Source: Alkalibacter rhizosphaerae (GTDB taxonomy: Bacteria > Bacillota > Clostridia > Eubacteriales > Alkalibacteraceae). Taken from it: 64,000 nt of DNA. This document shows, in pieces, positions 1-64,000 of this stretch. The notes under the pieces were generated by a model. The model had not been told where the DNA came from. It made no database searches and saw nothing but the letters and a program-made list of their open reading frames with translations. The first letter of the stretch is position 1, and every line of letters starts with the position of its first letter. Where the stretch lies: positions 1,426,001 to 1,490,000 of the forward strand of contig NZ_CP071444.1 in the NCBI RefSeq assembly GCF_017352215.1. The letters are read 5' to 3'. The position numbers and the translations under genes were made by a program.

Positions 1-1
1 G

Positions 2-847
2 GCCAGCATCATGTTCTATACCAGGATCATTGAAAAAGAGGCAAAGCGGGTGGAGATCATTGAACATGCACTGGAACAGGCCTTGATCCATGACGATGAA
101 AACACCCTCTACGCCATGTTCCAGCCCCAGCTGGATCTGAAGACCGACCGGATCACCGGAGTGGAGGTACTGGCCCGATTAGATACCAAGGAACTGGGGC
201 CTGTCTCTCCGGCGGAATTCATCCCCATCGCGGAAAAGAAAAAGCTGATCCATCCCCTGGGGGTCCATATCCTGAAAAAAGCATGCTGCCTGGCAGCAGC
301 ATGCAAGGACGCCGGATATGAGGACATCCGATTTTCCGTCAACGTCAGCGGGATCCAGCTGCTGCGGCGGGATTTCCTCAAGATCGTCCTCATGACCATT
401 CAGGAAGCCGCCATACCCAACTCCATGTTGGAGCTGGAGATCACGGAATCCATCTTTCTCGACAACTTCCTCTTGATCAATGACCGGCTCAAGGAACTGC
501 AGAAGCGGAACATCCAGATCGCACTGGACGACTTTGGCACCGGATACTCCTCCTTTGCAAGGCTCAAGGAGATCCGCATCGACACGGTGAAGCTGGACAA
601 GTTTTTCATCGACAACATCCACCGGGAAGAGGAAGAAGACTTGATCTCGTCCGACATCATCTCCATGGCCCACCGACTGGGGTTGAAGGTGGTGGCGGAA
701 GGGGTGGAAACGGAAGAGCAGATGGGTTATTTGAAAGACCATCACTGCGATGCCATCCAGGGCTACTATTTCAGCAAGCCGGTCCATCAGGAAGACCTTC
801 TGGAACTGATCGGAGAGCACAACAAAAAAGACGAAAAAAAATCGTAA
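2..847 (+). CDS. EAL-domain cyclic-di-GMP phosphodiesterase, 5' end outside window
   Basis: The reading frame is open from the first base, so the protein very likely begins upstream, probably with a GGDEF or sensor domain; an internal ATG lies at position 11. The visible part is an essentially complete EAL domain that hydrolyses cyclic di-GMP. It carries the conserved signatures EVLAR (catalytic Glu), NVSGIQL, ELEITES, DDFGTGYSS, VKLDKFF, AEGVETEEQ and QGYYFSKP, so the metal and substrate ligands are all present and the domain should be active. The C-terminus is a short lysine-rich tail. Domain call is secure; the full architecture is not visible. Confidence 0.93.
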   Translation, partial: ASIMFYTRIIEKEAKRVEIIEHALEQALIHDDENTLYAMFQPQLDLKTDRITGVEVLARLDTKELGPVSPAEFIPIAEKKKLIHPLGVHILKKACCLAAACKDAGYEDIRFSVNVSGIQLLRRDFLKIVLMTIQEAAIPNSMLELEITESIFLDNFLLINDRLKELQKRNIQIALDDFGTGYSSFARLKEIRIDTVKLDKFFIDNIHREEEEDLISSDIISMAHRLGLKVVAEGVETEEQMGYLKDHHCDAIQGYYFSKPVHQEDLLELIGEHNKKDEKKS

Positions 848-929
848 AAATTTAAAGGGAAAGGGCCCCTTTCGACCTATATTATAGTAGCGACCTTCCC
901 AAGGGAAGACAAAAGAAAGGAAGATAACA

Positions 930-1163
930 ATGGCAGATTTTAAGTACGAGATCGTAAAAAAGATCGGTGTCCTGTCGGAAAACGCCCGTGGATGGACCAA
1001 GGAGCTGAACCTGATCCGATGGAACGACCGGGATCCGAAATACGATGTGAGGGAGTGGGGCCCGGACCATGAAAAAATGGGCAAAGGCATCACCTTTACG
1101 GCAGAAGAGATGGAAAATCTCCTGGCCCTCCTTCAGGAACTGGAAGTGTCGGAAGAGCTGTAG
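930..1163 (+). CDS. PC4/YdbC-family ssDNA-binding protein
   Basis: This 77-residue protein matches the bacterial YdbC/PC4 family (transcriptional coactivator p15-like), small dimeric proteins that bind single-stranded DNA. The family pattern is visible: an N-terminal strand (FKYEIVKKIGVLS), a GWTKELNLIRWNDRDPKYDVREW core and a C-terminal helix (TFTAEEMENLLALLQEL). The start has AAGGAAG 9 bases upstream. It stands alone as a monocistron followed at once by a strong terminator. The cellular role of the bacterial family is poorly defined; a role in DNA or RNA metabolism is inferred. Confidence 0.85.
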   Translation: MADFKYEIVKKIGVLSENARGWTKELNLIRWNDRDPKYDVREWGPDHEKMGKGITFTAEEMENLLALLQELEVSEEL

Positions 1164-1179
1164 ATCGGAAACAATATGA

Positions 1180-1220
1180 AAAACTTCCCCGTGGGATCCA
1201 TCCCGCGAGGAAGTTTTTTT
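1180..1220. terminator. Bidirectional intrinsic terminator
   Basis: Arms AAAACTTCC (1180-1188) and GGAAGTTTT (1209-1217) enclose a further GGGAT/ATCCC inner stem, followed by a T run on the plus strand. The minus strand also ends in TTTTT. It separates the YdbC-like gene from the convergent ABC permease gene. Confidence 0.85.
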
Positions 1221-1222
1221 GA

Positions 1223-2394
1223 TCAGGATTCTTCCAGAGCCATGCGGCGGCGTTTGCCTACCACCAGGGCCAATACGAAGAAGGCGACGCCGAAGGCGGC
1301 TTGTACCAGCATGGACTGGATCAGTCCCTGGGTGGGTCCGTCCCCCAGGCCACCATGGTGGAGATGAACCGGTTGCCCCGGACGAACCAATAGGTGGGCA
1401 GGAAGCTGGCGATCCGCAGGACGGATTCGCTGATCAGTTCCTGGGGTACGAAGACGCCGCTGATGAAACTGGAACCCAGGGTGACGATGTTGGCCACGGC
1501 AGCGATGGATTCCCGACCTTTGACCAGATTGGCGATGAGGTAGCTGACCCCGGCGGTGGTCCCGGCAAAGAGGAGGGAATTGAGGACAAAGTAGACCGTG
1601 TTGGGATTTCCCAGTTCCTTTCGTCCGAAGAACAGGCTCAACCCTACCAGCAGGACCCAGGCAATGAGGGCAAACACCAGGATGGACAGGAAGACCTGCA
1701 GGTTGGCGCTGCCCGCCTTGATGGGGGAACAGGCATTTCTCCGCTTGATGTTGGGATCGTTGGTTGCCAGCATCAGGATGGATACCCCCAGGATCAAAAC
1801 GAACATGAAGGTGTAGGACATGTAGTTGAAGAAGAACTGCATGCTGCTGCCGGTGTATTCTTGTGGCGAGCCTGTTTCAAAGGTCACTTCCGCCTCTTTG
1901 GTCATGTCCTCCAATACGTAGTTTGCCAGCGTCTGGGGTGCCAGATCCGGTAGGAGGGTGGCATAGGTCCGGGCGGATTGGAGGTAGCGGTCCACTTTCA
2001 TGTCAATGTAGACGCTGGTGGTGGAATCGGGGATGGATGTTTTGGTCAGCTGCACCGGTTCGCCCGACAAGAAGCCTTCCGTAAATCCTTGGGGAACCCG
2101 AAGGATGTATTCCACCTGGCGAAAGTACAGGGCATCCTGCAAGGCTTCCGGGTCGTCTTCCAGAGAGACAAAAACGGCATTTTCCGAAAGGGCCTCCTTC
2201 AGTCCCTGGACCAGGGCGGTATTTTCCTGAGGGAAAAAGGCGACTCTGGTTTTGGTGGTCTGAAATACTCCCGGGCTGGTGGTGGAAGAGGAAGACATCA
2301 TCATGATGGAAACCAGAATGAAGATCCCAAAATAGATGGACATGGTGGATGCATTCTTCTTCAATATTTTCATGGACAGTTTAAAGACTTGCAT
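1223..2394 (-). CDS. ABC-2 type permease, C-terminus shifted by an apparent 1-base deletion
   Basis: This is an ABC-2 family exporter permease: one N-terminal membrane segment (about residues 15-35), a long extracytoplasmic region and five or so C-terminal membrane helices with the typical loops. The uninterrupted frame stops at 1321 after a nonsense-looking tail (AWGTDPPRD). Restoring one base in the CCCCC run at 1342-1346 continues the protein with a last hydrophobic helix (MLVQAAFGVAFFVLALVV) and a basic end, stopping at 1223 directly before the terminator. I therefore annotate the longer gene. It overlaps the upstream permease by 14 bases and forms a three-gene operon with it and the ATPase. 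Confidence 0.8.
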
Positions 2395-3508
2395 ATTTAC
2401 GCCTCCTTATGATCAGGTAGGTCCCCAGGGAGAACACCAGGGTGAAGATCAATAGACCCGCCAGATTTTGAAAGTACCGGTCCAGAGAATCAAATACGTA
2501 GAGGGAGTAATAGCTGTCGGCCAGCAGGTTGACGGGATTGAGCCGTGCCAGGATGGGCACGTTGGTTTGAACCAGATACTTCATTTCATGAAACATCAAT
2601 CCGGCCAGGAAAGAACACAGCATGGTGACGCCGATGAAGATCCCGTTTTTCGTGTTTTCGCTTCCCTTGACAGCGGCGGAAATGAAGGCTCCGAAGCTCA
2701 AACCGGTGACGGCGCCGACCAGGGTGGTCAGCAGGATCCATCCCGTCTTGTCTCCAAAGTCCACCTTCAGGACAAAGAGGAGAAAGGCGAGGAAGAATCC
2801 CATTTCCACCAGCTGGATCAGGAAGGAAGCGCTCAAGTTGTAAAGGAAGGCCTTCATTTTATGGACGGGAGCGATGTTGAGTCTGGCTGCCCGCTTGGAA
2901 AGATTGGCCTGGATCTGGTTGACTTCCGCCATGCCCAGAAAACCGCCGTAAAAACAGGTCATGGCGATGAGTGCATAGTAGTATCCCAGGACCATGTTGT
3001 ATTCCCCCTTGGAAATGGGTGCATCTTTGGTGTATTCCATTCGTTGGGCAATGACCTGGCCGATCCGGGGGCCGGTGGATGGGTCTTCTTGAAGGATCCG
3101 GGCCACTGTGCTGCTGGTCTGCAGGTATTCGTCGAGAAAACTTTTTAAAATGCTCTGGCGGATGCCGGAGGTGTTGACCACCAGGGAGGGAGTATCGGAA
3201 ACCTGGATGATGCCGGAGATGGTGCTGTCCTCCAGCAAGTCCCGGGCCTCTTCCAGGGTCGATTCCCGGATGTCGAACATGGGGTCTTCCCCGGTAGACA
3301 GGGACTCCAGCACGGTTTCAAAGGTGGGGTTGTTCTGCTCTTCAACCAGGGCGATGGAGATGGTTTCAAATCCGCCCACATTTCGAAGACCGGACAGGGC
3401 CATGTAGAAAAACAGGGACAGTGCAATGGGAAAGAGGAGGGTCCAGAAGATGGTCTCTTTGTCCCGAAGCAAAACCTTCAATCGATAGGTAAAAAGGTGC
3501 TTGAACAT
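2381..3508 (-). CDS. ABC-2 type transporter permease
   Basis: A 375-residue membrane protein of the ABC2_membrane_3 type. An N-terminal helix (about residues 18-38) is followed by roughly 140 residues of soluble extracytoplasmic domain and then six hydrophobic segments ending in RRRKYASL. It is the middle gene of the operon ATPase-permease-permease, 12 bases after the ATPase stop and overlapping the second permease. Two different permeases plus one ATPase suggest a heteromeric exporter, in the style of drug or lantibiotic-type exporters. The substrate cannot be read from sequence; the divergent two-component system is a likely controller. Confidence 0.85.
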   Translation of the reverse strand: MFKHLFTYRLKVLLRDKETIFWTLLFPIALSLFFYMALSGLRNVGGFETISIALVEEQNNPTFETVLESLSTGEDPMFDIRESTLEEARDLLEDSTISGIIQVSDTPSLVVNTSGIRQSILKSFLDEYLQTSSTVARILQEDPSTGPRIGQVIAQRMEYTKDAPISKGEYNMVLGYYYALIAMTCFYGGFLGMAEVNQIQANLSKRAARLNIAPVHKMKAFLYNLSASFLIQLVEMGFFLAFLLFVLKVDFGDKTGWILLTTLVGAVTGLSFGAFISAAVKGSENTKNGIFIGVTMLCSFLAGLMFHEMKYLVQTNVPILARLNPVNLLADSYYSLYVFDSLDRYFQNLAGLLIFTLVFSLGTYLIIRRRKYASL

Positions 3509-3520
3509 GTCTTCTCCCCC

Positions 3521-4453
3521 TTAATCCCGCAGCTGCTTGCCGGTGATCTCCAGAAACACATCGTTTAAGGTGGGCATTTCCGTGTGGATCTTCCCAAATC
3601 CGATGTTTTCCCCTTTGATGAACTCCAACATCCGCTCCAGGTTGCCGTTTCCCTTTTGGAAGCGGGCCACCAGATGACGGCCGTCGTAATCGCTGGAGAC
3701 CAGCCCTTCCATTTTCTTCAACCGGGCCATGATGCCATCTTCCAGGTCGAAGGCTTCCACGGTGATCTTTTCACCCAGGCTGATCAGATCCTTCAGTTCG
3801 TTCTTGGTGCCGGTGGCGATGACCCGGCCGTTGTCCAGGATCATGATCCGGCTGCAGATCTGCTCCACCTCCTCCATGTAGTGGGAGGTGTAGATGATGG
3901 TGGCTCCCTGTCGGTTCAATTCCACGATCCCTTCCAGGATCTTGTTCCTGCTTTGAGGATCCACGGCCACCGTCGGTTCGTCCAAGATGATCAGCTTGGG
4001 CTTGTGGGCGATGCCGCAGGCGATATTGAGACGGCGAAGCAATCCGCCGCTTAGCTTTTTCGGATAAAATTTGACGAAATCCTGAAGGCCTACAAAGGCG
4101 ATGGCTTCATCCACCAGGGCTTTTCGGGCGACCTTGTCCGTGATGTAAAGGCCGCAGAAATAGTCGATGTTCTGATAGACGGTAAGTTCGTTGAAAACGG
4201 CCACTTCCTGCATCACCACGCCGATGTTTCGCTTGCTGTCGTAGGATTCCGGCGTCATGGCTTTACCAAACACCTGGATCTCCCCCTTGTCGTACTGGAG
4301 CAGGGACAGGATGCAGTTGATGGCGGTGGTTTTTCCCGAGCCGTTGGGTCCCAGCAATCCGAATATTTCCCCTTCCCGCACCTCCAGATCCAAATGGTCC
4401 AAGGCCAGCAGATTTCCATAGCGTTTTACTAAATTTTTTACTTTCACGATCAT
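3521..4453 (-). CDS. ABC transporter ATP-binding protein
   Basis: A 310-residue ATPase of the DrrA/CcmA exporter class that powers the two downstream permeases. Walker A is GPNGSGKTT (about residues 36-44), the signature is LSGGLLRR (Leu in place of the usual Gln, which should be tolerated), Walker B is LIILDEPT, and the H-loop is YTSHYMEE. The last 80 residues form the extra C-terminal domain usual in this class. It is the first gene of the operon and is transcribed divergently from the histidine kinase gene, which has an operator-like palindrome in the shared intergenic region. Confidence 0.93.
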   Translation of the reverse strand: MIVKVKNLVKRYGNLLALDHLDLEVREGEIFGLLGPNGSGKTTAINCILSLLQYDKGEIQVFGKAMTPESYDSKRNIGVVMQEVAVFNELTVYQNIDYFCGLYITDKVARKALVDEAIAFVGLQDFVKFYPKKLSGGLLRRLNIACGIAHKPKLIILDEPTVAVDPQSRNKILEGIVELNRQGATIIYTSHYMEEVEQICSRIMILDNGRVIATGTKNELKDLISLGEKITVEAFDLEDGIMARLKKMEGLVSSDYDGRHLVARFQKGNGNLERMLEFIKGENIGFGKIHTEMPTLNDVFLEITGKQLRD

Positions 4454-4537
4454 GACGATCCCTCCCGCTTTCTTCTTGCTGATTTTATTGTACTCCCACC
4501 AGGACCGTCTCGCCAGTGACGTTTATCAGAAGGGTCC

Positions 4538-4590
4538 ATGACATTTGTCATATTGTTCGGATTGTGGAAGGGGAAGGTTCATGGTACACT
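4538..4590. promoter_or_regulatory. Palindrome and possible promoter between the ABC operon and the two-component genes
   Basis: An inverted repeat ATGACATTTGTCAT (4538-4551, six-base arms) lies just upstream of a possible sigma-A promoter TTGTGG (4562-4567), 17-base spacer, TACACT (4585-4590) for the kinase gene. The palindrome is well placed to be a response-regulator site controlling both directions. The promoter match is modest. Confidence 0.4.
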
Positions 4591-4615
4591 AAAATGAGAA
4601 AATGGAGGAATGTCA

Positions 4616-5695
4616 ATGAGTCGGTGGGACTATACGGATCGGATCATTTTATACGGGACCGGGCTGGTCCTCTTTGGCGTGTTTCGCCAGACATCCATTA
4701 TGGTGGCCCCCATCCTGGTTTCCATCATCGGATTGGGTCTGATCACTTATCTGGAAGAGGGCCTGCTTCGAAGCCTGGTGGGATTTGCCTATGGGCTGGC
4801 ATGCTTCTATGAAGTTTCCCTTTGTTATTTCCTGCCTTCCATCCTCTACGGCCTCTACACTGGGGAAAAGACGGCCTGGCGGCTGCTGGCGGCCTGGCCC
4901 CTGGTCTATTACCTGACAGGGGGGAACCGGGAGCTGACAGGGGTGATCCTTCTGGGTCTGGTGGCCGTCTTGTTGAAAAACCGGACCATCCGCTGCTGCG
5001 ATCTGGAAGGATCCCGAAAGCAACTGGAAGACGCCCACCGGCAGCTGACCTACGATACGAAACGGCAAAACCAGCTCCTGTTGGAAAAACAGGACGGAGA
5101 GATCCATATGGCCACCCTGGATGAACGAAACCGCATCGCCAGGGAGATCCACGACAACGTGGGCCATCAGCTTTCCAGCGCCCTTTTGCAGGTTGGCGCC
5201 CTCCTGGTGACCCAACCTCAGGTGGAAGGTCTTCAAACCTTGAAAAAAACCTTGGATAAAGCCATGGACAACATCCGCACCAGCGTCCATGACCTTCATG
5301 ACCGGTCCATCGACCTGGATGCCCAACTGGTTTCCCTGGCGGAGGAGTTCAACTTTTGCGAGATCGACCTGTCCATCCAAGTGGACAACCATCCCCAAGG
5401 CCCCTTGAAATATGCCGTCATCGCCATGGTGAAGGAAGGCCTTTCCAACATCATCAAGCACTCCAATGCCAGCCGGGTGGAGGTGGTGTTCATGGAACAC
5501 CCGGGGTTCTATCAGTTGAGGATCTCCGACAACGGCACGATTCATAAGATCAAAAGAGACGAAGGCATCGGACTTAAAAACATACAGCAACGGGTGGACG
5601 CCCTGAAGGGACGATTTCTGGTTCGACAGGAACGGGGTTTTACCCTGTTTGTAACACTACCGAAGGAGGAGATCCATGAAAGTGATCATCGTTGA
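4616..5695 (+). CDS. Sensor histidine kinase, NarL/DesK class
   Basis: About five hydrophobic segments in the first 125 residues form an integral membrane sensor without a large extracellular loop. A coiled linker leads to a HisKA_3 dimerisation domain whose phosphorylated His lies in AREIHDNVGHQLSSAL (about residue 179), and then an HATPase_c domain with MVKEGLSNIIKHSNAS (N box) and DNGT...GIGLKNIQQRV (G boxes). The ATG at 4616 was chosen because GGAGG lies 7 bases before it; an ATG at 4610 is too close. The gene overlaps the response regulator by 20 bases. Short-loop sensors of this kind often detect membrane or envelope conditions, which fits the divergent exporter. Confidence 0.92.
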   Translation: MSRWDYTDRIILYGTGLVLFGVFRQTSIMVAPILVSIIGLGLITYLEEGLLRSLVGFAYGLACFYEVSLCYFLPSILYGLYTGEKTAWRLLAAWPLVYYLTGGNRELTGVILLGLVAVLLKNRTIRCCDLEGSRKQLEDAHRQLTYDTKRQNQLLLEKQDGEIHMATLDERNRIAREIHDNVGHQLSSALLQVGALLVTQPQVEGLQTLKKTLDKAMDNIRTSVHDLHDRSIDLDAQLVSLAEEFNFCEIDLSIQVDNHPQGPLKYAVIAMVKEGLSNIIKHSNASRVEVVFMEHPGFYQLRISDNGTIHKIKRDEGIGLKNIQQRVDALKGRFLVRQERGFTLFVTLPKEEIHESDHR

Positions 5696-6314
5696 CGACG
5701 ACGAATTGGTGAGCCTGTCCTTAAAAACCATTTTGCAGGCGGATCCGGAGATGGAAGTGGCGGCTACGGGAAAAAGCGGAGAAGAGGCCTTGACCCTTTA
5801 TGAGATCCATCGGCCCGACATTCTGCTTATGGACATCCGTATGGAGCAGATGGACGGGATCCAGGCGGGAGAGGAGATCTTAAGGCGCCATCCGGAGGGA
5901 AAGATCGTCTATCTGACCACCTTTTCCGACGACGAGTACATCGTCAAGGCCCTGCGGATGGGGGCCAAAGGCTACATTTTAAAACAGCGCTTCGATAGCA
6001 TCGTCCCCTCCCTGAAGCTGGTCCACATGGGACAAAACATCTTCGGAAGCGAGATCATGGACAAGATCCCCGGTCTGCTGCACGGAGACCATGAAAAGAA
6101 TCTGGAGGACTACGGCTTGACGGAGCGGGAAAGGGAGGTCCTCTACCACGTGGCCCAGGGCCTTTCCAACAAGGAGATCGCCGCCGTCCTGTTTTTAAGC
6201 GAAGGGACGGTCCGCAACTACATCAGCACCACCTTGGACAAGTTGGAGCTGAGGGATCGGACCCAGTTGGCCGTATTCTACTACCGGTGGAAGGAAGGAG
6301 AAGAGACAACATGA
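5676..6314 (+). CDS. NarL/FixJ-family response regulator
   Basis: A 212-residue two-domain regulator. The receiver domain has the acidic pocket DDD (residues 7-9), the phospho-acceptor Asp53 in LLMDIRM, the Thr in YLTTFSDD and the Lys in GYILKQ (about 103). The C-terminal LuxR-type helix-turn-helix is complete: LTEREREVLYHVAQGLSNKEIAAVLFLSEGTVRNYISTTLDKL. It overlaps the kinase gene upstream and the next small gene by ATGA downstream, so the three are translationally coupled. It probably binds the palindrome at 4538-4551 and controls the ABC operon; that is inference from position. Confidence 0.94.
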   Translation: MKVIIVDDDELVSLSLKTILQADPEMEVAATGKSGEEALTLYEIHRPDILLMDIRMEQMDGIQAGEEILRRHPEGKIVYLTTFSDDEYIVKALRMGAKGYILKQRFDSIVPSLKLVHMGQNIFGSEIMDKIPGLLHGDHEKNLEDYGLTEREREVLYHVAQGLSNKEIAAVLFLSEGTVRNYISTTLDKLELRDRTQLAVFYYRWKEGEETT

Positions 6315-6625
6315 AAAAAGCATTGTTTATCGGCCTGGTCGCCCAGGTCGCCATCTACGTCGCAGCGGTGGTCATGGAGGACTGGCATGTTCTGGTGGCG
6401 GGGAATTATCCGGTGATCGGTCTGGGGATGTTGGCAGGTACCGCCAGCATGAGATCCGGAGGATGGGAGTTTGTCGGCACCAGCAAGAAAGAAAAAGACG
6501 AGATCTACACCCTTCGCAGCAAGGTCATCTGGAAATGGTTTTTATTCATGCTGCCAGGGATCCTGGTGGTTCTGGCCTATTTTTTGAAATACGGCAGCCT
6601 GATGCCTCAATACGCTGCAGGGTGA
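6311..6625 (+). CDS. Small two- or three-helix membrane protein
   Basis: A 104-residue protein not assigned to a named family. It has hydrophobic segments near residues 4-21, 28-45 and 77-96, with a short charged cytoplasmic stretch (TSKKEKDEIYTLRSKVIWK) between the second and third. The ATG at 6311 overlaps the response-regulator stop (ATGA), so it belongs to the two-component operon. It may be an accessory or modulator of the kinase or an immunity-like membrane protein; neither is shown by the sequence. Confidence 0.7.
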   Translation: MKKALFIGLVAQVAIYVAAVVMEDWHVLVAGNYPVIGLGMLAGTASMRSGGWEFVGTSKKEKDEIYTLRSKVIWKWFLFMLPGILVVLAYFLKYGSLMPQYAAG

Positions 6626-6647
6626 TCTATTGGATCGGAGGGTCGAT

Positions 6648-7102
6648 ATGAAAGAGGAAGGGATCGCACCTTGCGGCATGAACTGCCGCTTGTGCGTCAA
6701 CTATCAAATGTATGAAAAAGATCTGACCAAGAAAGGGTTTCACCGGGCGCCTTGTCCCGGGTGCATCCCCCGGGGGAAAATTGTACCCATTTTGGAAATT
6801 CCTGCACGCTCCTGGCAGAGGGCCAGGTCCGATTTTGTTTCCAATGTGAACAATATCCCTGCAAGCGGCTAAAAGCTCTTGATAAGCGCTATAGAAACAA
6901 GTATCATATGAGCATGATCGAAAATCTGGAATCCATTCGAACCAGGGGATTGGATGCTTTTCTGCAAGAACAGGAAAAGGTCTGGCAATGTCCCTCCTGC
7001 GGCGATGTGATCTGCTGCCACAACGGACTTTGCATGAACTGTCAGCTGGATGTTCTGCGGGAAAACAAGCGGTATCGCTGGGGAGAAGGATCCGGAGATT
7101 GA
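6648..7102 (+). pseudogene. DUF3795-type cysteine-rich protein, interrupted by an apparent frameshift
   Basis: The first frame from ATG 6648 (CGGAGGG before it) reads a DUF3795-like start (IAPCGMNCRLCVNYQ) with paired cysteines up to CPGCIP. The continuation (ENCTHFGNSCTLLAEGQVRFCFQCEQYPCKRL...) lies in the next frame and runs to 7102, with a C-terminal CPSCGDVICCHNGLCMNCQ cluster. The switch occurs at the run CCCCCGGGGG (6767-6776) and needs one added base. At least 12 cysteines suggest a zinc- or Fe-S-binding protein. Because other genes here break at similar runs, the intact gene probably encodes one protein of about 150 residues. Function of the family is unknown. Confidence 0.75.
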
Positions 7103-7111
7103 AAGGAATGG

Positions 7112-8215
7112 ATGATGATGAGAAACATGTTGAGCCGGTTGGCACAGGAATTGGAACCCTACGTGCCGGGAGAGCAACCGGTGGACAAGGTCTACGTCAA
7201 ACTCAACACCAATGAAAATCCCTATCCTCCATCGGATCGGGTCCTTGCCGCCATCCATGGAGCAGTGGACCGGCTACGGCTGTATCCGGACCCGGAAAAC
7301 ACGGAGTTGAAGGAAGTCCTTGCCACCTATTGGAACAGCCGGCTGTCCTACGGATCGCCAAAACTGGAAACGGAAAACTTTTTTGTAGGAAACGGATCCG
7401 ATGAAGTGCTGGGTTTTGCCTTTCCCGCTTTTTTTACAGACCGGGAAGTGGCATTTGCCGATATCACCTACAGTTTTTATCCCGTATATGCCAAACTTTT
7501 TCACTGCACCTATCGGGAGATCCCCTTGGATGAGGATTTCCAGATCCCCGTAGAGGAGTTTGTGAAACTTGCAAAAGAGGAGACGCCTCCTGCAGGGATC
7601 CTGCTGGCCAATCCAAACGCACCAACGGGAAGGGGATTGTCCAAGGAGGACGTGGAGAAGATCATCAGGGCCAATGAAGAATCCGTGGTCCTGGTGGATG
7701 AAGCCTATATTGATTTTGGCGGAGAATCCGTGGTGGACCTGGTCAGAGAATACGACAATCTGCTGGTGGTCCAGACCCTGTCCAAGTCCCGGTCCCTGGC
7801 AGGACTTAGGGTAGGATATGCGGTGGGAAGCGAAACCCTTATCGACGGGTTGAACCGGGTGAAGAATTCTTTCAATTCCTATACGGTGGACCGATTGGCC
7901 ATGGCGGGAGCGGTGGCTGCCATCTGCGACGAAAGCCACTTTCAACGGACCCGACACCTGATCATGGAGACCCGAAGCCGGGTGACGGAAAAGCTGGAGG
8001 AAATGGGTTTTAACGTGGTGGAATCGGAAGCAAACTTCATCTTTGTCACCCACAAGAGTCACCCTGCCAAAGACCTCTTTCAGGGGCTGCGGGAAAAGGG
8101 GGTCTTGGTTCGCTACTTCAACAAGCCCCGGATCGACAACTATTTGCGGATCACCATCGGAACGGATGGGGAAATGGACATATTGCTGCACGCATTGGAG
8201 GAGCTTCTTGCATAG
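7112..8215 (+). CDS. hisC: Histidinol-phosphate aminotransferase
   Basis: A 367-residue PLP-dependent class I/II aminotransferase of the HisC family, which converts imidazole-acetol phosphate and glutamate to histidinol phosphate. Family marks are LNTNENPYPPS near the N-terminus, LRLYPDPENTELKEVLA, NGSDEVLGF, ANPNAPTGRGL, LVDEAYIDFGG (cofactor-binding Asp and Tyr), and QTLSKSRSLAGLRVGYA, which contains the Schiff-base Lys. Starts at 7112, 7115 and 7118 are all possible (MMM); AAAGGA precedes them. No other histidine genes are nearby, so it could also serve as a broader aromatic or phospho-substrate aminotransferase. Confidence 0.9.
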   Translation: MMMRNMLSRLAQELEPYVPGEQPVDKVYVKLNTNENPYPPSDRVLAAIHGAVDRLRLYPDPENTELKEVLATYWNSRLSYGSPKLETENFFVGNGSDEVLGFAFPAFFTDREVAFADITYSFYPVYAKLFHCTYREIPLDEDFQIPVEEFVKLAKEETPPAGILLANPNAPTGRGLSKEDVEKIIRANEESVVLVDEAYIDFGGESVVDLVREYDNLLVVQTLSKSRSLAGLRVGYAVGSETLIDGLNRVKNSFNSYTVDRLAMAGAVAAICDESHFQRTRHLIMETRSRVTEKLEEMGFNVVESEANFIFVTHKSHPAKDLFQGLREKGVLVRYFNKPRIDNYLRITIGTDGEMDILLHALEELLA

Positions 8216-8302
8216 AGGAGCTCTTTTTCTTTCGCCTCCTGTGTTGGATCCTTTCAAATCGGGTAAGGATGGTAGCATAGAAGAAACAAGGGGGGAAGGG
8301 TC

Positions 8303-8704
8303 ATGCTGGAAAAAATCGTGGTGCACACAACTGGAAAGAGCGTATGGATGGACATTACGGATCAGGTCCGCCAACTGGTGGAAAGATCCCAGGTGAAGGA
8401 AGGGATGGTGGTGGTCTATTGTCCCCATACCACTGCGGGGATCACCATCAACGAAGGGGCGGATCCGGATGTGGTCTTCGATTTGCTCTACGGCCTGGAA
8501 AAGATCTCCCCATGGAAGGACCCTGCCTACCGGCATGGAGAAGGCAACACGGCGGCCCACATGAAGGCCACTTTGGTAGGAACTTCCCAAACCATTCCCG
8601 TCACTTTTGGCAAAATGGTACTGGGCATGTGGCAAAGCATCTATTTTTGCGAATTTGACGGACCCAGAAGGCGAAACTTCTTTGTGAAGATCCTGGAGGG
8701 GTGA
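8303..8704 (+). CDS. YjbQ family protein (secondary thiamine-phosphate synthase-like)
   Basis: A 133-residue member of UPF0047/YjbQ. The family's core CPHTTAGITINEGADPDV is present, as are the conserved GNTAAHMKATLVGTSQTIPV and GMWQSIYFCEFDGPRRR stretches that build the trimeric beta-barrel active site. E. coli YjbQ can replace thiamine-phosphate synthase weakly, but the true role is not settled. AAGGGGGGAAGGG precedes the ATG. The next gene starts 6 bases after its stop, so the two are co-transcribed. Confidence 0.9.
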   Translation: MLEKIVVHTTGKSVWMDITDQVRQLVERSQVKEGMVVVYCPHTTAGITINEGADPDVVFDLLYGLEKISPWKDPAYRHGEGNTAAHMKATLVGTSQTIPVTFGKMVLGMWQSIYFCEFDGPRRRNFFVKILEG

Positions 8705-8710
8705 TTTTTC

Positions 8711-9347
8711 ATGGCAGAAAACAAAAGCAACCGGCTGTTCAACCGGATCTCTCCCGTTTATGGGCTGTTTTATCAGAGCCAGCGAAAAAAATACCGGGAG
8801 ATCATCCAAAAGGCAAAACCCACCTTTGACTTGGGCCGCCACCAAAGCGTTTTGGATGTGGGGTGCGGGACAGGGGCCTTGTGCAGCGTCATGGATGAGA
8901 TGGGCCTGGATGTGACCGGGGTGGATGCCGCCGTCAAGATGGTGGAGATCGCCAGAAAGAGAAACCCGGCCGGTACCATCCACTACCAGCAGGGAGACGC
9001 CCTTGCGGGTTTGCCCTTTGAAGACAAGTCTTTTGACGTGGTCATCACCTCCTACGTGGCCCACGGATTGGAAGAAGACCAGCGAAAGATCCTCTACCGG
9101 GAGATGGGCCGGTTGGCGAAATACATGGTCATCGTCTACGACTACAATAAAAACAGATCCCCCTGACCAACTTCATCGAGTGGCTGGAGGGGGAGACTAC
9201 TTTCGATTTATTCAAAAGGCGGAAGGGGAAATGCGGGATTGCGCCCACTTGATGAAAAGCTGTTTCGCTTCCGTAGAGGTACTGGATGTGGACAAGCGGG
9301 CGTCCTGGTACCTATGTCAGGTTCTTGATCCATTTTCCGGAGCGTAA
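8711..9347 (+). pseudogene. Class I SAM-dependent methyltransferase with two apparent frameshifts
   Basis: The N-terminal 150 residues are a clear UbiE/COQ5-like methyltransferase: motif I VLDVGCGTGALC, an acidic loop after VTGVDAA, and DKSFDVVITSYVAHGL for motifs post-II/III. The frame stops at 9166 just after the CCCCC run at 9159-9163. Adding one base continues LTNFIEWLEGG, and one more base at GGGGG (9189-9193) continues DYFRFIQKAEGEMRDC to a stop at 9347. Two errors in five-base C/G runs are more likely than decay. The restored protein is about 212 residues. It converges on and overlaps the MATE gene by 36 bases. Substrate unknown. Confidence 0.75.
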
Positions 9348-10679
9348 TCGGGCCAGGCTCAGGATCACTTTCACGATCTCTTCCGAAATGGCCAGGGCGT
9401 AGACAAAATGAACGGGCAGCTTCAATACGAAAGCCCCCAGCAGGATCATGGGCACCCCGACGCACCACATGGTGAACCCTTCGATGAGAAGGGCCCGGGC
9501 GGCATCTCCGCCTCCGCGAAGGATCCCCACCACCAGCATGATCCCCATGACCCGGATGAAGAAGATGATGGAGGTCATGTAGAGGATGGCCTGGGCACTG
9601 GTTCGGACCGTTTGGGAGACCTCAAAGAAATTCAGGATCAAAGGAGAGGTCAGTGCCAGGATCGCTCCCATGACCAAACTGACCTCCACGGCAGAGATCA
9701 TGAATTTTCGGGTAAAGGCATGGACCCGGTCTTCCTCGCCTGCGCCGATGGCGTTTCCGATAAGGACCGCCGCCGCACTGGACAGGCCGAAGGCCACCAC
9801 CATGAACAGATTGTTGACAGTGTTGACGATTTGGATGGCAGCCACCGCCTGAGTGCCCAATCGGCCGTAGACGGCGATGTAGACCAGGCTGGCCAGCCCC
9901 CAGAAGATGTCGTTCATGATGACGGGAAGTATGGTCTGGTAGGCCCGTTTTGCATAGGCAAGATCAAAGTGGAACAGTTCCTTGAAGGAAGCCCGCAAGG
10001 GACCGTCTTTGGCATAGACCACCAGCAGAAGGATCACCATTTCCAAAACTCGGGAAATGAGGGTGGCCCAAGCGGCACCCACCACACCCAGTGCGGGAGC
10101 GCCGAACTTTCCGAAAATCAGGGTATAGTTTAAAAAGACGTTGCAAAACAAAGCCACGATGTTGACCATCAGTGGTTTTTTTGCTTGTCCGATGGATCGG
10201 AGGGAAAAGCTGTATAGAAAAGTGATCCCCGTAAACAGGTAGCCGATCATGATGACAACCAGGTAGGAAGATCCGCTGCGAAGGACCGTGGCATCGTTGC
10301 TGAATAGGGAGATGACCCAGGTAGGGTTCGCATATCCCACCACCAGGAACAAGGCGGTAACGATGGCAATGGAGACGACCCCCAATCCCAACACCTTCCG
10401 AATGCTTTCGATGTCTTTTTTTCCCCAGTATTGGGCGATGAAGACGCTGACTCCGCCGCAAAGGCCCACCAGAAACATCATGAAAAAGAAAAAGTACTGG
10501 TTGGCGATGCCCACGGCGGCGATCTCCACCTCACCCAGTCTTCCCACCATGACCGTATCCACCATGTTGATAAAGGAGGAAATGAAGCTTTGGAGCATGA
10601 CGGGCAGAGCAATGGCCAGCATGGCTTTGTAAAATTGTTTGTCTTTTATGTCGAGTAGGAGTGCTTGAAATTTGGTCAT
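9312..10679 (-). CDS. MATE family multidrug efflux transporter
   Basis: A 455-residue, 12-helix membrane protein in the MATE/NorM-like DinF superfamily, which exports cationic drugs using Na+ or H+ gradients. Two MatE repeats are visible: the first begins FYKAMLAIALPVMLQSFISSFINMVDTVMVGRLGEVEIAAVGIANQ (only part needed to recognise it), the second begins YAKRAYQTILPVIMNDIFWG. The helix pattern and length agree with the family. It is a monocistron; its 3' end overlaps the convergent methyltransferase gene. Confidence 0.93.
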   Translation of the reverse strand: MTKFQALLLDIKDKQFYKAMLAIALPVMLQSFISSFINMVDTVMVGRLGEVEIAAVGIANQYFFFFMMFLVGLCGGVSVFIAQYWGKKDIESIRKVLGLGVVSIAIVTALFLVVGYANPTWVISLFSNDATVLRSGSSYLVVIMIGYLFTGITFLYSFSLRSIGQAKKPLMVNIVALFCNVFLNYTLIFGKFGAPALGVVGAAWATLISRVLEMVILLLVVYAKDGPLRASFKELFHFDLAYAKRAYQTILPVIMNDIFWGLASLVYIAVYGRLGTQAVAAIQIVNTVNNLFMVVAFGLSSAAAVLIGNAIGAGEEDRVHAFTRKFMISAVEVSLVMGAILALTSPLILNFFEVSQTVRTSAQAILYMTSIIFFIRVMGIMLVVGILRGGGDAARALLIEGFTMWCVGVPMILLGAFVLKLPVHFVYALAISEEIVKVILSLARLRSGKWIKNLT

Positions 10680-11067
10680 TGGAACCTCCGAGGCGATGCA
10701 ATTTTTTTCATGGGCTAAATATCCCTACCTATTGTAACAAAGAAGGGGGAATTAATCCATGAGATTATGCCTTCACGAGAGGGGATGGAAAAGTTTGAAA
10801 CAATCCGGGATTCTTCAATAAATTATACATGTTAAAATATTTGAATATTCTGCTAATAATAGGTGCAATTCTCTTCATAATTTGATAAAATTCAAGTAGG
10901 ACTTTAGTCATGAACAGAACTGGGTTCTGTTGGCAGCTGCCTACTGCCTGGGTGGGGATCCCATCTCCATGGATAAAGGACAAGATCAATATCTCTCTTA
11001 TAACGAGCAAGGGGCCTCCGAATCGTCGGAGGCCTTTTGCTGTGGAAAAATAAATTCCTGCAGGATA
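10680..11067. other. Intergenic region with an orphan terminator and structured sequence
   Basis: No convincing gene lies between the MATE start and the marR promoter. The stretch 10913-11038 is rich in hairpin-forming pairs (CAGAAC/GTTCTG at about 10915-10929, GGCAGCTGCC, GGGGATCCC) and ends with the strong terminator at 11009-11038. This suggests a short untranslated RNA or a leader transcript on the plus strand. A 47-codon frame from ATG 10910 (weak AGTAGGA before it) runs through the terminator to 11053, ending GPPNRRRPFAVEK. Either a small RNA or a leader peptide is possible; I cannot decide. Confidence 0.4.
11009..11038 (+). terminator. Intrinsic terminator upstream of marR
   Basis: A 13-base-pair hairpin (arms about 11009-11021 and 11026-11038, including GGCCTCCGA and TCGGAGGCC, loop ATCG) ends in TTTT. 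No recognised plus-strand gene precedes it, so it marks an unannotated transcript. Confidence 0.7.
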
Positions 11068-11100
11068 TTGACAACATTAAAAATAAAACATATAATGTTG
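11068..11100 (+). promoter_or_regulatory. marR promoter with overlapping inverted-repeat operator
   Basis: TTGACA (11068-11073), a 17-base spacer and TATAAT (11091-11096) form a consensus sigma-A promoter. The inverted repeat CAACATTA (11072-11079) and TAATGTTG (11093-11100) covers both elements, as expected for an autoregulating MarR repressor site. The GTG start of marR follows 35 bases after the -10. Confidence 0.8.
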
Positions 11101-11130
11101 CATATCAAACAAAATATAAGGAGGGTGACC

Positions 11131-11583
11131 GTGGAGAAAAAAAGCATCGGGAAAGAGCTGCGATCCCTGAACAATGTGATCAAACGCTACGTCGAAAATC
11201 TCAACAACTACCAAAGCGCCAAGAACGTCACCGGGACCAACAGCTGGATCATTGCCTTCCTGGCAGACAATCAGCACCGGGAGATCTATCAAAAGGATTT
11301 GGAAAAACAGTTCTCCGTGACCCGTTCCACCGCATCGAAAGTCATCAAGCGGATGGAAGAGAAAGGGATGCTTTGCCGGGTCAGCGTGCCGGAAGACGCC
11401 CGCTTGAAGAAACTGGTATTGACCCAGACGGCATTGGACATGCACAACGCAATCATAGAAGATCTGCAAAAGATGGAGAGCAACCTGACGGACGGTTTTG
11501 ATCCCGACGAGTTGAAGACCCTTCACAGTTATATCGTTCGCATGAAAAAAAATCTGGAGCACGCTTTCCAGGAAGAAGCATGA
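11131..11583 (+). CDS. MarR-family transcriptional regulator
   Basis: A 150-residue winged-helix regulator. The GTG start at 11131 is chosen because AAGGAGGGTGACC directly precedes it; longer frames upstream run through the promoter. The DNA-binding core is HREIYQKDLEKQFSVTRSTASKVIKRMEEKGMLCRVSVPEDARLKKLVLT, with the D-R-wing pattern of MarR proteins, flanked by dimerisation helices. It is the first gene of an operon with two ABC exporter genes (37 bases upstream of the first), so it most likely represses their transcription and is relieved by a drug-like ligand. The operator overlaps the promoter at 11068-11100. Confidence 0.92.
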   Translation: MEKKSIGKELRSLNNVIKRYVENLNNYQSAKNVTGTNSWIIAFLADNQHREIYQKDLEKQFSVTRSTASKVIKRMEEKGMLCRVSVPEDARLKKLVLTQTALDMHNAIIEDLQKMESNLTDGFDPDELKTLHSYIVRMKKNLEHAFQEEA

Positions 11584-11620
11584 AGCTTTATTTACCGATC
11601 GACAAAGGGGGTATACGCAA

Positions 11621-13372
11621 ATGATAAAAAAATTGGCGGCAAGCATCCGACAGTATAAAAAAGATTCCGTCATGACACCGGTATTGGTCATGTTCGAGGT
11701 GCTCATGGAAGTCATGATCCCGTTCATCATGGCCTACCTCATCGACTACGGCATCGACGCCGGGGACATGCCCATGGTATTGAAACTGGGGCTTCTCCTC
11801 ATCGTCATGGCACTGGTTTCCCTGTTTTTCGGCGTTTGGGCCGGAAAAACCTCGGCAACGGCGGCGGCGGGATTTGCCCGAAACCTGCGCAAGGACATGT
11901 TCTACAATGTACAGGGTTTCAGTTTCGCCAACATCGACAAGTTTTCCACATCCTCCATCATCACCAGATTGACCACGGATGTGACCAACGTACAGAATTC
12001 CTTTCAGATGATCCTGCGGATGGCGGCCAGAAGTCCCATCATGCTGGTCTTTTCCCTGGCTGCCGCATTTCGCATCAACGGCAGACTGTCCCTGATCTTT
12101 CTGGCGGCCATGCCCGTACTGGGGATCGGACTCTGGTTCATCATGCGGGGGGCCCATCCCATCTTCAAGCGGGTCTTCAAGATCTACGACAAGCTCAACA
12201 ACGTAGTCCAGGAAAATCTCCACGGCGTCCGGGTGGTAAAATCCTACATCCGGGAAGAACATGAAAAGGAAAAGTTTTTTAATACGTCAAAAATGATCTA
12301 CGACGATTTTTCCAAGGCGGAAAAATTACTGGCCTTCAACATGCCCCTTGTCCAATTTTGCATGTACGGTTCCATGCTCCTCCTTTCCTGGTTTGGTGCC
12401 CGGGCCGTGGTGGCCAGCGGCAACAATCCCCTGGTGGGACTGAGCACAGGACAGCTTATGAGCCTGTTCACCTACACCATGCAGATCCTCATGAGTTTGA
12501 TGATGCTTTCCATGGTCTTTGTCATGATCACCATTTCCAGGGCATCCGCCGAACGGATCGTGGAAGTGCTGGACGAAGACAGCGATCTGAAAAATCCAGC
12601 AGATCCCTTGGAAACCGTCACCGACGGATCCATCGATTTTCAGAATGTTGACTTCACCTATACGAAAGACGCAGACAAGCTGGTGCTGAAAAACATCGAC
12701 CTCCACATCCCGTCGGGAGCCACCGTGGGGATCCTGGGAGGGACCGGTTCTTCCAAGACCAGCCTCATCTCCCTGATCCCCAGACTCTACGATGTCAATT
12801 CCGGCTCTGTAAAAGTGGGAGGGGAAGACGTTCGATCCTACGACATCAAGTCCCTTCGGGACCAAGTGGCCGTGGTACTGCAGAAAAACCAGCTCTTCAG
12901 CGGAACCATCAAGGACAACATCCGGTGGGGAAACGAAAATGCCACCGACGAAGAGATCGAAGAAGTCTGCAAACTGGCCCAGGCCGACGAGTTCATCCAG
13001 GGCTTTGAAAATGGATACGACACCTACATCGAACAAGGCGGCAGCAACGTTTCAGGAGGCCAGAAACAACGGCTTTGCATTGCCAGGGCCTTGTTGAAAA
13101 GACCGAAGATCCTGATCCTGGACGACTCCACCAGTGCGGTGGACACCAAGACGGATTCCCAGATCCGAAGGGCCATGCGTCATTCCCTGCCGGATACCAC
13201 CAAACTGATCATCGCCCAAAGAGTCGCTTCCGTAGAAGATGCGGACATGATTATCGTTATGGACGATGGAACGATCCAAGCCGTAGGGACCCACCAGGAG
13301 CTGCTGGAAGGCAACGAGATCTATAAAGAAGTGTACGAGTCTCAGGTGAAAGGAGGCAGCCTCCATGAGTGA
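11621..13372 (+). CDS. ABC exporter subunit (degenerate-site half of a heterodimer)
   Basis: A 583-residue fused membrane/ATPase half-transporter. Six membrane helices occupy residues 1-300. The nucleotide-binding domain has Walker A GGTGSSKTS (Ser-Ser in place of the usual Gly/Ala-Gly pattern), signature NVSGGQKQR and Walker B LILDDSTSAVD, where the catalytic Glu is replaced by Asp. This is the pattern of the non-canonical partner in asymmetric exporters such as TM287/288 and LmrCD. Its stop overlaps the start of the next ABC gene by 8 bases. Together they should export drugs or lipophilic compounds under MarR control. Confidence 0.92.
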   Translation: MIKKLAASIRQYKKDSVMTPVLVMFEVLMEVMIPFIMAYLIDYGIDAGDMPMVLKLGLLLIVMALVSLFFGVWAGKTSATAAAGFARNLRKDMFYNVQGFSFANIDKFSTSSIITRLTTDVTNVQNSFQMILRMAARSPIMLVFSLAAAFRINGRLSLIFLAAMPVLGIGLWFIMRGAHPIFKRVFKIYDKLNNVVQENLHGVRVVKSYIREEHEKEKFFNTSKMIYDDFSKAEKLLAFNMPLVQFCMYGSMLLLSWFGARAVVASGNNPLVGLSTGQLMSLFTYTMQILMSLMMLSMVFVMITISRASAERIVEVLDEDSDLKNPADPLETVTDGSIDFQNVDFTYTKDADKLVLKNIDLHIPSGATVGILGGTGSSKTSLISLIPRLYDVNSGSVKVGGEDVRSYDIKSLRDQVAVVLQKNQLFSGTIKDNIRWGNENATDEEIEEVCKLAQADEFIQGFENGYDTYIEQGGSNVSGGQKQRLCIARALLKRPKILILDDSTSAVDTKTDSQIRRAMRHSLPDTTKLIIAQRVASVEDADMIIVMDDGTIQAVGTHQELLEGNEIYKEVYESQVKGGSLHE

Positions 13373-15338
13373 GCAACGAAAAGAACAAAAACCCATGGCT
13401 CCCCCACCAGGGCGTGGACCTGGTAGAGGTCCGGGAGGCGGACCCAGATTCGGGAAACTGCAAAAACCGGACATGAAGGTCGTCAAAAGGCTGTTGACCT
13501 ACTTTAAAGCCTACAAGTTTTCCCTGTTGCTGGTGGCGCTTTGCATCATCGTCAGTGCGGTCACCTCTGCAGCGGCATCCCTGTTTTTGCGGACCCTCAT
13601 CGACGATTACATCACACCACTGCTGTTGGAAGCCGTACCGAATTTTGCCGGGTTGCTGCGGGCCATCATGATGATGGGGACCTTGTACATGATCGGTGTA
13701 GCAGCCACCTTGTTCTACAATCGGATCATGGTGGGCGTGGCCCAGGGGATCCTCAAAACCATTCGGGACGAAATGTTTTCCCACATGCAGACCTTGCCCA
13801 TCAAGTATTTTGACACCCATTCCCATGGAGACCTGATGAGCCACTACACCAACGATACGGACACCCTTCGTCAAATGGTGGCCATGAGCTTGCCCCAGGC
13901 CTTTTCTTCCCTGGTGACCATCGTCTCCGTACTGGCGGCCATGCTCTCCCTGAGTATCTGGCTCACCCTGTTTGTGCTGTTCTTTGTCTTTGTCATCCTT
14001 CGGATCATTGGCAAGATCGCCGGGAAAAGCGGATCCTACTTCATGAAGCAGCAACGATCCCTGGGGGACGTCAACGGTTTTATCGAAGAGATCATCAACG
14101 GACTTCGTGTGGTGAAGGTATTCAATCATGAACGAAAAGCAGAAGAAGAATTCGACGTGAAAAACGACGAACTGTGTGAAAATGCCACCTCGGCCAACAA
14201 ATACGCCAACATCCTCATGCCCATCATGAGCAACATGGGATATCTGATGTACGTGGCCGTTGCCGTATTCGGGGGACTGCTGGCCATCATGGGATGGACC
14301 AACATCAGCCTGACGGGCATCGATGTCATCACCCTGGGGACCATCGCTTCTTTCCTGCAGCTGTCTCGAAGCTTCATCCACCCTGTGGCCCAGGTCAGCC
14401 AGCAGCTCAACGCCATCGTTATGGCCATGGCCGGCGCAGACCGGATCTTCAAGTTGATGGACCAGGAAAGCGAAGTGGACAAGGGGCAGGTCACCCTGGT
14501 TTATATGAAGGAAGTAAACGGACAGATGGTGGAAACCAACCAGCGAACGGACCATTGGGCCTGGAAAAGACCGCTTCCCCAAGGCGGGTTCGAGTACGTG
14601 GAACTCAAAGGGGAAGTCCGGTTCTACGATGTGGACTTTGCCTATGAGAAAGACAACCTGGTCCTCCACAACATCACCCTGTACGCAGAGCCGGGCCAAA
14701 AGGTGGCCTTTGTTGGTGCCACCGGCGCCGGAAAAACCACCATCACCAATCTGATCAACCGGTTCTACGACATTGCCGACGGCAAGATCCGATACGACGG
14801 CATCAACATCAACAAGATCAAAAAGGCGGACCTGCGCCGCTCCCTGGGGATCGTCCTTCAAGACGTGAACCTGTTTAGCGGCACCGTCATGGAAAACATC
14901 CGCTACGGCCGGCTGGACGCCACCGATGAGGAATGCATCGAAGCGGCCAGAATGGCCAACGCCGACAGTTTCATTCGCATGCTGCCCCACGGCTACGAGA
15001 CGGAGTTGTCGGGAGACGGCAGCGGCCTATCCCAGGGACAACGCCAGTTGATCTCCATCGCCAGGGCGGCAGTGGCGGATCCGCCCGTCATGATCTTGGA
15101 CGAAGCCACCAGCTCCATCGACACCCGGACGGAAGCCATCGTCCAAGAGGGGATGGATTCCCTGATGCACGGTCGGACGGTCTTTGTTATCGCCCACCGG
15201 CTATCCACGGTACAAAACGCCGATGTGATCATGGTCCTGGAAAACGGACGGATCATCGAACGGGGCAACCACGACAAGCTGGTGGCCGAAGGCGGAAAGT
15301 ATTATCAGCTCTATACCGGAGCGTTTGAACTGGAATAG
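13365..15338 (+). CDS. ABC exporter subunit (canonical-site half of a heterodimer)
   Basis: A 657-residue half-transporter with a Pro/Gly-rich N-terminal extension of about 40 residues (PPPGRGPGRGPGGGPRFG), a six-helix membrane domain and an ATPase domain. Walker A is GATGAGKTT, the signature is GLSQGQRQ (Gln in place of Gly, common in this subfamily), Walker B is MILDEATSSID with the catalytic Glu, and the switch His is in VIAHRLST. An insertion of about 45 residues between the membrane and ATPase domains (around 365-410) is also typical of the larger partner. It pairs with the preceding subunit. Confidence 0.92.
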   Translation: MSEQRKEQKPMAPPPGRGPGRGPGGGPRFGKLQKPDMKVVKRLLTYFKAYKFSLLLVALCIIVSAVTSAAASLFLRTLIDDYITPLLLEAVPNFAGLLRAIMMMGTLYMIGVAATLFYNRIMVGVAQGILKTIRDEMFSHMQTLPIKYFDTHSHGDLMSHYTNDTDTLRQMVAMSLPQAFSSLVTIVSVLAAMLSLSIWLTLFVLFFVFVILRIIGKIAGKSGSYFMKQQRSLGDVNGFIEEIINGLRVVKVFNHERKAEEEFDVKNDELCENATSANKYANILMPIMSNMGYLMYVAVAVFGGLLAIMGWTNISLTGIDVITLGTIASFLQLSRSFIHPVAQVSQQLNAIVMAMAGADRIFKLMDQESEVDKGQVTLVYMKEVNGQMVETNQRTDHWAWKRPLPQGGFEYVELKGEVRFYDVDFAYEKDNLVLHNITLYAEPGQKVAFVGATGAGKTTITNLINRFYDIADGKIRYDGININKIKKADLRRSLGIVLQDVNLFSGTVMENIRYGRLDATDEECIEAARMANADSFIRMLPHGYETELSGDGSGLSQGQRQLISIARAAVADPPVMILDEATSSIDTRTEAIVQEGMDSLMHGRTVFVIAHRLSTVQNADVIMVLENGRIIERGNHDKLVAEGGKYYQLYTGAFELE

Positions 15339-15346
15339 GACTTGAA

Positions 15347-15387
15347 AAGGAAAAGACTGGGAATTCTCAGTCTTTTCCTTGTTTTTT
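15347..15387 (+). terminator. Terminator of the marR-ABC operon
   Basis: Arms AAGGAAAAGACTG (15347-15359) and CAGTCTTTTCCTT (15368-15380) followed by GTTTTTT, 9 bases after the ABC stop codon. Confidence 0.9.
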
Positions 15388-15471
15388 GTCCACCCTGTGA
15401 GATAATATAATTGTGTTGATGCAAAAATAGGGAATGAAAAAATAGAACAGAAATCATGGGAGGCGGCAACT

Positions 15472-18093
15472 TTGGCAGTTTACAACGAAAAAAAGGAAGA
15501 AATCCTGGAGCGACTGAAGACCGATGAAGTACAGGGTCTGACGGAAGAACAGGTTGCAAAGAAAACGGAACTTTTTGGCAAGAATCAATTAAGGGAAAAA
15601 AAGAAGGTCACCATATGGGAGCGCTTTTTCAACCAGTTCAAGGACGTGATGATCCTGATCCTGTTGGCGGCGGCAGCCATATCCTTCGGGGTGGCTGTGG
15701 CGGAAGGGCATTCCAGCGCCTTTTTTGAACCGCTGCTGATCCTCCTTATCGTATTTTTGAACGCCCTTATGGGGGTCATTCAGGAAAGCAAGGCGGAACA
15801 GGCTTTGGAGGCATTGATGGAAATGTCCGCCGTTCAGGCCCGGGTCATTCGCAGCGGCCAGGAACAGGTGGTGGATTCCGTCCATCTGGTACCGGGAGAC
15901 ATGGTCAAGATCGAAGCGGGAGATTTTGTGCCGGCAGACGGCCGTCTCCTCCAGTCCTCCAGCCTGAAAGTGGATGAATCGGCGTTGACGGGGGAATCCG
16001 TACCCGTGGAAAAGGACCATCGGGCGGAATTTGATGAGGAGATCCCCGTGGGGGATCGGGAAAACATGGTTTTTTCCGGTTGCGGCGTTACCTACGGAAC
16101 TGGCCTTATGGTGGTCACCACTACGGGAATGGACACTCAGATGGGAAGCATTGCCGGGTTGCTGGAAAGCGAAGAACAGGGAAATACGCCTTTGCAGGAT
16201 AAATTGGCCCAACTGGGAAAATACCTGGGCATCGTGGCCATTGCCGCCTGTGCCGTGGTCTTTGTCATTGGCGCTATTAGCGGGCTGCCACTTATGGCCC
16301 TGTTCATGACCGCCGTGTCCCTGGCGGTTTCCGCCATTCCGGAAGGTCTGCCGGCCATCGTCACCATCGTTCTATCCATCGGTGTCCAGCGAATGGTAAA
16401 AAGAAACGCCATCATCCGCCGTCTGCCCGCCGTGGAGACTTTGGGCAGCGCATCCATCATCTGTTCCGACAAGACAGGGACCCTGACCCAAAACAAGATG
16501 ACCTTGATGAAAGCCTATGTGGATGGTATGGAAGATCTGGAGAACATATCCGACCACAACAGCGACGATACCCGAAAACTGTTGACCTATGCCACCTTGT
16601 GCAGCGAAGGTTCCGTTTCCGTTGAGGACGGGGAAGAAAAACAGATGGGAGATCCCACGGAGACCGCCATTGTTCTGGCTGCCCGCCACAACGGCATCGT
16701 CAAGGAAAAGCTCCTGGAGAAATACCCCCGACTGGCCACTTTGCCTTTCGATTCAGACCGAAAGATGATGAGCTCCATCCACGACATGGACGGAGAGATC
16801 ATTGTGATCGTCAAGGGGGCCATGGACGAACTGTCCAAGCGATCCATTGAAGGGGATCTGGAGAAGGCAGCCCTGGAAAATGAAAACATGAGCCGCAACG
16901 CCCTGCGGGTGTTGGGTGTGGCATACAAGAGGATCGACAAGGTACCGGAGACCCTGGAAAGCGAGGATTTGGAAAAAGATCTTATCTTCATGGGATTGGT
17001 TGGGATGATCGATCCGCCCCGACCGGAAGCAAAGGAAGCGGTTAAGATCTGTCGAAGCGCCGGCATCAAGCCGGTGATGATCACGGGAGACCACGTCATC
17101 ACCGCATCCGCCATCGCCAAGCAGCTGGATATCCTCCAGGATGGAGACGACGCCATCACAGGCTTGGAACTGGACCGGATGAGCGAAGAAGAATTCGACC
17201 AGCGGCTCCAAAAGATCTCCGTGTATGCCCGGGTCTCTCCGGAAAACAAGATCCGCATCGTTCGGGCCTGGCAGCGCTACAACCAGGTGGTGGCCATGAC
17301 GGGAGACGGGGTCAATGATGCACCGGCCCTGAAAGCCGCCGACATTGGCTGCGCCATGGGGATCACCGGTACGGAAGTGGCCAAAGGGGCCGCCGACATG
17401 ATCCTTACCGACGACAACTTCGCAACCATCGTAGAAGCGGTCCGGGAAGGCCGGGGAATCTATGAAAACATCAAAAAGGTGGTGGGCTTTCTTTTGGGTA
17501 CCAACATTGGGGAGCTGCTTACCGTGTTCTTGGCCATGCTGATCTGGCAGAGGACACCCTTGTTGTCCATGCAGCTGCTTTGGATCAACCTGGTCACCGA
17601 CAGCTTTCCAGCCATTGCTTTAGGGATGGAAAACATCGAACCGGGGATCATGGACAAAAAGCCCAAGTCCAAGGAGGAAGGGATCTTCGCCAACGGATAC
17701 GGCCTGCAGATCCTTTTGCAGGGCACCATGTTTGCCATCCTTACCTTGAGTGCTTTTTATCTGGGATACGAGCAGACTGATGAGCTGGCCGGGGGACAGA
17801 CCATGGCCTTCATCGTCTTGGCCATGTCCCAGGTGGTCCAATCCTTCAATATGCGCAGCGCCCGTTCCTTGTTCAAGATCGGACCTTTTACCAACAGCAA
17901 GTTGAACCTGGCCACCTTTACTTCCACGGCGTTGATGGCCTTGGTGGTCTTCACTCCCGTGTCCGTTGCATTTGGCCTGATCACCCTGTCAACGAACCTG
18001 TACCTGATTGCACTTGGTCTGGCATTGGTACCCCTGGTGGTCATGGAGATCGCTAAAGCATCCGGATGGGTCAAACATCATGGCGGCGTGTAA
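15472..18093 (+). CDS. Calcium-transporting P-type ATPase (P2A)
   Basis: An 873-residue P-type ATPase of the SERCA/PMR1 class that pumps Ca2+ out of the cytoplasm. Start is TTG with GGGAGGCGG 8 bases upstream. The cation N-terminal domain, the actuator motif LTGES, the phosphorylation motif SDKTGTLT (Asp about 333), and TGDGVNDAPAL are all intact. The M4 motif AIPEGLPA and M6 motif NLVTDSFPAIALGME carry the ion ligands expected for Ca2+. Length and ten-helix pattern fit the family. It is a monocistron ending at a bidirectional terminator. Mn2+ transport cannot be excluded. Confidence 0.93.
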   Translation: MAVYNEKKEEILERLKTDEVQGLTEEQVAKKTELFGKNQLREKKKVTIWERFFNQFKDVMILILLAAAAISFGVAVAEGHSSAFFEPLLILLIVFLNALMGVIQESKAEQALEALMEMSAVQARVIRSGQEQVVDSVHLVPGDMVKIEAGDFVPADGRLLQSSSLKVDESALTGESVPVEKDHRAEFDEEIPVGDRENMVFSGCGVTYGTGLMVVTTTGMDTQMGSIAGLLESEEQGNTPLQDKLAQLGKYLGIVAIAACAVVFVIGAISGLPLMALFMTAVSLAVSAIPEGLPAIVTIVLSIGVQRMVKRNAIIRRLPAVETLGSASIICSDKTGTLTQNKMTLMKAYVDGMEDLENISDHNSDDTRKLLTYATLCSEGSVSVEDGEEKQMGDPTETAIVLAARHNGIVKEKLLEKYPRLATLPFDSDRKMMSSIHDMDGEIIVIVKGAMDELSKRSIEGDLEKAALENENMSRNALRVLGVAYKRIDKVPETLESEDLEKDLIFMGLVGMIDPPRPEAKEAVKICRSAGIKPVMITGDHVITASAIAKQLDILQDGDDAITGLELDRMSEEEFDQRLQKISVYARVSPENKIRIVRAWQRYNQVVAMTGDGVNDAPALKAADIGCAMGITGTEVAKGAADMILTDDNFATIVEAVREGRGIYENIKKVVGFLLGTNIGELLTVFLAMLIWQRTPLLSMQLLWINLVTDSFPAIALGMENIEPGIMDKKPKSKEEGIFANGYGLQILLQGTMFAILTLSAFYLGYEQTDELAGGQTMAFIVLAMSQVVQSFNMRSARSLFKIGPFTNSKLNLATFTSTALMALVVFTPVSVAFGLITLSTNLYLIALGLALVPLVVMEIAKASGWVKHHGGV

Positions 18094-18113
18094 GAGAGAA
18101 AATAATGAATAAA

Positions 18114-18141
18114 AAAAGCTCCCGTTTCGGCGGGAGCTTTT
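18114..18141. terminator. Bidirectional terminator
   Basis: AAAAGCTCCCG (18114-18124) and CGGGAGCTTTT (18131-18141) form a perfect 11-base-pair stem with A/T flanks on both sides. It ends the Ca2+-ATPase gene and the convergent URO-D/microprotein operon. Confidence 0.9.
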
Positions 18142-18151
18142 CGTATGCTTG

Positions 18152-18304
18152 TCAGCTGATCAAAAACATGGTGAAGGCGAAGAACATTTCTTCCGTCCCT
18201 TGAAGGTCACCAGCCGCAAAGGGAACGGCCTCCGGGATCAGGTTGTACTTTTCTATGGCTTCTTCCATGGACGTGTAGTATTCAGACTTCATTTCATTGC
18301 TCAT
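18152..18304 (-). CDS. URO-D-associated microprotein (50 aa)
   Basis: A 50-residue protein with a strong start (AGGAGGTTCAAGTTC before the ATG at 18304), 20 bases after the URO-D stop and directly before a terminator, so it is a real last gene of the operon. It has an acidic helix (SMEEAIEKYNLIPEAV) and a hydrophobic end (EMFFAFTMFLIS). Two other URO-D genes in this window (47445 and 51708) are followed by small proteins with the same layout: EEA-x3-Y, P-E-A, then a hydrophobic end. No known family recognised; a subunit or chaperone of the URO-D protein is the simplest guess. Confidence 0.7.
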   Translation of the reverse strand: MSNEMKSEYYTSMEEAIEKYNLIPEAVPFAAGDLQGTEEMFFAFTMFLIS

Positions 18305-18324
18305 GAACTTGAACCTCCTTTTTA

Positions 18325-19470
18325 TTAATAAACGGCGTTTTCTTTGACGTAGGTGCAGACGGCCTTCATGTTCTCCGGATTCACATCGTTGAGACGGATG
18401 ATGGACTTGTCGAAGGAGAAGATGAAGTTTCCACCGGGAGCCAGAATGTCGATCAGTTCCTTGGCGTAGTCGACGCACTCCTGTTTGGTGCCGTTTCGAA
18501 GTTTGGAGAGGGGGTACAAACCGGAGATGATGTGCTTGTCCCCCAGGCGTTTCTTAATGTCTTTCGGATCGCCGTATTCAAACAGAAGCAACTGTCCTGC
18601 AGGCAGTTCTCCCAGGTAATCCAGGAATCGGGTGTAATCCTGTTCCACGAAGATGTTGGATCCAACGTTGCTCTCATCCAAGGCATCCACGAAAGCCTTG
18701 AACGTAGGCCAGTAGAACTTGGCAAAGTCTTTCTCCCGCATGTAGGGTCCCATGTGGAGGGGAATGAAGGTTCGGTTATACTTGCTGGAGTTTTGACCCA
18801 AACCGGTTTTGATGGCCAATGGCAACAGAGCTTCACAAGCGGCAATGACCTTGTCCGGAACCCGGCGGATGTCGGAGCTGATCCCTGTAAAGGATCGCAG
18901 TTGGTCAGCCAGGGTGTCAAAGGGAACGGTGGCGGCTCCGCTGGCAATGGAGTAGGTGGACTTTCCATATTTCTCGGCAATGCCGGCATATCCCTGTCCC
19001 ATGGAACCCATGGTGGCAAAGAAATGGAAGAATGCTTTGGTCAGGGCCTTGCTGGCTTCAAACTTGTCCTTGGCCAGTGCAGGATATTGCCGAGGCAGTA
19101 CTTTTTCCCAAATCGTCTTGTAGGCATCGGCGATCAGTTCGTCGTATTCGTCGATCTCCAGACCATGGACGTTGGGGTGTTGGATGAATCCGTCCCCTCC
19201 CATGATGAAGTTTCTGGCTTCTAAAATTTTGTAGAGGGAGGGAAGTCGGAACATGAGACCCATGACCACATCGCTGTCGAAATCCCGACTGGTGATGTCG
19301 ATGGCTTCCAGGTTCTTTTCCACGCTGAACTGATCCGTACGCAGATCCATGCCTGCATACTCCAGGGCAAAGGCGTTGTCCACGTTGACCATGATGGGAG
19401 CCCGCTTTGGGATCTTTCCATCATAAACATCTTCGAACAACTTGTTTTTTTCTTGCGTTTGTGGATTCAT
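18325..19470 (-). CDS. URO-D superfamily protein, subfamily without H-x-C motif
   Basis: A 381-residue TIM-barrel protein of the uroporphyrinogen decarboxylase superfamily (PF01208-like), which includes corrinoid-linked methyltransferases. It starts at ATG 19470, with AAGGAGG 11 bases upstream. Visible marks shared with the proteins at 47445 and 51708 are RAPIMVNV near the N-terminus, a HPNVHG/EYDELIADAYK region, PLHMGPYMREKDFAKFYWPTFKAFVDAL, and GDKHIISGLYPLS with LAPGGNFIFSFDKSI. At the position of the zinc-binding H-x-C of MtaA/CmuA it reads FVEQDY, so zinc is unlikely to bind there. It heads an operon with the microprotein and is divergent from a TetR gene. Substrate unknown. Confidence 0.85.
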   Translation of the reverse strand: MNPQTQEKNKLFEDVYDGKIPKRAPIMVNVDNAFALEYAGMDLRTDQFSVEKNLEAIDITSRDFDSDVVMGLMFRLPSLYKILEARNFIMGGDGFIQHPNVHGLEIDEYDELIADAYKTIWEKVLPRQYPALAKDKFEASKALTKAFFHFFATMGSMGQGYAGIAEKYGKSTYSIASGAATVPFDTLADQLRSFTGISSDIRRVPDKVIAACEALLPLAIKTGLGQNSSKYNRTFIPLHMGPYMREKDFAKFYWPTFKAFVDALDESNVGSNIFVEQDYTRFLDYLGELPAGQLLLFEYGDPKDIKKRLGDKHIISGLYPLSKLRNGTKQECVDYAKELIDILAPGGNFIFSFDKSIIRLNDVNPENMKAVCTYVKENAVY

Positions 19471-19531
19471 AAACGATAATGACCTCCTTGAGATGGGCAA
19501 GATGCACCCAAACTTTTATTTGATTATATTT

Positions 19532-19547
19532 TACAATATTGTACAAT
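19532..19547. promoter_or_regulatory. Overlapping palindromes between URO-D and tetR
   Basis: TACAATATTGTA (19532-19543) overlaps ATTGTACAAT (19538-19547). Reading towards the URO-D gene, a TATAAT lies at 19528-19523 on the minus strand, so a repressor bound here would cover its -35 region. The divergent TetR is the likely ligand-responsive factor. Confidence 0.55.
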
Positions 19548-19599
19548 AAGAAAGAAGAACAAAAATGCACACAGTGTCGAATTTTTCAAGGAGGAATGT

Positions 19600-20193
19600 A
19601 TGGGATACAATCTGGAAAAGCAAAAACGGACTAAAAAAAGGATGGAAGATGCATTCATCCAACTCTATAAGGACAACAATTATGAGAAGATCACCGTCCA
19701 GCAGATCTGCAGGAAAGCGGGGATCCATCGCAGCACCTTCTATTTGTATTACGGAAACATGGAAATGCTTTTAAGAGAGCTGGAGGATCGGTTGCTGGAG
19801 AAGCTCCAGGAATACAACCACGCCCTTCATCCCTTTGATTTTCGAAAAACCAACCATCACGGGGAGGCCACCGCTTCCCTGGTTCCCATGGTGCGGTTTT
19901 TTCTGGAGCATCGCCTCACTTTTGTGGTTTTGATGTCTCCCCATGGAGACCCATATTTCCATCGAAAACTGCAGCGGTGGATCTGGGACGGCCTGGTATG
20001 GTCCCTCCACCGGGGAAATTTCAACATGGGACCCTATCAGCATTACGTAGTGGAAGGGCTGGTCAGCGCCGTATTTACCCTGCTGGAGCAAAGTTTGGAG
20101 AAAAACGAATTGGAACCGAAGGAGATCGCCTGGATGATCACGAAGATGATTTTTGGCTCTCCCTTTCTGGAGGTCGGCAAAAGGAGGGATTGA
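19600..20193 (+). CDS. TetR/AcrR-family regulator
   Basis: A 197-residue regulator. The N-terminal DNA-binding domain is typical: KRMEDAFIQLYKDNNYEKITVQQICRKAGIHRSTFYLYYGNMEMLL (helix-turn-helix around residues 27-48). The rest is a helical ligand/dimer domain resembling the TetR C-terminal class with a late W-x-D-G-L-V region. AAGGAGG lies 5 bases before the ATG. It is transcribed away from the URO-D/microprotein operon, which it most likely represses. Its last 56 bases overlap the 3' end of the convergent DUF3810 gene. Confidence 0.9.
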   Translation: MGYNLEKQKRTKKRMEDAFIQLYKDNNYEKITVQQICRKAGIHRSTFYLYYGNMEMLLRELEDRLLEKLQEYNHALHPFDFRKTNHHGEATASLVPMVRFFLEHRLTFVVLMSPHGDPYFHRKLQRWIWDGLVWSLHRGNFNMGPYQHYVVEGLVSAVFTLLEQSLEKNELEPKEIAWMITKMIFGSPFLEVGKRRD

Positions 20194-21304
20194 TCTCCTT
20201 GCCGTCAAAGGTGTGAGGGTCCAGTCTTCGAAGGGCCAGCAGCAGGTCCACCATGCGGCCGTAGCTTTGAACGCCGTCGCTCTGGTCGTTCATCATCAGA
20301 TACCGGTCGTTGACCCGGTTGGACGTCTCCCAGAGGGATCCCTGGTACTTGTCCCGGTAGATGTGGTGGTCCGCCAGGTCCCGAAGCATGCCTTCGGAGT
20401 AGGACGCCCGGATCTCTTCCCAAAGAGACGCATCGGCCCGGTAGAGCTGATTCATGGCGTTGTTTAGTGCCAGCATGGTCCCGGAATACTGAAAATCTGC
20501 AGATGGATGGGAAATGGCTGTCACATAGGCGATGAAGTTGGCTTCATCTTCCCGGGCATACCCGTGCTGATGGGCCATTTCATGGGTGATGGTGGCCGGG
20601 ATCATATAGGGTGGAGTGGTAATGTTGACGTTGGCCTCTCCCGTTAGTGGAAAGTACATGCCGCTGGTCCCCATGTAGGACCAGAAGTGGGACAGAAAGA
20701 CCCCTTTCGGGGTGCCGTAGTTTCCGGCGAGCATGGGAAAGAAAGAGCTTGCTGCCTCATAGCCTTCCTGGGCTGACTGAAAAAGCTCCGTCATGGATCT
20801 GGACGGGACAAAGACCCCCTTTTCATTTTCTGTGACCTGTTGTCGAAGTTCTACTGCCTGTCGGGTCAGGGACCGGCACAAGGAGGCCAGCTCCTCCGTC
20901 GTGGTGGGGCTCACGTAAAGGTCGGTCTGTCCGGCAAAGGAGACCCGGTGATAGTTCAGCCCCCAGGATAGTTGAAAGATCAAAAACAAAGAGGCTGCCA
21001 AAAGAATCATTTTTTTAAAAAAAGAAAAAAAGGGAAAGGGTTTTGGCAAGTTCCGTCGTATAAGAGTATACAGGATGTAGACGATCAATCCGCCCACACC
21101 CAGGTAAAAGAGGACAACCAATGCTTCCGCCAGGGAAAAGGGCAAATGGCCCACCAGTCGGCTGTATCTTTCCATCAAAACTGGATAAAGACCTCTGGAA
21201 TAGAGGTTTTCCACTCGCAAAGGGTCTTGGCGAAGCCAAAAGACAAACAGGTATCCAATGGCAAGCAAACCATAGCCTGTCACTGATCTCCATTTTCCTT
21301 TCAT
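20138..21304 (-). CDS. DUF3810 membrane-anchored zinc metallopeptidase-like protein
   Basis: A 388-residue protein with three membrane helices in the first 115 residues (about 8-24, 57-80, 98-113) and a soluble extracytoplasmic domain. The metallopeptidase motif HEMAH is at about 241-245, with a downstream Glu in REDEANF (about 254) as likely third zinc ligand. This is the DUF3810 pattern. GGAGGTGAGGGG precedes the ATG. Substrate unknown; location suggests it acts on the outer face of the membrane. No link with the URO-D genes beside it is evident. Confidence 0.85.
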   Translation of the reverse strand: MKGKWRSVTGYGLLAIGYLFVFWLRQDPLRVENLYSRGLYPVLMERYSRLVGHLPFSLAEALVVLFYLGVGGLIVYILYTLIRRNLPKPFPFFSFFKKMILLAASLFLIFQLSWGLNYHRVSFAGQTDLYVSPTTTEELASLCRSLTRQAVELRQQVTENEKGVFVPSRSMTELFQSAQEGYEAASSFFPMLAGNYGTPKGVFLSHFWSYMGTSGMYFPLTGEANVNITTPPYMIPATITHEMAHQHGYAREDEANFIAYVTAISHPSADFQYSGTMLALNNAMNQLYRADASLWEEIRASYSEGMLRDLADHHIYRDKYQGSLWETSNRVNDRYLMMNDQSDGVQSYGRMVDLLLALRRLDPHTFDGKEINPSFCRPPERESQKSSS

Positions 21305-21355
21305 TTCCCCTCACCTCCGTGTGGATAGTATACCATGAAAACTTGAAAGAACATT

Positions 21356-21389
21356 AAAAGACCCGTTGAAGAAAATCAACGGGTCTTTT
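21356..21389. terminator. Bidirectional terminator
   Basis: AAAAGACCCGTTGA (21356-21369) pairs with TCAACGGGTCTTTT (21376-21389). It lies between the GPH transporter stop and the DUF3810 start, so these two minus-strand genes are separate units. Confidence 0.85.
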
Positions 21390-21423
21390 CAACGATCAAT
21401 TGTAGTTTTGTCGATGAAGAAGA

Positions 21424-22815
21424 TTATTCGCCGGAAGCAGCCATAGCTGCCCGTACTCTATCTTCATTTTCTCTGGCATACAGTTCACAGTCTACGTCTC
21501 TCAACTTATAAGCAAACAAGATGATCAGACCGGAAGCAAGTGCCAACCCACCAGGAAGTCCGCCGAACAAGTACATGAACTTTGTGGCAAATTCCGGAGA
21601 TGGGGCCATACCCGGCACATAGCCGATCAGTGCAAGACCGTATGCTCCAAGTGCTCCACCAAGAGCCATACCGATTTTAATGGGCATGTTGCCCATGGCC
21701 AGTGCAACGGCTCGGTTGTCTTTTCCGGTTTTCCAGTAGCCATATTCTCCGCAGTCCAGGAAATACAAGTTTCCAAAGCTCATGAAAAAGTACATTCCGA
21801 TGGTGTTGGCGCATTGAAGAACGATGTAGATGATAAAAGAATTGGCGGCGAAGAATGCAATACCAAAGGACATGACTCCATAGGTGAGCATTCCGGCGAC
21901 CATGGCATATTTCTTGCCCAGTTTGGTACCAACTTTAGGACCAATGACGCTGCCGACAAAACCGAAAAGTCCCGTAATGGTCAAGGCCAGTGCCATCAGT
22001 GTCAGATTTCCCAGAACGAACATGAAATAGAAGGTCATGATCCCCATGGCGACTTGTCCGGCTGTTTGGAACAAGGATTGACCCAACAGAAGAACCAGCA
22101 GTTGTCCGTTTGTAAGGACCGATTTGACCATGTCTCCCAAGGTGACGACAGGCATGCCCGGGGCGTCTTTTGGTTGACCCTTGTCATAAGGTTCGGAAAC
22201 GCGAACGATCAAGGTTGCGGCGATGAAGAAAAGGACCGCTGCCGTAGTTGCCACGATGGAGAAGGCATAAGTTCCGCCAACTAAAGGAGTAAAAAAATTG
22301 ACGGCAGGAAGTGCAGCAGCAGCAACGACGATTTGGCCGATGGCAGAAAATTGTGCATTCCTAAAAGAGAGTCGATTACGGTCCGCAAAGTTTGGACCGG
22401 CCATCATGGATAGAACGCCGAATTGAGATGGCGCCAAAAAGTCCATGGAGCCATGAAGCAGCAAATAACCAATAAATACAATGACGACTTGAGCGGCTAG
22501 AGGAAGTGCCGTTGTGTTGAAAAACTGCATGGTGATTCCAATCAAAACAGCCCAACGAAGAAGCTTGAACCAGGAGCGGTACTTTCCGCTTTTCATTTTG
22601 GTTCTTTCGATGACGCCCCCGGCACTTAGACCAATAAAAAAGTCGATGATCCGGGCTGCCAAAAGAATGGTTCCCATCAGTGCGGCGCCCATCCCAAGAT
22701 GCTCCGTCATGAAAATCGTCAAATACATCATAGGGATCATAATACCAAACATGGACATGAATCCATAAATACCAAATCTGTTGACTTCCGAATTCGTAAG
22801 TCTTTCGCGATCCAT
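21424..22815 (-). CDS. GPH-type MFS transporter
   Basis: A 463-residue, 12-helix carrier of the glycoside-pentoside-hexuronide:cation symporter family (MFS_2). Characteristic are the N-terminal NRFGIYGFMSMFGIMIPMMYLTIFMTEHLG, the loop GGVIERTKMKSGKYRSWFKLLRW (D/R-T-x-x-K-x-G-K-x-R-P/S pattern) and EYGYWKTGKDNRAVALAMGN in the second half. Three further GPH-type carriers in this window sit inside URO-D modules, so this one may import the substrate of the URO-D protein at 18325, though it has its own promoter. The usual sugar substrate is uncertain for this clade. Confidence 0.88.
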   Translation of the reverse strand: MDRERLTNSEVNRFGIYGFMSMFGIMIPMMYLTIFMTEHLGMGAALMGTILLAARIIDFFIGLSAGGVIERTKMKSGKYRSWFKLLRWAVLIGITMQFFNTTALPLAAQVVIVFIGYLLLHGSMDFLAPSQFGVLSMMAGPNFADRNRLSFRNAQFSAIGQIVVAAAALPAVNFFTPLVGGTYAFSIVATTAAVLFFIAATLIVRVSEPYDKGQPKDAPGMPVVTLGDMVKSVLTNGQLLVLLLGQSLFQTAGQVAMGIMTFYFMFVLGNLTLMALALTITGLFGFVGSVIGPKVGTKLGKKYAMVAGMLTYGVMSFGIAFFAANSFIIYIVLQCANTIGMYFFMSFGNLYFLDCGEYGYWKTGKDNRAVALAMGNMPIKIGMALGGALGAYGLALIGYVPGMAPSPEFATKFMYLFGGLPGGLALASGLIILFAYKLRDVDCELYARENEDRVRAAMAASGE

Positions 22816-23174
22816 AAAAAATACCCGCCTTTCTGTTTTTAAAATTTGAATTAGTACAATAGTCGAAAATGGAGTACCAAATCAGTTTATTGATATAAGC
22901 GTGCGCATCGCTTTTACCGAGGTATAGATAACCGTCCATGGCGGTTATTTATCATGCTATAATTATAGCTTGCTAAGATTCTCGTGTCAATGTAAATTTA
23001 TATATATTTTTCATTTACAAATTTGTAATCAAGCTTTAGATTGATATTTGCTTCATAATGATCGGAAATGGAAAAATTTCTGGTTACTGGTATTGCTGCC
23101 TGCCATATATATGTTAGTCTAATGATAAGACAATGATAAAACAACGTTGCAGCTATAGAAGCGGAGGTTTGTTC
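22816..23174. other. Divergent intergenic region between the GPH transporter and a GNAT gene
   Basis: About 360 bases without a gene. The left part holds the strong minus-strand promoter and operator of the GPH transporter with a 5' untranslated stretch of about 100 bases. The right part, 22991-23174, is AT-rich and presumably carries the plus-strand promoter of the GNAT gene; I see no clear consensus there. Confidence 0.5.
22928..22990 (-). promoter_or_regulatory. GPH transporter promoter with palindromic operator
   Basis: On the minus strand TTGACA (22990-22985), 17 bases, TATAAT (22967-22962) is a consensus sigma-A promoter. The -10 lies in the perfect palindrome GCTATAATTATAGC (22956-22969), which also carries TATAAT on the plus strand. 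Just downstream, ATAACCG (22928-22934) and CGGTTAT (22942-22948) form an inverted repeat where a repressor would block transcription. Confidence 0.75.
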
Positions 23175-23819
23175 ATGAACAGGAAAGTGCACATCAGAAA
23201 CGAAGAAGAAAAGGATCATCAAAGAGTGGAAGAGATCACAAGAAAGGCATTTTGGAACCTGTATGTGCCCGGGTGTGTGGAACACTATCTGGTCCACATC
23301 ATGCGATCCCACGAAGATTTCATTCCGGAACTGGACTTTGTGATCGAGCTGAACGGACAGGTCATCGGCAATATTATGTACACGAAAGCGAAACTGGTGG
23401 ATGAGGCCGGAGCAGAAAAAGAGATCCTCACCTTCGGCCCTGTCTGCATTTTGCCCGAATACCAAAGGATGGGATACGGGAAGAAGCTCATGGAGCATTC
23501 CTTTGAAAAGGCCATGGAGATGGGCCATGATACCATTGTGATCTTCGGCAGCCCGAAGAATTACGTGGGGCTCGGTTTCAAGAGCTGCAAAAGATACAAC
23601 ATCTGTCTGGAGGACGGAACCTTTCCTACGGCCATGATGGTCAAGGTACTCAAACCCGGAGCTTTGGACGGAAGAAAGTGGGTATATCACGACAGCCCAG
23701 TCATGGAGATCGATGAAAAAGATGCGGAGCGCTTTGACGAAACCCTGGGAAAAATGGAGAAGAAGGTCCTGGACTGCCAGGAAGAATTCTATATCCACAG
23801 CCATTCCATTATTCGTTAG
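23175..23819 (+). CDS. GNAT family N-acetyltransferase
   Basis: A 214-residue acetyl-CoA-dependent acyltransferase. The acetyl-CoA binding motif is clear ([35 protein letters not shown]-x-x-G-x-G/A), followed by the [16 protein letters not shown] strand. ATG 23175 has GGAGG 8 bases upstream; the longer frame from 23133 lacks a ribosome site. Substrate unknown; the general shape is that of the YhbS-like small-molecule acetyltransferases. Confidence 0.88.
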
Positions 23820-23878
23820 GGATGATGGAGCAAAGATATATCAAAAGAAAAAGAAAAGAAAATTGGAGTGATGATGAC

Positions 23879-25225
23879 ATGAATAAAAAAACCGCTGAGA
23901 AGATTTTTGAAAAATACAACCGTCAAGATGATGTTGTTCGCTGCCCTTATGGGAGGGCCGGGACCCGTAAACTTCTCAACACCTACGCAAAAGCGGCCGT
24001 CCAATTGTATGGTGCCATCTCCCGGGAAGACTTTGTAAAAATATTCAACGATCAAAACACGGAACAGACGACCAGCCAAGAACTTTATGTTCTTTTGTTG
24101 CCGCTGGTATTGAAGGACGGCTGGTACGGATTCTACAAGGATCATCTGGTCCATTACTGGTTTTTTGACGATTTCGAGCAAGTGGAAAGGCTGTTGGAAC
24201 ATCAGGCAGGAAAGTCCCGTTATGTACCGGAAAAAAACGAATTCCTGGAATACGAGAAAGGCGATCTTACAGACAACGATCATTGGTGGGATGTATACCG
24301 CTTCATGCAGGAAACTTTCGGATATTCCATGAATACGACAAACGGATTTTACGAGGTGAAAGATTATTTCACCTATGGAAACGGCATCAGTGAATTGGGT
24401 CCCATCCTGGATCGCTACGATCTTGTCTTTAGCAGGGAAGATCAGTTTCATGCATTCATCAACATGCTGATGACGGCCAAAAACAATACCCGTACCTGGC
24501 TCAACAAGGGATGGACACCGGAAGAAATGCAACAGCAAATACGCCCACGAGACAACACTGCCATGGAATTTGAGGTGGTAAAAAAGCAGAAAGTTGGAAG
24601 AAACGATCCCTGTCCCTGCGGCAGCGGCAAGAAATACAAGAAATGCTGCGCAAAATCGGATAACTTGAAGACAGCCCATTTAAGCAGGGAAGAAGGCATC
24701 GAATTTTACAAGATATGGTATGGCTTGATGCATTTTGTCAATGAACGAAAGCATGTAATTCAAGCAACGATCAAACCGGATTTTCCCAACACCACACCAG
24801 AAGAACAGATCTACAAAGTACGGGAGATTTTGTGGGAAAACCCGGAGCTGATCGATGAATATATTGCAGAAACCGAACTCTCAAAGGAAAGGATCGAAAT
24901 ACTCAGCGCTTGGAGAAACAAACATATAAAAGGCATGTTTTTCATCCTGGAATACCAGCCGGACTTTGCGGTGGCCATTGGCGCGAATGAAAATGGAGAA
25001 GACCAGCTCTACGGGATCAAGGGGATCACCCATTCCATCGCATTTGCTTTTGACCAGAAATTGCCATTGCAGATCGAGACCGTCCTATTGCCGTTCAAGG
25101 GAAAACTCATATACGACAGCTTCATCGAAACCTCATCCATGGGGTTCGGGGACGGAGCGAAGGCTGCTTTCCAGGAGATGTACAAGAAGGCTCTTGAAAG
25201 CGGGATCATTACAGATTTGGAGTAA
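23879..25225 (+). CDS. SEC-C motif-containing protein
   Basis: A 448-residue soluble protein of unknown function with one recognisable element, an SEC-C zinc motif ([19 protein letters not shown], about residues 239-257; four Cys ligands). The regions either side show no familiar domain; the N-terminal half is aromatic-rich and acidic, the C-terminal part begins after a Lys-rich linker. ATG 23879 is preceded by GGAG; an in-frame ATG at 23822 is also possible. SEC-C proteins outside SecA are often of uncertain role, some associated with translation or stress. Confidence 0.75.
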
Positions 25226-25233
25226 GCAAACAG

Positions 25234-25641
25234 CTATGGTTGCTTACTGTGCAAGGTCATGCTTCCATCCACACCTTCAATCACCAGCACCATTTCTTTG
25301 TGATCATCAAAGTCAAAGTCCACCTGCTGGCGGGCAAGGACCTGATCGTCATCACCAAGAATGGTCCAGAGGGCACTCTTTTCTGTAATGTCAAAATCAA
25401 AAGTCAGATCTTCTCCCTTTTCGATGGGAGTGCCGTTTGCATTGATTGCGCCACCGGATCGGGTATCCATGGAAAACTGGACGGAATAGACAGGCTCGTC
25501 GGTGTTGTTGACCACGGTGACAAGGTACTGGCCGTCCCTTTCCTGCTTCGAATTTGTTGGTGGAGAACAACCGACAAGAGTCATGGACAGGAGAAAAACG
25601 ATCAACAGTATTCTTGATGCGGGTTGGTGGAACCATTTCAT
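25234..25641 (-). CDS. Small lipoprotein
   Basis: A 135-residue predicted lipoprotein: N-terminal KWFHQPAS, a hydrophobic core ILLIVFLLSMTLV and the lipobox LVGC (Cys about residue 25). The mature part is mainly beta-strand in appearance (YLVTVVNNTDEPVYSVQFSMD), with an acidic middle. AAGGAGG lies 8 bases before the ATG at 25641; the longer frame upstream is unsupported. No family recognised. It converges with the SEC-C gene. Confidence 0.75.
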   Translation of the reverse strand: MKWFHQPASRILLIVFLLSMTLVGCSPPTNSKQERDGQYLVTVVNNTDEPVYSVQFSMDTRSGGAINANGTPIEKGEDLTFDFDITEKSALWTILGDDDQVLARQQVDFDFDDHKEMVLVIEGVDGSMTLHSKQP

Positions 25642-25733
25642 AGAAAAAACCTCCTTTTTATCGAATTGTAACATAAGTTTATCGTAAAACAATAAAAAAG
25701 TAGTCAATGTTCTGTAACAAGGAAGAAATAGAA

Positions 25734-25780
25734 AAAGGGTTTTCGTTGAAGACATTCTTCAATGAAAACCCTTTGTTTTT
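25734..25780. terminator. Strong terminator next to tRNA-Pro
   Basis: An 18-base-pair hairpin, arms 25734-25751 and 25757-25774, with T-rich tails on both strands. On the minus strand it lies 20 bases after the tRNA and is its likely terminator. Confidence 0.85.
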
Positions 25781-25800
25781 AATTTCGTGCATAAAAATGG

Positions 25801-25874
25801 TCGGAGTGAGAGGATTTGAACCTCCGGCCTCTTAGTCCCGAACCAAGCGCTCTACCAAGCTGAGCCACACCCCG
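25801..25874 (-). tRNA. tRNA-Pro (anticodon CGG)
   Basis: The minus strand folds as a 74-nt cloverleaf: acceptor CGGGGTG pairing with CACTCCG (one G-T), discriminator A, D arm with GCTCAGCTTGGTAGAGC, anticodon stem CTTGG/CTAAG with loop TTCGGGA giving anticodon CGG (codon CCG), and T arm GGAGGTTCAAATCCTC. No CCA is encoded at the 3' end. Confidence 0.95.
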
Positions 25875-26005
25875 ACGCAAGGAATATTTTAACACAGAGA
25901 AGTGAAAATGGCAATGGTATTCAATGTTCGGTAGAAATATTTTCAGTGATTTCCAATTCAACCTTGGGGTATAACCTAAAAAAGCAGATAATGGGAGGTT
26001 TCATG

Positions 26006-26873
26006 ATGAAAATGTTTAAAGGCATGCTCCTGGCACTGATACCGGCTACGCTTCTGGCGGTTTATTTTTTTCGCGAGAAAGCGGTTTTGCTGATTTTGGT
26101 CAGCGTTGGGGTTGCAGTAGGTTCGGAAGCACTATTTCAATTTCTATTCAAGAGAAAGTATACGATCAAGGATGGAAGCGCAATGGTAACCGGCTACGCT
26201 TCTGGCCTTGTCCGTTTCTCCATCCACTCCTTTGTATGTCATTGCAGCATCGGCTGCCGTGGGGATCGTTGTCGGTAAACAGGCTTTTGGGGGATTCCCT
26301 AAGAATCTCTTCAATCCGGCTCTTTTCGGACGACTGTTTCTTATTTTGGCCTTTCCCACGGCACTGACTCCCTGGCTGGCACCGGTGGACATGGTCTCGA
26401 CGGCAACGCCCTTGCGGATTTTCAGAGACACGGGTGCTACAACGCCCATTTGGAACCTTTTTCTTGGAAACATAGGGGGGAGCATGGGAGAAGTCTCGGC
26501 ACTGGCACTTCTGCTGGGGGCTACATACCTGATCTACAAGAAATACGCCAACTGGAGGATTCCGGCAGGCGTGCTGTCCGCCGTTGCCGTTATTGCATTG
26601 TTGAATGGGCAGAATCCTTTGTTCCACCTATTTTCCGGTAGTGTCATGTTGGGTGCATTCTTCATGGCTACGGATCCTGTCACGTCTCCCAAATCGGACA
26701 GCGGTCGCTTGATTTTTGGCAACGGTGTAGGAACCATTATAATGGTTATCCGATTATGGGGATGGGTTCCGGAGGGGACCACCTTTGCAATTTTGGGAAT
26801 GAATTATTTTGTTCCTTTCATCAAAACGGAAATGCAGCGGATCAAAGCCAACAAGGAGAAAAAAGAAGGTTGA
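26006..26873 (+). pseudogene. RnfD/NqrB-like membrane protein, frameshifted and without other rnf genes
   Basis: The first frame starts at ATG 26006 (GGGAGG 7 bases upstream) and reads an RnfD-like start with membrane helices up to KDGSAMVTG. The rest (SVSPSTPLYVIAASAAVGIVVGKQAFGGFPKNLFNPALFGRLFL...) is in another frame and reaches 26873. The switch is near 26191-26200 and, unlike others here, is not at a long homopolymer. Restored length is about 289 residues with eight or so helices and a TGATTP stretch resembling the flavinylation site. RnfD normally works in a six-subunit complex; no other subunit is present, so it is either an orphan relic or a member of a related flavin-transfer family. 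Confidence 0.7.
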
Positions 26874-26948
26874 TGCAAGGCCTACAAAAGGAAAACAACC
26901 CGGGGTCCATGATATACGAGGATCACCGAGCCGTTTTCTTCCGTCAAA

Positions 26949-27404
26949 CTACAATGAAGTTTTCCTTTTGAAAATCAAGCCACAACCTATCGCACCCAGA
27001 AGCACTGGAAAAATCCTTGGGTCCCATCGTCCCGTATTCGGAGTGCCCGGAGTGTAGATGGCATAGAAAATGGTATCTTCCGCAAGGATGAAGGAGTCTC
27101 CCGGCAGATAGGTGATGCCCTTGCCGTCGGCTTGGGTGTTCCAACTGGCAAATACATAGCCGGGCTTTTCGAAGACGTTTTCCAAAATTCCCACCTTATC
27201 CAAAGGCAAAGGTGTGTAAGGGCTGTTGGGATCCACCAGGGTGCCGGTTCCCCCATTGGCATCGTAGGTGACGGTATAGGTCTGTAAGCCCTCCACCAAA
27301 GACTCTTGGGCAAGAACGCGGTATCCGGGGAGAAAAAAGGATCCCATGAGGGCGTGTACCATCAATAACACCAGCAGGATCATGATCCGTCTTATTTTCA
27401 TCAT
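26949..27404 (-). CDS. Small secreted InlB B-repeat protein with a TPNTG sorting signal
   Basis: A 151-residue exported protein. A signal peptide (IMILLVLLMVHALMGSFF) precedes one InlB-type beta-repeat (YTVTYDANGGTGTLVD...PGYVFASWNTQADGKGITYLPGD). The C-terminus reads TPNTG, a hydrophobic stretch (IFPVLLGAIGCGLIF) and KRK, the layout of a sortase cell-wall sorting signal of the (S/P/N)PxTG type. Start at 27404 is set by GGGAGG 5 bases upstream. One repeat between signal and anchor makes an unusually small wall protein. No sortase gene is nearby. Confidence 0.75.
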   Translation of the reverse strand: MMKIRRIMILLVLLMVHALMGSFFLPGYRVLAQESLVEGLQTYTVTYDANGGTGTLVDPNSPYTPLPLDKVGILENVFEKPGYVFASWNTQADGKGITYLPGDSFILAEDTIFYAIYTPGTPNTGRWDPRIFPVLLGAIGCGLIFKRKTSL

Positions 27405-27584
27405 AGGCACCTCCCAAACTTATTTCGTTTTGCTCTGTACTTCATCTATACCAAAAAAAGAACGAAAAAACGCACATATCCAAAACAAACGCTGGGGAGT
27501 ATGCTTTGAATTAGGGATCAAAAACAATACCCACACTTTTCGTTGTAAAAAGTGTAAAGTGGCAAAAATCACTTCTCCACAAAC

Positions 27585-27627
27585 AAATAGGGAACCTGAC
27601 TTGATCCAGTCGGGTTCCCTATTTTTA
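27585..27627. terminator. Bidirectional terminator
   Basis: AAATAGGGAACCTGACT (27585-27601) and AGTCGGGTTCCCTATTT (27608-27624) form a 17-base-pair stem with one G-T, followed by TT on the plus strand. It ends the nfeD-floA operon on the minus strand. The 170 bases to its left hold no gene I can support. Confidence 0.8.
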
Positions 27628-27665
27628 TCTTAGCTATTCTATTCTTATTTCACATTCTCCCTCAC

Positions 27666-28199
27666 CTAGCGGTGGATGGGTCTGTGGGCTTTTTTCGCCC
27701 GGGGTGGACCCAGTACTTCCGCCATGACGATGCTTTGCTGCAGTCCGCTTGGAGTCAGGTTCTTTTGGATGGGAACATTCTTGAAGGTTTTTCGTTCCAC
27801 TTGAAGGGGGCCGTCATCCTTGGGGATGTTTCGCTGGATGCGCTTGGCCTGCTCTCTCGTTTCCCGGTTTTCTCTTTCCGTGTTCACATTCAAGTCGGCC
27901 CGCAATCGTTCCATCTGATCGTTCATGGCTGCTGTGGATGCAGCGGCTCTCGGATCAGCCTGGACGGTCGGTGCCGTTTCCTGACTTGGGGCTGGTGCCA
28001 CCTTCTTTTCGGAGGTAGCTTCCTGGTTCATTTCTTCGATCTGCTTGATCAGTTCCCTGCCGTATTCCATGAAGGATTTCTTCTGCTCAGGCTGCCGGGT
28101 GGGAGCTTCTCCGCCCTGGGTCTTTTGGGAACGGGCTCTCAATAGGCTGGAGCCTACCATTACAAGAATGGCTAACAGTGGAGCTATAATGTCTTCCAT
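27666..28199 (-). CDS. Membrane-anchored hypothetical protein in the floA operon
   Basis: A 177-residue protein with an N-terminal membrane segment (IIAPLLAILVMVGSSLL) and a long charged, Gln/Glu/Arg-rich cytoplasmic region that is probably helical or disordered. It ends with a conserved-looking GLQQSIVMAEVLGPPRAKKAHRP, similar to the tails of short proteins often found after flotillin genes. It follows floA by 36 bases and is the last gene before the terminator, so it is co-expressed. A scaffold or regulator role with the flotillin is an inference. Confidence 0.7.
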   Translation of the reverse strand: MEDIIAPLLAILVMVGSSLLRARSQKTQGGEAPTRQPEQKKSFMEYGRELIKQIEEMNQEATSEKKVAPAPSQETAPTVQADPRAAASTAAMNDQMERLRADLNVNTERENRETREQAKRIQRNIPKDDGPLQVERKTFKNVPIQKNLTPSGLQQSIVMAEVLGPPRAKKAHRPIHR

Positions 28200-28235
28200 T
28201 TAATCACTCCTTTCGACCATCAGTGCCTGGAAGGA

Positions 28236-29225
28236 TCATTCCTTGGGGGCATCCCCTTTGGTCATGTCACCGATGGATCCCCGCATTTGGGTATCTGCTC
28301 CGATGTTTTGGTAGTTCATGTAATCCATAACGCCCATCTTGCCGGTACGAAGTGCTTCTGCAAGTGCCAAAGGTACGGTTGCTTCTGCTTCCACAACTTT
28401 TGCACGCATTTCCTGAACGCGGGCGATCATTTCCTGTTCTTCTGCGACGGCCATTGCGCGACGTTCTTCCGCTTTCGCCTGGGCGATGCTCTTGTCGGCT
28501 TGTGCCTGGTCTGTTTGCAGGATGGCTCCGATGTTCTTTCCGATGTCTACGTCTGCAATATCGATGGACAGGATCTCAAAAGCGGTTCCTGCATCCAAAC
28601 CACGGTTCAATACGTTTTTGGAGATGGAATCCGGGTTTTCCAGTACTTGCTTGTGGGAAGTGGCGCTACCGATGGTGCTGACGACCCCTTCTCCGACACG
28701 GGCGATGACCGTTTCTTCACCGGCTCCACCGACCAGTCGTTCGATGTTGGCACGTACGGTGATCCTGGCTTTTGCCTTTACCTCGATCCCGTCCATGGCA
28801 ATACCGGCGATGAATGGTGTTTCAATGACTTTCGGGTTAACGCTCATTTGAACGGCTTGCAATACGTCACGACCGGCAAGGTCGATGGCGGCTGCCCGCT
28901 CAAAGCCCAGGTCGATGTTGGCTCGTTGTGCTGCGATCAGGGCGTTGACCACCCTGTCCACGTTACCACCTGCCAGGTAGTGGGACTCCAGCTGGTTGGC
29001 ATCGGCGCTGACGCCGGCTTTATATGCTTTGATCAAGGGGTTGATGACCTTGCTGGGGACGACCCGACGCAAACGCATTCCGACCAGGGTGAAGATGCTG
29101 ACCTTGACGCCTGCAGCCAGGGCACTGATCCACAGAGCCACCGGGATGAAGGAAAACAAGACAGCAAGTCCAATGATAATGACACCAATGATGATAATTG
29201 GTATGAAATCAGCAATACTAAACAT
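28236..29225 (-). CDS. floA: Flotillin-like protein FloA
   Basis: A 329-residue UPF0365/FloA protein, a membrane-associated SPFH-domain scaffold of functional membrane microdomains. An N-terminal hydrophobic region ([35 protein letters not shown]) is followed by the SPFH-like domain and an Ala/Glu-rich helical part ([42 protein letters not shown] in pieces), ending [24 protein letters not shown], which is highly family-specific. It starts 2 bases after the nfeD stop and its ribosome site lies inside nfeD, so the two are translationally coupled. Confidence 0.95.
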
Positions 29226-29227
29226 AA

Positions 29228-30571
29228 TTACGCCTCCTCATTTGTAATTTCTTTCACGACGACACGACTGCCGTACACTTGAACGATTTCTACAGGTTGC
29301 CCCGTTTTGATAAAGGTCCCTTCCGATACGATGTCGATCCGGTCGTCGTCAAACATGCCGGTACCCGACGGTCGAAGGGGTGTTAATGCGGTTCCTTTTC
29401 TACCGATCCAATCTTTCCGGTCTGTTGCGGACGTATATCCTCGATCCGGCGTTTCCCGGTCGGACAGGATGATATGTCGCAGGAATCCTTTTTGCAGCCC
29501 GATCTTCTTGTAGAGGATCACCGATGCTGCAATGGAGATGATCAGGGCCAGCAGAACGCTCATACCGATGGCGAAGATGTTGTCCGAGGCAAAGAACAAA
29601 GATGCCACGATGCTCAGTACACCCAGTCCGCCCAAGATCCCGCCTGGTACGAAAAACTCCGTGATGATCAGCCCGATCCCCAGGATCAGCAGCACCAATA
29701 CCTCAAAGCCGGCAAACCCGGCAACGGCATGGCCGTAGAAAAATAGGATCAGGGATACGATGCTTGTTATGCCTGCGATACCAAATCCGGCAGTGTAGAG
29801 CTCAATGACGAACCCAAGACCGGCCAGTGTCAGCAGGATGGATACCACGATGGAATTGGTGAGGAATCGGGCCACGCTTTCCGCAGGGGTGATCTCCGCC
29901 TCCACGATGGTGGCATCGGGAAATCCAAGGACGGTCAGCAGTTCTGCTCGATGGTTCACGGTTCCCTGGGAATATCCCACTTCCAGGGCCTTTGTGGGAC
30001 CCAGTGTCAGGAATTCTCCTGTTGGAGCATTCAGTTCCGGCAGATCGATGCTGGCATCCGCCATGGCTTCTGCATAGATCCGGTCTCTCCCGCCGGCTTC
30101 CGCCGCACTTCCCATGGCTTCCCGCCAGTAGGACTGGGCTTTCGCATCGGCAGCATTCCCGTCCTGGGTGATGATTCCGCTGGCTCCCATGGTGGCCTGT
30201 GGATTCATGTAGATGTTGTCCATGAACAGGGCAATGTAGGAACCGGCGGAAAGGGCTCTGGACCGGATGTAGGCCGTGGTGGGAATGTCGATGGCCTGGA
30301 GGATCTGTCCGATGTTGTCCGCCGCATCTACGGCGCCGCCTGGGGTATTGATCTCAAAGATGATGTGATCCGCATTGGCCTCGATGGCTTCATTGGTCGT
30401 TCGCCGCAAGAAAGCCTCCAGTCCCCGCTCCACTTCATTTTCGATGGGGATGACGTAGACCAGTTTGCCGGCACCCGTCGCTTCCACCGTTGGTGCATTG
30501 ATCCCTGCCATCGTTGCAACTAGCAACAAGATGATCAGGGGGATCCATAAAAAAGAATAACGTTTTTTCAT
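29228..30571 (-). CDS. NfeD family membrane serine protease-like protein
   Basis: A 447-residue NfeD protein. A signal/anchor helix is followed by a ClpP-like domain with the nucleophile region [11 protein letters not shown] and the [10 protein letters not shown] loop, four or five membrane helices (about residues 235-360), and a C-terminal OB-fold NfeD domain ([50 protein letters not shown] in parts). The start is ATG 30571, with GAGGTGG 11 bases upstream. NfeD works with flotillin/stomatin partners in membrane quality control, which agrees with the floA gene directly downstream. Confidence 0.92.
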
Positions 30572-30623
30572 CGTTGGTTCACCACCTCTCGTTAAAAGAT
30601 AAACAAAAATGTCTATCTCTTTA

Positions 30624-30652
30624 AGTATACCCCAACCTATAGGCACTTACAA
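30624..30652 (-). promoter_or_regulatory. nfeD-floA promoter
   Basis: On the minus strand TTGTAA (30652-30647), a 17-base spacer and TATACT (30629-30624), about 50 bases before the nfeD start codon. A good sigma-A match. Confidence 0.65.
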
Positions 30653-30787
30653 CAAATGAGGAGGCTTGTTTTTTTAGTAACGTAAACTTTTACACTTTGG
30701 TAACAAATTCTTAAGAATCTTGTAATCTTCCTTTAATGTGTCCGGTCTAAAATAGAGCAGAGACAAAAATACAGGAGGTTTTAATAG

Positions 30788-31471
30788 ATGGAAATTCTAA
30801 AAGTAGAGAACCTCACCAAGACCTATGGTGACGGCGACAATATGGTAAAGGCATTGGATGACGTGTCCTTTGTCATCGAGAAAGGGGATTTTGTGGCCAT
30901 TACCGGTCCCTCCGGTTCCGGCAAGTCCACCCTGCTGCACATTTTGGGAGGTGTGGACCGTCCCACTTCCGGCAAGGTCTGGATGGACGGCAGGGACGTC
31001 TACGGACTGGACGAGGAGATGCTGGCCGTCTTTCGACGACGGCAGGTGGGACTGATCTACCAGTTCTACAACCTGATCCCCGTTTTGGACGTAGTGGAGA
31101 ACATGACCCTCCCCGTTCTCATGGATGGCAAGGAAGTGGCACAAGAGCGATTGACGGACCTGTTGGGGACCTTGAACCTCCACGGGAGGGAAAACCATTT
31201 GCCCAACCAGCTCTCCGGAGGCCAGCAGCAGCGGGTGTCCATCGGAAGGGCCTTGATGAACGAGCCGGTGGTCCTCCTGGCGGACGAACCCACGGGAAAT
31301 CTGGATTCCAAGAACAGCCAGGACATCATCGAACTGCTGAAAGCATCCAACCGCAAGTATGATCAGACACTCATCATCATTACCCACGACGAGGCCATTG
31401 CCCGCCAGGCCAACCGGATCCTGACCATCGAAGACGGGAAGATCACCCGGGATGAGGTGATCCCTTCATGA
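30788..31471 (+). CDS. MacB/LolD-type ABC transporter ATP-binding protein
   Basis: A 227-residue ATPase of the class that partners FtsX-like permeases. Walker [11 protein letters not shown]-loop [17 protein letters not shown], signature [15 protein letters not shown], Walker [16 protein letters not shown] and H-loop [13 protein letters not shown] are all canonical. ACAGGAGG lies upstream of the ATG. It overlaps the permease gene by ATGA. Family members act in antimicrobial-peptide resistance, lipoprotein handling or mechanotransmission; which one is unclear, and no adjacent two-component genes are present. Confidence 0.94.
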
Positions 31472-34124
31472 AGATCTTGAACAAAGTGACCTTAAAGAAC
31501 CTGCAGAAGAACAAGACAAGGACCCTGGTAACCATTATTGGTATTATTCTATCCGTATCCCTGTTTACGGCCATCACCACATCCGTTTTCAGCCTCCAGT
31601 CCTACATCATCGAAGTGGTCAAGGAACAGGAAGGAAATTACTACGGCGGGGTCTTGAACATCACTCTGGCAGACCGGCAGGCCCTGGCAGAAAAGGAAGA
31701 GGTGGAAGCCCTCTCTTCCCTGGAGCATGTAGGCTATGCTCGCCTGGAGGGCATCCAGAACGAGGACAAGCCCTATGTCTTCATCGGCGCCATGGATGAG
31801 GAGTTTTCTACCATGATGCCGGTCCACTTGGTGGACGGGGTCCTGCCGGAAAACAGCAGCCAGGTCCTTCTGCCGGAGCATCTATCCACCAACGGGGGAG
31901 TCACCCTCTTCCTTGGGGATACCCTAACCTTGAATGTGGGAAGGCGGGTATATGATGGAGGAAACCTGACCCAAACCCAGTCTTTTTTGAAGGGACAGGA
32001 AGAATTGGTTGGGGAGGAAACCAAGTCCTATACTGTAGTAGGATTCTATGAGCGGCCCACCTTTGAAGGATACACGGCCCCGGGTATACGGCGCTCACTG
32101 TTGCAGATGGTGAGGGAGAGGGGCCCTTGGACGTCTACATGCGGGTGGAGCCCATGGAAGGGATCTACACTTTTCTGGAAGATTCCGGATTTGAAGAGAC
32201 CCTGGTCAACAGCGACCTGCTCCGCTTCAGCGGCAATTCCAACGAGAACACCTTGAATGCCGTACTTTACAGCATGGTGGCCGTCCTTTCCGCCATCATC
32301 ATGTTCGGATCCATTTCCCTGATCTACAACGCCTTTTCCATCTCCATCAGCGAGCGGACCAAGCAGTTCGGCCTGCTAAAGTCTGTAGGCGCCACGAAAA
32401 AGCAGATCATGGGAAGCGTCCTCTTTGAAGCCTTTGTCTTGAGCGCCGTGGGGATCCCCCTGGGGATCCTGCTGGGTATCACCGGCATCGGCATCACCTT
32501 TACTTTTGCCAAGGACCTCTTCACGGCCCTGTGGAATTCCGGGACCAATGCCCAGTTGGTGCTTCGGATCTCCCCCGTATCCCTGCTGGTGGCTGCCGCT
32601 CTGGGGGTGGTGACTGTCCTGATCTCCGCCGCCATACCGGCGAGAAGAGCCGCCAGGATCTCCGCCATGGATGCCATCCGACAGACGGAGGACATCAAGA
32701 TCAAGGCGGGAAAAGTGAAGACCAGCCGGATCACCTACAAGCTTTTCGGATTCAACGGCATGCTGGCAGCCAAGAACTTTAAAAGGAACAAGCGAAAATA
32801 CCGGGCAACCGTCATCTCCCTGTTCATGAGCGTAGTCCTCTTCATCTCCGCTTCCAGCTTCACCAACTATTTGATGACCAGCACCAGCCAGCTCTTCGGG
32901 GAGGCCACCTACGACATCTCCTACACCCTGACGCCGGATCAACAAACCGATGAGGAGAGTGTCCGGGAACTTCTGACTTCCATAGAAGGCGTCCGGGATT
33001 CTTCCTATGAATACAGCGAAATGGGAGGAGGGATCCTGGTGCCGGAGGACCTGGTGGATGAAAACTACCGGAAACTGCTGGGATCCAGCTGGATGGAAGA
33101 TGCGGTGGGCGCAACAGAAGGGGAAAAACTCCTGGACATGCACCTGATCTTTCTGGATGATGCCAGTTTTACAAAGCTTCTGGAAGACAACCGGCTGGGG
33201 GTAGAGGAGTACACGGATACCGACCGGCCCAAAGCCCTGGTCTATACCCAGGGGAAGATCTTCAACCCGGAAGATTCCAGGTATTACACCTACGATGCAT
33301 TGAAGGAAGGGTCTTTCTCGGCGATAGGGATGGCCTTTAAGGAATTGGAAGGAGCCTACTTTACCGGAGAGGTCCGGGAAGACCAGCTGGTCTACCGGGA
33401 CGACAACCAAGAGGAAGTCCTCCTTCCCAGGGAGGAAGGAATTATTACTCAAGAGTTGGAGCTGGGAGCCATCATCAAGGAGCTTCCCATGATGGCCGTC
33501 AATTCCATGGGAACGGACATCAAGGTCATCTATCCCTTCAGCGCCAGAACAGCGGTCCTGGGCGTAGAGGAAGAGGTCCCAGTCAACTTGTATTTCCATG
33601 TAGAGGATCACAAGGCCGCCTATGAAGACATGTCCCTCCTGCTCAAGGAAGAGAAGCTGTCCTACAGCCGGCTGACGGACCACGGGGCCTTCCAGGAGCA
33701 GGACCGGGCCATGGTCAGCGTCATCAACATCTTTTCTTATGGGTTCATCATCCTCATCTCCCTGATCGCCGCCGCCAACGTGTTCAACACCATTTCCACC
33801 AACATCCACCTGCGACGGCGGGAGTTTGCCATGTTGAAGACCGTGGGTATGACCCAGAGGGGCTTCCGGCAGATGATGACTTACGAGAGCACTCTTTATG
33901 GTCTGAAAGGCATCATTTACGGCATCCCCGTCGCAGTGGGGGTTACCTATCTGATCTATCGGTCCATCAGCAACGGCATGGATTTTGCCTTCTACATGCC
34001 CATGAAACCCGTGGCCATCGCCATTGGCAGCGTGTTTCTGGTGGTCTTTGCCAGCAGCATCTATGCCATGGACAAGATCCGAAAGGACAACCCCATGGAC
34101 GCATTGAAGAACGAGAACATATGA
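31468..34124 (+). pseudogene. FtsX-like ABC permease (BceB/YclI-type), one apparent frameshift
   Basis: The gene starts at 31468 (overlapping the ATPase gene) and reads [37 protein letters not shown], the usual FtsX start, then about 160 residues of extracytoplasmic domain. Near 32078-32084 (CCCCGGG) the frame breaks; adding one C restores APGYTALTVADGEGEG and continues without interruption to 34124. The restored protein has about 885 residues and two FtsX permease units (about 275-400 and 750-870) with a large middle domain. The break looks like a sequencing error. The two frames would otherwise be called as two genes, 31468-32256 and 32127-34124. Confidence 0.85.
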
Positions 34125-34135
34125 TGGAAAACAGG

Positions 34136-34164
34136 ATGCCCGAGAGGAATCTCGGGCATTTTTG
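34136..34164 (+). terminator. Terminator of the MacB/FtsX operon
   Basis: ATGCCCGAGA (34136-34145) and TCTCGGGCAT (34150-34159) with loop GGAA, then TTTTTG; 11 bases after the permease stop. Confidence 0.9.
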
Positions 34165-34263
34165 TATTTAAACCAAGGAAAACGGGTTTCTCTTCTCCAT
34201 TTTTTCCATTCTATTATAGAGGAAGTAAACTCAAAATTTAAATGGAAGAAACAGGAGATAAAT

Positions 34264-34719
34264 ATGGATCAAACAATAAAGGATAATCCCTTTGGAAAAG
34301 GGTGGAATCAGGAAAGATTGGACAGTCTCTTTTTAACGCTGGAGCCCATGGTGCTGAGCTTGTACAAAAAATACGGCGAGGGAGCAGACTCCTTTGAGGA
34401 TGCCTACCAGAATTCCTACGAGATCATGCTAAAGGCGGTCAACAGTTATGAAGAAGGCAGTTTGTTGCCCTTCATCCGGTATTATAAAGACCAGTTGATC
34501 CAGTACTATATGGATCAGATCCAGGAGAATGAACATCTTCAAGCCCTCCAGGAAGCCGTGGAAGCCTTGGATGACCGGGGACGCTGGTTTCTCTATCACC
34601 ATTACTACCAGGGCAAGAAGATCGAGGACATTGCCGAGGAGTTTGGAATGAACATTCAGGGCCTAGGCAAACTGAAAGAGCGGGTCCTGGACCAGCTGAG
34701 GGACTACATGTCCGACTGA
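34264..34719 (+). CDS. Small sigma-70-family (ECF/TcdR-UviA-like) sigma factor
   Basis: A 151-residue protein with region 2-like sequence (LTLEPMVLSLYKKYGEGADSFEDAYQNSYEIMLKAV) and a region 4-like helix-turn-helix (LDDRGRWFLYHHYYQGKKIEDIAEEFGMNIQGLGKLKERVLDQL). AGGAGA lies 4 bases before the ATG. It is followed 33 bases later by a holin and then an endolysin gene. In clostridia, small group-5 sigma factors (TcdR, UviA) are paired with holin-like proteins for toxin or bacteriocin release, so a similar control role is likely. Phage late-gene sigma factors are the alternative. Confidence 0.75.
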   Translation: MDQTIKDNPFGKGWNQERLDSLFLTLEPMVLSLYKKYGEGADSFEDAYQNSYEIMLKAVNSYEEGSLLPFIRYYKDQLIQYYMDQIQENEHLQALQEAVEALDDRGRWFLYHHYYQGKKIEDIAEEFGMNIQGLGKLKERVLDQLRDYMSD

Positions 34720-34752
34720 TTTCCAACAATAGAAGGAAAGGAGAAAAACCAT

Positions 34753-35223
34753 ATGACAACGACCAACATCCAGGGATACTTCCTGCCAAAGCTGGCCTAT
34801 ATGAAGCCTGTGGAAAACGCCTTTATGGTGGGATCCATGGCAGCCATAGTACAGCTTTTCGGCGGATGGGATGCCCTGATGAACGGCTTGCTGGTTTTCA
34901 TCTCCGTGGATTATTTGACCGGGCTCATGGCCGCCATCGTCCAGAAGAAATTGAGCAGCAAAACCGGATTTGCCGGTCTGCTTAAAAAAATCGTCATTCT
35001 GATGCTGGTGCTCATAGCCGCCCAGGTCGACCGGATCTCCGGAAATGGAGAACCTTATTTTCGCATGGCCACCGCCCTGTTTTACATTGCCAATGAAGGC
35101 ATCTCCATTTTGGAGAATGCCGCCCTCATGGGTCTGCCCATACCCAAGGTGTTAAGGAACATCCTGGTGGGAATGCAGGAGGCGGGGGCTGTGGAGAGGA
35201 GCCAACAAAACAATGGACAATAA
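34753..35223 (+). CDS. Phage-type holin of the TcdE/toxin-secretion family
   Basis: A 156-residue membrane protein with three or four helices. It has the family marks of toxin secretion/phage lysis holins: VDYLTGLMAAIVQKKLSSKTGFAGLLKKIVILMLVLIAAQVD in the first half and FYIANEGISILENAALMGLPIPKVLRNIL in the second. Such holins open the membrane for endolysin or toxin exit. It is coupled to the downstream peptidase gene (11-base overlap), forming a holin-endolysin pair. AGGAG precedes the ATG. Confidence 0.9.
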   Translation: MTTTNIQGYFLPKLAYMKPVENAFMVGSMAAIVQLFGGWDALMNGLLVFISVDYLTGLMAAIVQKKLSSKTGFAGLLKKIVILMLVLIAAQVDRISGNGEPYFRMATALFYIANEGISILENAALMGLPIPKVLRNILVGMQEAGAVERSQQNNGQ

Positions 35224-35764
35224 AGTGATGCAAGGCCTGCTTAATACATGGGACAAGGGGAGGACGACCCCCCTAGTCATGGACGGGATCATCGGTCCCT
35301 TGAGCAGGGAGAAGATCAGAAGGTTTCAAAAAGAACACGGCCTAGTGGTGGACGGCATCGCCGGTCCCATCACCAAGTACGAGCTCATGTTCTACAAGTA
35401 CAAGGATTTCGAGAAAAGCGAATTCAAGTGCAAATGCGGAGGCCGCTTTTGCAACGGCTACCCGGCAAAAGTGGAGGAAAGCCTCTTGAAGCAGTTGCAG
35501 CAGATCCGGAACTACTTCGGCAAGCCGGTGATCATCACTTCCGGGATCCGCTGCAGGACCCACAACCATAACGTGGCCGGGGCGGACACCTCCCAGCACG
35601 TACACGGAAAAGCGGCGGACATCAAGGTCCAGGGAGTCAGCCCGGATTTGGTGTACAGTTACGCCAACCAGATCAATCGGGACGGCTGCGTCATCCGATA
35701 CAAGACATTCAACCACATCGACCGTAGAGGGTATCGATTAAGGTTGGATTACAGGAACAGGTAG
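35213..35764 (+). CDS. Peptidoglycan-binding and M15 peptidase endolysin
   Basis: A 183-residue cell-wall hydrolase. Residues about 5-60 are a PG_binding_1-type repeat (DGIIGPLSREKIRRFQKEHGLVVDGIAGPITKYEL). Residues about 70-180 are a Peptidase_M15_3 domain (D-Ala-D-Ala carboxypeptidase or L-Ala-D-Glu endopeptidase type): CKCGGRFCNG, ITSGIRCRTHNHNVAGADTSQHVHGKAADIKV (zinc His and Asp) and YKTFNHIDRRGYR (last His). There is no signal peptide, so release depends on the holin. No phage structural genes are near. Confidence 0.9.
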   Translation: MDNKVMQGLLNTWDKGRTTPLVMDGIIGPLSREKIRRFQKEHGLVVDGIAGPITKYELMFYKYKDFEKSEFKCKCGGRFCNGYPAKVEESLLKQLQQIRNYFGKPVIITSGIRCRTHNHNVAGADTSQHVHGKAADIKVQGVSPDLVYSYANQINRDGCVIRYKTFNHIDRRGYRLRLDYRNR

Positions 35765-35772
35765 GAAAAGAG

Positions 35773-35809
35773 AAGTCGTTCTCGCCCAAAAGGGTGGGAG
35801 CGGCTTTTT
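35773..35809 (+). terminator. Terminator of the sigma-holin-endolysin operon
   Basis: Arms 35773-35787 and 35792-35806 (AAGTCGTTCTCGCCC with GGGTGGGAGCGGCTT, several G-T pairs), loop AAAA, then TTT. Confidence 0.8.
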
Positions 35810-35828
35810 AATAATTAATTTTATATAC

Positions 35829-35856
35829 TTGAAAATATAATAATCTAGAGTATAAT
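35829..35856 (+). promoter_or_regulatory. Promoter of the DUF234-type ATPase gene
   Basis: TTGAAA (35829-35834), 16-base spacer, TATAAT (35851-35856); start codon 22 bases further on. Confidence 0.65.
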
Positions 35857-35877
35857 AAAATTATGGAGGGAATGCAA

Positions 35878-37272
35878 ATGGAGCGATTTATCGATCGAGT
35901 AGAAGAATGGACCTTTCTAAATGAGGAATATGAGAGAGAAGGATCCTCTCTTGTAGTTCTATACGGCCGCCGGCGGGTTGGGAAAACTGCATTGGCGACA
36001 GAAATCATGAAGGGAAAAAATGCACTTTATTTTCTGGTGACGGAAGAAAGCGAGCAGCAAAATCTGGAAGCATTCAAGAATATGGTAGGAGACTTTTGTG
36101 ACAACTCCTTGTTGAAAATGGCGAAAGTCGACCAGTGGCAAATACCTTTCGAAATTTTGCTGTCCAAAGCAGAAGACGAGAAACTTCTGTTGGTGCTGGA
36201 CGAATTTCAATACCTGGGGAAATCTGATCCTGCATTTCCCTCTGTATTTCAAAAGATTTGGGATACCATGCTGAAAGACAAAAACATCATGGTCATTCTC
36301 TGCGGTTCTTTGATTTCCATGATGGAGAGCCAAACTTTGCACTACAGTAGTCCTCTATATGGCAGAAGAACAGGACAAATCAAGTTGAAGCAGATCCCAT
36401 TCCAATATTATAAAGAATTTTTCCCGAATCTGGATCGCAAAAACCAGATCGAGTACTATGGGATCACTGGAGGGGTTCCCAAATATATGGAGATGTTTGC
36501 CGGAGAGATCGATGTCTTTATGGCAATTGAAAAGAACGTCCTGTCTAAACAAAGCTTTCTGTACGATGAACCCAATTTTTTGTTGCAGCGGGAAGTGGGG
36601 GAAGTAGGCAGTTACTTTTCCATCATGAGGGCCATCGCAGCAGGAAATCATAAACTGAGCAAAATTGCATCGTATTTGGGTTTGAAGCAGACGAACCTGA
36701 CCAGGTACTTGAAGACGCTGATGGACTTGGACTTGTTGAAGAGAGAAGTACCCATTACGGAAGAAATTCCGGAAAAAAGCAAAAGAGGGTTATACAAAAT
36801 CAAGGACAACTACATTGCCTTTTGGTTCCGCTTTGTGTATCCCAATTTGAGCTTCCTTGAATCCGGGAAACGGGATCATGTTATGAGAAAAATCAGAGAT
36901 CATATGAGCGAAAGCCATACAAGCTACGTATATGAAGATGTTTGTATCGAAAGGCTGTGGCAGATGAACGATCAGGGTCCGTTGGAGTTTGTATTTGACC
37001 GTGCAGGCCGCTGGTGGAACAACAAGGAAGAAATCGACATCGTTGCCTACGAAAGCAAGGGGGAAAACATAATATTTGGGGAATGCAAGTATTGGAAGGA
37101 AAAAGTCGGCAAGAACGTCCTTTTCAATTTGGAAAGAAAAGCACAAGAAGTAGAATGGAAAAGAGGAAAACGCAAGGAGCATTTTGTCTTGTTCGGACTC
37201 AACGGCTTTACAGAAGATCTGATGAAGCTAACGAAGGAGAGGGAAGACGTCCTATTGGTGAAAGAGGTGTAG
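35878..37272 (+). CDS. Archaeal-type AAA ATPase with C-terminal DUF234 nuclease-like domain
   Basis: A 464-residue ATPase of the COG1672 group. The P-loop is VLYGRRRVGKTALATE and Walker B is LLLVLDEFQYLG; a sensor region follows (VILCGSLISMMES). A winged-helix (LSKIASYLGLKQTNLTRYLKTLMDLDLLKREVP, about 265-300) leads to a DUF234 domain with the PD-(D/E)xK-like pattern EIDIVAYESKGENIIFGECKYW. Start is 35878 because GGAGGG lies 7 bases before it. It is a monocistron between terminators. The family is common in anaerobes; functions proposed include defence or toxin-like roles, none shown. Confidence 0.88.
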   Translation: MERFIDRVEEWTFLNEEYEREGSSLVVLYGRRRVGKTALATEIMKGKNALYFLVTEESEQQNLEAFKNMVGDFCDNSLLKMAKVDQWQIPFEILLSKAEDEKLLLVLDEFQYLGKSDPAFPSVFQKIWDTMLKDKNIMVILCGSLISMMESQTLHYSSPLYGRRTGQIKLKQIPFQYYKEFFPNLDRKNQIEYYGITGGVPKYMEMFAGEIDVFMAIEKNVLSKQSFLYDEPNFLLQREVGEVGSYFSIMRAIAAGNHKLSKIASYLGLKQTNLTRYLKTLMDLDLLKREVPITEEIPEKSKRGLYKIKDNYIAFWFRFVYPNLSFLESGKRDHVMRKIRDHMSESHTSYVYEDVCIERLWQMNDQGPLEFVFDRAGRWWNNKEEIDIVAYESKGENIIFGECKYWKEKVGKNVLFNLERKAQEVEWKRGKRKEHFVLFGLNGFTEDLMKLTKEREDVLLVKEV

Positions 37273-37294
37273 GATGCGTCCGGATTCTTACAAA

Positions 37295-37346
37295 AAAACA
37301 GCATTTCTGCGAAATGAAAATTCACGGAAATGCTGTTTTCTTTTTT
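37295..37346. terminator. Bidirectional terminator
   Basis: AAAACAGCATTTC (37295-37307) pairs with GAAATGCTGTTTT (37327-37339); T-rich on both sides. It ends the ATPase gene and the convergent MFS-URO-D operon. Confidence 0.8.
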
Positions 37347-38328
37347 ATTTGTTGAACATGACTTCACTCATGCGCTCGATGGCAGCGCTGGTCTCTTTAT
37401 AGACGCCCGGGAAGGAATCAAAGTCCATGCCCTGGGTCAGGTTGGGGATGAAATACTTGGTGCCGCATTCCCTGCAGGCTCTTTCTACATGTTCTGCGAT
37501 GATTTCCGGGGTCCAGCCGGGGAAATCCACGCTGCCGCTGTCGATGTTTCCCATGAAAGTGATCTGTCCGCCGTATTTCTTGATCAGTTCCGGCGTGTTG
37601 TTGGTGGTCATGACACCTTGCCATACATCGACGCCCATGTCGATCATGTAGGGAACCAGGGTGGCGGCGAAGGAATCGCTGTGGTGGATGATGATCTCCA
37701 CACCGTTGTCCCGATAGTACTGATAGATTTTCTTGTAGGCCGGCAGAATGAATTCTTCAAACATGGCCGGAGACATGAAGGTGGAGATTTGGCTGCCCCA
37801 GTCGTCATGGTGGTAGAGGCAATCCGGGTGCAGATGGTCGATCAGTTCCTTGGCATAGGAGATCTCCCACTCCGTCAGGTAGTCGATAAGTTCGTGCATG
37901 GCTTCCGGTTCTTCATAATAAGCGGTCAAAGCATCTTCCATGCTCATCAGGTGGTGGGTCATTTCGAAGATCCCGGGAGCGACGAACAGGGAAACGAATT
38001 TTTCGTTTCGATCGATGGCATTGGCATGGGCGATGGCGTCGGCCCAACGGGCTTCGTCAAATACAACGGACGGCGCCTTGACCTGCTCTCTCCACCGGGT
38101 GATGTCTTTGAGGACCTTGTGCTCCTCGTCGTGTACGGGAAAAGCGCCAAGTTGTCCTTCCGGCCAGCGCCAGGTGATCCCCCATCCGTTGACAAGCTCT
38201 GTTCCCGGAGGCGGATCCGCTTCCATGGGCGCTTCGTAGATGAATTCGAGAAACTCAAATTGGTTGACATATCTTTCTGGATCTTCTCCCCGGATCGTGG
38301 CCAGGAAATTTTCTTTTTTTGTCATCAT
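37345..38328 (-). CDS. URO-D superfamily protein with HDDWG but HSD in place of HxC
   Basis: A 327-residue URO-D/MtaA-like TIM barrel. HDDWGSQ is at about 174-180 and the NMIDMGVDVWQGV-type region follows. Where MtaA and CmuA have the zinc-binding H-x-C, this protein reads HHSDS (215-219), so the Cys ligand is missing. The tail has MGNIDSGSVDFPGWTPEIIAEHVERACRECGTKYFIPNLTQG, similar to the end of MtaA proteins, including a Cys near 300. GGAGG lies 7 bases before the ATG. It is the second gene of an operon after an MFS transporter (23-base gap). Methyl transfer or decarboxylation are both possible; I favour no specific reaction. Confidence 0.85.
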   Translation of the reverse strand: MMTKKENFLATIRGEDPERYVNQFEFLEFIYEAPMEADPPPGTELVNGWGITWRWPEGQLGAFPVHDEEHKVLKDITRWREQVKAPSVVFDEARWADAIAHANAIDRNEKFVSLFVAPGIFEMTHHLMSMEDALTAYYEEPEAMHELIDYLTEWEISYAKELIDHLHPDCLYHHDDWGSQISTFMSPAMFEEFILPAYKKIYQYYRDNGVEIIIHHSDSFAATLVPYMIDMGVDVWQGVMTTNNTPELIKKYGGQITFMGNIDSGSVDFPGWTPEIIAEHVERACRECGTKYFIPNLTQGMDFDSFPGVYKETSAAIERMSEVMFNK

Positions 38329-38351
38329 GACAATACCTCCATTGTATTATT

Positions 38352-39569
38352 TTATGCTGCTTCTTTGAGAAGACTGTATTCTGTAGGATATTTCTTGTCC
38401 CGAAGCGTTAAAACGATGGACAGAACACTTCCGGCTGCACACAAGATGATCAGAACCGGCATGATGGCGGTCAGGGATTGGACCCCCATCCATTGCTGCA
38501 AGGTCGTTGCGAAGTATGGAGACAGGAACATTCCGACACCGTTTGCAGCGGTAACGATCCCCATGGCCAAGGAAATGCGGGAAGGTGGAACGATCACGGT
38601 CGTACGCATGAAATAATAGGAGAACCCGTTTCCATAAGCGGCGCCCATCAGCGTGCAGGCAAAGACCGCAACTGCGAAAGTCGGTTTCAAATACAGAAGG
38701 GAAAAACACAGGACCCATGCCAGATAACTTGGGATGATGGTGGCTCTTTTGAACTTGGTATAGGTAAGTCCAAAAGCCAGACAGGCAACTGCGCTGCCTA
38801 CGGTACCCAAGGAAGACAGAATACCTGCCACCGATTCGTTGCCAATGGCGTTTTCAAGGACGTAGACAGAGATCTGGAAATAAATGACCATGTAGATCAT
38901 GTTGAAAAGGATGAATCCTACAACCAAAGCGCCAAAGGACAGCAAAGGAAGAGCTTCCTTTTTTGTCACGGATCCGTCTTCGTTGAAGACAACGGATTCC
39001 GGAGGCGTTTTCGGGACGAAAAGAATGATCATCGCCAGGATGGGAACGGAGATCCAGTATACCCGGAATACGAATTGCCAGGCAGCGACGGCGAAGTAGC
39101 CGGCGATCAGGCCGATGACAGCCCCCACGGCGGCCATGGCGGAATTGTACATGCCCAGGATGGTGCTTCTCTTTTTTTCGTCCAAAAAGATTTCAGGGAT
39201 AAGGGCGACGGCAGAAACGTTTACAATGCCCATGGCGAATCCGACGATCCCCCGCATGACAGCCATATACAATGCATTTTCTATGGCGACACCCAGAATG
39301 GATGCGGCGGCGAACAGGGCGTAGCTGAAGATCAGCAATGTCTTTTTACTGAAATACTGCATCAGCTTGCCACAAAGTAACGATGAGAAAACGACGATCA
39401 AGGCAGGGCCGGAGATGATGAAATTCACTAAGTTGATGGAATCCCCAAAAACCCCATACATGTTGGCGATGGCGGGGATGATGACCATGTCGCTCATAAC
39501 GGCAACATTGGTCAGAAACAAAGCGATGAGAAATAAGACCATTTTACCTTTTCCTAATTTTGCTTCCAT
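38352..39569 (-). CDS. MFS transporter
   Basis: A 405-residue, 12-helix major facilitator. Motif A-like sequence occurs after helix 2 (LLCGKLMQYFSKKTLLIFSYALFAA) and the loop between helices 6 and 7 is short and charged. GGAGGAG precedes the ATG. It heads the operon with the URO-D gene 37345 and is divergent from two tandem TetR genes, so it probably imports the substrate or exports the product of that enzyme. The substrate class is not visible. Confidence 0.9.
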   Translation of the reverse strand: MEAKLGKGKMVLFLIALFLTNVAVMSDMVIIPAIANMYGVFGDSINLVNFIISGPALIVVFSSLLCGKLMQYFSKKTLLIFSYALFAAASILGVAIENALYMAVMRGIVGFAMGIVNVSAVALIPEIFLDEKKRSTILGMYNSAMAAVGAVIGLIAGYFAVAAWQFVFRVYWISVPILAMIILFVPKTPPESVVFNEDGSVTKKEALPLLSFGALVVGFILFNMIYMVIYFQISVYVLENAIGNESVAGILSSLGTVGSAVACLAFGLTYTKFKRATIIPSYLAWVLCFSLLYLKPTFAVAVFACTLMGAAYGNGFSYYFMRTTVIVPPSRISLAMGIVTAANGVGMFLSPYFATTLQQWMGVQSLTAIMPVLIILCAAGSVLSIVLTLRDKKYPTEYSLLKEAA

Positions 39570-39678
39570 TGAAACTCCTCCTTAAAGTTATTGGTGGTTC
39601 TTTCATAATGCAGCAATGCAGTGATCATGGCACCTTGCGATCTGAAGAATTATATTAATCATGCCATTTATAAAATTT

Positions 39679-39730
39679 ACAATATCACGAGAAATTCAAG
39701 TTGTCAACAAATTTAGTATATATACTAAAT
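39679..39730. promoter_or_regulatory. 20-base perfect palindrome with divergent promoter elements
   Basis: ATTTAGTATATATACTAAAT (39711-39730) is a perfect 20-base palindrome. On its left, reading minus, TTGACA (39707-39702), 17 bases and TATTGT (39684-39679) form a promoter for the MFS-URO-D operon. The palindrome sits immediately upstream of that -35 and in the leader of the tandem TetR genes, so it probably governs both directions. Confidence 0.7.
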
Positions 39731-39804
39731 TAAATATTTCATCTGGATTTTTTTTAATATGGTATACTTTTTGTATCGATCGACATTTCACAAGGCGGTG
39801 TAGC

Positions 39805-40485
39805 ATGGGGTATAAAAAGAGTCGAAATACAAAGGAAAAAATAATCAACGCCTGTCGCAGGCTGTTTTACGAAAACGGGTACATCAATACGCGTTATGAA
39901 GATCTTAGCGAAGCTACAGGTCTAAGTCCTGGTGTGATCCACTATCATTTTCAGAGCAAAAAAAACATGGCGGGGATCATCTACGATGAATTTCTCACAT
40001 CCAACAAGGCTCTTGTCAATCAGCTTCTGGAAGAGGAATACGAACTCCAAATAAGAACTGCGGTAGAGATCCGGTCGTACATGAATTTGCTGCTGTCCGA
40101 TGATAAGTTCAAGAGATTCTATCTGGAGATCTGTCAGGACCGGGTCATTGTGGATCTTTTTCGGGAGACGGGCGTCTACTTCTACCAACTCCACCGGGAT
40201 GAATACAATCTGGACATCAGCGATGGAATGATCGCCATGATCAACATCACCTCAGCTGCAGCAGAGACGGAACTGATCATGAATTACTTTAAAGGGGACC
40301 GGGCCTATTCTTTCGAAGACATCGTGGAATTCAACATTCGTTTGAATTATGAACTGATGGCCATCGATTATGAAAAGATCAACGAGATCGTCGAAATGTC
40401 CCGATACATTTACGATACGCTCCAGGTCCGATTCAAGGATCATTTTGAGCTGGACATCCAGGTAGTGGGGCAAGGCGGGGAGTAA
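39805..40485 (+). CDS. TetR/AcrR-family regulator (first of two in tandem)
   Basis: A 226-residue regulator with a standard DNA-binding domain (SRNTKEKIINACRRLFYENGYINTRYEDLSEATGLSPGVIHYHFQSKKNMAGII) and a helical ligand domain. The start at ATG 39805 follows AAGGCGG; the longer frame from 39661 crosses the operator and is rejected. It is divergent from the MFS-URO-D operon and likely binds the 20-base palindrome at 39711-39730. A second TetR gene begins 16 bases after it. Confidence 0.9.
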   Translation: MGYKKSRNTKEKIINACRRLFYENGYINTRYEDLSEATGLSPGVIHYHFQSKKNMAGIIYDEFLTSNKALVNQLLEEEYELQIRTAVEIRSYMNLLLSDDKFKRFYLEICQDRVIVDLFRETGVYFYQLHRDEYNLDISDGMIAMINITSAAAETELIMNYFKGDRAYSFEDIVEFNIRLNYELMAIDYEKINEIVEMSRYIYDTLQVRFKDHFELDIQVVGQGGE

Positions 40486-40500
40486 GGAAGGAGTGGTACC

Positions 40501-41157
40501 ATGACCCGAAAAAAAAATGAAGAAACTCAAGAGAAAATCATGGCCTGTACAAAAAAATTATTCCAGGAGCATGGCTATAACAAAACATCCATACGCATGA
40601 TTGCCAAAGAAATGGAATTTAAAAACCAGGCCTCCTTTTACATCTACTTCAAGAGTAAGGATCATCTTACTGCCATGATCCTGGAAGAAAACTCCAAGGA
40701 GGTTCGCAAATTTATCGACTCCCTGGAGTGGGAGGATACAACTCCTCTCCATGATTTGATACTGGAGAATCTGATCATTTCAGAAATTCTGAAAGACGAA
40801 GCCAATCGCCGCTTTTATACGGAAGCCCAATGGCAGCAGACCTTGCCCAGCATGATGCGTCAGGTGCCCAATTATATCGACTATTTGCACAAAAACTTGG
40901 AAACCACCATCACGAAAGAAGAGCTGGAACTTAACATTTTTTCCTATGTAAAACTGTTTTGCAGTATGTGTCAGGCCATCGACAACAAGGAGACCAATGT
41001 AACATATTTGGAAGCCATGAAACGGATGCCTTACGTATTTCTGGATTTGGTCGGCGTTGAACGAAGACTGCATGAAACGATCATCCACGAGACCTTGGAC
41101 CTTTTTCATCGAATACCAGAGGCGGAGATCCAGAAGCTGTTCTTTTTTCACGAATGA
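40501..41157 (+). CDS. TetR/AcrR-family regulator (second of two in tandem)
   Basis: A 218-residue regulator; DNA-binding domain NEETQEKIMACTKKLFQEHGYNKTSIRMIAKEMEFKNQASFYIYFKSKDHLTAMIL. The C-terminal domain has two or three Cys/Met-rich helices (YVKLFCSMCQAI). AAGGAAGGAG precedes the ATG. It lies immediately upstream of a URO-D/MFS operon whose promoter is flanked by two ACGCGT palindromes, the probable targets of this protein. So one TetR for each neighbouring operon. Confidence 0.9.
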   Translation: MTRKKNEETQEKIMACTKKLFQEHGYNKTSIRMIAKEMEFKNQASFYIYFKSKDHLTAMILEENSKEVRKFIDSLEWEDTTPLHDLILENLIISEILKDEANRRFYTEAQWQQTLPSMMRQVPNYIDYLHKNLETTITKEELELNIFSYVKLFCSMCQAIDNKETNVTYLEAMKRMPYVFLDLVGVERRLHETIIHETLDLFHRIPEAEIQKLFFFHE

Positions 41158-41240
41158 ATACGAAACAAATAAAATGATAGATTGCAAAGTCTTTTCAGGA
41201 ATCACCGAAAGGACTTTTTTATATGTTTGCTACTTTTTAT

Positions 41241-41310
41241 AATAAACGCGTTTATTTATTCTTGACAAACAAGAACGCACCGTATAATATATAAACATAA
41301 ACGCGTTTAT
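41241..41310 (+). promoter_or_regulatory. Promoter flanked by two identical ACGCGT palindromes
   Basis: AATAAACGCGTTTATT (41241-41256) and ATAAACGCGTTTAT (41297-41310) are perfect palindromes with centres 55 bases apart. Between them lie TTGACA (41262-41267) and TATAAT (41283-41288, 15-base spacer; TAATAT at 41285 would give 17). Two repressor dimers on the same face could loop the promoter. It serves the URO-D gene at 41336. Confidence 0.8.
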
Positions 41311-41335
41311 TTACAAGATTATAGGAGGGATAACG

Positions 41336-42481
41336 ATGTCAAGACCTGCATTTAGCGAAAAGGAATTCGAAGTAAAGGGTATGTATCCGGGTGTGGAGTG
41401 TTTCGAAGTCATGGGAGCACCCATGAGCGTGCCAGAATCTCCCGAGTATGACCGACCTATCTCCGTACGGGAAAACTGGAAACTGTTGTTTGAAGGGAAT
41501 AAGCCATATTGGATTCCCGAAACCGGCTGGATTTTTTGCGATCAGATCCAGTTTCGGCCAAGGATATGCCCAGACAACGTGGCCAACCACCAGGTTTTTG
41601 ACGGAGGACCCCAATACGATTACACCACATTGGGTAAAGTCAGCCACAGCCATTGGTTCGATTTGGACTGGGAATGGGATTATTCCATATCCGGTGCCAC
41701 CGTGGTGGGCGGTTCTCCCAAAGTGCCGGACATTAATCGCTGGGAAGAATACGTGGAGATTCCGAAAATGGAAGACATGGATTGGGATCTGCATTTGGAA
41801 GAAAACAGGGAATATCTGAAAGTGGATAAACTCCGAGAGTTGGGCATTCAAGCCGGACTGTGGGAGCGGTTGATGGGACTGATGGATGTGAGTAATGCCG
41901 CTATAGCCCTGGTGGACGACGACCAGAAAGAAGGTGTGCATCGATTCTTCAGCAAATTGTGTGATTTTTACGATGCCTACATCACAAAAATGAAAGAACT
42001 CTATGATCTGGATGCCGTGTACTTCCACGACGACTGGGGTCATCAAAGAGCGCCTTTCTTTTCCATGGACACCGTTCGTGAGATGCTGCTTCCTTATCTG
42101 AAGCGGATCGTGGAGACCACCCATAAAAATGGCATGTATTTCGAACACCATAGCTGCGGGAAAGCCCAGGATCTGATGCCTGTATTCATTGAAGCGGGAG
42201 TAGATATGTGGTGTGGCCAATGCGAGATCAACGACCAGGACATGCTGGCTCAAAAGTACAAAGATGCACCCATCATCGTCGGTGTTGGAAATCCCAACGT
42301 TCCGATAGATGCCACGGTGGAAGAAGTAAAGAAAATCGCCTATGACTGGGTGGAACGATACAAGAACTGCAAGGTGGCGGCAATATTTGGACTGGATCCA
42401 AATTTCCCTACCGAGAATTTCCAACTATTTAGAAGATATGTGTATGAGTACAGCCGAAATGCATTTCAAGATATGGAATAA
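41336..42481 (+). CDS. URO-D superfamily methyltransferase-like protein (HDDWG, HSC)
   Basis: A 381-residue URO-D/MtaA-like protein with the zinc-type signature H-x-C at HHSCG (271-275) and HDDWGHQ at 231-237. Its N-terminal 130 residues (PISVRENWKLLFEG, PYWIPETGWIFCD, NVANHQVFDGGPQYDY) are closely shared with the protein at 54404, so these two are paralogues. AGGAGGG lies 8 bases before the ATG. It is followed 54 bases later by an MFS transporter. A corrinoid- or thiol-dependent methyltransferase is plausible; no corrinoid protein lies in this window. Confidence 0.88.
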   Translation: MSRPAFSEKEFEVKGMYPGVECFEVMGAPMSVPESPEYDRPISVRENWKLLFEGNKPYWIPETGWIFCDQIQFRPRICPDNVANHQVFDGGPQYDYTTLGKVSHSHWFDLDWEWDYSISGATVVGGSPKVPDINRWEEYVEIPKMEDMDWDLHLEENREYLKVDKLRELGIQAGLWERLMGLMDVSNAAIALVDDDQKEGVHRFFSKLCDFYDAYITKMKELYDLDAVYFHDDWGHQRAPFFSMDTVREMLLPYLKRIVETTHKNGMYFEHHSCGKAQDLMPVFIEAGVDMWCGQCEINDQDMLAQKYKDAPIIVGVGNPNVPIDATVEEVKKIAYDWVERYKNCKVAAIFGLDPNFPTENFQLFRRYVYEYSRNAFQDME

Positions 42482-42535
42482 AAATTCTCTGAAATATTTT
42501 GCGAAAAATCATACTAAGAACAGGAAGGTGTCAAC

Positions 42536-43771
42536 ATGAAAAAAGCGTGGACAATGGCGACCATCGCCATTCTAACAGGGATCGTATTTGTTATTGGTCT
42601 CTATAAAGTGCCACCCACTATGGTTCTGCTTATGAGTGATCTTCAAATCGACATGACCGTTGTAGGTTTGACCATGTCGGTTTGTGCCATCGCCGCCATG
42701 ATCGCATCCTTGCCCGGTGGTGCCATCATGCAGAAATTTGGACCGAAAAGCGTGGGAATCGCAGCAATCATTATGGCTGCATTGGGTTGTATCATCGGCA
42801 TCGTCAGCAACAACTTCACTGTTTTTCTGATCGGCAGGGCATTGGAAGGTGCATCCTTTGGAATTATTGCGATCGTGGTCACTACCATTATTGCCATTTG
42901 GTTTCCTGCGGAAAAACGGGGGCTACCCATGTCGATCTTTACCCTTTGGGTTTCTTTTGGGATGCTGATCATCTTCAATGTGACCAACTTGATCGTTCCC
43001 AGCTTCGGGTGGAGAGGCGTTTGGTGGTTGCATCTGCTTTTATTAGGTGTTTTTCTAGTGCTCTTTGCCACTGTAATCAATTATCCAGAAAAACAGGTAG
43101 ACAGTGGGCAACAGTCCGTCCAACCACAGGTTTCCATCCTGGAAGGGTTCAAATCCCTTGGGGCATGGATTTTGGGAATTATATTTTTGCTGTATGCCGT
43201 TGGGAATGTGATATTTAATACATATTATCCAACATTTCTGCAACAGAGTTTGGGATTGGAACTGTCAACGTCAAATTTCTATACCAGCATAGCAACTTTG
43301 GGGATGCTTTTCTGTGGTGTCACCATAGGAATCGTTCTCAACAAAGTTAAAAACAAAAATCATCCCTTTTTGCTGTTTTTGGCAATGATCCTGAGTACGG
43401 CTGTTTCTTATTATCAATTTCGGATCACGGCAATTGCATACCTGCCAGTCATTCTCTTCTTCTTTGGTGTAATCTGGCAAATGGTTCCGCCGATTCTTCA
43501 TACCATTGCACCAGACGTTGCAACCGGGCCGGAAACCATTCCGGCAACCCTTTCTGTTGTAACCGTGTGTTCTGCAGTCGGAGGGATGATCGGACCTGTG
43601 ATCCTTGGGCCCATCGTCGCAGCCGCAAACGGTAATTGGGCAGCTACCGGCTTCCCGTTGTTGCTGATCCTGTTCGTCGGAGTGTTGGCATCCGTTTTTC
43701 TGATGTTCATGATGAAAAAGAAATATCAGGTAACAAAAAAGCAGGAAACCGCTTCAGTAGAAGTGGGATAG
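42536..43771 (+). CDS. MFS transporter
   Basis: A 411-residue, 12-helix major facilitator with a motif-A-like GGAIMQKFGPKSVGIAAIIMAALGC after helix 2 and a helix-4 arginine-rich IGRALEGASFG. The loop after helix 6 contains the short acidic stretch EKQVDSGQQSVQPQVS. AGGAAGG precedes the ATG. It shares the operon of the URO-D gene 41336 and so most likely carries its substrate. It is not of the GPH type, unlike three of the others. Confidence 0.9.
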   Translation: MKKAWTMATIAILTGIVFVIGLYKVPPTMVLLMSDLQIDMTVVGLTMSVCAIAAMIASLPGGAIMQKFGPKSVGIAAIIMAALGCIIGIVSNNFTVFLIGRALEGASFGIIAIVVTTIIAIWFPAEKRGLPMSIFTLWVSFGMLIIFNVTNLIVPSFGWRGVWWLHLLLLGVFLVLFATVINYPEKQVDSGQQSVQPQVSILEGFKSLGAWILGIIFLLYAVGNVIFNTYYPTFLQQSLGLELSTSNFYTSIATLGMLFCGVTIGIVLNKVKNKNHPFLLFLAMILSTAVSYYQFRITAIAYLPVILFFFGVIWQMVPPILHTIAPDVATGPETIPATLSVVTVCSAVGGMIGPVILGPIVAAANGNWAATGFPLLLILFVGVLASVFLMFMMKKKYQVTKKQETASVEVG

Positions 43772-43819
43772 AAAGATCTTTTCTATCGTTCCAGTGTGAA
43801 GCAATACAGAATTTGATAT

Positions 43820-43863
43820 AAAAGCAGGCCAGTACATTTTCATGTACTGGCCTGCTTTTATGT
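43820..43863 (+). terminator. Terminator of the 41336-43771 operon
   Basis: An 18-base-pair perfect stem (arms 43820-43837 and 43842-43859, containing CAGGCCAGTACAT), loop TTTC, T-rich end. Confidence 0.9.
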
Positions 43864-43892
43864 GGTGCGTCGACATGAGTGCAATCAAATAG

Positions 43893-44552
43893 TTACACAA
43901 TACAAAAATACGGCTCAAATTTAAAATCTAATTCGTTTATTAATTTTTTGCTTTCGTTAAGAATGTCGAGTATATCTTCATCTGAAAAATGCATTAGCCG
44001 AAAAGGAAAACTTACTACATAATCACAAAAATCTTCAAAACTTGATTGGATATGACCTGAAAAATAAGATATGGTTAGCGCTGTACTAGACGCTCTGGAA
44101 GCTATCGCACACATCGCCAACTCATCAATTTCGGCATTCATTTTCAGGTGGTACCTTCTATTGTGTACATTATATAGTTCGATGGAACCCGAAGTAAAAA
44201 CATTATCAAAACTAGCATTTGCTCTTTCATGATAAAATCGATACGCTTTTTCGTCTACTCGAAATTGGTGTGTTTTCAAAATCAATTCCACAGCCGTGTT
44301 GATTTTTTCTTCGTATACGCCACAACAATCGTAAATTTTCTTAGTGATCATATTTTTGTTAACAGTATTACAATATAGATTCACTTCATTTGCTAAATTG
44401 GATTTTGTTTTAAAATGATAAGTAATCAAAGGTTTGGTAATATTGCAGGACTTTGCGATCATATTTAAAGAAGTGTCATTATAACCAAAATCGTAAAATA
44501 TTCTTATAGCGGTGTCTAAAATCTTTCTTTTCATTGTGTTTTTATTGTCCAT
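43893..44552 (-). CDS. TetR/AcrR-family regulator, AT-rich gene
   Basis: A 219-residue TetR-type regulator: KRKILDTAIRIFYDFGYNDTSLNMIAKSCNITKPLITYHFKTKSNLANEV is the DNA-binding domain. Start is ATG 44552, with AGGTG before it; GTG 44561 is too close to the ribosome site. Base composition is markedly more AT-rich than in the genes to the left, which suggests a different origin. It is divergent from the GPH-URO-D operon at 44763-47188, where two ACGCGT palindromes cover the promoter. Confidence 0.9.
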   Translation of the reverse strand: MDNKNTMKRKILDTAIRIFYDFGYNDTSLNMIAKSCNITKPLITYHFKTKSNLANEVNLYCNTVNKNMITKKIYDCCGVYEEKINTAVELILKTHQFRVDEKAYRFYHERANASFDNVFTSGSIELYNVHNRRYHLKMNAEIDELAMCAIASRASSTALTISYFSGHIQSSFEDFCDYVVSFPFRLMHFSDEDILDILNESKKLINELDFKFEPYFCIV

Positions 44553-44660
44553 TGTATTCACCTGTTTTTGTTTCCTATTATAACAAAGTTATCTAATTTG
44601 ACAAATAGCAACCACACTTAACTACAAATATTATAAATTTAAAAAATTTTACTAATGCGC

Positions 44661-44701
44661 TTGACAGTTTTACGCGTAAAAGATATACTTTACGCGTAAA
44701 A
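44661..44701 (+). promoter_or_regulatory. Promoter with two ACGCGT palindromes 20 bases apart
   Basis: TTGACA (44661-44666), 17 bases, TATACT (44684-44689). TTTTACGCGTAAAA (44668-44681) fills the spacer and TTTACGCGTAAA (44689-44700) follows the -10, centres 20 bases apart (two helical turns). Binding would block RNA polymerase directly. The core ACGCGT matches the sites at 41241 and 41297, but the flanks are reversed. Confidence 0.85.
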
Positions 44702-44762
44702 TAAAATAACTGTAAGGAGGGTAGAATTACAATATTTAGATTAAAACTAAGGAGGTTATCAG

Positions 44763-46172
44763 ATGGAAAAGAAGAGCATTTATTCGTTGAAGTCAATACG
44801 GTATGGTGTCACAAACGGATTTTCAACACTGTTAACAACAGTGGCGTCGACATTTTGGGCGATTTTCTTGACTTCTGCTGTGGGACTTGAAACAGCGGTA
44901 ATGGCAACTGTATTAACTATTGGTAGCTTGGCAGATCTTATCTCTATTCCTATAGTCGGAGTTGTGATGCAAAAGACAAAATTCAAAAAAGGTGGTAAGT
45001 ATCGGCCATGGTTGGTCATAGGCGGAGTTGGAGCTGCATTGCTTCGCTGGTTATCCTTTACCGATATTGGTCTTACCGGGATGGGCAGAGCTATCTGGTT
45101 TGCGGGAACATACATTCTTACCTATCTTTTGTTTAATTTTGCTTATACCGCGTTCACAGGATTGCTTCCCTTGATGGCGAAAGATCCTCGAGAACGTGTT
45201 GCTTTTTCGTCTGCACGTGTAATGTTGAACTCGGTTGGCAAGTTTTTATTTAGTTTGACCAGCGTAGCGTTGATCTCTGCGTTCAGTGGAGGTGGAGAAG
45301 GTTCAAGTTTTGGTTATTCCATGTTTGCTCTATTGATAGCCGTCCTTGTCAGTTTTGGATTTATTCAATTATTCTTTGCATCCAAAGAATATGACGTCAT
45401 TGAATCCATTTCCGATGAAAAAAGAATTGGAAAGATGAAGGATCAATATGATGCCACTATTTGGGAAATGTTAAAAAGCTCTATTACGAAGCCCTATTTA
45501 TTGTACTTAATAAGCGCAGTAGCGAAAGCATGCATATTCTTCTCGATTATGGGACTCGCAGCTTATTACTACAACTATGTGGTGGGGGACATGAGCAAGT
45601 TGACTCTGTTTTTGTCGCTGAGCACATTTCTTATGATCATAGGTTCGTTCATTACTCCCTTTGTTAATAAGGTTTTAAAAGGTGGAAGAAATACATATAT
45701 TTTTGGTGTTTCAATTTTTGGTATTTGCTTGGCCTTGGCTTACTTTTTAGGGAATACGGCAATGTCGTTTACCGTGTTGTTAGCACTTGGATATTTCGGC
45801 TACTCTTTTGCCCACGCATCGGAGGTAGCAATCTTTACCATGATCGCGGATTATAATGAATGGAAATCTGGGAAGAATGTAAAACCTTTTATGATGAGCT
45901 TGTTTTCATTGACTCCCAAAATTGCTACTACGGTAGGAGCGGCAATCGTAGGATTTGGACTGGTCGGAATAGGTTTTGATGCTGAAAATGTAACAGCAGA
46001 TGCAATCAGTGGAATCCGAATTTTGATCAGCTTGTTACCTGCAGTCTTTGCAGCAATTAGTGCAATCGCACTTGTTTTCTTTCCATTAACGGATCAAAAG
46101 GTTACACAACTTCAAAATGAAATGGAAGAAAAGAAGCAGGCTACTCAGATAAAGAAGGAGGAAATAGTATGA
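44763..46172 (+). CDS. GPH-type MFS transporter
   Basis: A 469-residue, 12-helix carrier of the GPH/MFS_2 family. Typical are RYGVTNGFSTLLTTVASTFWAIFLTSAVGL, the MQKTKFKKGGKYRPWLVIGGVGAALLRW loop and ADYNEWKSGKNVKPFMMSLFSLTPKIATTVGAAI. AAGGAGG lies 8 bases before the ATG. Its stop overlaps the start of a URO-D gene (ATGA-like, 4 bases), so transport and enzyme are coupled. AT-rich like its regulator. Confidence 0.9.
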   Translation: MEKKSIYSLKSIRYGVTNGFSTLLTTVASTFWAIFLTSAVGLETAVMATVLTIGSLADLISIPIVGVVMQKTKFKKGGKYRPWLVIGGVGAALLRWLSFTDIGLTGMGRAIWFAGTYILTYLLFNFAYTAFTGLLPLMAKDPRERVAFSSARVMLNSVGKFLFSLTSVALISAFSGGGEGSSFGYSMFALLIAVLVSFGFIQLFFASKEYDVIESISDEKRIGKMKDQYDATIWEMLKSSITKPYLLYLISAVAKACIFFSIMGLAAYYYNYVVGDMSKLTLFLSLSTFLMIIGSFITPFVNKVLKGGRNTYIFGVSIFGICLALAYFLGNTAMSFTVLLALGYFGYSFAHASEVAIFTMIADYNEWKSGKNVKPFMMSLFSLTPKIATTVGAAIVGFGLVGIGFDAENVTADAISGIRILISLLPAVFAAISAIALVFFPLTDQKVTQLQNEMEEKKQATQIKKEEIV

Positions 46173-47188
46173 CCCTATCTATGAAGGAAAATATGGTACT
46201 ATTTATGGATCGCAAGATTCCAGAATGGTTTCCAAATTATCGTACAGAGGTGTGTCCAATCATCCCATCTTGCGTTCACGAACGTGCGCCGGGAGACGGA
46301 ACACCAGCACAGCTTCTTGGAGGAACAGGTGTGGATTGGTTCGGTGTGAACTGGTTATTTGAGCCGAACTCTGGTGGATCCATGGTGGATCCTTCTTTTC
46401 CGCCAGTATTAAACGATATTTCAAAGTGGAAAGAAGTAGTACAGTTTCCGAATCTTGATAAAATCGATTGGGCTTCTGCGAGAAAAATGGATGATGGCAG
46501 GATTGATGAAAATAAATTCTGCGTAGTAACTATTCTAAACGGTCCCTTTGAACGGATGCATGCGTTGATGAGCATGGTCGAAGCGAACTGTGCGCTTTTG
46601 ACAGATCCAGAAGAATCTTTTGGATTATTAATGGCTATTGCGGACTATAAAATAAAGTTGATCGATAAAATAGTGGAATACTATCCGGTTGATATGATCG
46701 AGGTTCATGATGATTGGGGTCATCAGCGAAATTCTTTTATGTCCCCAGATACCTGGAGAAATTTGATTGCTCCGGCAATGGAAAAGATTATTCAACATAT
46801 TAAGTCAAAAGGGATATTTGCGCAGGTACATTCCTGTGGCAAAGTAGAACCACTGATCGAAGATATGATAAATATTGGGATCGACCACTGGTCTTCCTGT
46901 CAAGCATGTAATGATATCCCTGGAATAATAGCAGGGTATGGAGATCAAATCACATGTTTGGGAGGGATGGATACCAGTGATCTTGTAGATCCATCCGTCC
47001 CACGTGAAGAACTGAAAAAACGAATAGAAAAAAGATTCAAGTTGCTGGCAAAAGGGGGAGGTTTGTTGCCGTACGGATCACGGAGCTATCCGATTTTGAT
47101 CGAATTGATCAATGAAGTGATCGCAGAAAATAGAGATTTTCTATCAAATTCTGAAAATCAAGAGTTGCCTCATCTCCAAACTGTGTAG
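46169..47188 (+). CDS. URO-D superfamily methyltransferase-like protein (HDDWG, HSC)
   Basis: A 339-residue URO-D/MtaA-like protein. HDDWGHQ is at 180-186 and the zinc-type H-x-C is HSCGK (221-225), followed by MINIGIDHWSSCQACNDIPGIIAGYG, close in order to the MtaA pattern. Near the end, where MtaA has a third zinc ligand Cys, this protein has LLPYGSRSYP, so that ligand is not obvious. GAAGGAGG lies before the ATG, within the 3' end of the transporter gene. A methyltransferase role is inferred from the family. Confidence 0.88.
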   Translation: MTLSMKENMVLFMDRKIPEWFPNYRTEVCPIIPSCVHERAPGDGTPAQLLGGTGVDWFGVNWLFEPNSGGSMVDPSFPPVLNDISKWKEVVQFPNLDKIDWASARKMDDGRIDENKFCVVTILNGPFERMHALMSMVEANCALLTDPEESFGLLMAIADYKIKLIDKIVEYYPVDMIEVHDDWGHQRNSFMSPDTWRNLIAPAMEKIIQHIKSKGIFAQVHSCGKVEPLIEDMINIGIDHWSSCQACNDIPGIIAGYGDQITCLGGMDTSDLVDPSVPREELKKRIEKRFKLLAKGGGLLPYGSRSYPILIELINEVIAENRDFLSNSENQELPHLQTV

Positions 47189-47254
47189 ACTGCATTAAAA
47201 AGATTCCGAGTGAATAGTTTGGTTATAATTCTAAAAAAGGTTGACAACTGAAAT

Positions 47255-47286
47255 AAAAGCCAAGAGATCCTTTCCTTGGCTTTTAT
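47255..47286. terminator. Bidirectional terminator
   Basis: AAAAGCCAAG (47255-47264) and CTTGGCTTTT (47275-47284). It lies between two convergent URO-D operons. Confidence 0.8.
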
Positions 47287-47298
47287 TTGGTGGTGAAA

Positions 47299-47418
47299 CT
47301 ATCTGGACAGAAGCATCCAAATAAATCTTTCTTTGATGGATTCGATCGCTTCCGGGGGTAAGTCTTCATAGTATTCGCGCATTGCTTCTTCCAGGATATT
47401 CATCAAGTTTTCTTCCAT
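47299..47418 (-). CDS. URO-D-associated microprotein (39 aa)
   Basis: A 39-residue protein too short for usual gene finders. AAGGAGG lies 7 bases before the ATG at 47418, and the gene starts 26 bases after the URO-D stop and ends just before a terminator. Sequence order: acidic helix ILEEAMREYYEDLPPEAIES, then hydrophobic RFIWMLLSR. The companion at 51569 has EALKKDYFKNIPEADAD and MINTLLTR in the same places, so the two are clear paralogues; that at 18152 is more distant. No membrane segment long enough to span. Function unknown. Confidence 0.75.
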   Translation of the reverse strand: MEENLMNILEEAMREYYEDLPPEAIESIKERFIWMLLSR

Positions 47419-47444
47419 GGTAAAATCCTCCTTCATAGGTTTGT

Positions 47445-48614
47445 TCAATAAACGCCATTTTTATGAACGTAGTCGCATACAGCGATCAAATTTTCGGCCT
47501 TGGCATCGCCGTGTGACATGATCACGGAATCTGTGGAGAAGATATAGCCACCGCCGGGAGCCAATTCATCCAAACACCATTTTGCCCGATCAATGCAATC
47601 CTTCACGGAACCCCTGGCCAACAGATCCACTGGCATGCCACCCATGATGCACATTTTGTTTCCGATGGAATCCTTGGCTTTCTTCAGATCGCCTTTCTCG
47701 ATCAGCCCGACCAGCTTGTCTGTTTTTGGCAGATCGGACAGGATCTCGTAGTAAGGTTCCCAAAGGTTTTCCATGAAGATCATCTGGTTGTAGCCGCGCT
47801 TGACGCAAAGTTCATCGATCATTTTATATAGGAACGGGAAATAAAACTTTTCAAAGTCTTTTGGTTTCAAATAGGTGGGCAAGTGAAGAGGACTGAAAAT
47901 CCAATGATTGTCCTCTGGAGTGGTGTAGGATGAGGTTAACATCCGGATCGTATAGTCAAATAAGGAATCACATGCTGCGTAAAACTTATCCGGATGCCGT
48001 TTGATATCCCCCATTGTGCCCACAAAATCCCTTAAATAGTCCATGATGATGTCCGGAGTTGCGTAAAGCGATCCTTTTGCCATAAATGGTATGCCCAATT
48101 CCTCAGCGACTCTTTTATTGACACTGCCATTATGTTGAAGGAATGTTTTGAAGTCATCGAAAGATTTCAAAAATCGATCTTTGACTTCCTGTCTATCCCC
48201 TTTCAACAAAGGAAATTTTCTGGGTACTATCGTATTGATGATGAAACCTACCGGATCAGCGATGAACTGGTCGTATTCGTTGGCATTCATCAGATTTCCA
48301 TGGCTGCCCTTGATTTGTAGACTGTGGTCTGTCAATACATACAAACCTTCCCCGAAATTGCTCATAACATCCAGCGGTAAAATATTCATATTTCCCCACT
48401 GGGCATCAATGTAGACATCTGTAAATGTTATTTTGTAAGCTTCGAAATTGGCGGCTGCGCTGTTTTTAAAGGCATCGATGAGACTGATGTCGGCATGATG
48501 CATTACCCATTCCTCTACCATGGGCATTACAGGTACTCGATCGGGGATCTCTCGTCGAACGGCAGCGACAATGCGATTGAATCTTTCATTATACAGTTCT
48601 TTTGTGCTTTTCAA
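47445..48614 (-). CDS. URO-D superfamily protein, subfamily without H-x-C motif
   Basis: A 389-residue paralogue of the proteins at 18325 and 51708: IPDRVPVMPMVEEWVMHHADISLIDAF at the N-terminus, QIKGSHGNLMNANEYDQFI, FSPLHLPTYLKPKDFEKFYFPFLYKMIDEL and MGGMPVDLLARGSVKDCIDRAKWCLDELAPGGGYIFSTDSVIM. Where zinc enzymes have H-x-C it reads FMENLW. The start codon is TTG (48614) with GGAGG 7 bases upstream; no ATG fits. It follows YjiH by 46 bases and is followed by the microprotein. The reaction is unknown; conservation of the LAPGG loop suggests a bound acidic or phosphate-like group. Confidence 0.88.
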   Translation of the reverse strand: MKSTKELYNERFNRIVAAVRREIPDRVPVMPMVEEWVMHHADISLIDAFKNSAAANFEAYKITFTDVYIDAQWGNMNILPLDVMSNFGEGLYVLTDHSLQIKGSHGNLMNANEYDQFIADPVGFIINTIVPRKFPLLKGDRQEVKDRFLKSFDDFKTFLQHNGSVNKRVAEELGIPFMAKGSLYATPDIIMDYLRDFVGTMGDIKRHPDKFYAACDSLFDYTIRMLTSSYTTPEDNHWIFSPLHLPTYLKPKDFEKFYFPFLYKMIDELCVKRGYNQMIFMENLWEPYYEILSDLPKTDKLVGLIEKGDLKKAKDSIGNKMCIMGGMPVDLLARGSVKDCIDRAKWCLDELAPGGGYIFSTDSVIMSHGDAKAENLIAVCDYVHKNGVY

Positions 48615-48660
48615 TGTAAAGCCTCCTAACTTTTTAAATGTTATCTTGATAATGGATTTA

Positions 48661-49998
48661 TCAAAACATCAGTGTTGCTAACAATCCTGCAATCAAAATG
48701 GTCAATATCATTCTTAAAAACCAAGTGACCACAAGGTCAAGTGGCTTTACAGGAAGATCGGTTGACAGAACCACCGGCCAAAATCCTGATACGAAAACAG
48801 ACACTGTCATAGGGTACAGACAAAGAAAGAACTTTGCGCCAACGGATAGATTCTGTCCAAAGCCTATTAATACGGACAGGTACATATCGAGAAATGACAT
48901 GCTGGCAGATTGCATTATTATGGAAATATCGGCACTTGCAAAGCCTGCAATTTTGAAAACAGGCCAGAACACATAACCTGCATATGCGAAAATAGAAGTG
49001 TACTTAAGAAGCAGAAGACCAACTACCAAAACAAATACTCCGGACATCATCATATTGGTCACCACTCGAAGCGTCATCAAGAAAGTATTGACAAGCTTTT
49101 TTGGCACAGGGCCAGCTTTTTCAGCAACCGAAACTCCTTCTGAAAAAGCTGTTTTCAGTATTTGTACCTTCACTTCAGGCTCGTGGGATGGTGTGGCACC
49201 TTCGTAATAATCCAAGGGTTTTTTGTTTAAAGGATATAATCGGATCGTTATAAATGTGATTACCAATGTAACAAAGATCGAAGTTGTAAAAATCAAATTC
49301 CAGTATTCCATCATTTCAAGAAGGCTGGCGAACAAAAGCATTATACCTACAGATGGCGTACAAAAACCTAGTGCGATGATGGCCGCTTCTTTTTTGTTGA
49401 ATTTGCCGTCTTTGTACAAAATGTCGGTAGAAATATGTCCCATTGAAAAGTTGCCTAAAAAAGCGCTCAACGCTATAACGGATGCTCGTCCGGGAGTTTT
49501 GAACAACGGCCTCATTAGAGGTCGCAGTACAACACCTACAGCTTCAATAAGTCCAAAATCTACTAAAAAAGTTAAAAATAATCCTGCTACCAATACTGTC
49601 AAGGAAGCGATACCATTTAATGTGGATGATTTGGGTCCTATATCAGGATCTAGAAAAAATTCCGGACCGATGTTTAAGTAGATCATTGCCGCCATGATGG
49701 AACCTATTGTTGTAACAACGGCTATGATTTTGTTGATAAAGTTCTTGTTCCAGGTTTTTTTTATAAAAAACGTGTCTGCAACGCAGAATATTCCAAATAA
49801 GAACATCATAAGCAAATAATTAGGCGATACAAAAGGTCGAATATAACTGACGATATGATCCACTAAAATGCTTTTCTGCCCCATAAATTCAAATCGGACA
49901 AAGAAAGCAAACAAACCGAATAAACTGGCAAAGACAAATTTCAGCACGCTGGATCTCTTGAAATTTTTGACCACGGAGTTCGTGGGTGTATTATTCAT
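48661..49998 (-). CDS. YjiH family membrane protein (Gate/nucleoside-recognition domain)
   Basis: A 445-residue membrane protein with about ten helices. It has the YjiH pattern: N-terminal SSVLKFVFASLFGLFAFFVRFEF, a Gate-like region ALSAFLGNFSMGHISTDILYKDGKFNKKEAAIIALGFCTPSVG, and a second Gate-type part near the C-terminus. Start ATG 49998 has GAGGAG 8 bases upstream. It lies between a GPH carrier and a URO-D gene in a single minus-strand run, so it probably serves as a second uptake route in that module. Transport substrate of YjiH is not established. Confidence 0.85.
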   Translation of the reverse strand: MNNTPTNSVVKNFKRSSVLKFVFASLFGLFAFFVRFEFMGQKSILVDHIVSYIRPFVSPNYLLMMFLFGIFCVADTFFIKKTWNKNFINKIIAVVTTIGSIMAAMIYLNIGPEFFLDPDIGPKSSTLNGIASLTVLVAGLFLTFLVDFGLIEAVGVVLRPLMRPLFKTPGRASVIALSAFLGNFSMGHISTDILYKDGKFNKKEAAIIALGFCTPSVGIMLLFASLLEMMEYWNLIFTTSIFVTLVITFITIRLYPLNKKPLDYYEGATPSHEPEVKVQILKTAFSEGVSVAEKAGPVPKKLVNTFLMTLRVVTNMMMSGVFVLVVGLLLLKYTSIFAYAGYVFWPVFKIAGFASADISIIMQSASMSFLDMYLSVLIGFGQNLSVGAKFFLCLYPMTVSVFVSGFWPVVLSTDLPVKPLDLVVTWFLRMILTILIAGLLATLMF

Positions 49999-50042
49999 AA
50001 ATAGCACTCCTCGGATTTATTGAAATCATTGTTTTTATAGAA

Positions 50043-50078
50043 TTGGCCACTGCTTGATAATTATTATGCAGTGGCCAA
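50043..50078. other. Hairpin between GPH and YjiH genes
   Basis: TTGGCCACTGC (50043-50053) and GCAGTGGCCAA (50068-50078), 11 base pairs. The minus-strand tail (TTCTATAAAAAC) is not a clean U run, so it may act as a partial terminator or mRNA-stabilising structure inside the operon. Confidence 0.5.
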
Positions 50079-50086
50079 GATGTCAA

Positions 50087-51463
50087 CTAAGATCTGGAAG
50101 CGATTTCAGCAGAATACTCTGCGATTTTTTCTTTTGTCAAATTGAAACCAAGGATCAGCAATACGCCACCTACAGTAAGGATGATACCGGGAATCAGTAA
50201 AAATGCATTGCTGATGCCGCTCATTACTTCATTGGAAACGGAAGCAGCGTCGACGGCAGCACTGAATCCTACCACAGCTAGAACGCTGTTGATAATGATT
50301 CCTCGAAAAACGATAGCAATCTTCAACGTTACGTTATTCAATCCCATGATCCAACCAGAGGAGTTTTTACCGGATTTCCACTCGTCATAAATAACCGTAT
50401 CTGCGAATAGTACCGGCATTAAAGAATAGATCGAACCGTACATGTATTGTGCCAAACCCAGGAGTACGATCACCAGTGTAAAATTTGTGTGGAACAGCTT
50501 TGCTACAATAAGAAGTCCACCCATCAAGAAAAAATATGCGATGGTGGTGCTCCTGGCAGAAAACTTGTTGGATACAAATTTACAGGTAAAGGCCCCCAAT
50601 GCGGCAGCGATGCCGATAATGATCATATAAGTTGCCAGATACCCTGGATTTTTCAATACATACGTAAAATAATAAACGGCAGTAGCGCTAGCTACAAAGT
50701 TGACGATCCATCTTGCGATGTCGGCGATGAGCAGAATAAGCAGCGGTCGGTTAAGAGCCAGGGCTTTCAGTGTGCCGACAAATCCAATTTTGTTCTTCTT
50801 AGGAACGATTTGATTTGGTGCTGCTGTTGTTTCATCTACTTCGTAACCTTCAAACATCTTGAAGTGTGCGAAATAGGAGATGGCCATACCTACTCCAAGT
50901 ACAAAGGCAAGTGCCGCGAACTGGAATTGAACACCGACGATTGCTGCAAGTATCGTGGCCAAAGGAAGTCCTGCATAAGAAAATATGATGCCAGCAACAC
51001 GATTGTAGGTTCCTCTGGAGGTCGATAATGCAACACGATCTTGAGGGGTGCTGGCTGCCACGGAGATCAGTGCCACGTTTGCCACGTACGCAAAATTCCA
51101 AAGGACACTGCTGATAATACCGGCTGCGATGATGATAGCAATGGCAATGCCATCATTACCTAGTTTCGTAAATTTGAACAGGTAGATGATCGGGACCAAC
51201 CAGGGGGTGAGAATCAACCACGAACGATATCTTCCCCATTTCAATGGTTTGATGGAGTTCATGATGGCTCCGTAAGTCCAAGACAGTACGGCGTCTACTA
51301 CTGTAGTTACAGTTTGAATGAATGTTACAATTCCAAGGTCAAACATAACGATATTTGTTAGAAAAAAATTGAAGAAGTAGTTCTCAACACTAGTCATCAT
51401 GGTGAAGAACAGGTCGCCGATACCATAAAATCGTTTCAAGCTTTTTGACAGTTCTTTTTTCAT
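50087..51463 (-). CDS. GPH-type MFS transporter
   Basis: A 458-residue GPH/MFS_2 carrier with 12 helices: RFYGIGDLFFTMMTSVENYFFNFFLTNIVMFDLG, MNSIKPLKWGRYRSWLILTPWLVP (the usual K-x-G-R-Y-R-x-W loop) and YDEWKSGKNSSGWIMGLNNVTLKIAIVFRGI. GGAG lies 9 bases before the ATG. It lies downstream of the URO-D/microprotein pair 52877-51569 on the same strand (105-base gap) and upstream of yjiH, forming one long module. Confidence 0.9.
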   Translation of the reverse strand: MKKELSKSLKRFYGIGDLFFTMMTSVENYFFNFFLTNIVMFDLGIVTFIQTVTTVVDAVLSWTYGAIMNSIKPLKWGRYRSWLILTPWLVPIIYLFKFTKLGNDGIAIAIIIAAGIISSVLWNFAYVANVALISVAASTPQDRVALSTSRGTYNRVAGIIFSYAGLPLATILAAIVGVQFQFAALAFVLGVGMAISYFAHFKMFEGYEVDETTAAPNQIVPKKNKIGFVGTLKALALNRPLLILLIADIARWIVNFVASATAVYYFTYVLKNPGYLATYMIIIGIAAALGAFTCKFVSNKFSARSTTIAYFFLMGGLLIVAKLFHTNFTLVIVLLGLAQYMYGSIYSLMPVLFADTVIYDEWKSGKNSSGWIMGLNNVTLKIAIVFRGIIINSVLAVVGFSAAVDAASVSNEVMSGISNAFLLIPGIILTVGGVLLILGFNLTKEKIAEYSAEIASRS

Positions 51464-51568
51464 TTGGATTCTCCTTATCCTATTTTTCTAGGTGATTTAC
51501 TTGCTGTAATAATGTTTTTTGCAACACATGGATGTCGACTTGCGTGTGTTTCGGCGTATCCGCTTTGC

Positions 51569-51694
51569 TTATCTGGTAAGCAAAGTGTTGATCATCTTCC
51601 GAATCAACATGTCGGCATCCGCTTCCGGAATATTTTTGAAATAATCTTTCTTCAGTGCTTCCAATGCTTCCGATACGTTCTTGTTTAGATCCAT
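51569..51694 (-). CDS. URO-D-associated microprotein (41 aa)
   Basis: A 41-residue protein starting at ATG 51694, with AAGGAGGAGG just upstream, 13 bases after the URO-D stop codon. Order: SEALEALKKDYFKNIPEADADML then IRKMINTLLTR. It aligns over its whole length with the microprotein at 47299 (acidic helix, Y/F, D/N-x-P-E-A, then I/L-x-x-L-L-[ST]-R at the end). A frame from ATG 51769 that would make a longer protein overlaps the URO-D gene and is rejected. Function unknown; co-translation suggests a partner of the URO-D protein. Confidence 0.75.
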   Translation of the reverse strand: MDLNKNVSEALEALKKDYFKNIPEADADMLIRKMINTLLTR

Positions 51695-51707
51695 TTTTTC
51701 CTCCTCC

Positions 51708-52877
51708 TTAATATTTACCGTTTTCATGGATGTATTGAAAAGTAGAGATGACATTTTCAGGCAAGGCATCCTTTTTGGACATCAAAACCATATCTACAGA
51801 AAAAATATAGTTGCCCCCGGGTGCCAAAGTGTCGAGACATTCTTTTGCCTTGTCAATACACTGCTGTTTTGTTCCTCTTGCAAGGAGACTGATGGGCATA
51901 CCACCCATGATCGTCATGTTCTTTCCGATTTTTTCTTTATATGCCTTTAGATCCCCGTGTTCAAAAAGACCAACGACTTTTCCTTCTGTGGGTAGATCCT
52001 GCAGTATGTCCAAGTACGGCATCCAGTCGTTTTCCATGTAGAATAAAAGAGTGTATCCTCTTTTTACGCTGAGCTCTTCCACGAGTTTTTTCATGAATGG
52101 AAAATAGAACTTTTCAAAATCTTTTGGTTTCAGGAATGTAGGCAAATGCAAGGGTGAAAATACAAAATGCTCGTCTTCCGGTGTTTTATAGGATTCCGTC
52201 GTCATTTGAATGATAAAATCAGAAATCGAATGACATGCTGCAATCAATGCTTCAGGTCTTCTTCGGATATCGCCGGAAATTCCTGTAAAGTCACGAAGGT
52301 AGTCCAGAACAATGTCTGGAGCGACATAAGCGGCAGCTCTCGACAATACAGGCATGCCCAGATCTGCTTCGATGCGTTTGACTACGGAACCGTTGTATGC
52401 TGCAAAGTCTTTGAAATCGTCGAAGGCTTCTTCTAATAGGGCCATATTTTTGTCGACGCTTTGATTTAGGATGGGATATTTTCTGGGGATGATCACGTCG
52501 GAAAAAAATTTTTGGGGATCTTCGATCAGTGCCGGATATTCATCGGGCTGCATGGTCGTTCCGTGGCTTCCTTTGATTTGCAGACTTTCATCGGTGACAG
52601 TGTAGATCCCTTCCCCGAATTTTTTCATCATTTTCAAAGGAATGATGTTGCTGGTGCCAAAGAATCCGTCCAGATAAATGTCGTCGGACACTTTTTTGAA
52701 TGCGTTGAAGAGGATCTCGGGGTCTTTGGTAAAAGCGTCTTTCAAGCTGACGTTGGCATAGTGCATGACCCAAGTTTCGATGTTTGGCAAAACCGGGACC
52801 CGGTCGGGAATCCCTTTTGAAAATGTGGTCTGCAACCGATCCAATTTACTGCGATAAGTTTCCATTTCTTTACTCAT
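51708..52877 (-). CDS. URO-D superfamily protein, subfamily without H-x-C motif
   Basis: A 389-residue paralogue of the 47445 protein (IPDRVPVLPNIETWVMHYANVSLKDAF, QIKGSHGTTMQPDEYPALI, FSPLHLPTFLKPKDFEKFYFPFMKKLVEEL, MGGMPISLLARGTKQQCIDKAKECLDTLAPGGNYIFSVDMVLM). It is more similar to 47445 than to 18325. Where the zinc H-x-C would be it has FYMENDW. AAGGTGAT precedes the ATG. It is the first gene of the long minus-strand run 52877-47299 and divergent from a TetR gene, with three abutting operator-like repeats in between. Confidence 0.9.
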   Translation of the reverse strand: MSKEMETYRSKLDRLQTTFSKGIPDRVPVLPNIETWVMHYANVSLKDAFTKDPEILFNAFKKVSDDIYLDGFFGTSNIIPLKMMKKFGEGIYTVTDESLQIKGSHGTTMQPDEYPALIEDPQKFFSDVIIPRKYPILNQSVDKNMALLEEAFDDFKDFAAYNGSVVKRIEADLGMPVLSRAAAYVAPDIVLDYLRDFTGISGDIRRRPEALIAACHSISDFIIQMTTESYKTPEDEHFVFSPLHLPTFLKPKDFEKFYFPFMKKLVEELSVKRGYTLLFYMENDWMPYLDILQDLPTEGKVVGLFEHGDLKAYKEKIGKNMTIMGGMPISLLARGTKQQCIDKAKECLDTLAPGGNYIFSVDMVLMSKKDALPENVISTFQYIHENGKY

Positions 52878-52909
52878 GTGCGATCACCTTCCAATTATTG
52901 AGCTTATAT

Positions 52910-52994
52910 TTCTATTCGTATCTAATTAGATTTATATCTATTTAGATACGAATCTAATTTATAACATCATATTCTTAGAATAGACATTTGTCAA
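52910..52994 (-). promoter_or_regulatory. Promoter followed by three abutting 16-base operator repeats
   Basis: On the minus strand TTGACA (52994-52989), 17 bases, TATGAT (52971-52966). Directly downstream lie three 16-base units end to end: TTAGATACGAATCTAA (52942-52957), TTAGATTTATATCTAT (52926-52941) and TTCTATTCGTATCTAA (52910-52925; its reverse complement begins TTAGATACGAAT). Each is a palindrome of type TTAGAT-N4-ATCTAA, perfect in the first and slightly degenerate in the others. The TetR at 53136 is the probable binder. Confidence 0.8.
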
Positions 52995-53135
52995 CTTAAA
53001 TTATAAAAAAATTACGCTTTATCATATTTGGTTTTATAGCGGATAAGCAAGTAATAAGGAATCATATTGACCGAATGTGCAAGGTAGCATAGAATAAAAA
53101 CAGGTTTTGATATTTAACGAGTAAAGGAGATCACC

Positions 53136-53816
53136 ATGGGAACTTATCCGGCGGGCGAACAAACAAAAGAAAAATTGTATGAGGTTGCACACGAGGTGTT
53201 TTATGAATATGGATACCATAAGGCATCCATGAAGGAATTGTCCCAACGTGCAGGAATCAAGCAATCCGTGTTTTATTATCACTACAAGAACAAAAGTGCG
53301 TTGGCAAAACAGCTGTACGCCAGTTTTGGGAAAGCCCATTCCTCGGCGATCATGGAAGAGATCTTGAAAAAGCAGTACACGAACGATGCTGTTACCATAA
53401 ATTGTGTGTGTTCTGCCTTATTGCTGATGAATTCTGTGGTAAATCCTCAAGTCGGTCGATTTTGGGCAGAGATGTATACGGACAACTTAACGGCGGATAT
53501 CGCCTTTAGTAGGCACTTTCATGAGCTTATGTACAAGAAACGCATGAAAAAATTTGACAGAAACGATTTTGAATTTTTTTTGATCAATTCGGCATCCATC
53601 AACTGTGCATTGATCTTGGCATTTTTGGATAATAGGTTGAAGGTGGATCCGCAACAACTGGCTCGGTATAAGACGGAAAATACTTTGAGATTACTTGATT
53701 ACTCAAAAGATAAAATGGAAAATATAACAAACGATGTGTTGGAGATCGCAAAAAAAATCCCCATACAAGTAGGGGAAGATTTTCATATCGTCTTGGATGG
53801 GAAAACAATATTCTGA
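53136..53816 (+). CDS. TetR/AcrR-family regulator
   Basis: A 226-residue regulator; DNA-binding domain EQTKEKLYEVAHEVFYEYGYHKASMKELSQRAGIKQSVFYYHYKNKSALAKQLY. The helical C-terminal domain has a Cys-containing segment (INCVCSALLLMNSVV). AAAGGAGA precedes the ATG. It lies between two URO-D units that share the TTAGAT-N4-ATCTAA element (52910-52957 and 54174-54191), so it probably controls both, and thus two enzymes of different subfamilies at once. Confidence 0.9.
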   Translation: MGTYPAGEQTKEKLYEVAHEVFYEYGYHKASMKELSQRAGIKQSVFYYHYKNKSALAKQLYASFGKAHSSAIMEEILKKQYTNDAVTINCVCSALLLMNSVVNPQVGRFWAEMYTDNLTADIAFSRHFHELMYKKRMKKFDRNDFEFFLINSASINCALILAFLDNRLKVDPQQLARYKTENTLRLLDYSKDKMENITNDVLEIAKKIPIQVGEDFHIVLDGKTIF

Positions 53817-53981
53817 GAATAGAAAGGGTTTTCTTATTGCAAAAAAACGTCACCATATGCGAGGGAAGGTATGTGTTGAAGCACTGTTCCACAAGATCGA
53901 CTGTGCCATCGTGGCAGATGTAAAAGCACCAGACAATGTTTTGAGCATCTGATCCAAACCAAATAAATAGCATGAACCTCC

Positions 53982-54018
53982 AAACCACTTCAAGGTCCAT
54001 CCATGAAGCGGTTTTTTT
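53982..54018 (+). terminator. Terminator after tetR
   Basis: AAACCACTTCA (53982-53992) and TGAAGCGGTTT (54004-54014), one mismatch, followed by TTTT. About 165 bases after the TetR stop. Confidence 0.65.
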
Positions 54019-54140
54019 GATTGGGTTATGATTGGGGAGGGAAGCTCCACCATAGAGTGGTTGGGCAAAGGGAAGAGTTGCCAAAGATGAACCATCTCTG
54101 AATTTACAGCAACTGATAAAAGGAAAGAAAAATATTTTCG

Positions 54141-54191
54141 TTGACTTTTTTTAAAATTAAGTATAATGTATAAATTAGATACAAATCTAAT
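54141..54191 (+). promoter_or_regulatory. Promoter and TTAGAT-type operator of the URO-D gene 54404
   Basis: TTGACT (54141-54146), 15 bases, TATAAT (54162-54167). Just after it ATTAGATACAAATCTAAT (54174-54191) is an 18-base inverted repeat with 7-base arms; its core TTAGATACAAATCTAA differs by one base from the unit at 52942-52957. The site lies where transcription would start, as for a repressor. Confidence 0.8.
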
Positions 54192-54403
54192 TCGATATAT
54201 ATATAATTTATCACCTCATTTCAAAGTTGAAATATTAGAGAATGTCAATAAGTTAAAAAACAGATGGCAAATCGAAAAATATAATTGTTGCATTGCAAAA
54301 GGTTCATGGGAATTGAAAGGACAAGGGGGAATAAGATTGAAGATCTAAACAAGCATGTTTGATTGTGATGTTGTTTGAGTTTTTTATTAAGGAGGAGGAA
54401 AAA

Positions 54404-55648
54404 ATGAAAAGAGAAACGTATAGTGAAGCCAAAGAGTGGACAGTAATCGGCAAATACCCTGGATTCAAAGGAATGGAAGATGTTCGATTGCGAACTGCAG
54501 AGGGAAAATATGTCTGTCCCGATACCGATCGATACTATCGGCCTATACCTGTTCGTGAAAACTTCAAGATGTTCTTTCGTGGGGAAACACCGTATTGGAT
54601 ACCTAATATTGGGTGGTTTTTCTGCGACATACAGGAGTTCCGCCCTCGTCAAGGACAAGATAATGTGGCGCATCATCAGTGTCTGGATGGTGGTCCCCAC
54701 ATTGATTATTCCACATTCCCCAAAGTGACTAAAGGGTGGTTGGAACTACCTCAGGAATGGGAGACCGTTTCCTGCGGAGCCACGGTTCGTCCAGGGAATC
54801 CGTTGGTGGAAGATATGAACGATTGGGAAACAATCGTACAATGGCCTGACATCGATATGATCGATTATGAGACCATGAAAGAGATGAACAAAGAGTATCT
54901 GGGAAGTGACAGGGCCAATCAATTGGGTATTCAACTAGGACTATGGGAACGCATGATGGCCATGATGGATGCTTCCAACGCTGCCATTGCACTGATGGAT
55001 GAGGATCAGGAGGAGGCAGTGAAAGCCTTCTTGGACAAATTGTCTGACATGTATTGTGACTATATCTCACGTGTAGCGGAAGTCGTTAGAATCGACTGCG
55101 TGATGCTACATGACGACTGGGGGACACATACTGGTCCATTCTTTTCCTTGGATACGGCGATGAAGTTCTTTGTTGCGCCAATGAAAAAAATCGTAGACCA
55201 TTGCCATAGTATGGGCATTATCTTTGAACATCACTGCTGTGGGAAAGCAGAAATGCTTGTACCCGCCATGGTTGCAACAGGAAGCGATTTTTGGTTTCCA
55301 CAGCCTGCAATCAATGATGTGGACATGCTGATCGAAAAATATAAGGATGAACATCTCACCTTCGCAGTAGGGAATCCGATCTTGCCCAAGGGTTCCTCAG
55401 TAGAAGAAATTCATAAGATCGCAAAGGATTTTGTCGACAAATACGCGGACAAGAGAATTCTGTTTTGCTCGGATTCCGGCAAAGCTCAAATCCCAAATCA
55501 TGACACATCTTTGTGGCCGATTTTTCGTGATGCGGTATATGAACATAGTCGAAAGGCATACCAAGGGGCACCAGTACCGGAAGATATGGAAAAAATGGTC
55601 TTGGAGCACCAGCTGCAATATCAAGATCTTTTCAGCGATATAGCTTAA
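54404..55648 (+). CDS. URO-D superfamily methyltransferase-like protein (HDDWG, HCC)
   Basis: A 414-residue paralogue of the protein at 41336, with HDDWGTH at 236-242 and HHCCGKAE at 276-283, where His277-x-Cys279 matches the zinc-type H-x-C. Shared N-terminal blocks are RPIPVRENFKMFFRGETPYWIP, NVAHHQCLDGGPHIDYSTFPKV and WERMMAMMDASNAAIALMDEDQ. AAGGAGGAGG lies before ATG 54404; the frame from 54359 is not used. It is a single-gene unit under the TTAGAT operator. It lacks its own transporter, and probably uses the carrier(s) of the divergent operon. Confidence 0.88.
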   Translation: MKRETYSEAKEWTVIGKYPGFKGMEDVRLRTAEGKYVCPDTDRYYRPIPVRENFKMFFRGETPYWIPNIGWFFCDIQEFRPRQGQDNVAHHQCLDGGPHIDYSTFPKVTKGWLELPQEWETVSCGATVRPGNPLVEDMNDWETIVQWPDIDMIDYETMKEMNKEYLGSDRANQLGIQLGLWERMMAMMDASNAAIALMDEDQEEAVKAFLDKLSDMYCDYISRVAEVVRIDCVMLHDDWGTHTGPFFSLDTAMKFFVAPMKKIVDHCHSMGIIFEHHCCGKAEMLVPAMVATGSDFWFPQPAINDVDMLIEKYKDEHLTFAVGNPILPKGSSVEEIHKIAKDFVDKYADKRILFCSDSGKAQIPNHDTSLWPIFRDAVYEHSRKAYQGAPVPEDMEKMVLEHQLQYQDLFSDIA

Positions 55649-55692
55649 CGAAATCTGAAAAACTAAATAACAAAGCTATGTTTTGGCTGCCC

Positions 55693-55734
55693 AAGAGACT
55701 CTACGTGATCTTATGATCATTTGGGGTCTCTTTT
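55693..55734 (+). terminator. Terminator of the URO-D gene 54404
   Basis: Arms 55693-55710 and 55715-55732 (AAGAGACTCTACGTGATC with GATCATTTGGGGTCTCTT, loop TTAT, some G-T pairs), 45 bases after the stop. Confidence 0.8.
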
Positions 55735-55752
55735 CTTCGTGGATTCATATCC

Positions 55753-58656
55753 TTAATCACTAAGAGGATCAGCCGGCTTGTTGACCCTGCTGAAAGCAAA
55801 AACCGGATCCACATCATACACGTAGGCATCAGGGTTCAGGTTGCTCGTCCCTGTGACTCCCTGATCTTTGGCTGCTGTTGCCACATCCGGAACGTGATAG
55901 GTAGCTGTGATATTCAATACGCATTCGCCGGATTCCCCCCAATAGTAATCTTTCCAAACGGGCAGGTCCGTGTTGTCTGGTTTTAGATGCACTCGAATGA
56001 AGGTGGATCCATTCGGCGCCAGGGATGGTATGGGCAAACTGACATAGCGATAGATCTTGAAGTGGGGTTTTCCCACCGGGTAGTAGGAGATGGTCAAGGT
56101 GCCGGAAGGACTCCACTCATCGTGGGGATTTCGGATGTTCACATCCACCCAGGCCGGTCGATACATGGCTTCCTGGGCCGGTTTCAAATAATCCACGTCC
56201 AGGGGATTGACATGATCCACCGTTGCGACTTTCTTCAACTGGGCTTTCGTTTCATCGATTATTTCATTGCGAACCTGATTGGGTATCTCTTCCGGAGGGA
56301 TGCCCATGGAGCGAGCGGCTTCCTGCAATGTCACGGTTACGCTGTAATCCAGACCCGCATCTGCCAATTCCGCAAAATTCGGCAAGCTGGGCGGCAATCC
56401 CACCGAAACCAGACCGTAATCGATGAGGGAACGGACGGCAGTTCGGATATAGCCTTGGACAGTGCTGCCTAAAAAGGCGAAACGGTCCGCGATCAAATTT
56501 GCCATGGAATTCTTCAACCCATTATAGTTTTGCTGGATGCTGGCATAGATCTGATCCAAGAGGGTGAAAAATTCACTCCACATCGCATCCCAGTCGCTTT
56601 GAGTAATGGTCAAGCGGAACCAAGCCCCGGGTGGCAGCATCCGGTCTACGATGGTCTGATATTCTTCTCGGGTAGTATTCGGATACAGGTTCATGTGAAC
56701 AGGGTAAGGAAACAGAAAATCCCCGGTCACATGATTTTTAATGTAGAAACCGATCTCTTCCGCCTGGATGGGTCGGGTCACTTCGAAGTATTCCTCATGA
56801 TTTTCCAACGGCCACCGGGCAGGATAATAGCGCCAGAATTCCGTTATAGGGACGTAGGATTTGACGGTCACTTCTTCCGTTGGTTGATTTTCAAAGGCAA
56901 ACAGGCTCAACAGGTAGCGGTCCTTGTCTCCGGTATAGTGGATCAGATGGGTTTTTGAGACCAGGGGCATTACCGTACCGGCTCCTTCTCCAGGCACATA
57001 GCAGACGGCCCGCATATAGTAGGTGATGGTGTCCGTGCCCAGTTCTGCTTTAGGCGGAGCAAACTCCGTAAAAGAAACCGGATAATACCGTGTTTTGGTC
57101 GTATAAGAAAGTCCGGAGGCATTTGATCGGTAAACCAATCCCGCTGGATTCTGGAAATCAGTAATGCTTTGCTGCTTATAAGGGACGGTGGAGACCTGCA
57201 AATCGATCTCTACGGATTCGATGGGGATCTCTTCAAGCAAGAAGCTCCAATCCCGTTCTCCCGCAGCGTAGATGAAAAACCCTTGGTCCGGAATTTCTTT
57301 ATAGGCGCCTGCTTCAAATCCCGGCGTCGTTTTTATGGATAGTTTCGGTCCCAGCAGTGCAGGCGTCAGATTGCTTGCCCCAAAAGCAGCCTGCTCAAAA
57401 ATGGGTTTTCCGTATATGACCTGAAATTCAGACCGAGTCGCTCCGACCATTTGATCCTGTTCATCCAGCACAATGGCTCGCACATACAATTCTCGTTGGA
57501 CCTGTTCCAGAAGGACCAAATCCCTAATCGTCTCAAATGCCGCACCCTGGTTGATCAGTTCCTGACCGTTTTCTTCCATCTTAAAACGGTTCATGATGGC
57601 GTTGAAATCGATTGGAAATTCTGTCACGTTGCCGTCCAGAGATCCCCAAGCCAAAAGCCCTGGTGTTTCACTCCAGTTTGCATCACTTCCGCAAGGAAAG
57701 GGAACGCGGGATATTTGCCAAATCACCCGACTGGCCTTGGTTATATTGTGCTGCAAGGTAAACCAGCGGGTGGCGTCTTCGTCTTCATGGATAAAAATAT
57801 TGTTGTCTTCGGTGTAGGAGGAAGGGGGATACACTTTCGCCAGCTCCGGTTCTGGTTCCGGTTCTACTTGTGGTTCAATAGGAGTGATCGGCGGTTTTTC
57901 CGGAAGAGGCTCCGGATCTTGGGGTATGGGTGCTGGTGGCTTCGGAGGCGTCGGAAGGGTCGGAAGCACCACTTGAAAGATGGGAGAATGGTTGTAACCC
58001 AGCAAGGCAGTACCCACCCAGGCATTGACGCGAAAAACACAGTTTTTGGAGGGACTAAAGGGGACCTTCAGTTGATAGGAGTTCTCATTGGCAATGCCTA
58101 TGGCGATCTCTTGGTAGGTGGAACCTCCGTCACTGCTGAAAAGAATGTCAACTGTAATCTCCCGTCCGGAATCGATGGTCCAGCGAAGTTCGAAGTTGGT
58201 GCCGACGGTGAGCGTACTTCCGGACTCCGGATTAAGAACCTGTATTATGGAAGATGGAGGATCGATGGGAATAGGCTGTATGGGTTGTATGGGTTTGATC
58301 AGAGATATGGGCTTGATGAACGTTGCTTTGGTGATGTTGGATGATTGAGTGGATGAGGGGATCAAACGGGCCTCGGCCACGCCTTCCTGGGGTCTACCTG
58401 GACCGTTGGCAATATAGAGTTCTGCACCTTGGGAACATTCCGTGTCGGGCAAACGGTCTTGTGCATAGCTGCCCGGATCCAGAGTATCGATATCTTGGAT
58501 CTCTCCGCGGAAATCCTGCTGCCCAGCCATTTCTTCCGAGTCGACTAGGGAATTTTTGCCGCACTGATTAAAGGAGATCAACAAGATGATCACAGCAATG
58601 AGTAAAATGGAGACCATGATCCACAGGCGCTTCGAATTTGCTTTGATCGGAGCCAA
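55753..58656 (-). CDS. Large membrane-anchored extracytoplasmic protein
   Basis: A 967-residue protein with a single N-terminal membrane helix (WIMVSILLIAVIILLISF, about residues 12-29) and a long outside part. A Ser/Thr/Pro spacer (KPIQPIQPIPIDPP) is followed by an Ig-like beta-domain (LNPESGSTLTVGTNFELRWTIDSGREITVDILFSSDGG), a second Pro-Glu linker (LPTPPKPPAPIPQDPEPLP and EPQVEPEPEPELAKV) and a large unassigned C-terminal region. TTG 58656 is 9 bases from AAGGAGG and is preferred to TTG 58665, which abuts it. No enzyme motif seen; a cell-surface or wall-associated role is inferred. Confidence 0.8.
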   Translation of the reverse strand: MAPIKANSKRLWIMVSILLIAVIILLISFNQCGKNSLVDSEEMAGQQDFRGEIQDIDTLDPGSYAQDRLPDTECSQGAELYIANGPGRPQEGVAEARLIPSSTQSSNITKATFIKPISLIKPIQPIQPIPIDPPSSIIQVLNPESGSTLTVGTNFELRWTIDSGREITVDILFSSDGGSTYQEIAIGIANENSYQLKVPFSPSKNCVFRVNAWVGTALLGYNHSPIFQVVLPTLPTPPKPPAPIPQDPEPLPEKPPITPIEPQVEPEPEPELAKVYPPSSYTEDNNIFIHEDEDATRWFTLQHNITKASRVIWQISRVPFPCGSDANWSETPGLLAWGSLDGNVTEFPIDFNAIMNRFKMEENGQELINQGAAFETIRDLVLLEQVQRELYVRAIVLDEQDQMVGATRSEFQVIYGKPIFEQAAFGASNLTPALLGPKLSIKTTPGFEAGAYKEIPDQGFFIYAAGERDWSFLLEEIPIESVEIDLQVSTVPYKQQSITDFQNPAGLVYRSNASGLSYTTKTRYYPVSFTEFAPPKAELGTDTITYYMRAVCYVPGEGAGTVMPLVSKTHLIHYTGDKDRYLLSLFAFENQPTEEVTVKSYVPITEFWRYYPARWPLENHEEYFEVTRPIQAEEIGFYIKNHVTGDFLFPYPVHMNLYPNTTREEYQTIVDRMLPPGAWFRLTITQSDWDAMWSEFFTLLDQIYASIQQNYNGLKNSMANLIADRFAFLGSTVQGYIRTAVRSLIDYGLVSVGLPPSLPNFAELADAGLDYSVTVTLQEAARSMGIPPEEIPNQVRNEIIDETKAQLKKVATVDHVNPLDVDYLKPAQEAMYRPAWVDVNIRNPHDEWSPSGTLTISYYPVGKPHFKIYRYVSLPIPSLAPNGSTFIRVHLKPDNTDLPVWKDYYWGESGECVLNITATYHVPDVATAAKDQGVTGTSNLNPDAYVYDVDPVFAFSRVNKPADPLSD

Positions 58657-58839
58657 CTTGGCCAACCTCCTTAACTATCATGCCTATTTTTTACCATCAT
58701 TCACGATTTTCAATCACGGCAAGGGATATTATTTCGCTTGGCCAGGTAGAGGCCAACTTGTGAACAAACAAAACGATGCGCAAGATCGACTACTTTGCAC
58801 ATCGTTTTTCCTACATTTTGACTATAGTCTTCCAAAGCG

Positions 58840-60321
58840 TTATTGTTCCAGCTTCATCAAATGGAGACATACTCTCAGATAGAGTCTCACATCCGGGTCA
58901 TCCAAGTCCATATTCAATATTTTTTTTATTTTGTTCAATCGATAGGTCAAGCTGCTGCGGTGCAAGAACATTTCTTCCGACGTGCGGCTTATGTTCATTT
59001 CATTTCTCAAATAGGAATCCAGGGTTTCCATAAGATCGACATTGCTCTCCGTGTGATCCTTTAATGCGAGCAATTCCCTTGGATACAGGTATTCTGCGGG
59101 ATACGTTCCATCGTAGCGCGTGAGAACATATGAAAGAACATGATCATTGAATCGATAAATATATTTTTGATCGCTGCTCTGCCTACCGACATCCAGGGCA
59201 TAATTGGCTTGCTTTTTGTAAATGACCGTTTGATCGATGTCGGTAAAATCATTGCTTAATCCGGCGACATAATTCATTCTTTCCAAATATTCTTCCAACG
59301 AATTCAACAGATCTTCCGTCTCCTTTGAGCCGGCATCATATGACTTTATGATGCCGAAGATCTCTTTTTCATCGATGAGAGCAAAAATCCTTCCAAGAAA
59401 CAGCATGTTGAGGGAGGTGCACATGTACTCGATGGGCAGATAGTTTGTTGTCCGCAAGTTTTTCAGCTTGAAGCATACGAAGCATTCCCCTTCTTTTCTT
59501 TCCAGTTCCTTACTTTCTTCAAGGCTTAGAGGTATTCCTTTCAGCAGATTTTTCAACGCCGTTGTTCCCGGTGATTCGACAAAAGGCTTTTTCTGAATGT
59601 ATTTTGCGAACCCCTTTTGAAAATACACAAAGAAATGATTTGCCAAAGGGAAGTCGCTTTTTTTAAAGGGTCTATTTTGTTCCGAAACAGAGATGCAGCC
59701 CGCAAACTGACCGAATGGAAACAAGTTGTTGCAGTAGCATTGTTTTCCGTCTACCGTAACAGCAGAAAGATAGGGTTCTTTGATGACCCGTTCGAGCCTG
59801 CACGCATCCTTGATCATTTCGCTATCGATAAGGGAATTGTTTTCACCCTCCATCGTATTGGTGTAAAAGATGTTCAACATGCGTTCGTTGACGACTACAA
59901 TGGGATTTTCCAAGATCGTCGTTCCTATTTTCAAAATTTTTTTCATGTCGAAATGGTCATCATCTTCCAAGGCATCTCGGAGTTGATTGTCCCAATTGCT
60001 GAAGCGTTCGTATATTTTGTTGATCTCGTTGATCACATAAAAGAGGCTGAGTCCATTGGATATTAGGAGGATCTGACAGTTCTTGTCCACCCATCCTTGG
60101 GGCAGTCCCTTGCCCAGACAGACAAGAGCCATCTTTTCCGAGGGTGGATTTTTTGGGAGTGTTTCTGAACGAGCGATATATAGATGGTTGTCATCCACAT
60201 CACAGCCGGTCTCGTAGAGCATGGGAAAATCCAATACGAGATCTTCTTTTAACGGGCCGAAACGCTGTATGCTTATTGAGTTTGGTAGATAGTCACAGAT
60301 TATATCCAGATTAAGTTTCAT
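58840..60321 (-). CDS. PucR-family transcriptional regulator
   Basis: A 493-residue regulator ending in the PucR/CdaR helix-turn-helix (LMETLDSYLRNEMNISRTSEEMFLHRSSLTYRLNKIKKIL, about 440-480). The N-terminal half resembles a PucR ligand-sensing region and the middle a GGDEF-like CdaR domain. GGAGG lies 7 bases before the ATG at 60321. It is divergent from the V4R-like/GcvT-like/SDR operon, so it probably activates that operon in response to a substrate; that is inference from position. Confidence 0.88.
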   Translation of the reverse strand: MKLNLDIICDYLPNSISIQRFGPLKEDLVLDFPMLYETGCDVDDNHLYIARSETLPKNPPSEKMALVCLGKGLPQGWVDKNCQILLISNGLSLFYVINEINKIYERFSNWDNQLRDALEDDDHFDMKKILKIGTTILENPIVVVNERMLNIFYTNTMEGENNSLIDSEMIKDACRLERVIKEPYLSAVTVDGKQCYCNNLFPFGQFAGCISVSEQNRPFKKSDFPLANHFFVYFQKGFAKYIQKKPFVESPGTTALKNLLKGIPLSLEESKELERKEGECFVCFKLKNLRTTNYLPIEYMCTSLNMLFLGRIFALIDEKEIFGIIKSYDAGSKETEDLLNSLEEYLERMNYVAGLSNDFTDIDQTVIYKKQANYALDVGRQSSDQKYIYRFNDHVLSYVLTRYDGTYPAEYLYPRELLALKDHTESNVDLMETLDSYLRNEMNISRTSEEMFLHRSSLTYRLNKIKKILNMDLDDPDVRLYLRVCLHLMKLEQ

Positions 60322-60673
60322 AACTGGCCTCCATCAATGGCAAATAAAATCAAAAGGATGCTTCGACAAAAATCTCAACAAATAATTCTTGTACTATCTT
60401 ACTATTATATCATTTTCACTTCCCATAGTGACAGCGCTTTTCCATGACAGAAGGTCGGAACGGATCAAATGTTGTATATTTGTTCAAATTCAATCGTAAT
60501 ATTCCTGCATTTTGTCCAATACAAAAAATATCAAATGACAAAAACTGCTTTGGTAAAGGGGAAAACTGTTGAACTTGCTTGAGAAAGATCCTATTCTTTA
60601 CAGGATTTCATAATAATGAAGACATTGATAGAATCAATTTGTAGGAAAAATCAAAAGGCAAAGGAGAAGAACC
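60322..60673. other. Divergent intergenic region between pucR and the GcvT-like operon
   Basis: About 350 AT-rich bases without a gene. It should hold both promoters and the PucR site. I see no clear palindrome or consensus sigma-A pair, in contrast to the TetR-controlled modules, which fits activator-dependent control. Confidence 0.5.
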
Positions 60674-61912
60674 ATGAGTAAAAAAATCGATCAACGACTT
60701 CCTGGTGAAATCGGTAAAGGCGTTATGCCGGAATATGCTGCACTCCAGTCTCCGTGGGGAAAACTGATATCGTATCATGATGCACTCCATTATGTGAACC
60801 GTTACAATGGGGTGATCAGTGCCGCTGTCATGCAGGTCTTGCGGATCCTTGTTCCGGATTATGTGGAGCGATCAAAGGCCATGTGCAAGAACGCATACAA
60901 ACGTGTAAAAGACCCATTCTTGACGCCATATGGTGAAATGATGAAAGAAGACCTTAACGTCCACCCTTTTTTCAAGGGCAACTTCGCAGGAGGCCTGGTG
61001 GGAGACTATGGGGATGAATGTTTGCTCATGTGCGGTCGTGTAAATGATTTTGGCACATACCGGGTCGAAAAGGAGTTGGACGTCTGCTATTGGGATATCG
61101 TAGGCTCAGAACTAGGCCGTGCCACCATAGGATCGCTGTTAGGGAGTGCCGATGGACTGGCAACCTGGTTGGAGGATGGCCCCACACTTGATTATCACAT
61201 GGTGGAAGCAAAATGCTGCGGGGATCTGCACTGTCGCGTTGTTGCAGAAAGCCGTGAAAAATTTCCGATGCCTCCTCATGAGTCATGGGAATGCTATGGC
61301 CCCATCGCAACAGCAGATCAGATAAAAACGACACCGGAAGAAGAGTGTGAGAAGGAACCCATGTTTTTTAGAGAAGACTGCGGTTATACCTATGTCAGCG
61401 GTACTTGTATGGAAAATGACGCATCTGGTGCATATCCCTTGTCGTATCAATCCAATGCAGCAAGTTACATGTTGCCCACCATAGATGATTTGATCGAAGA
61501 GGGTTTGATGGAAGAAAAATTTGTCGATCATGTCATCAAGTGTGTATGTGAAGCTGCCGGCAAATCTGCGTTTGGAGAATTCTATGCCAAAGAGGGGTTG
61601 CGCAATTGGCTTGGAGCACCCAAAGACATGGATGACGGTCGCCTTATGGGAGCCCATATTGAAATTTACCTGCAAAGCATGCTCTCGGAGTATAGGGTGG
61701 AAGCCTTCAACAAGGACGAGGTCATTTATGTCATCGATCGTACAAACTTGATTTTTGCAGGCCCAAAATATGTCGATGCGCTGATTTCTACATGGTATGG
61801 AATGACAAAAACCCTTGTCAATGCACAGTGGTCGTTGTGGGAAGAACCAGAAGGCGTGGATGAGGATCAGCTGCGCATCAAAATTGCAAAAAAAGCGGAC
61901 AAATATTGTTGA
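60674..61912 (+). CDS. Cysteine-rich V4R/ATC-hydrolase-like protein
   Basis: A 412-residue soluble protein that I cannot assign firmly. The segment CCGDLHCRVV (about residues 180-189) within DYHMVEAKCCGDLHCRVVAE resembles the CxxGDxxCxF signature of V4R and ATC-hydrolase-like domains. A second Cys cluster follows (CYGPIATADQIKTTPEEECEKE, then EDCGYTYVSGTC). AAAGGAGAAGAACC precedes the ATG. It is the first gene of an operon with a GcvT-like methyltransferase and an SDR, and may be a substrate- or cofactor-binding partner. Confidence 0.55.
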   Translation: MSKKIDQRLPGEIGKGVMPEYAALQSPWGKLISYHDALHYVNRYNGVISAAVMQVLRILVPDYVERSKAMCKNAYKRVKDPFLTPYGEMMKEDLNVHPFFKGNFAGGLVGDYGDECLLMCGRVNDFGTYRVEKELDVCYWDIVGSELGRATIGSLLGSADGLATWLEDGPTLDYHMVEAKCCGDLHCRVVAESREKFPMPPHESWECYGPIATADQIKTTPEEECEKEPMFFREDCGYTYVSGTCMENDASGAYPLSYQSNAASYMLPTIDDLIEEGLMEEKFVDHVIKCVCEAAGKSAFGEFYAKEGLRNWLGAPKDMDDGRLMGAHIEIYLQSMLSEYRVEAFNKDEVIYVIDRTNLIFAGPKYVDALISTWYGMTKTLVNAQWSLWEEPEGVDEDQLRIKIAKKADKYC

Positions 61913-61946
61913 TGATTGGATCGGATTAGAAAGGAGCATACCGCGG

Positions 61947-62963
61947 ATGAATAAGAACGTATACAAAAATGATGAAATGAAACGTCGGGAACACATGGCT
62001 GTTCGAAAGAGCGTAGGTTGGTATTTCTGGACACACCAACTCTTGCAAGTCAAGGGAGAAGAGGCCACTGCGTTTTTGGACTTGATCTTCCCCAACTCCA
62101 TCGCAAATCTCAAAGTGGGTAGCGCCCGCTATACGACCATGCTCAACGAGAAGGCAGAAATTATCGATGACGTGATCGTATTTCGGATGGAGGATCAAAA
62201 ATACTGGATCTCTACCCTGTTTATCAACAAATTGACGGATTGGCTGTCCAACTTTAAAAAGGCTTTTGCTGTAAAATATTCAGATATTTCGGAGAATTAC
62301 CAGATGTTTGCAGTGCAAGGTCCCCGTTCTAAAGATCTCATCAATGCCATTGTTGAGAACAATGTGGACGATCAGAAATTTTTTACCATCAGAGACAATA
62401 AAATCGATGGAATCGATGTGAAAATCAACCGGGGTGGTTTCACCGGAGAGAAGTTTGGTTACGAGATATATGTTTTGCCGGAGGACATGGCCATCATTGA
62501 AGAAAAATTAAGAAAAGAAGGGGAAGCGTTCGATGCGGTGGAAGTAACGGACGTTCAGATCATGGCTTGGTCCCTGCCTACTGAAGCCGGATTTTATTAT
62601 ATGAGAAATCTGATGCATACCAATCCTCTGGAAGTTGGCTTGGATGAAGGGATCAACTGGAATAAAGAGTTTGTCGGTAAAGAAGCCCTTCTTCAAATCA
62701 AAGAAAAGGGCCCGACCCGTGAAATGGTTGGGTTTACCCTTGACGAAGATGATGTTCGCATCAATGCCATGGATCTTGGCGGACCAGGAACACCGGTCAT
62801 GCTCAATGGAGAAGAGATCGGTCGTGTATCCAAGTTCACGTACAGTTTTGTGTTAGAGAAAAACATCGGATATATACTCTGCATGAAAAACACAGTAAAG
62901 CCAGGTGATCATGTCGCCATAAAAACCTATGATGCGGTCATTACAGAAAAAGTATTCATCTGA
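61947..62963 (+). CDS. GcvT/LigM-like folate-dependent methyltransferase homologue
   Basis: A 338-residue protein with the aminomethyltransferase fold. Visible are an N-terminal WYFWTHQLLQVKGEEATAFLDLIFPNSIANLKVGSARYTTMLNEKAEIIDDVIVFRM (compare the H-x-G/D-ligand strands of GcvT), FAVQGPRSKDLI, the typical RGGFTGEKFGYEIYV loop and a C-terminal GcvT_C barrel (GKEALLQIKEKGPTREMVGFTL). ATG 61947 has AAGGAG upstream. There are no gcvH/gcvP genes nearby, so this is not a glycine-cleavage protein; it could demethylate a methoxy, betaine or sulfonio substrate with tetrahydrofolate as acceptor, as LigM and DmdA do. Confidence 0.8.
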   Translation: MNKNVYKNDEMKRREHMAVRKSVGWYFWTHQLLQVKGEEATAFLDLIFPNSIANLKVGSARYTTMLNEKAEIIDDVIVFRMEDQKYWISTLFINKLTDWLSNFKKAFAVKYSDISENYQMFAVQGPRSKDLINAIVENNVDDQKFFTIRDNKIDGIDVKINRGGFTGEKFGYEIYVLPEDMAIIEEKLRKEGEAFDAVEVTDVQIMAWSLPTEAGFYYMRNLMHTNPLEVGLDEGINWNKEFVGKEALLQIKEKGPTREMVGFTLDEDDVRINAMDLGGPGTPVMLNGEEIGRVSKFTYSFVLEKNIGYILCMKNTVKPGDHVAIKTYDAVITEKVFI

Positions 62964-63006
62964 GAGAGAAAGTTTTGAGAGAGTTGCATATTCATAAAGG
63001 AGATGT

Positions 63007-63831
63007 ATGGTTATGAGTTTCAATCGATTCATTGATAAGATCGTGCTTGTCATTGGCGCAGGTGCTGGAATGGGAAAGGCAACGGCCATGTCATTTTTAG
63101 CCGAAGGTGCCCAAGTCATAGGCCTCGACATGTTCGAAGATCGCCTTGAAGCCCTCGTTGATGAGACCAAAGATCTAGGAGGTACCCTTGATACATACGT
63201 TGGGGATATTACCGACATGAAAACAATAGACGGAGTAGTCGATTTTATACAAAAAAAGTATGGAACATTGGACATTCTTGCCCATGTAGCAGGCATTATG
63301 GACTTTATGTTGCCGCCGGACATGTTGACGGATGACATTTGGGATCGGGTCATGGATGTCAATGTAAAGGCACAATGGCGAATGGCAAAGGCGGCAATGC
63401 CCCTTATGAAAAATCACGAAGGAAACGGAGCTTGCGTGACCATTGTTTCTTCCCTGGGCGGTTATGTAGGATCTTCTTCAGGGTCAGCTTATATAACATC
63501 CAAACATGGGGTGGAAGGGCTCATGAAAAATCTTTCCTTTTCTTATAGAGACAACAAAGTTCGTTTTAATTGCGTTGCTCCAGGGGCTATAGCTACAGAA
63601 ATCATGGAGACGACCCTACGAATATTCCCGGAATATGAAGAGAAATGGGAATCGGGGATGTGTTCTGAAGGAATGGAGTTTTATTTGTTGAACGGCATCG
63701 GTCTTGTCAGACCTGTAGAGCTGGGAGAGGCACAGGATGTTGCAGATGCAATTTTATTCCTCTCTTCCGATCAGGCAAAATTTATAAACGGAGCAAGTCT
63801 TGTTGTCGACGGTGGTTGGTATAGCGCATGA
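63007..63831 (+). CDS. Short-chain dehydrogenase/reductase
   Basis: A 274-residue classical SDR. The cofactor motif is VIGAGAGMGKATA, NAG-equivalent HVAGIM (about 96-101), catalytic Ser in VSSLGGYVGSSSGSA and Tyr-x3-Lys in AYITSKHGVEGL. The C-terminus reads FINGASLVVDGGWYSA, typical. AGGAG lies 4 bases before ATG 63007 and 10 before ATG 63013; either could be used. It starts 43 bases after the GcvT-like gene, so the two act together, perhaps oxidising or reducing the demethylated product. Confidence 0.93.
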   Translation: MVMSFNRFIDKIVLVIGAGAGMGKATAMSFLAEGAQVIGLDMFEDRLEALVDETKDLGGTLDTYVGDITDMKTIDGVVDFIQKKYGTLDILAHVAGIMDFMLPPDMLTDDIWDRVMDVNVKAQWRMAKAAMPLMKNHEGNGACVTIVSSLGGYVGSSSGSAYITSKHGVEGLMKNLSFSYRDNKVRFNCVAPGAIATEIMETTLRIFPEYEEKWESGMCSEGMEFYLLNGIGLVRPVELGEAQDVADAILFLSSDQAKFINGASLVVDGGWYSA

Positions 63832-63875
63832 AGAAATTAAAGCGAAGGCTTTAAAATAAAAAGGGAGGTACTCTC

Positions 63876-64000
63876 ATGTCATTAACGAAAAACACCAAGT
63901 TAAAGGAACTCGTAAACAACCCGGAAGCATTGGCGATCATCAACAAGTATATGCCGAATAAATTGGATCCCGATGATCCAAGGTTGAAACCTGCACTGGG
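63876..64000 (+). CDS. Partial gene, 3' end outside window
   Basis: Only the first 41 residues are visible (strong GGGAGG 9 bases before the ATG). They include LKELVNNPEALAIINKYMP and DPDDPRLKPAL, a pattern I have seen on extended N-termini or tails of multi-domain redox or hydrolase proteins, but I cannot identify this one. It belongs to the operon with the SDR (44-base gap). Confidence 0.6.
   Translation, partial: MSLTKNTKLKELVNNPEALAIINKYMPNKLDPDDPRLKPAL

Follow-up and report, generated by a model that had tools for sequence, protein, structure and literature searches.

Microproteins encoded directly behind methyltransferase I-like enzymes of the URO-D superfamily: a probable split-off C-terminal subunit

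A clade of bacterial URO-D-superfamily enzymes, thought to remove methyl groups, is accompanied by tiny proteins of about 40–60 residues, each encoded right behind the enzyme gene; in relatives the same piece is fused to the end of the enzyme. It thus looks like an overlooked second subunit. The window examined is a stretch of 64,000 nucleotides from Alkalibacter rhizosphaerae (contig NZ_CP071444.1, positions 1,426,001 to 1,490,000), within which 3 of 3 genes of this clade are followed by frames of 50, 39 and 41 aa, at gaps of 20, 26 and 13 nt from the URO-D stop. The features are as follows.

18113..18142 (-), intrinsic-terminator-like hairpin directly after the 18152 microgene
18152..18304 (-), class A microgene, 50 aa, homologous to fused tails
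18313..18321 (-), ribosome site AAAGGAGGT of the 18152 microgene
18325..19500 (-), URO-D-superfamily methyltransferase I-like gene, 391 aa as called, PF01208 E 2.1e-7; we used the ATG at 19470 as the likelier start
47251..47288 (strand not assigned), inverted repeat just past the 47299 microgene, a possible terminator read by eye; a terminator scan limited to loops of 3–8 did not call it
47299..47418 (-), class B microgene, 39 aa (with stop); Alkalibacter mobilis counterpart 77% identical, pN 0.13, pS 0.69
47427..47433 (-), ribosome site AAGGAGG of the 47299 microgene
47445..48614 (-), URO-D-superfamily methyltransferase I-like gene, 389 aa, PF01208 E 4.8e-17
48661..50007 (-), neighbouring membrane protein with a Gate (nucleoside recognition) domain, PF07670 E 3.2e-9
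50087..51463 (-), GPH-type symporter gene between the two URO-D/microgene pairs, TIGR00792 148 bits, below its cut-off of 231
51569..51694 (-), class B microgene, 41 aa (with stop); A. mobilis counterpart 76% identical, pN 0.12, pS 0.70
51703..51709 (-), ribosome site AAGGAGG, overlapping the URO-D stop codon
51708..52877 (-), URO-D-superfamily methyltransferase I-like gene, 389 aa, PF01208 E 1.1e-18, of the same clade

Each of the three ribosome sites lies eight bases before the ATG. Four URO-D-superfamily genes of other clades in the window (37345-38328-, 41336-42481+, 46169-47188+, 54359-55648+) have no such frame. Nor do the 13 genes of 300–339 aa that we take to be the ‘HDDWG’ kind (our loci L004, L005, L008–L016, L018 and L022); L009 has only a 32 aa frame with a poor ribosome site. 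The original prediction, that the small frames are obligate partners of one enzyme subfamily and not of the HDDWG proteins, is confirmed in its genomic part, although physical partnership remains an inference. It missed, however, that the same piece is fused to the enzyme in many relatives, which makes it a detached domain and not merely a neighbour; that the three window microproteins fall in two sequence classes, only that of the 18152 protein being demonstrably related to the fused tails; and that the solved relative of the enzyme is the corrinoid methyltransferase I CdmB.

Might such frames arise by chance? To address this question we applied one automatic rule (33–60 aa, 3–40 nt behind, ribosome-site motif) to clade ORFs and to other long ORFs. 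Of 139 clade ORFs of at most 430 aa, 122 are followed by such a frame, as are 4 of 63 longer ones, against 2 of 528 other long ORFs, the latter being drawn from the window and the neighbourhoods of these enzymes rather than from whole genomes. Chance is thereby rejected. The feature extends well beyond the window. In the genome of A. rhizosphaerae, 21 of 21 clade members at E < 1e-100 carry it, 13 as a separate microgene and 8 as a fused C-terminal tail of 65–69 aa. Of 167 loci gathered from two searches, with known duplicates removed, 110 are split, 53 are fused and 4 are neither. Among the last is L053, whose automatic pick was judged spurious; it was still one of the 98 rows of the profile described below, but was removed before the classes were compared. 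L083 and L069 were added after the stricter ribosome-site filter missed them, while L147 and L196, which are cut by contig ends, are not counted. A first combined profile recovered 15 of its own 17 members in the genome, missing L028 and L032 as well as a split member at 1335426 (L040), and a PF01208 search missed two window genes and five further clade places that were brought in by other searches.

The gaps between enzyme and microgene fall in all three frames, 76 of 116 being of 9–15 nt. Together with the separate ribosome sites, this argues for separate initiation and against a read-through or frameshift product. Could the microgenes instead be decaying remnants of tails cut off by nonsense mutations? 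Two degraded copies that keep a tail-like frame do exist (L270, L267). Against this, the three window microgenes compared with those of A. mobilis give a pooled pN of 0.103 and a pS of 0.741, the pattern of selected protein, and the ribosome sites, the tight spacing, the use of all three frames and the conservation across many genera speak likewise. We consider decay very unlikely.

A profile built from microproteins alone finds fused tails with a best E of 6.1e-17, and a profile of tails alone finds microproteins with a best E of 5.2e-20; the best of 20,000 shuffled decoys were 0.018 and 0.0066, respectively. Alignment of class A with the tails by hhalign gives a probability of 99.1. The 18152 protein itself scores 31.9 bits against the tail profile, with 0 of 10,000 shuffles as good. 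On a FastTree tree of the enzyme cores the fewest changes of state between split and fused is 3. The two forms also alternate in a related clade, that of the genome's own locus L006: of 30 loci, 19 are split, 10 are fused and 1 (L295, a frame without an in-frame start) is uncertain. We call its microproteins class C; hhalign of split with fused class C gives a probability of 99.4. In 18 of the 19 split loci the next gene, 14–74 nt on, encodes a two-domain B12-binding protein.

We conclude that much of the family, the 18152 protein included, is best explained as the C-terminal domain of a corrinoid-dependent methyltransferase I-like enzyme, a UroD-fold protein that would move a methyl group from a substrate to a corrinoid protein, made as a separate small subunit from its own start codon. 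We put the probability of this reading at about 0.82. That the enzymes here are methyltransferases, and that the microprotein is translated and binds the enzyme, are inferences; no peptide, ribosome-profiling or binding data were seen. The microprotein is predicted to form a short helix followed by a long hydrophobic helix and, we infer, packs on the barrel of the enzyme, restoring the form seen in the fused relatives; it may serve folding, dimer contacts, substrate selection or corrinoid-protein docking. In the AlphaFold2 model of a fused Eubacterium callanderi protein (mean pLDDT 94) the tail helices 420–426 and 432–455 lie in blocks of 90–96. In a read-through model of the A. mobilis counterpart of the window's 18325 enzyme, helices 413–419 and 424–449 lie in blocks of 69–85.

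Two other roles for a small separate gene were considered. The microprotein might be a regulator or assembly factor, for example an inhibitor or a corrinoid chaperone, that happens to be co-transcribed. It is a separate gene with its own ribosome site in 110 of 167 loci, class B has no fused form in the loci seen, and CdmB works without it. However, classes A and C are homologous to tails that are covalently part of the same enzymes, so that a free-acting regulator would have to act while fused, and we regard this alternative as unlikely. A short peptide gene beside an enzyme gene might also suggest the precursor of a modified natural product (RiPP) with the URO-D protein as its modifying enzyme. 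But in classes A and C the same sequence occurs fused to the enzyme and is predicted there as a confidently ordered part of the chain, and no conserved modifiable core was seen by eye in the alignments, without a RiPP-specific search; this possibility appears remote.

What, then, of the two microproteins at 47299 and 51569? They are only 23–24% identical to each other, and they belong to a different class, B, from that of the 18152 protein. Class B shows no detectable similarity to the tails: 0 of 39 members score above the best decoy, hhalign probabilities are 2–4, and for the 47299 and 51569 proteins 252 and 1065 of 10,000 shuffles, respectively, score as well against the tail profile. Profiles failed to join class B to the tails or to class C, and no similarity between B and A, tails or C was found in either direction. 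Class B forms one clade of 40 with a printed support of 95; 40 of 40 loci of this clade are split, and 5 of 5 hits in other genomes of a 398-genome sample lie behind an enzyme of the profile that we call A1. It is possible, though we hold this only tentatively, that class B is an unrelated small subunit that replaced the ancestral tail in one sub-clade. On the other hand, the position, strand, similar spacing and size, and a hydrophobic C-terminal stretch behind a clade of the same enzymes, all speak against this, and fast divergence of a 40-residue helical hairpin can erase similarity. A subunit role for class B at the same site is inferred from position, size and clade.

The microproteins tested are covered by neither Pfam nor NCBIfam. 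Pfam gave 0 families at E <= 1 for the three window proteins, and of the 27 class A and 39 class B members scanned there were only scattered matches (best E 0.0046 and 0.0018), with no family in more than 2 members. NCBIfam gave 0 for the window proteins and, for one example each of classes A, B and C, nothing near a cut-off. Weak PDB profile matches of class B (protein A helical repeats and designed helical proteins, most with no stretch passing on its own) were taken to reflect helix composition; one class A match at E 0.52 was disregarded. Within the open-licence literature searched, no description of a small subunit or microgene was seen in passages of PMC13222342, PMC10418091, PMC9768040 and PMC8630106. 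Word searches for small or unannotated ORFs in the main texts of an Acetobacterium woodii paper and of an acetogen translatome paper naming E. limosum found nothing.

The enzymes, by contrast, have known relatives. All three window enzymes exceed the gathering score of PF01208 (30.7, 62.4 and 67.9 bits against 23.9). The only PDB sequence match at E <= 0.01 for the 47445 enzyme is CdmB, the chloromethane methyltransferase I of Acetobacterium dehalogenans (PDB 9rui, 9rul, 9ruo; PMC13222342), at E 1.7e-21 to 9rui, the match running to the last residue of both; the other two window enzymes were placed only through their clade. CdmB, solved and active, has no fused tail and no microgene was found behind it, so the piece is not needed by every enzyme of the wider group. 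In one alignment CdmB carries insertions of 17 and 14 residues after window-enzyme residues 78 and 107. The vanillate and veratrol O-demethylase methyltransferases I MtvB, OdmB and VdmB are named as close to CdmB in PMC13222342, and ‘MtvB-like’ is here no more than a working label. L006 lies directly before a corrinoid-protein gene, as in O-demethylase operons (PMC8630106). The archaeal O-demethylases MtoB1 and MtoB2 (48 and 47 kDa; PMC8630106) are related to CdmB by the account of PMC13222342. In a search for B12-binding_2, 15 places were found in the genome of A. rhizosphaerae, one directly behind L006 and none within the window coordinates; corrinoid proteins may be shared.

The fold is that of HemE, uroporphyrinogen decarboxylase, with VIA-align Z of about 22–26 to UROD structures, the aligned ranges ending at model residue 392 or 396 at most and so not reaching the tail. 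The enzymes nevertheless fall far below the curated cut-off of hemE (TIGR01464; 18.9 and 22.4 bits against 302.95, with no listed match for the 18325 enzyme) and below that of the MtaA/CmuA family (TIGR01463; 14.5 and 19.5 bits against 235.4, with no listed match for the third).

Anaerobes that live on methylated compounds carry many of these enzymes: there are 30 places in E. callanderi and at least 21 in the genome of A. rhizosphaerae. If each split enzyme needs a subunit of 40–60 aa, a size that gene finders easily miss, expression of the large gene alone may give unstable or inactive protein, and substrate screens would fail for a trivial reason. More speculatively, and we think this less likely than not by a wide margin, the small subunit might be a swappable specificity module: fission would have freed the domain to evolve fast, or to be replaced outright (class B), and so to retune which substrate or which shared corrinoid protein each of the many paralogous methyltransferases in one cell works with. 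Those expressing the enzymes alone would then have been missing half of the specificity machinery. The repeated fusion and fission of one small domain provides a natural series in which two-gene and one-gene forms can be compared directly.

In a phylum sample, the short-frame hits with readable, intact surroundings lie behind such an enzyme. Of the hits in the class A search, L272 and L273 look spurious, L274 starts at a contig end and the enzyme of L263 is cut by its contig. Three short-frame hits (L260, L264, L266) lie 136–201 nt behind the enzyme, farther than usual.

Which genes in the window carry the short frames, and how are the frames arranged? Three large genes, called at 389–391 codons, are each followed by a small frame on the same strand:

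18325–19500, minus strand, URO-D-superfamily enzyme gene
18152–18304, minus strand, short frame of 50 aa behind it, after a gap of 20 nt
47445–48614, minus strand, URO-D-superfamily enzyme gene
47299–47418, minus strand, short frame of 39 aa behind it, after a gap of 26 nt
51708–52877, minus strand, URO-D-superfamily enzyme gene
51569–51694, minus strand, short frame of 41 aa behind it, after a gap of 13 nt

Each short frame has AAAGGAGGT or AAGGAGG eight bases before its ATG. In the 51569 case the ribosome site overlaps the stop codon of the enzyme gene, as in translational coupling. A terminator-like hairpin follows the 18152 microgene. An inverted repeat, detected by eye but not called by the terminator scan, follows the 47299 microgene, and none was called behind 51569. 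The large genes match PF01208 above its cut-off. The only PDB sequence relative of the 47445 enzyme at E ≤ 0.01 is CdmB, a chloromethane methyltransferase; the same was found for two clade relatives at E ≤ 0.01 and 0.1. The microproteins, on the other hand, match no family in Pfam or NCBIfam. A GPH-type symporter and a Gate-domain membrane protein (48661–51463) lie between two of the enzyme/microgene pairs on the same strand; that they transport the methylated substrate is no more than a guess. Four further URO-D-superfamily genes of other clades lie in the window (37345–38328, 41336–42481, 46169–47188 and 54359–55648), none with a microgene.

How general is this arrangement in the genome? PF01208 has 37 places in the 2.45 Mb genome (in which the window is C1:1426001–1490000, C1 being the contig), and at least seven more URO-D-type genes were missed by that family search. 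Together with 15 B12-binding_2 places, this amounts to a large methyltransferase-like repertoire. We examined 39 genes, two of them window genes that the PF01208 search had missed. Twelve are followed by a frame of 36–50 aa with a ribosome site, while the 13 genes of the 300–339 aa kind are not. On a tree the twelve fall together with five genes of 457–460 aa that have no microgene, but instead a C-terminal extension of 65–69 aa after the shared end. A profile of these 17 finds 21 places at E < 1e-100 and one at 1.8e-55. Of the 21, 13 are split (enzyme and microgene separate) and 8 are fused; the outlier has neither. A profile of the 12 microproteins and 5 tails finds 18 places in the whole genome at E ≤ 10, namely 15 of its own 17 members and three fused tails that were not in it (E 3.9e-6, 3.7e-4 and 0.013), and nothing else.

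To extend the comparison we turned to other genomes. In 20 relatives plus the genome of the window, 10 of 21 genomes have the enzymes at E ≤ 1e-60. Of 100 places examined (99 of that list and the outlier), 68 are split, 29 are fused and 3 have neither, two of the microgenes having been added by hand. A named search kept 79 loci, the best 80 of 173 matches, from Alkalibacter, Eubacterium, Acetobacterium, Desulfosporosinus, Geosporobacter, Anaerovirgula, Clostridium, Formimonas and others; of these 49 are split, 27 fused, 1 neither and 2 cut by contig ends. Without ten duplicates and the two cut loci, 167 remain: 110 split, 53 fused and 4 neither (loci L114, L043, L053 and L182). Of the last, L114 (G005:C93:85467–86609) and L182 are clade enzymes that possibly represent losses. 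The clade enzyme L098 (G016:C25:3756–4898) has one in-frame TGA in its core but an intact-looking microgene behind it. In Eubacterium callanderi and Acetobacterium dehalogenans, of 30 loci read (of 36 places listed), 21 are split, 8 are fused and 1 has neither, the last being CdmB. Could such frames arise by chance? In the control, 2 of 528 other long ORFs are followed by such a frame, against 122 of 139 clade ORFs of at most 430 aa and 4 of 63 longer ones.

Are the microproteins and the fused tails homologous? A profile from 98 non-redundant microproteins (one of them the spurious pick at L053) hits 24 of 52 tails at E ≤ 1e-3, the best at 6.1e-17, against 0.018 for the best of 20,000 shuffles. 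A profile from tails hits 47 of 98 microproteins at E ≤ 1e-3, the best at 5.2e-20, against 0.0066. Sorting by the enzyme tree separates two classes. Class A (60 non-redundant, median 47 aa, pattern S-x-Y-Y ... E-E-M-x-F-x-F) is homologous to the tails, with an hhalign probability of 99.1 and 49 of 60 lying above the best decoy of the tail profile. Class B (39 non-redundant, median 41 aa) is not detectably related, with 0 of 39 above the best decoy and an hhalign probability of 2–4. The 18152 protein is class A (31.9 bits to tails, 0 of 10,000 shuffles as good), while 47299 and 51569 are class B (252 and 1065 of 10,000 as good). With a class B profile of 19 rows, made without the window's genus, 51569 beats all 10,000 shuffles and 47299 all but 17. 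So the pair that the original prediction had aligned along its whole length does belong together, but only weakly by sequence.

A related clade shows the same alternation. One member in the genome of the window, L006 (457 aa, fused), is followed by a 208 aa gene with a B12-binding_2 match, and it is on this arrangement, rather than on comparison with any MtvB sequence, that our working label ‘MtvB-like’ rests. Searching 398 genomes of the phylum with L006 gave 61 places at E ≤ 1e-40. Of the 30 with loci that we read, 10 are fused, 19 are split with a microgene of 50–60 aa and 1 is uncertain. The uncertain one, L295 (G025:C7), has a class C microprotein frame without an in-frame start codon, possibly a frameshift. 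In 18 of the 19 split loci the next gene starts 14–74 nt on and matches both B12-binding and B12-binding_2; in one it is a GntR-type regulator. These class C microproteins and tails are homologous (hhalign probability 99.4) and weakly similar to class A and its tails (probability 73, E 3e-5). The L006 tail, left out of the profile, still scores 19.8 bits with 0 of 20,000 shuffles as good. Fusion or fission, in a direction that is not determined, therefore happened in more than one branch; on the 167-locus tree the fewest changes is 3.

Compared with Alkalibacter mobilis, the window microgenes are 77, 76 and 86% identical, with pooled pN 0.103 and pS 0.741, while the enzymes are 87–89% identical. 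Of 116 starts picked by script, 76 lie 9–15 nt behind the enzyme stop, all three frames occur, and 105 are ATG.

Do the microproteins occur without the enzyme? In the 398 phylum genomes class B was found in 6, including the genome of the window, and the 5 outside hits lie behind a clade enzyme. Class A was found in 28 genomes. Of the short-frame hits, those with readable, intact surroundings lie behind a clade enzyme, mostly within 50 nt and in three cases at 136–201 nt; the rest are remnants, weak partial matches or at contig ends. Two loci, L270 and L267, are degraded remnants that keep a tail-like reading frame without an intact enzyme in front.

The AlphaFold2 model of the fused E. callanderi protein has a mean pLDDT of 94.0 and a pTM of 0.92, with linker blocks of 73 and 84 and predicted tail helices at 420–426 and 432–455 in blocks of 90–96. 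The read-through model of the A. mobilis counterpart of the 18325 enzyme, aligned with split relatives only, has a mean of 86.2 and a pTM of 0.84. Here the linker lies below 50 and the first ten microprotein residues at about 41, with helices predicted at 413–419 and 424–449 in blocks of 69–85. Both barrels match UROD structures (Z about 22–26).

How, then, might the split enzymes work? We consider it most likely that a strong second ribosome site just behind the enzyme gene yields a small subunit in step with the enzyme. This subunit would supply the helical hairpin that fused relatives carry at their C-terminus (for class B this is inferred only from position, size and clade) and, we infer, although the models do not tell us whether or where it docks, pack on the barrel. 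There it may serve stability, dimer contacts, as a lid for the substrate, or as a dock for the corrinoid protein. The genome has its 15 B12-binding_2 places for at least 21 such enzymes and for other methyltransferases besides, so that many of them probably share corrinoid proteins, which, by inference, would suit a docking role. We found no description of this subunit in the open-licence literature searched, although a mention in the classical O-demethylase papers cannot be excluded. CdmB shows that some enzymes of the wider group work without it. The CdmB gene of A. dehalogenans (locus L213, G021:C52:6152–6994) lies without tail or microgene, and no gene of over 120 aa starts within 400 bases behind it, although a cdmBCA cluster has been described. 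Relative to the window enzymes, CdmB carries insertions of 17 and 14 residues.
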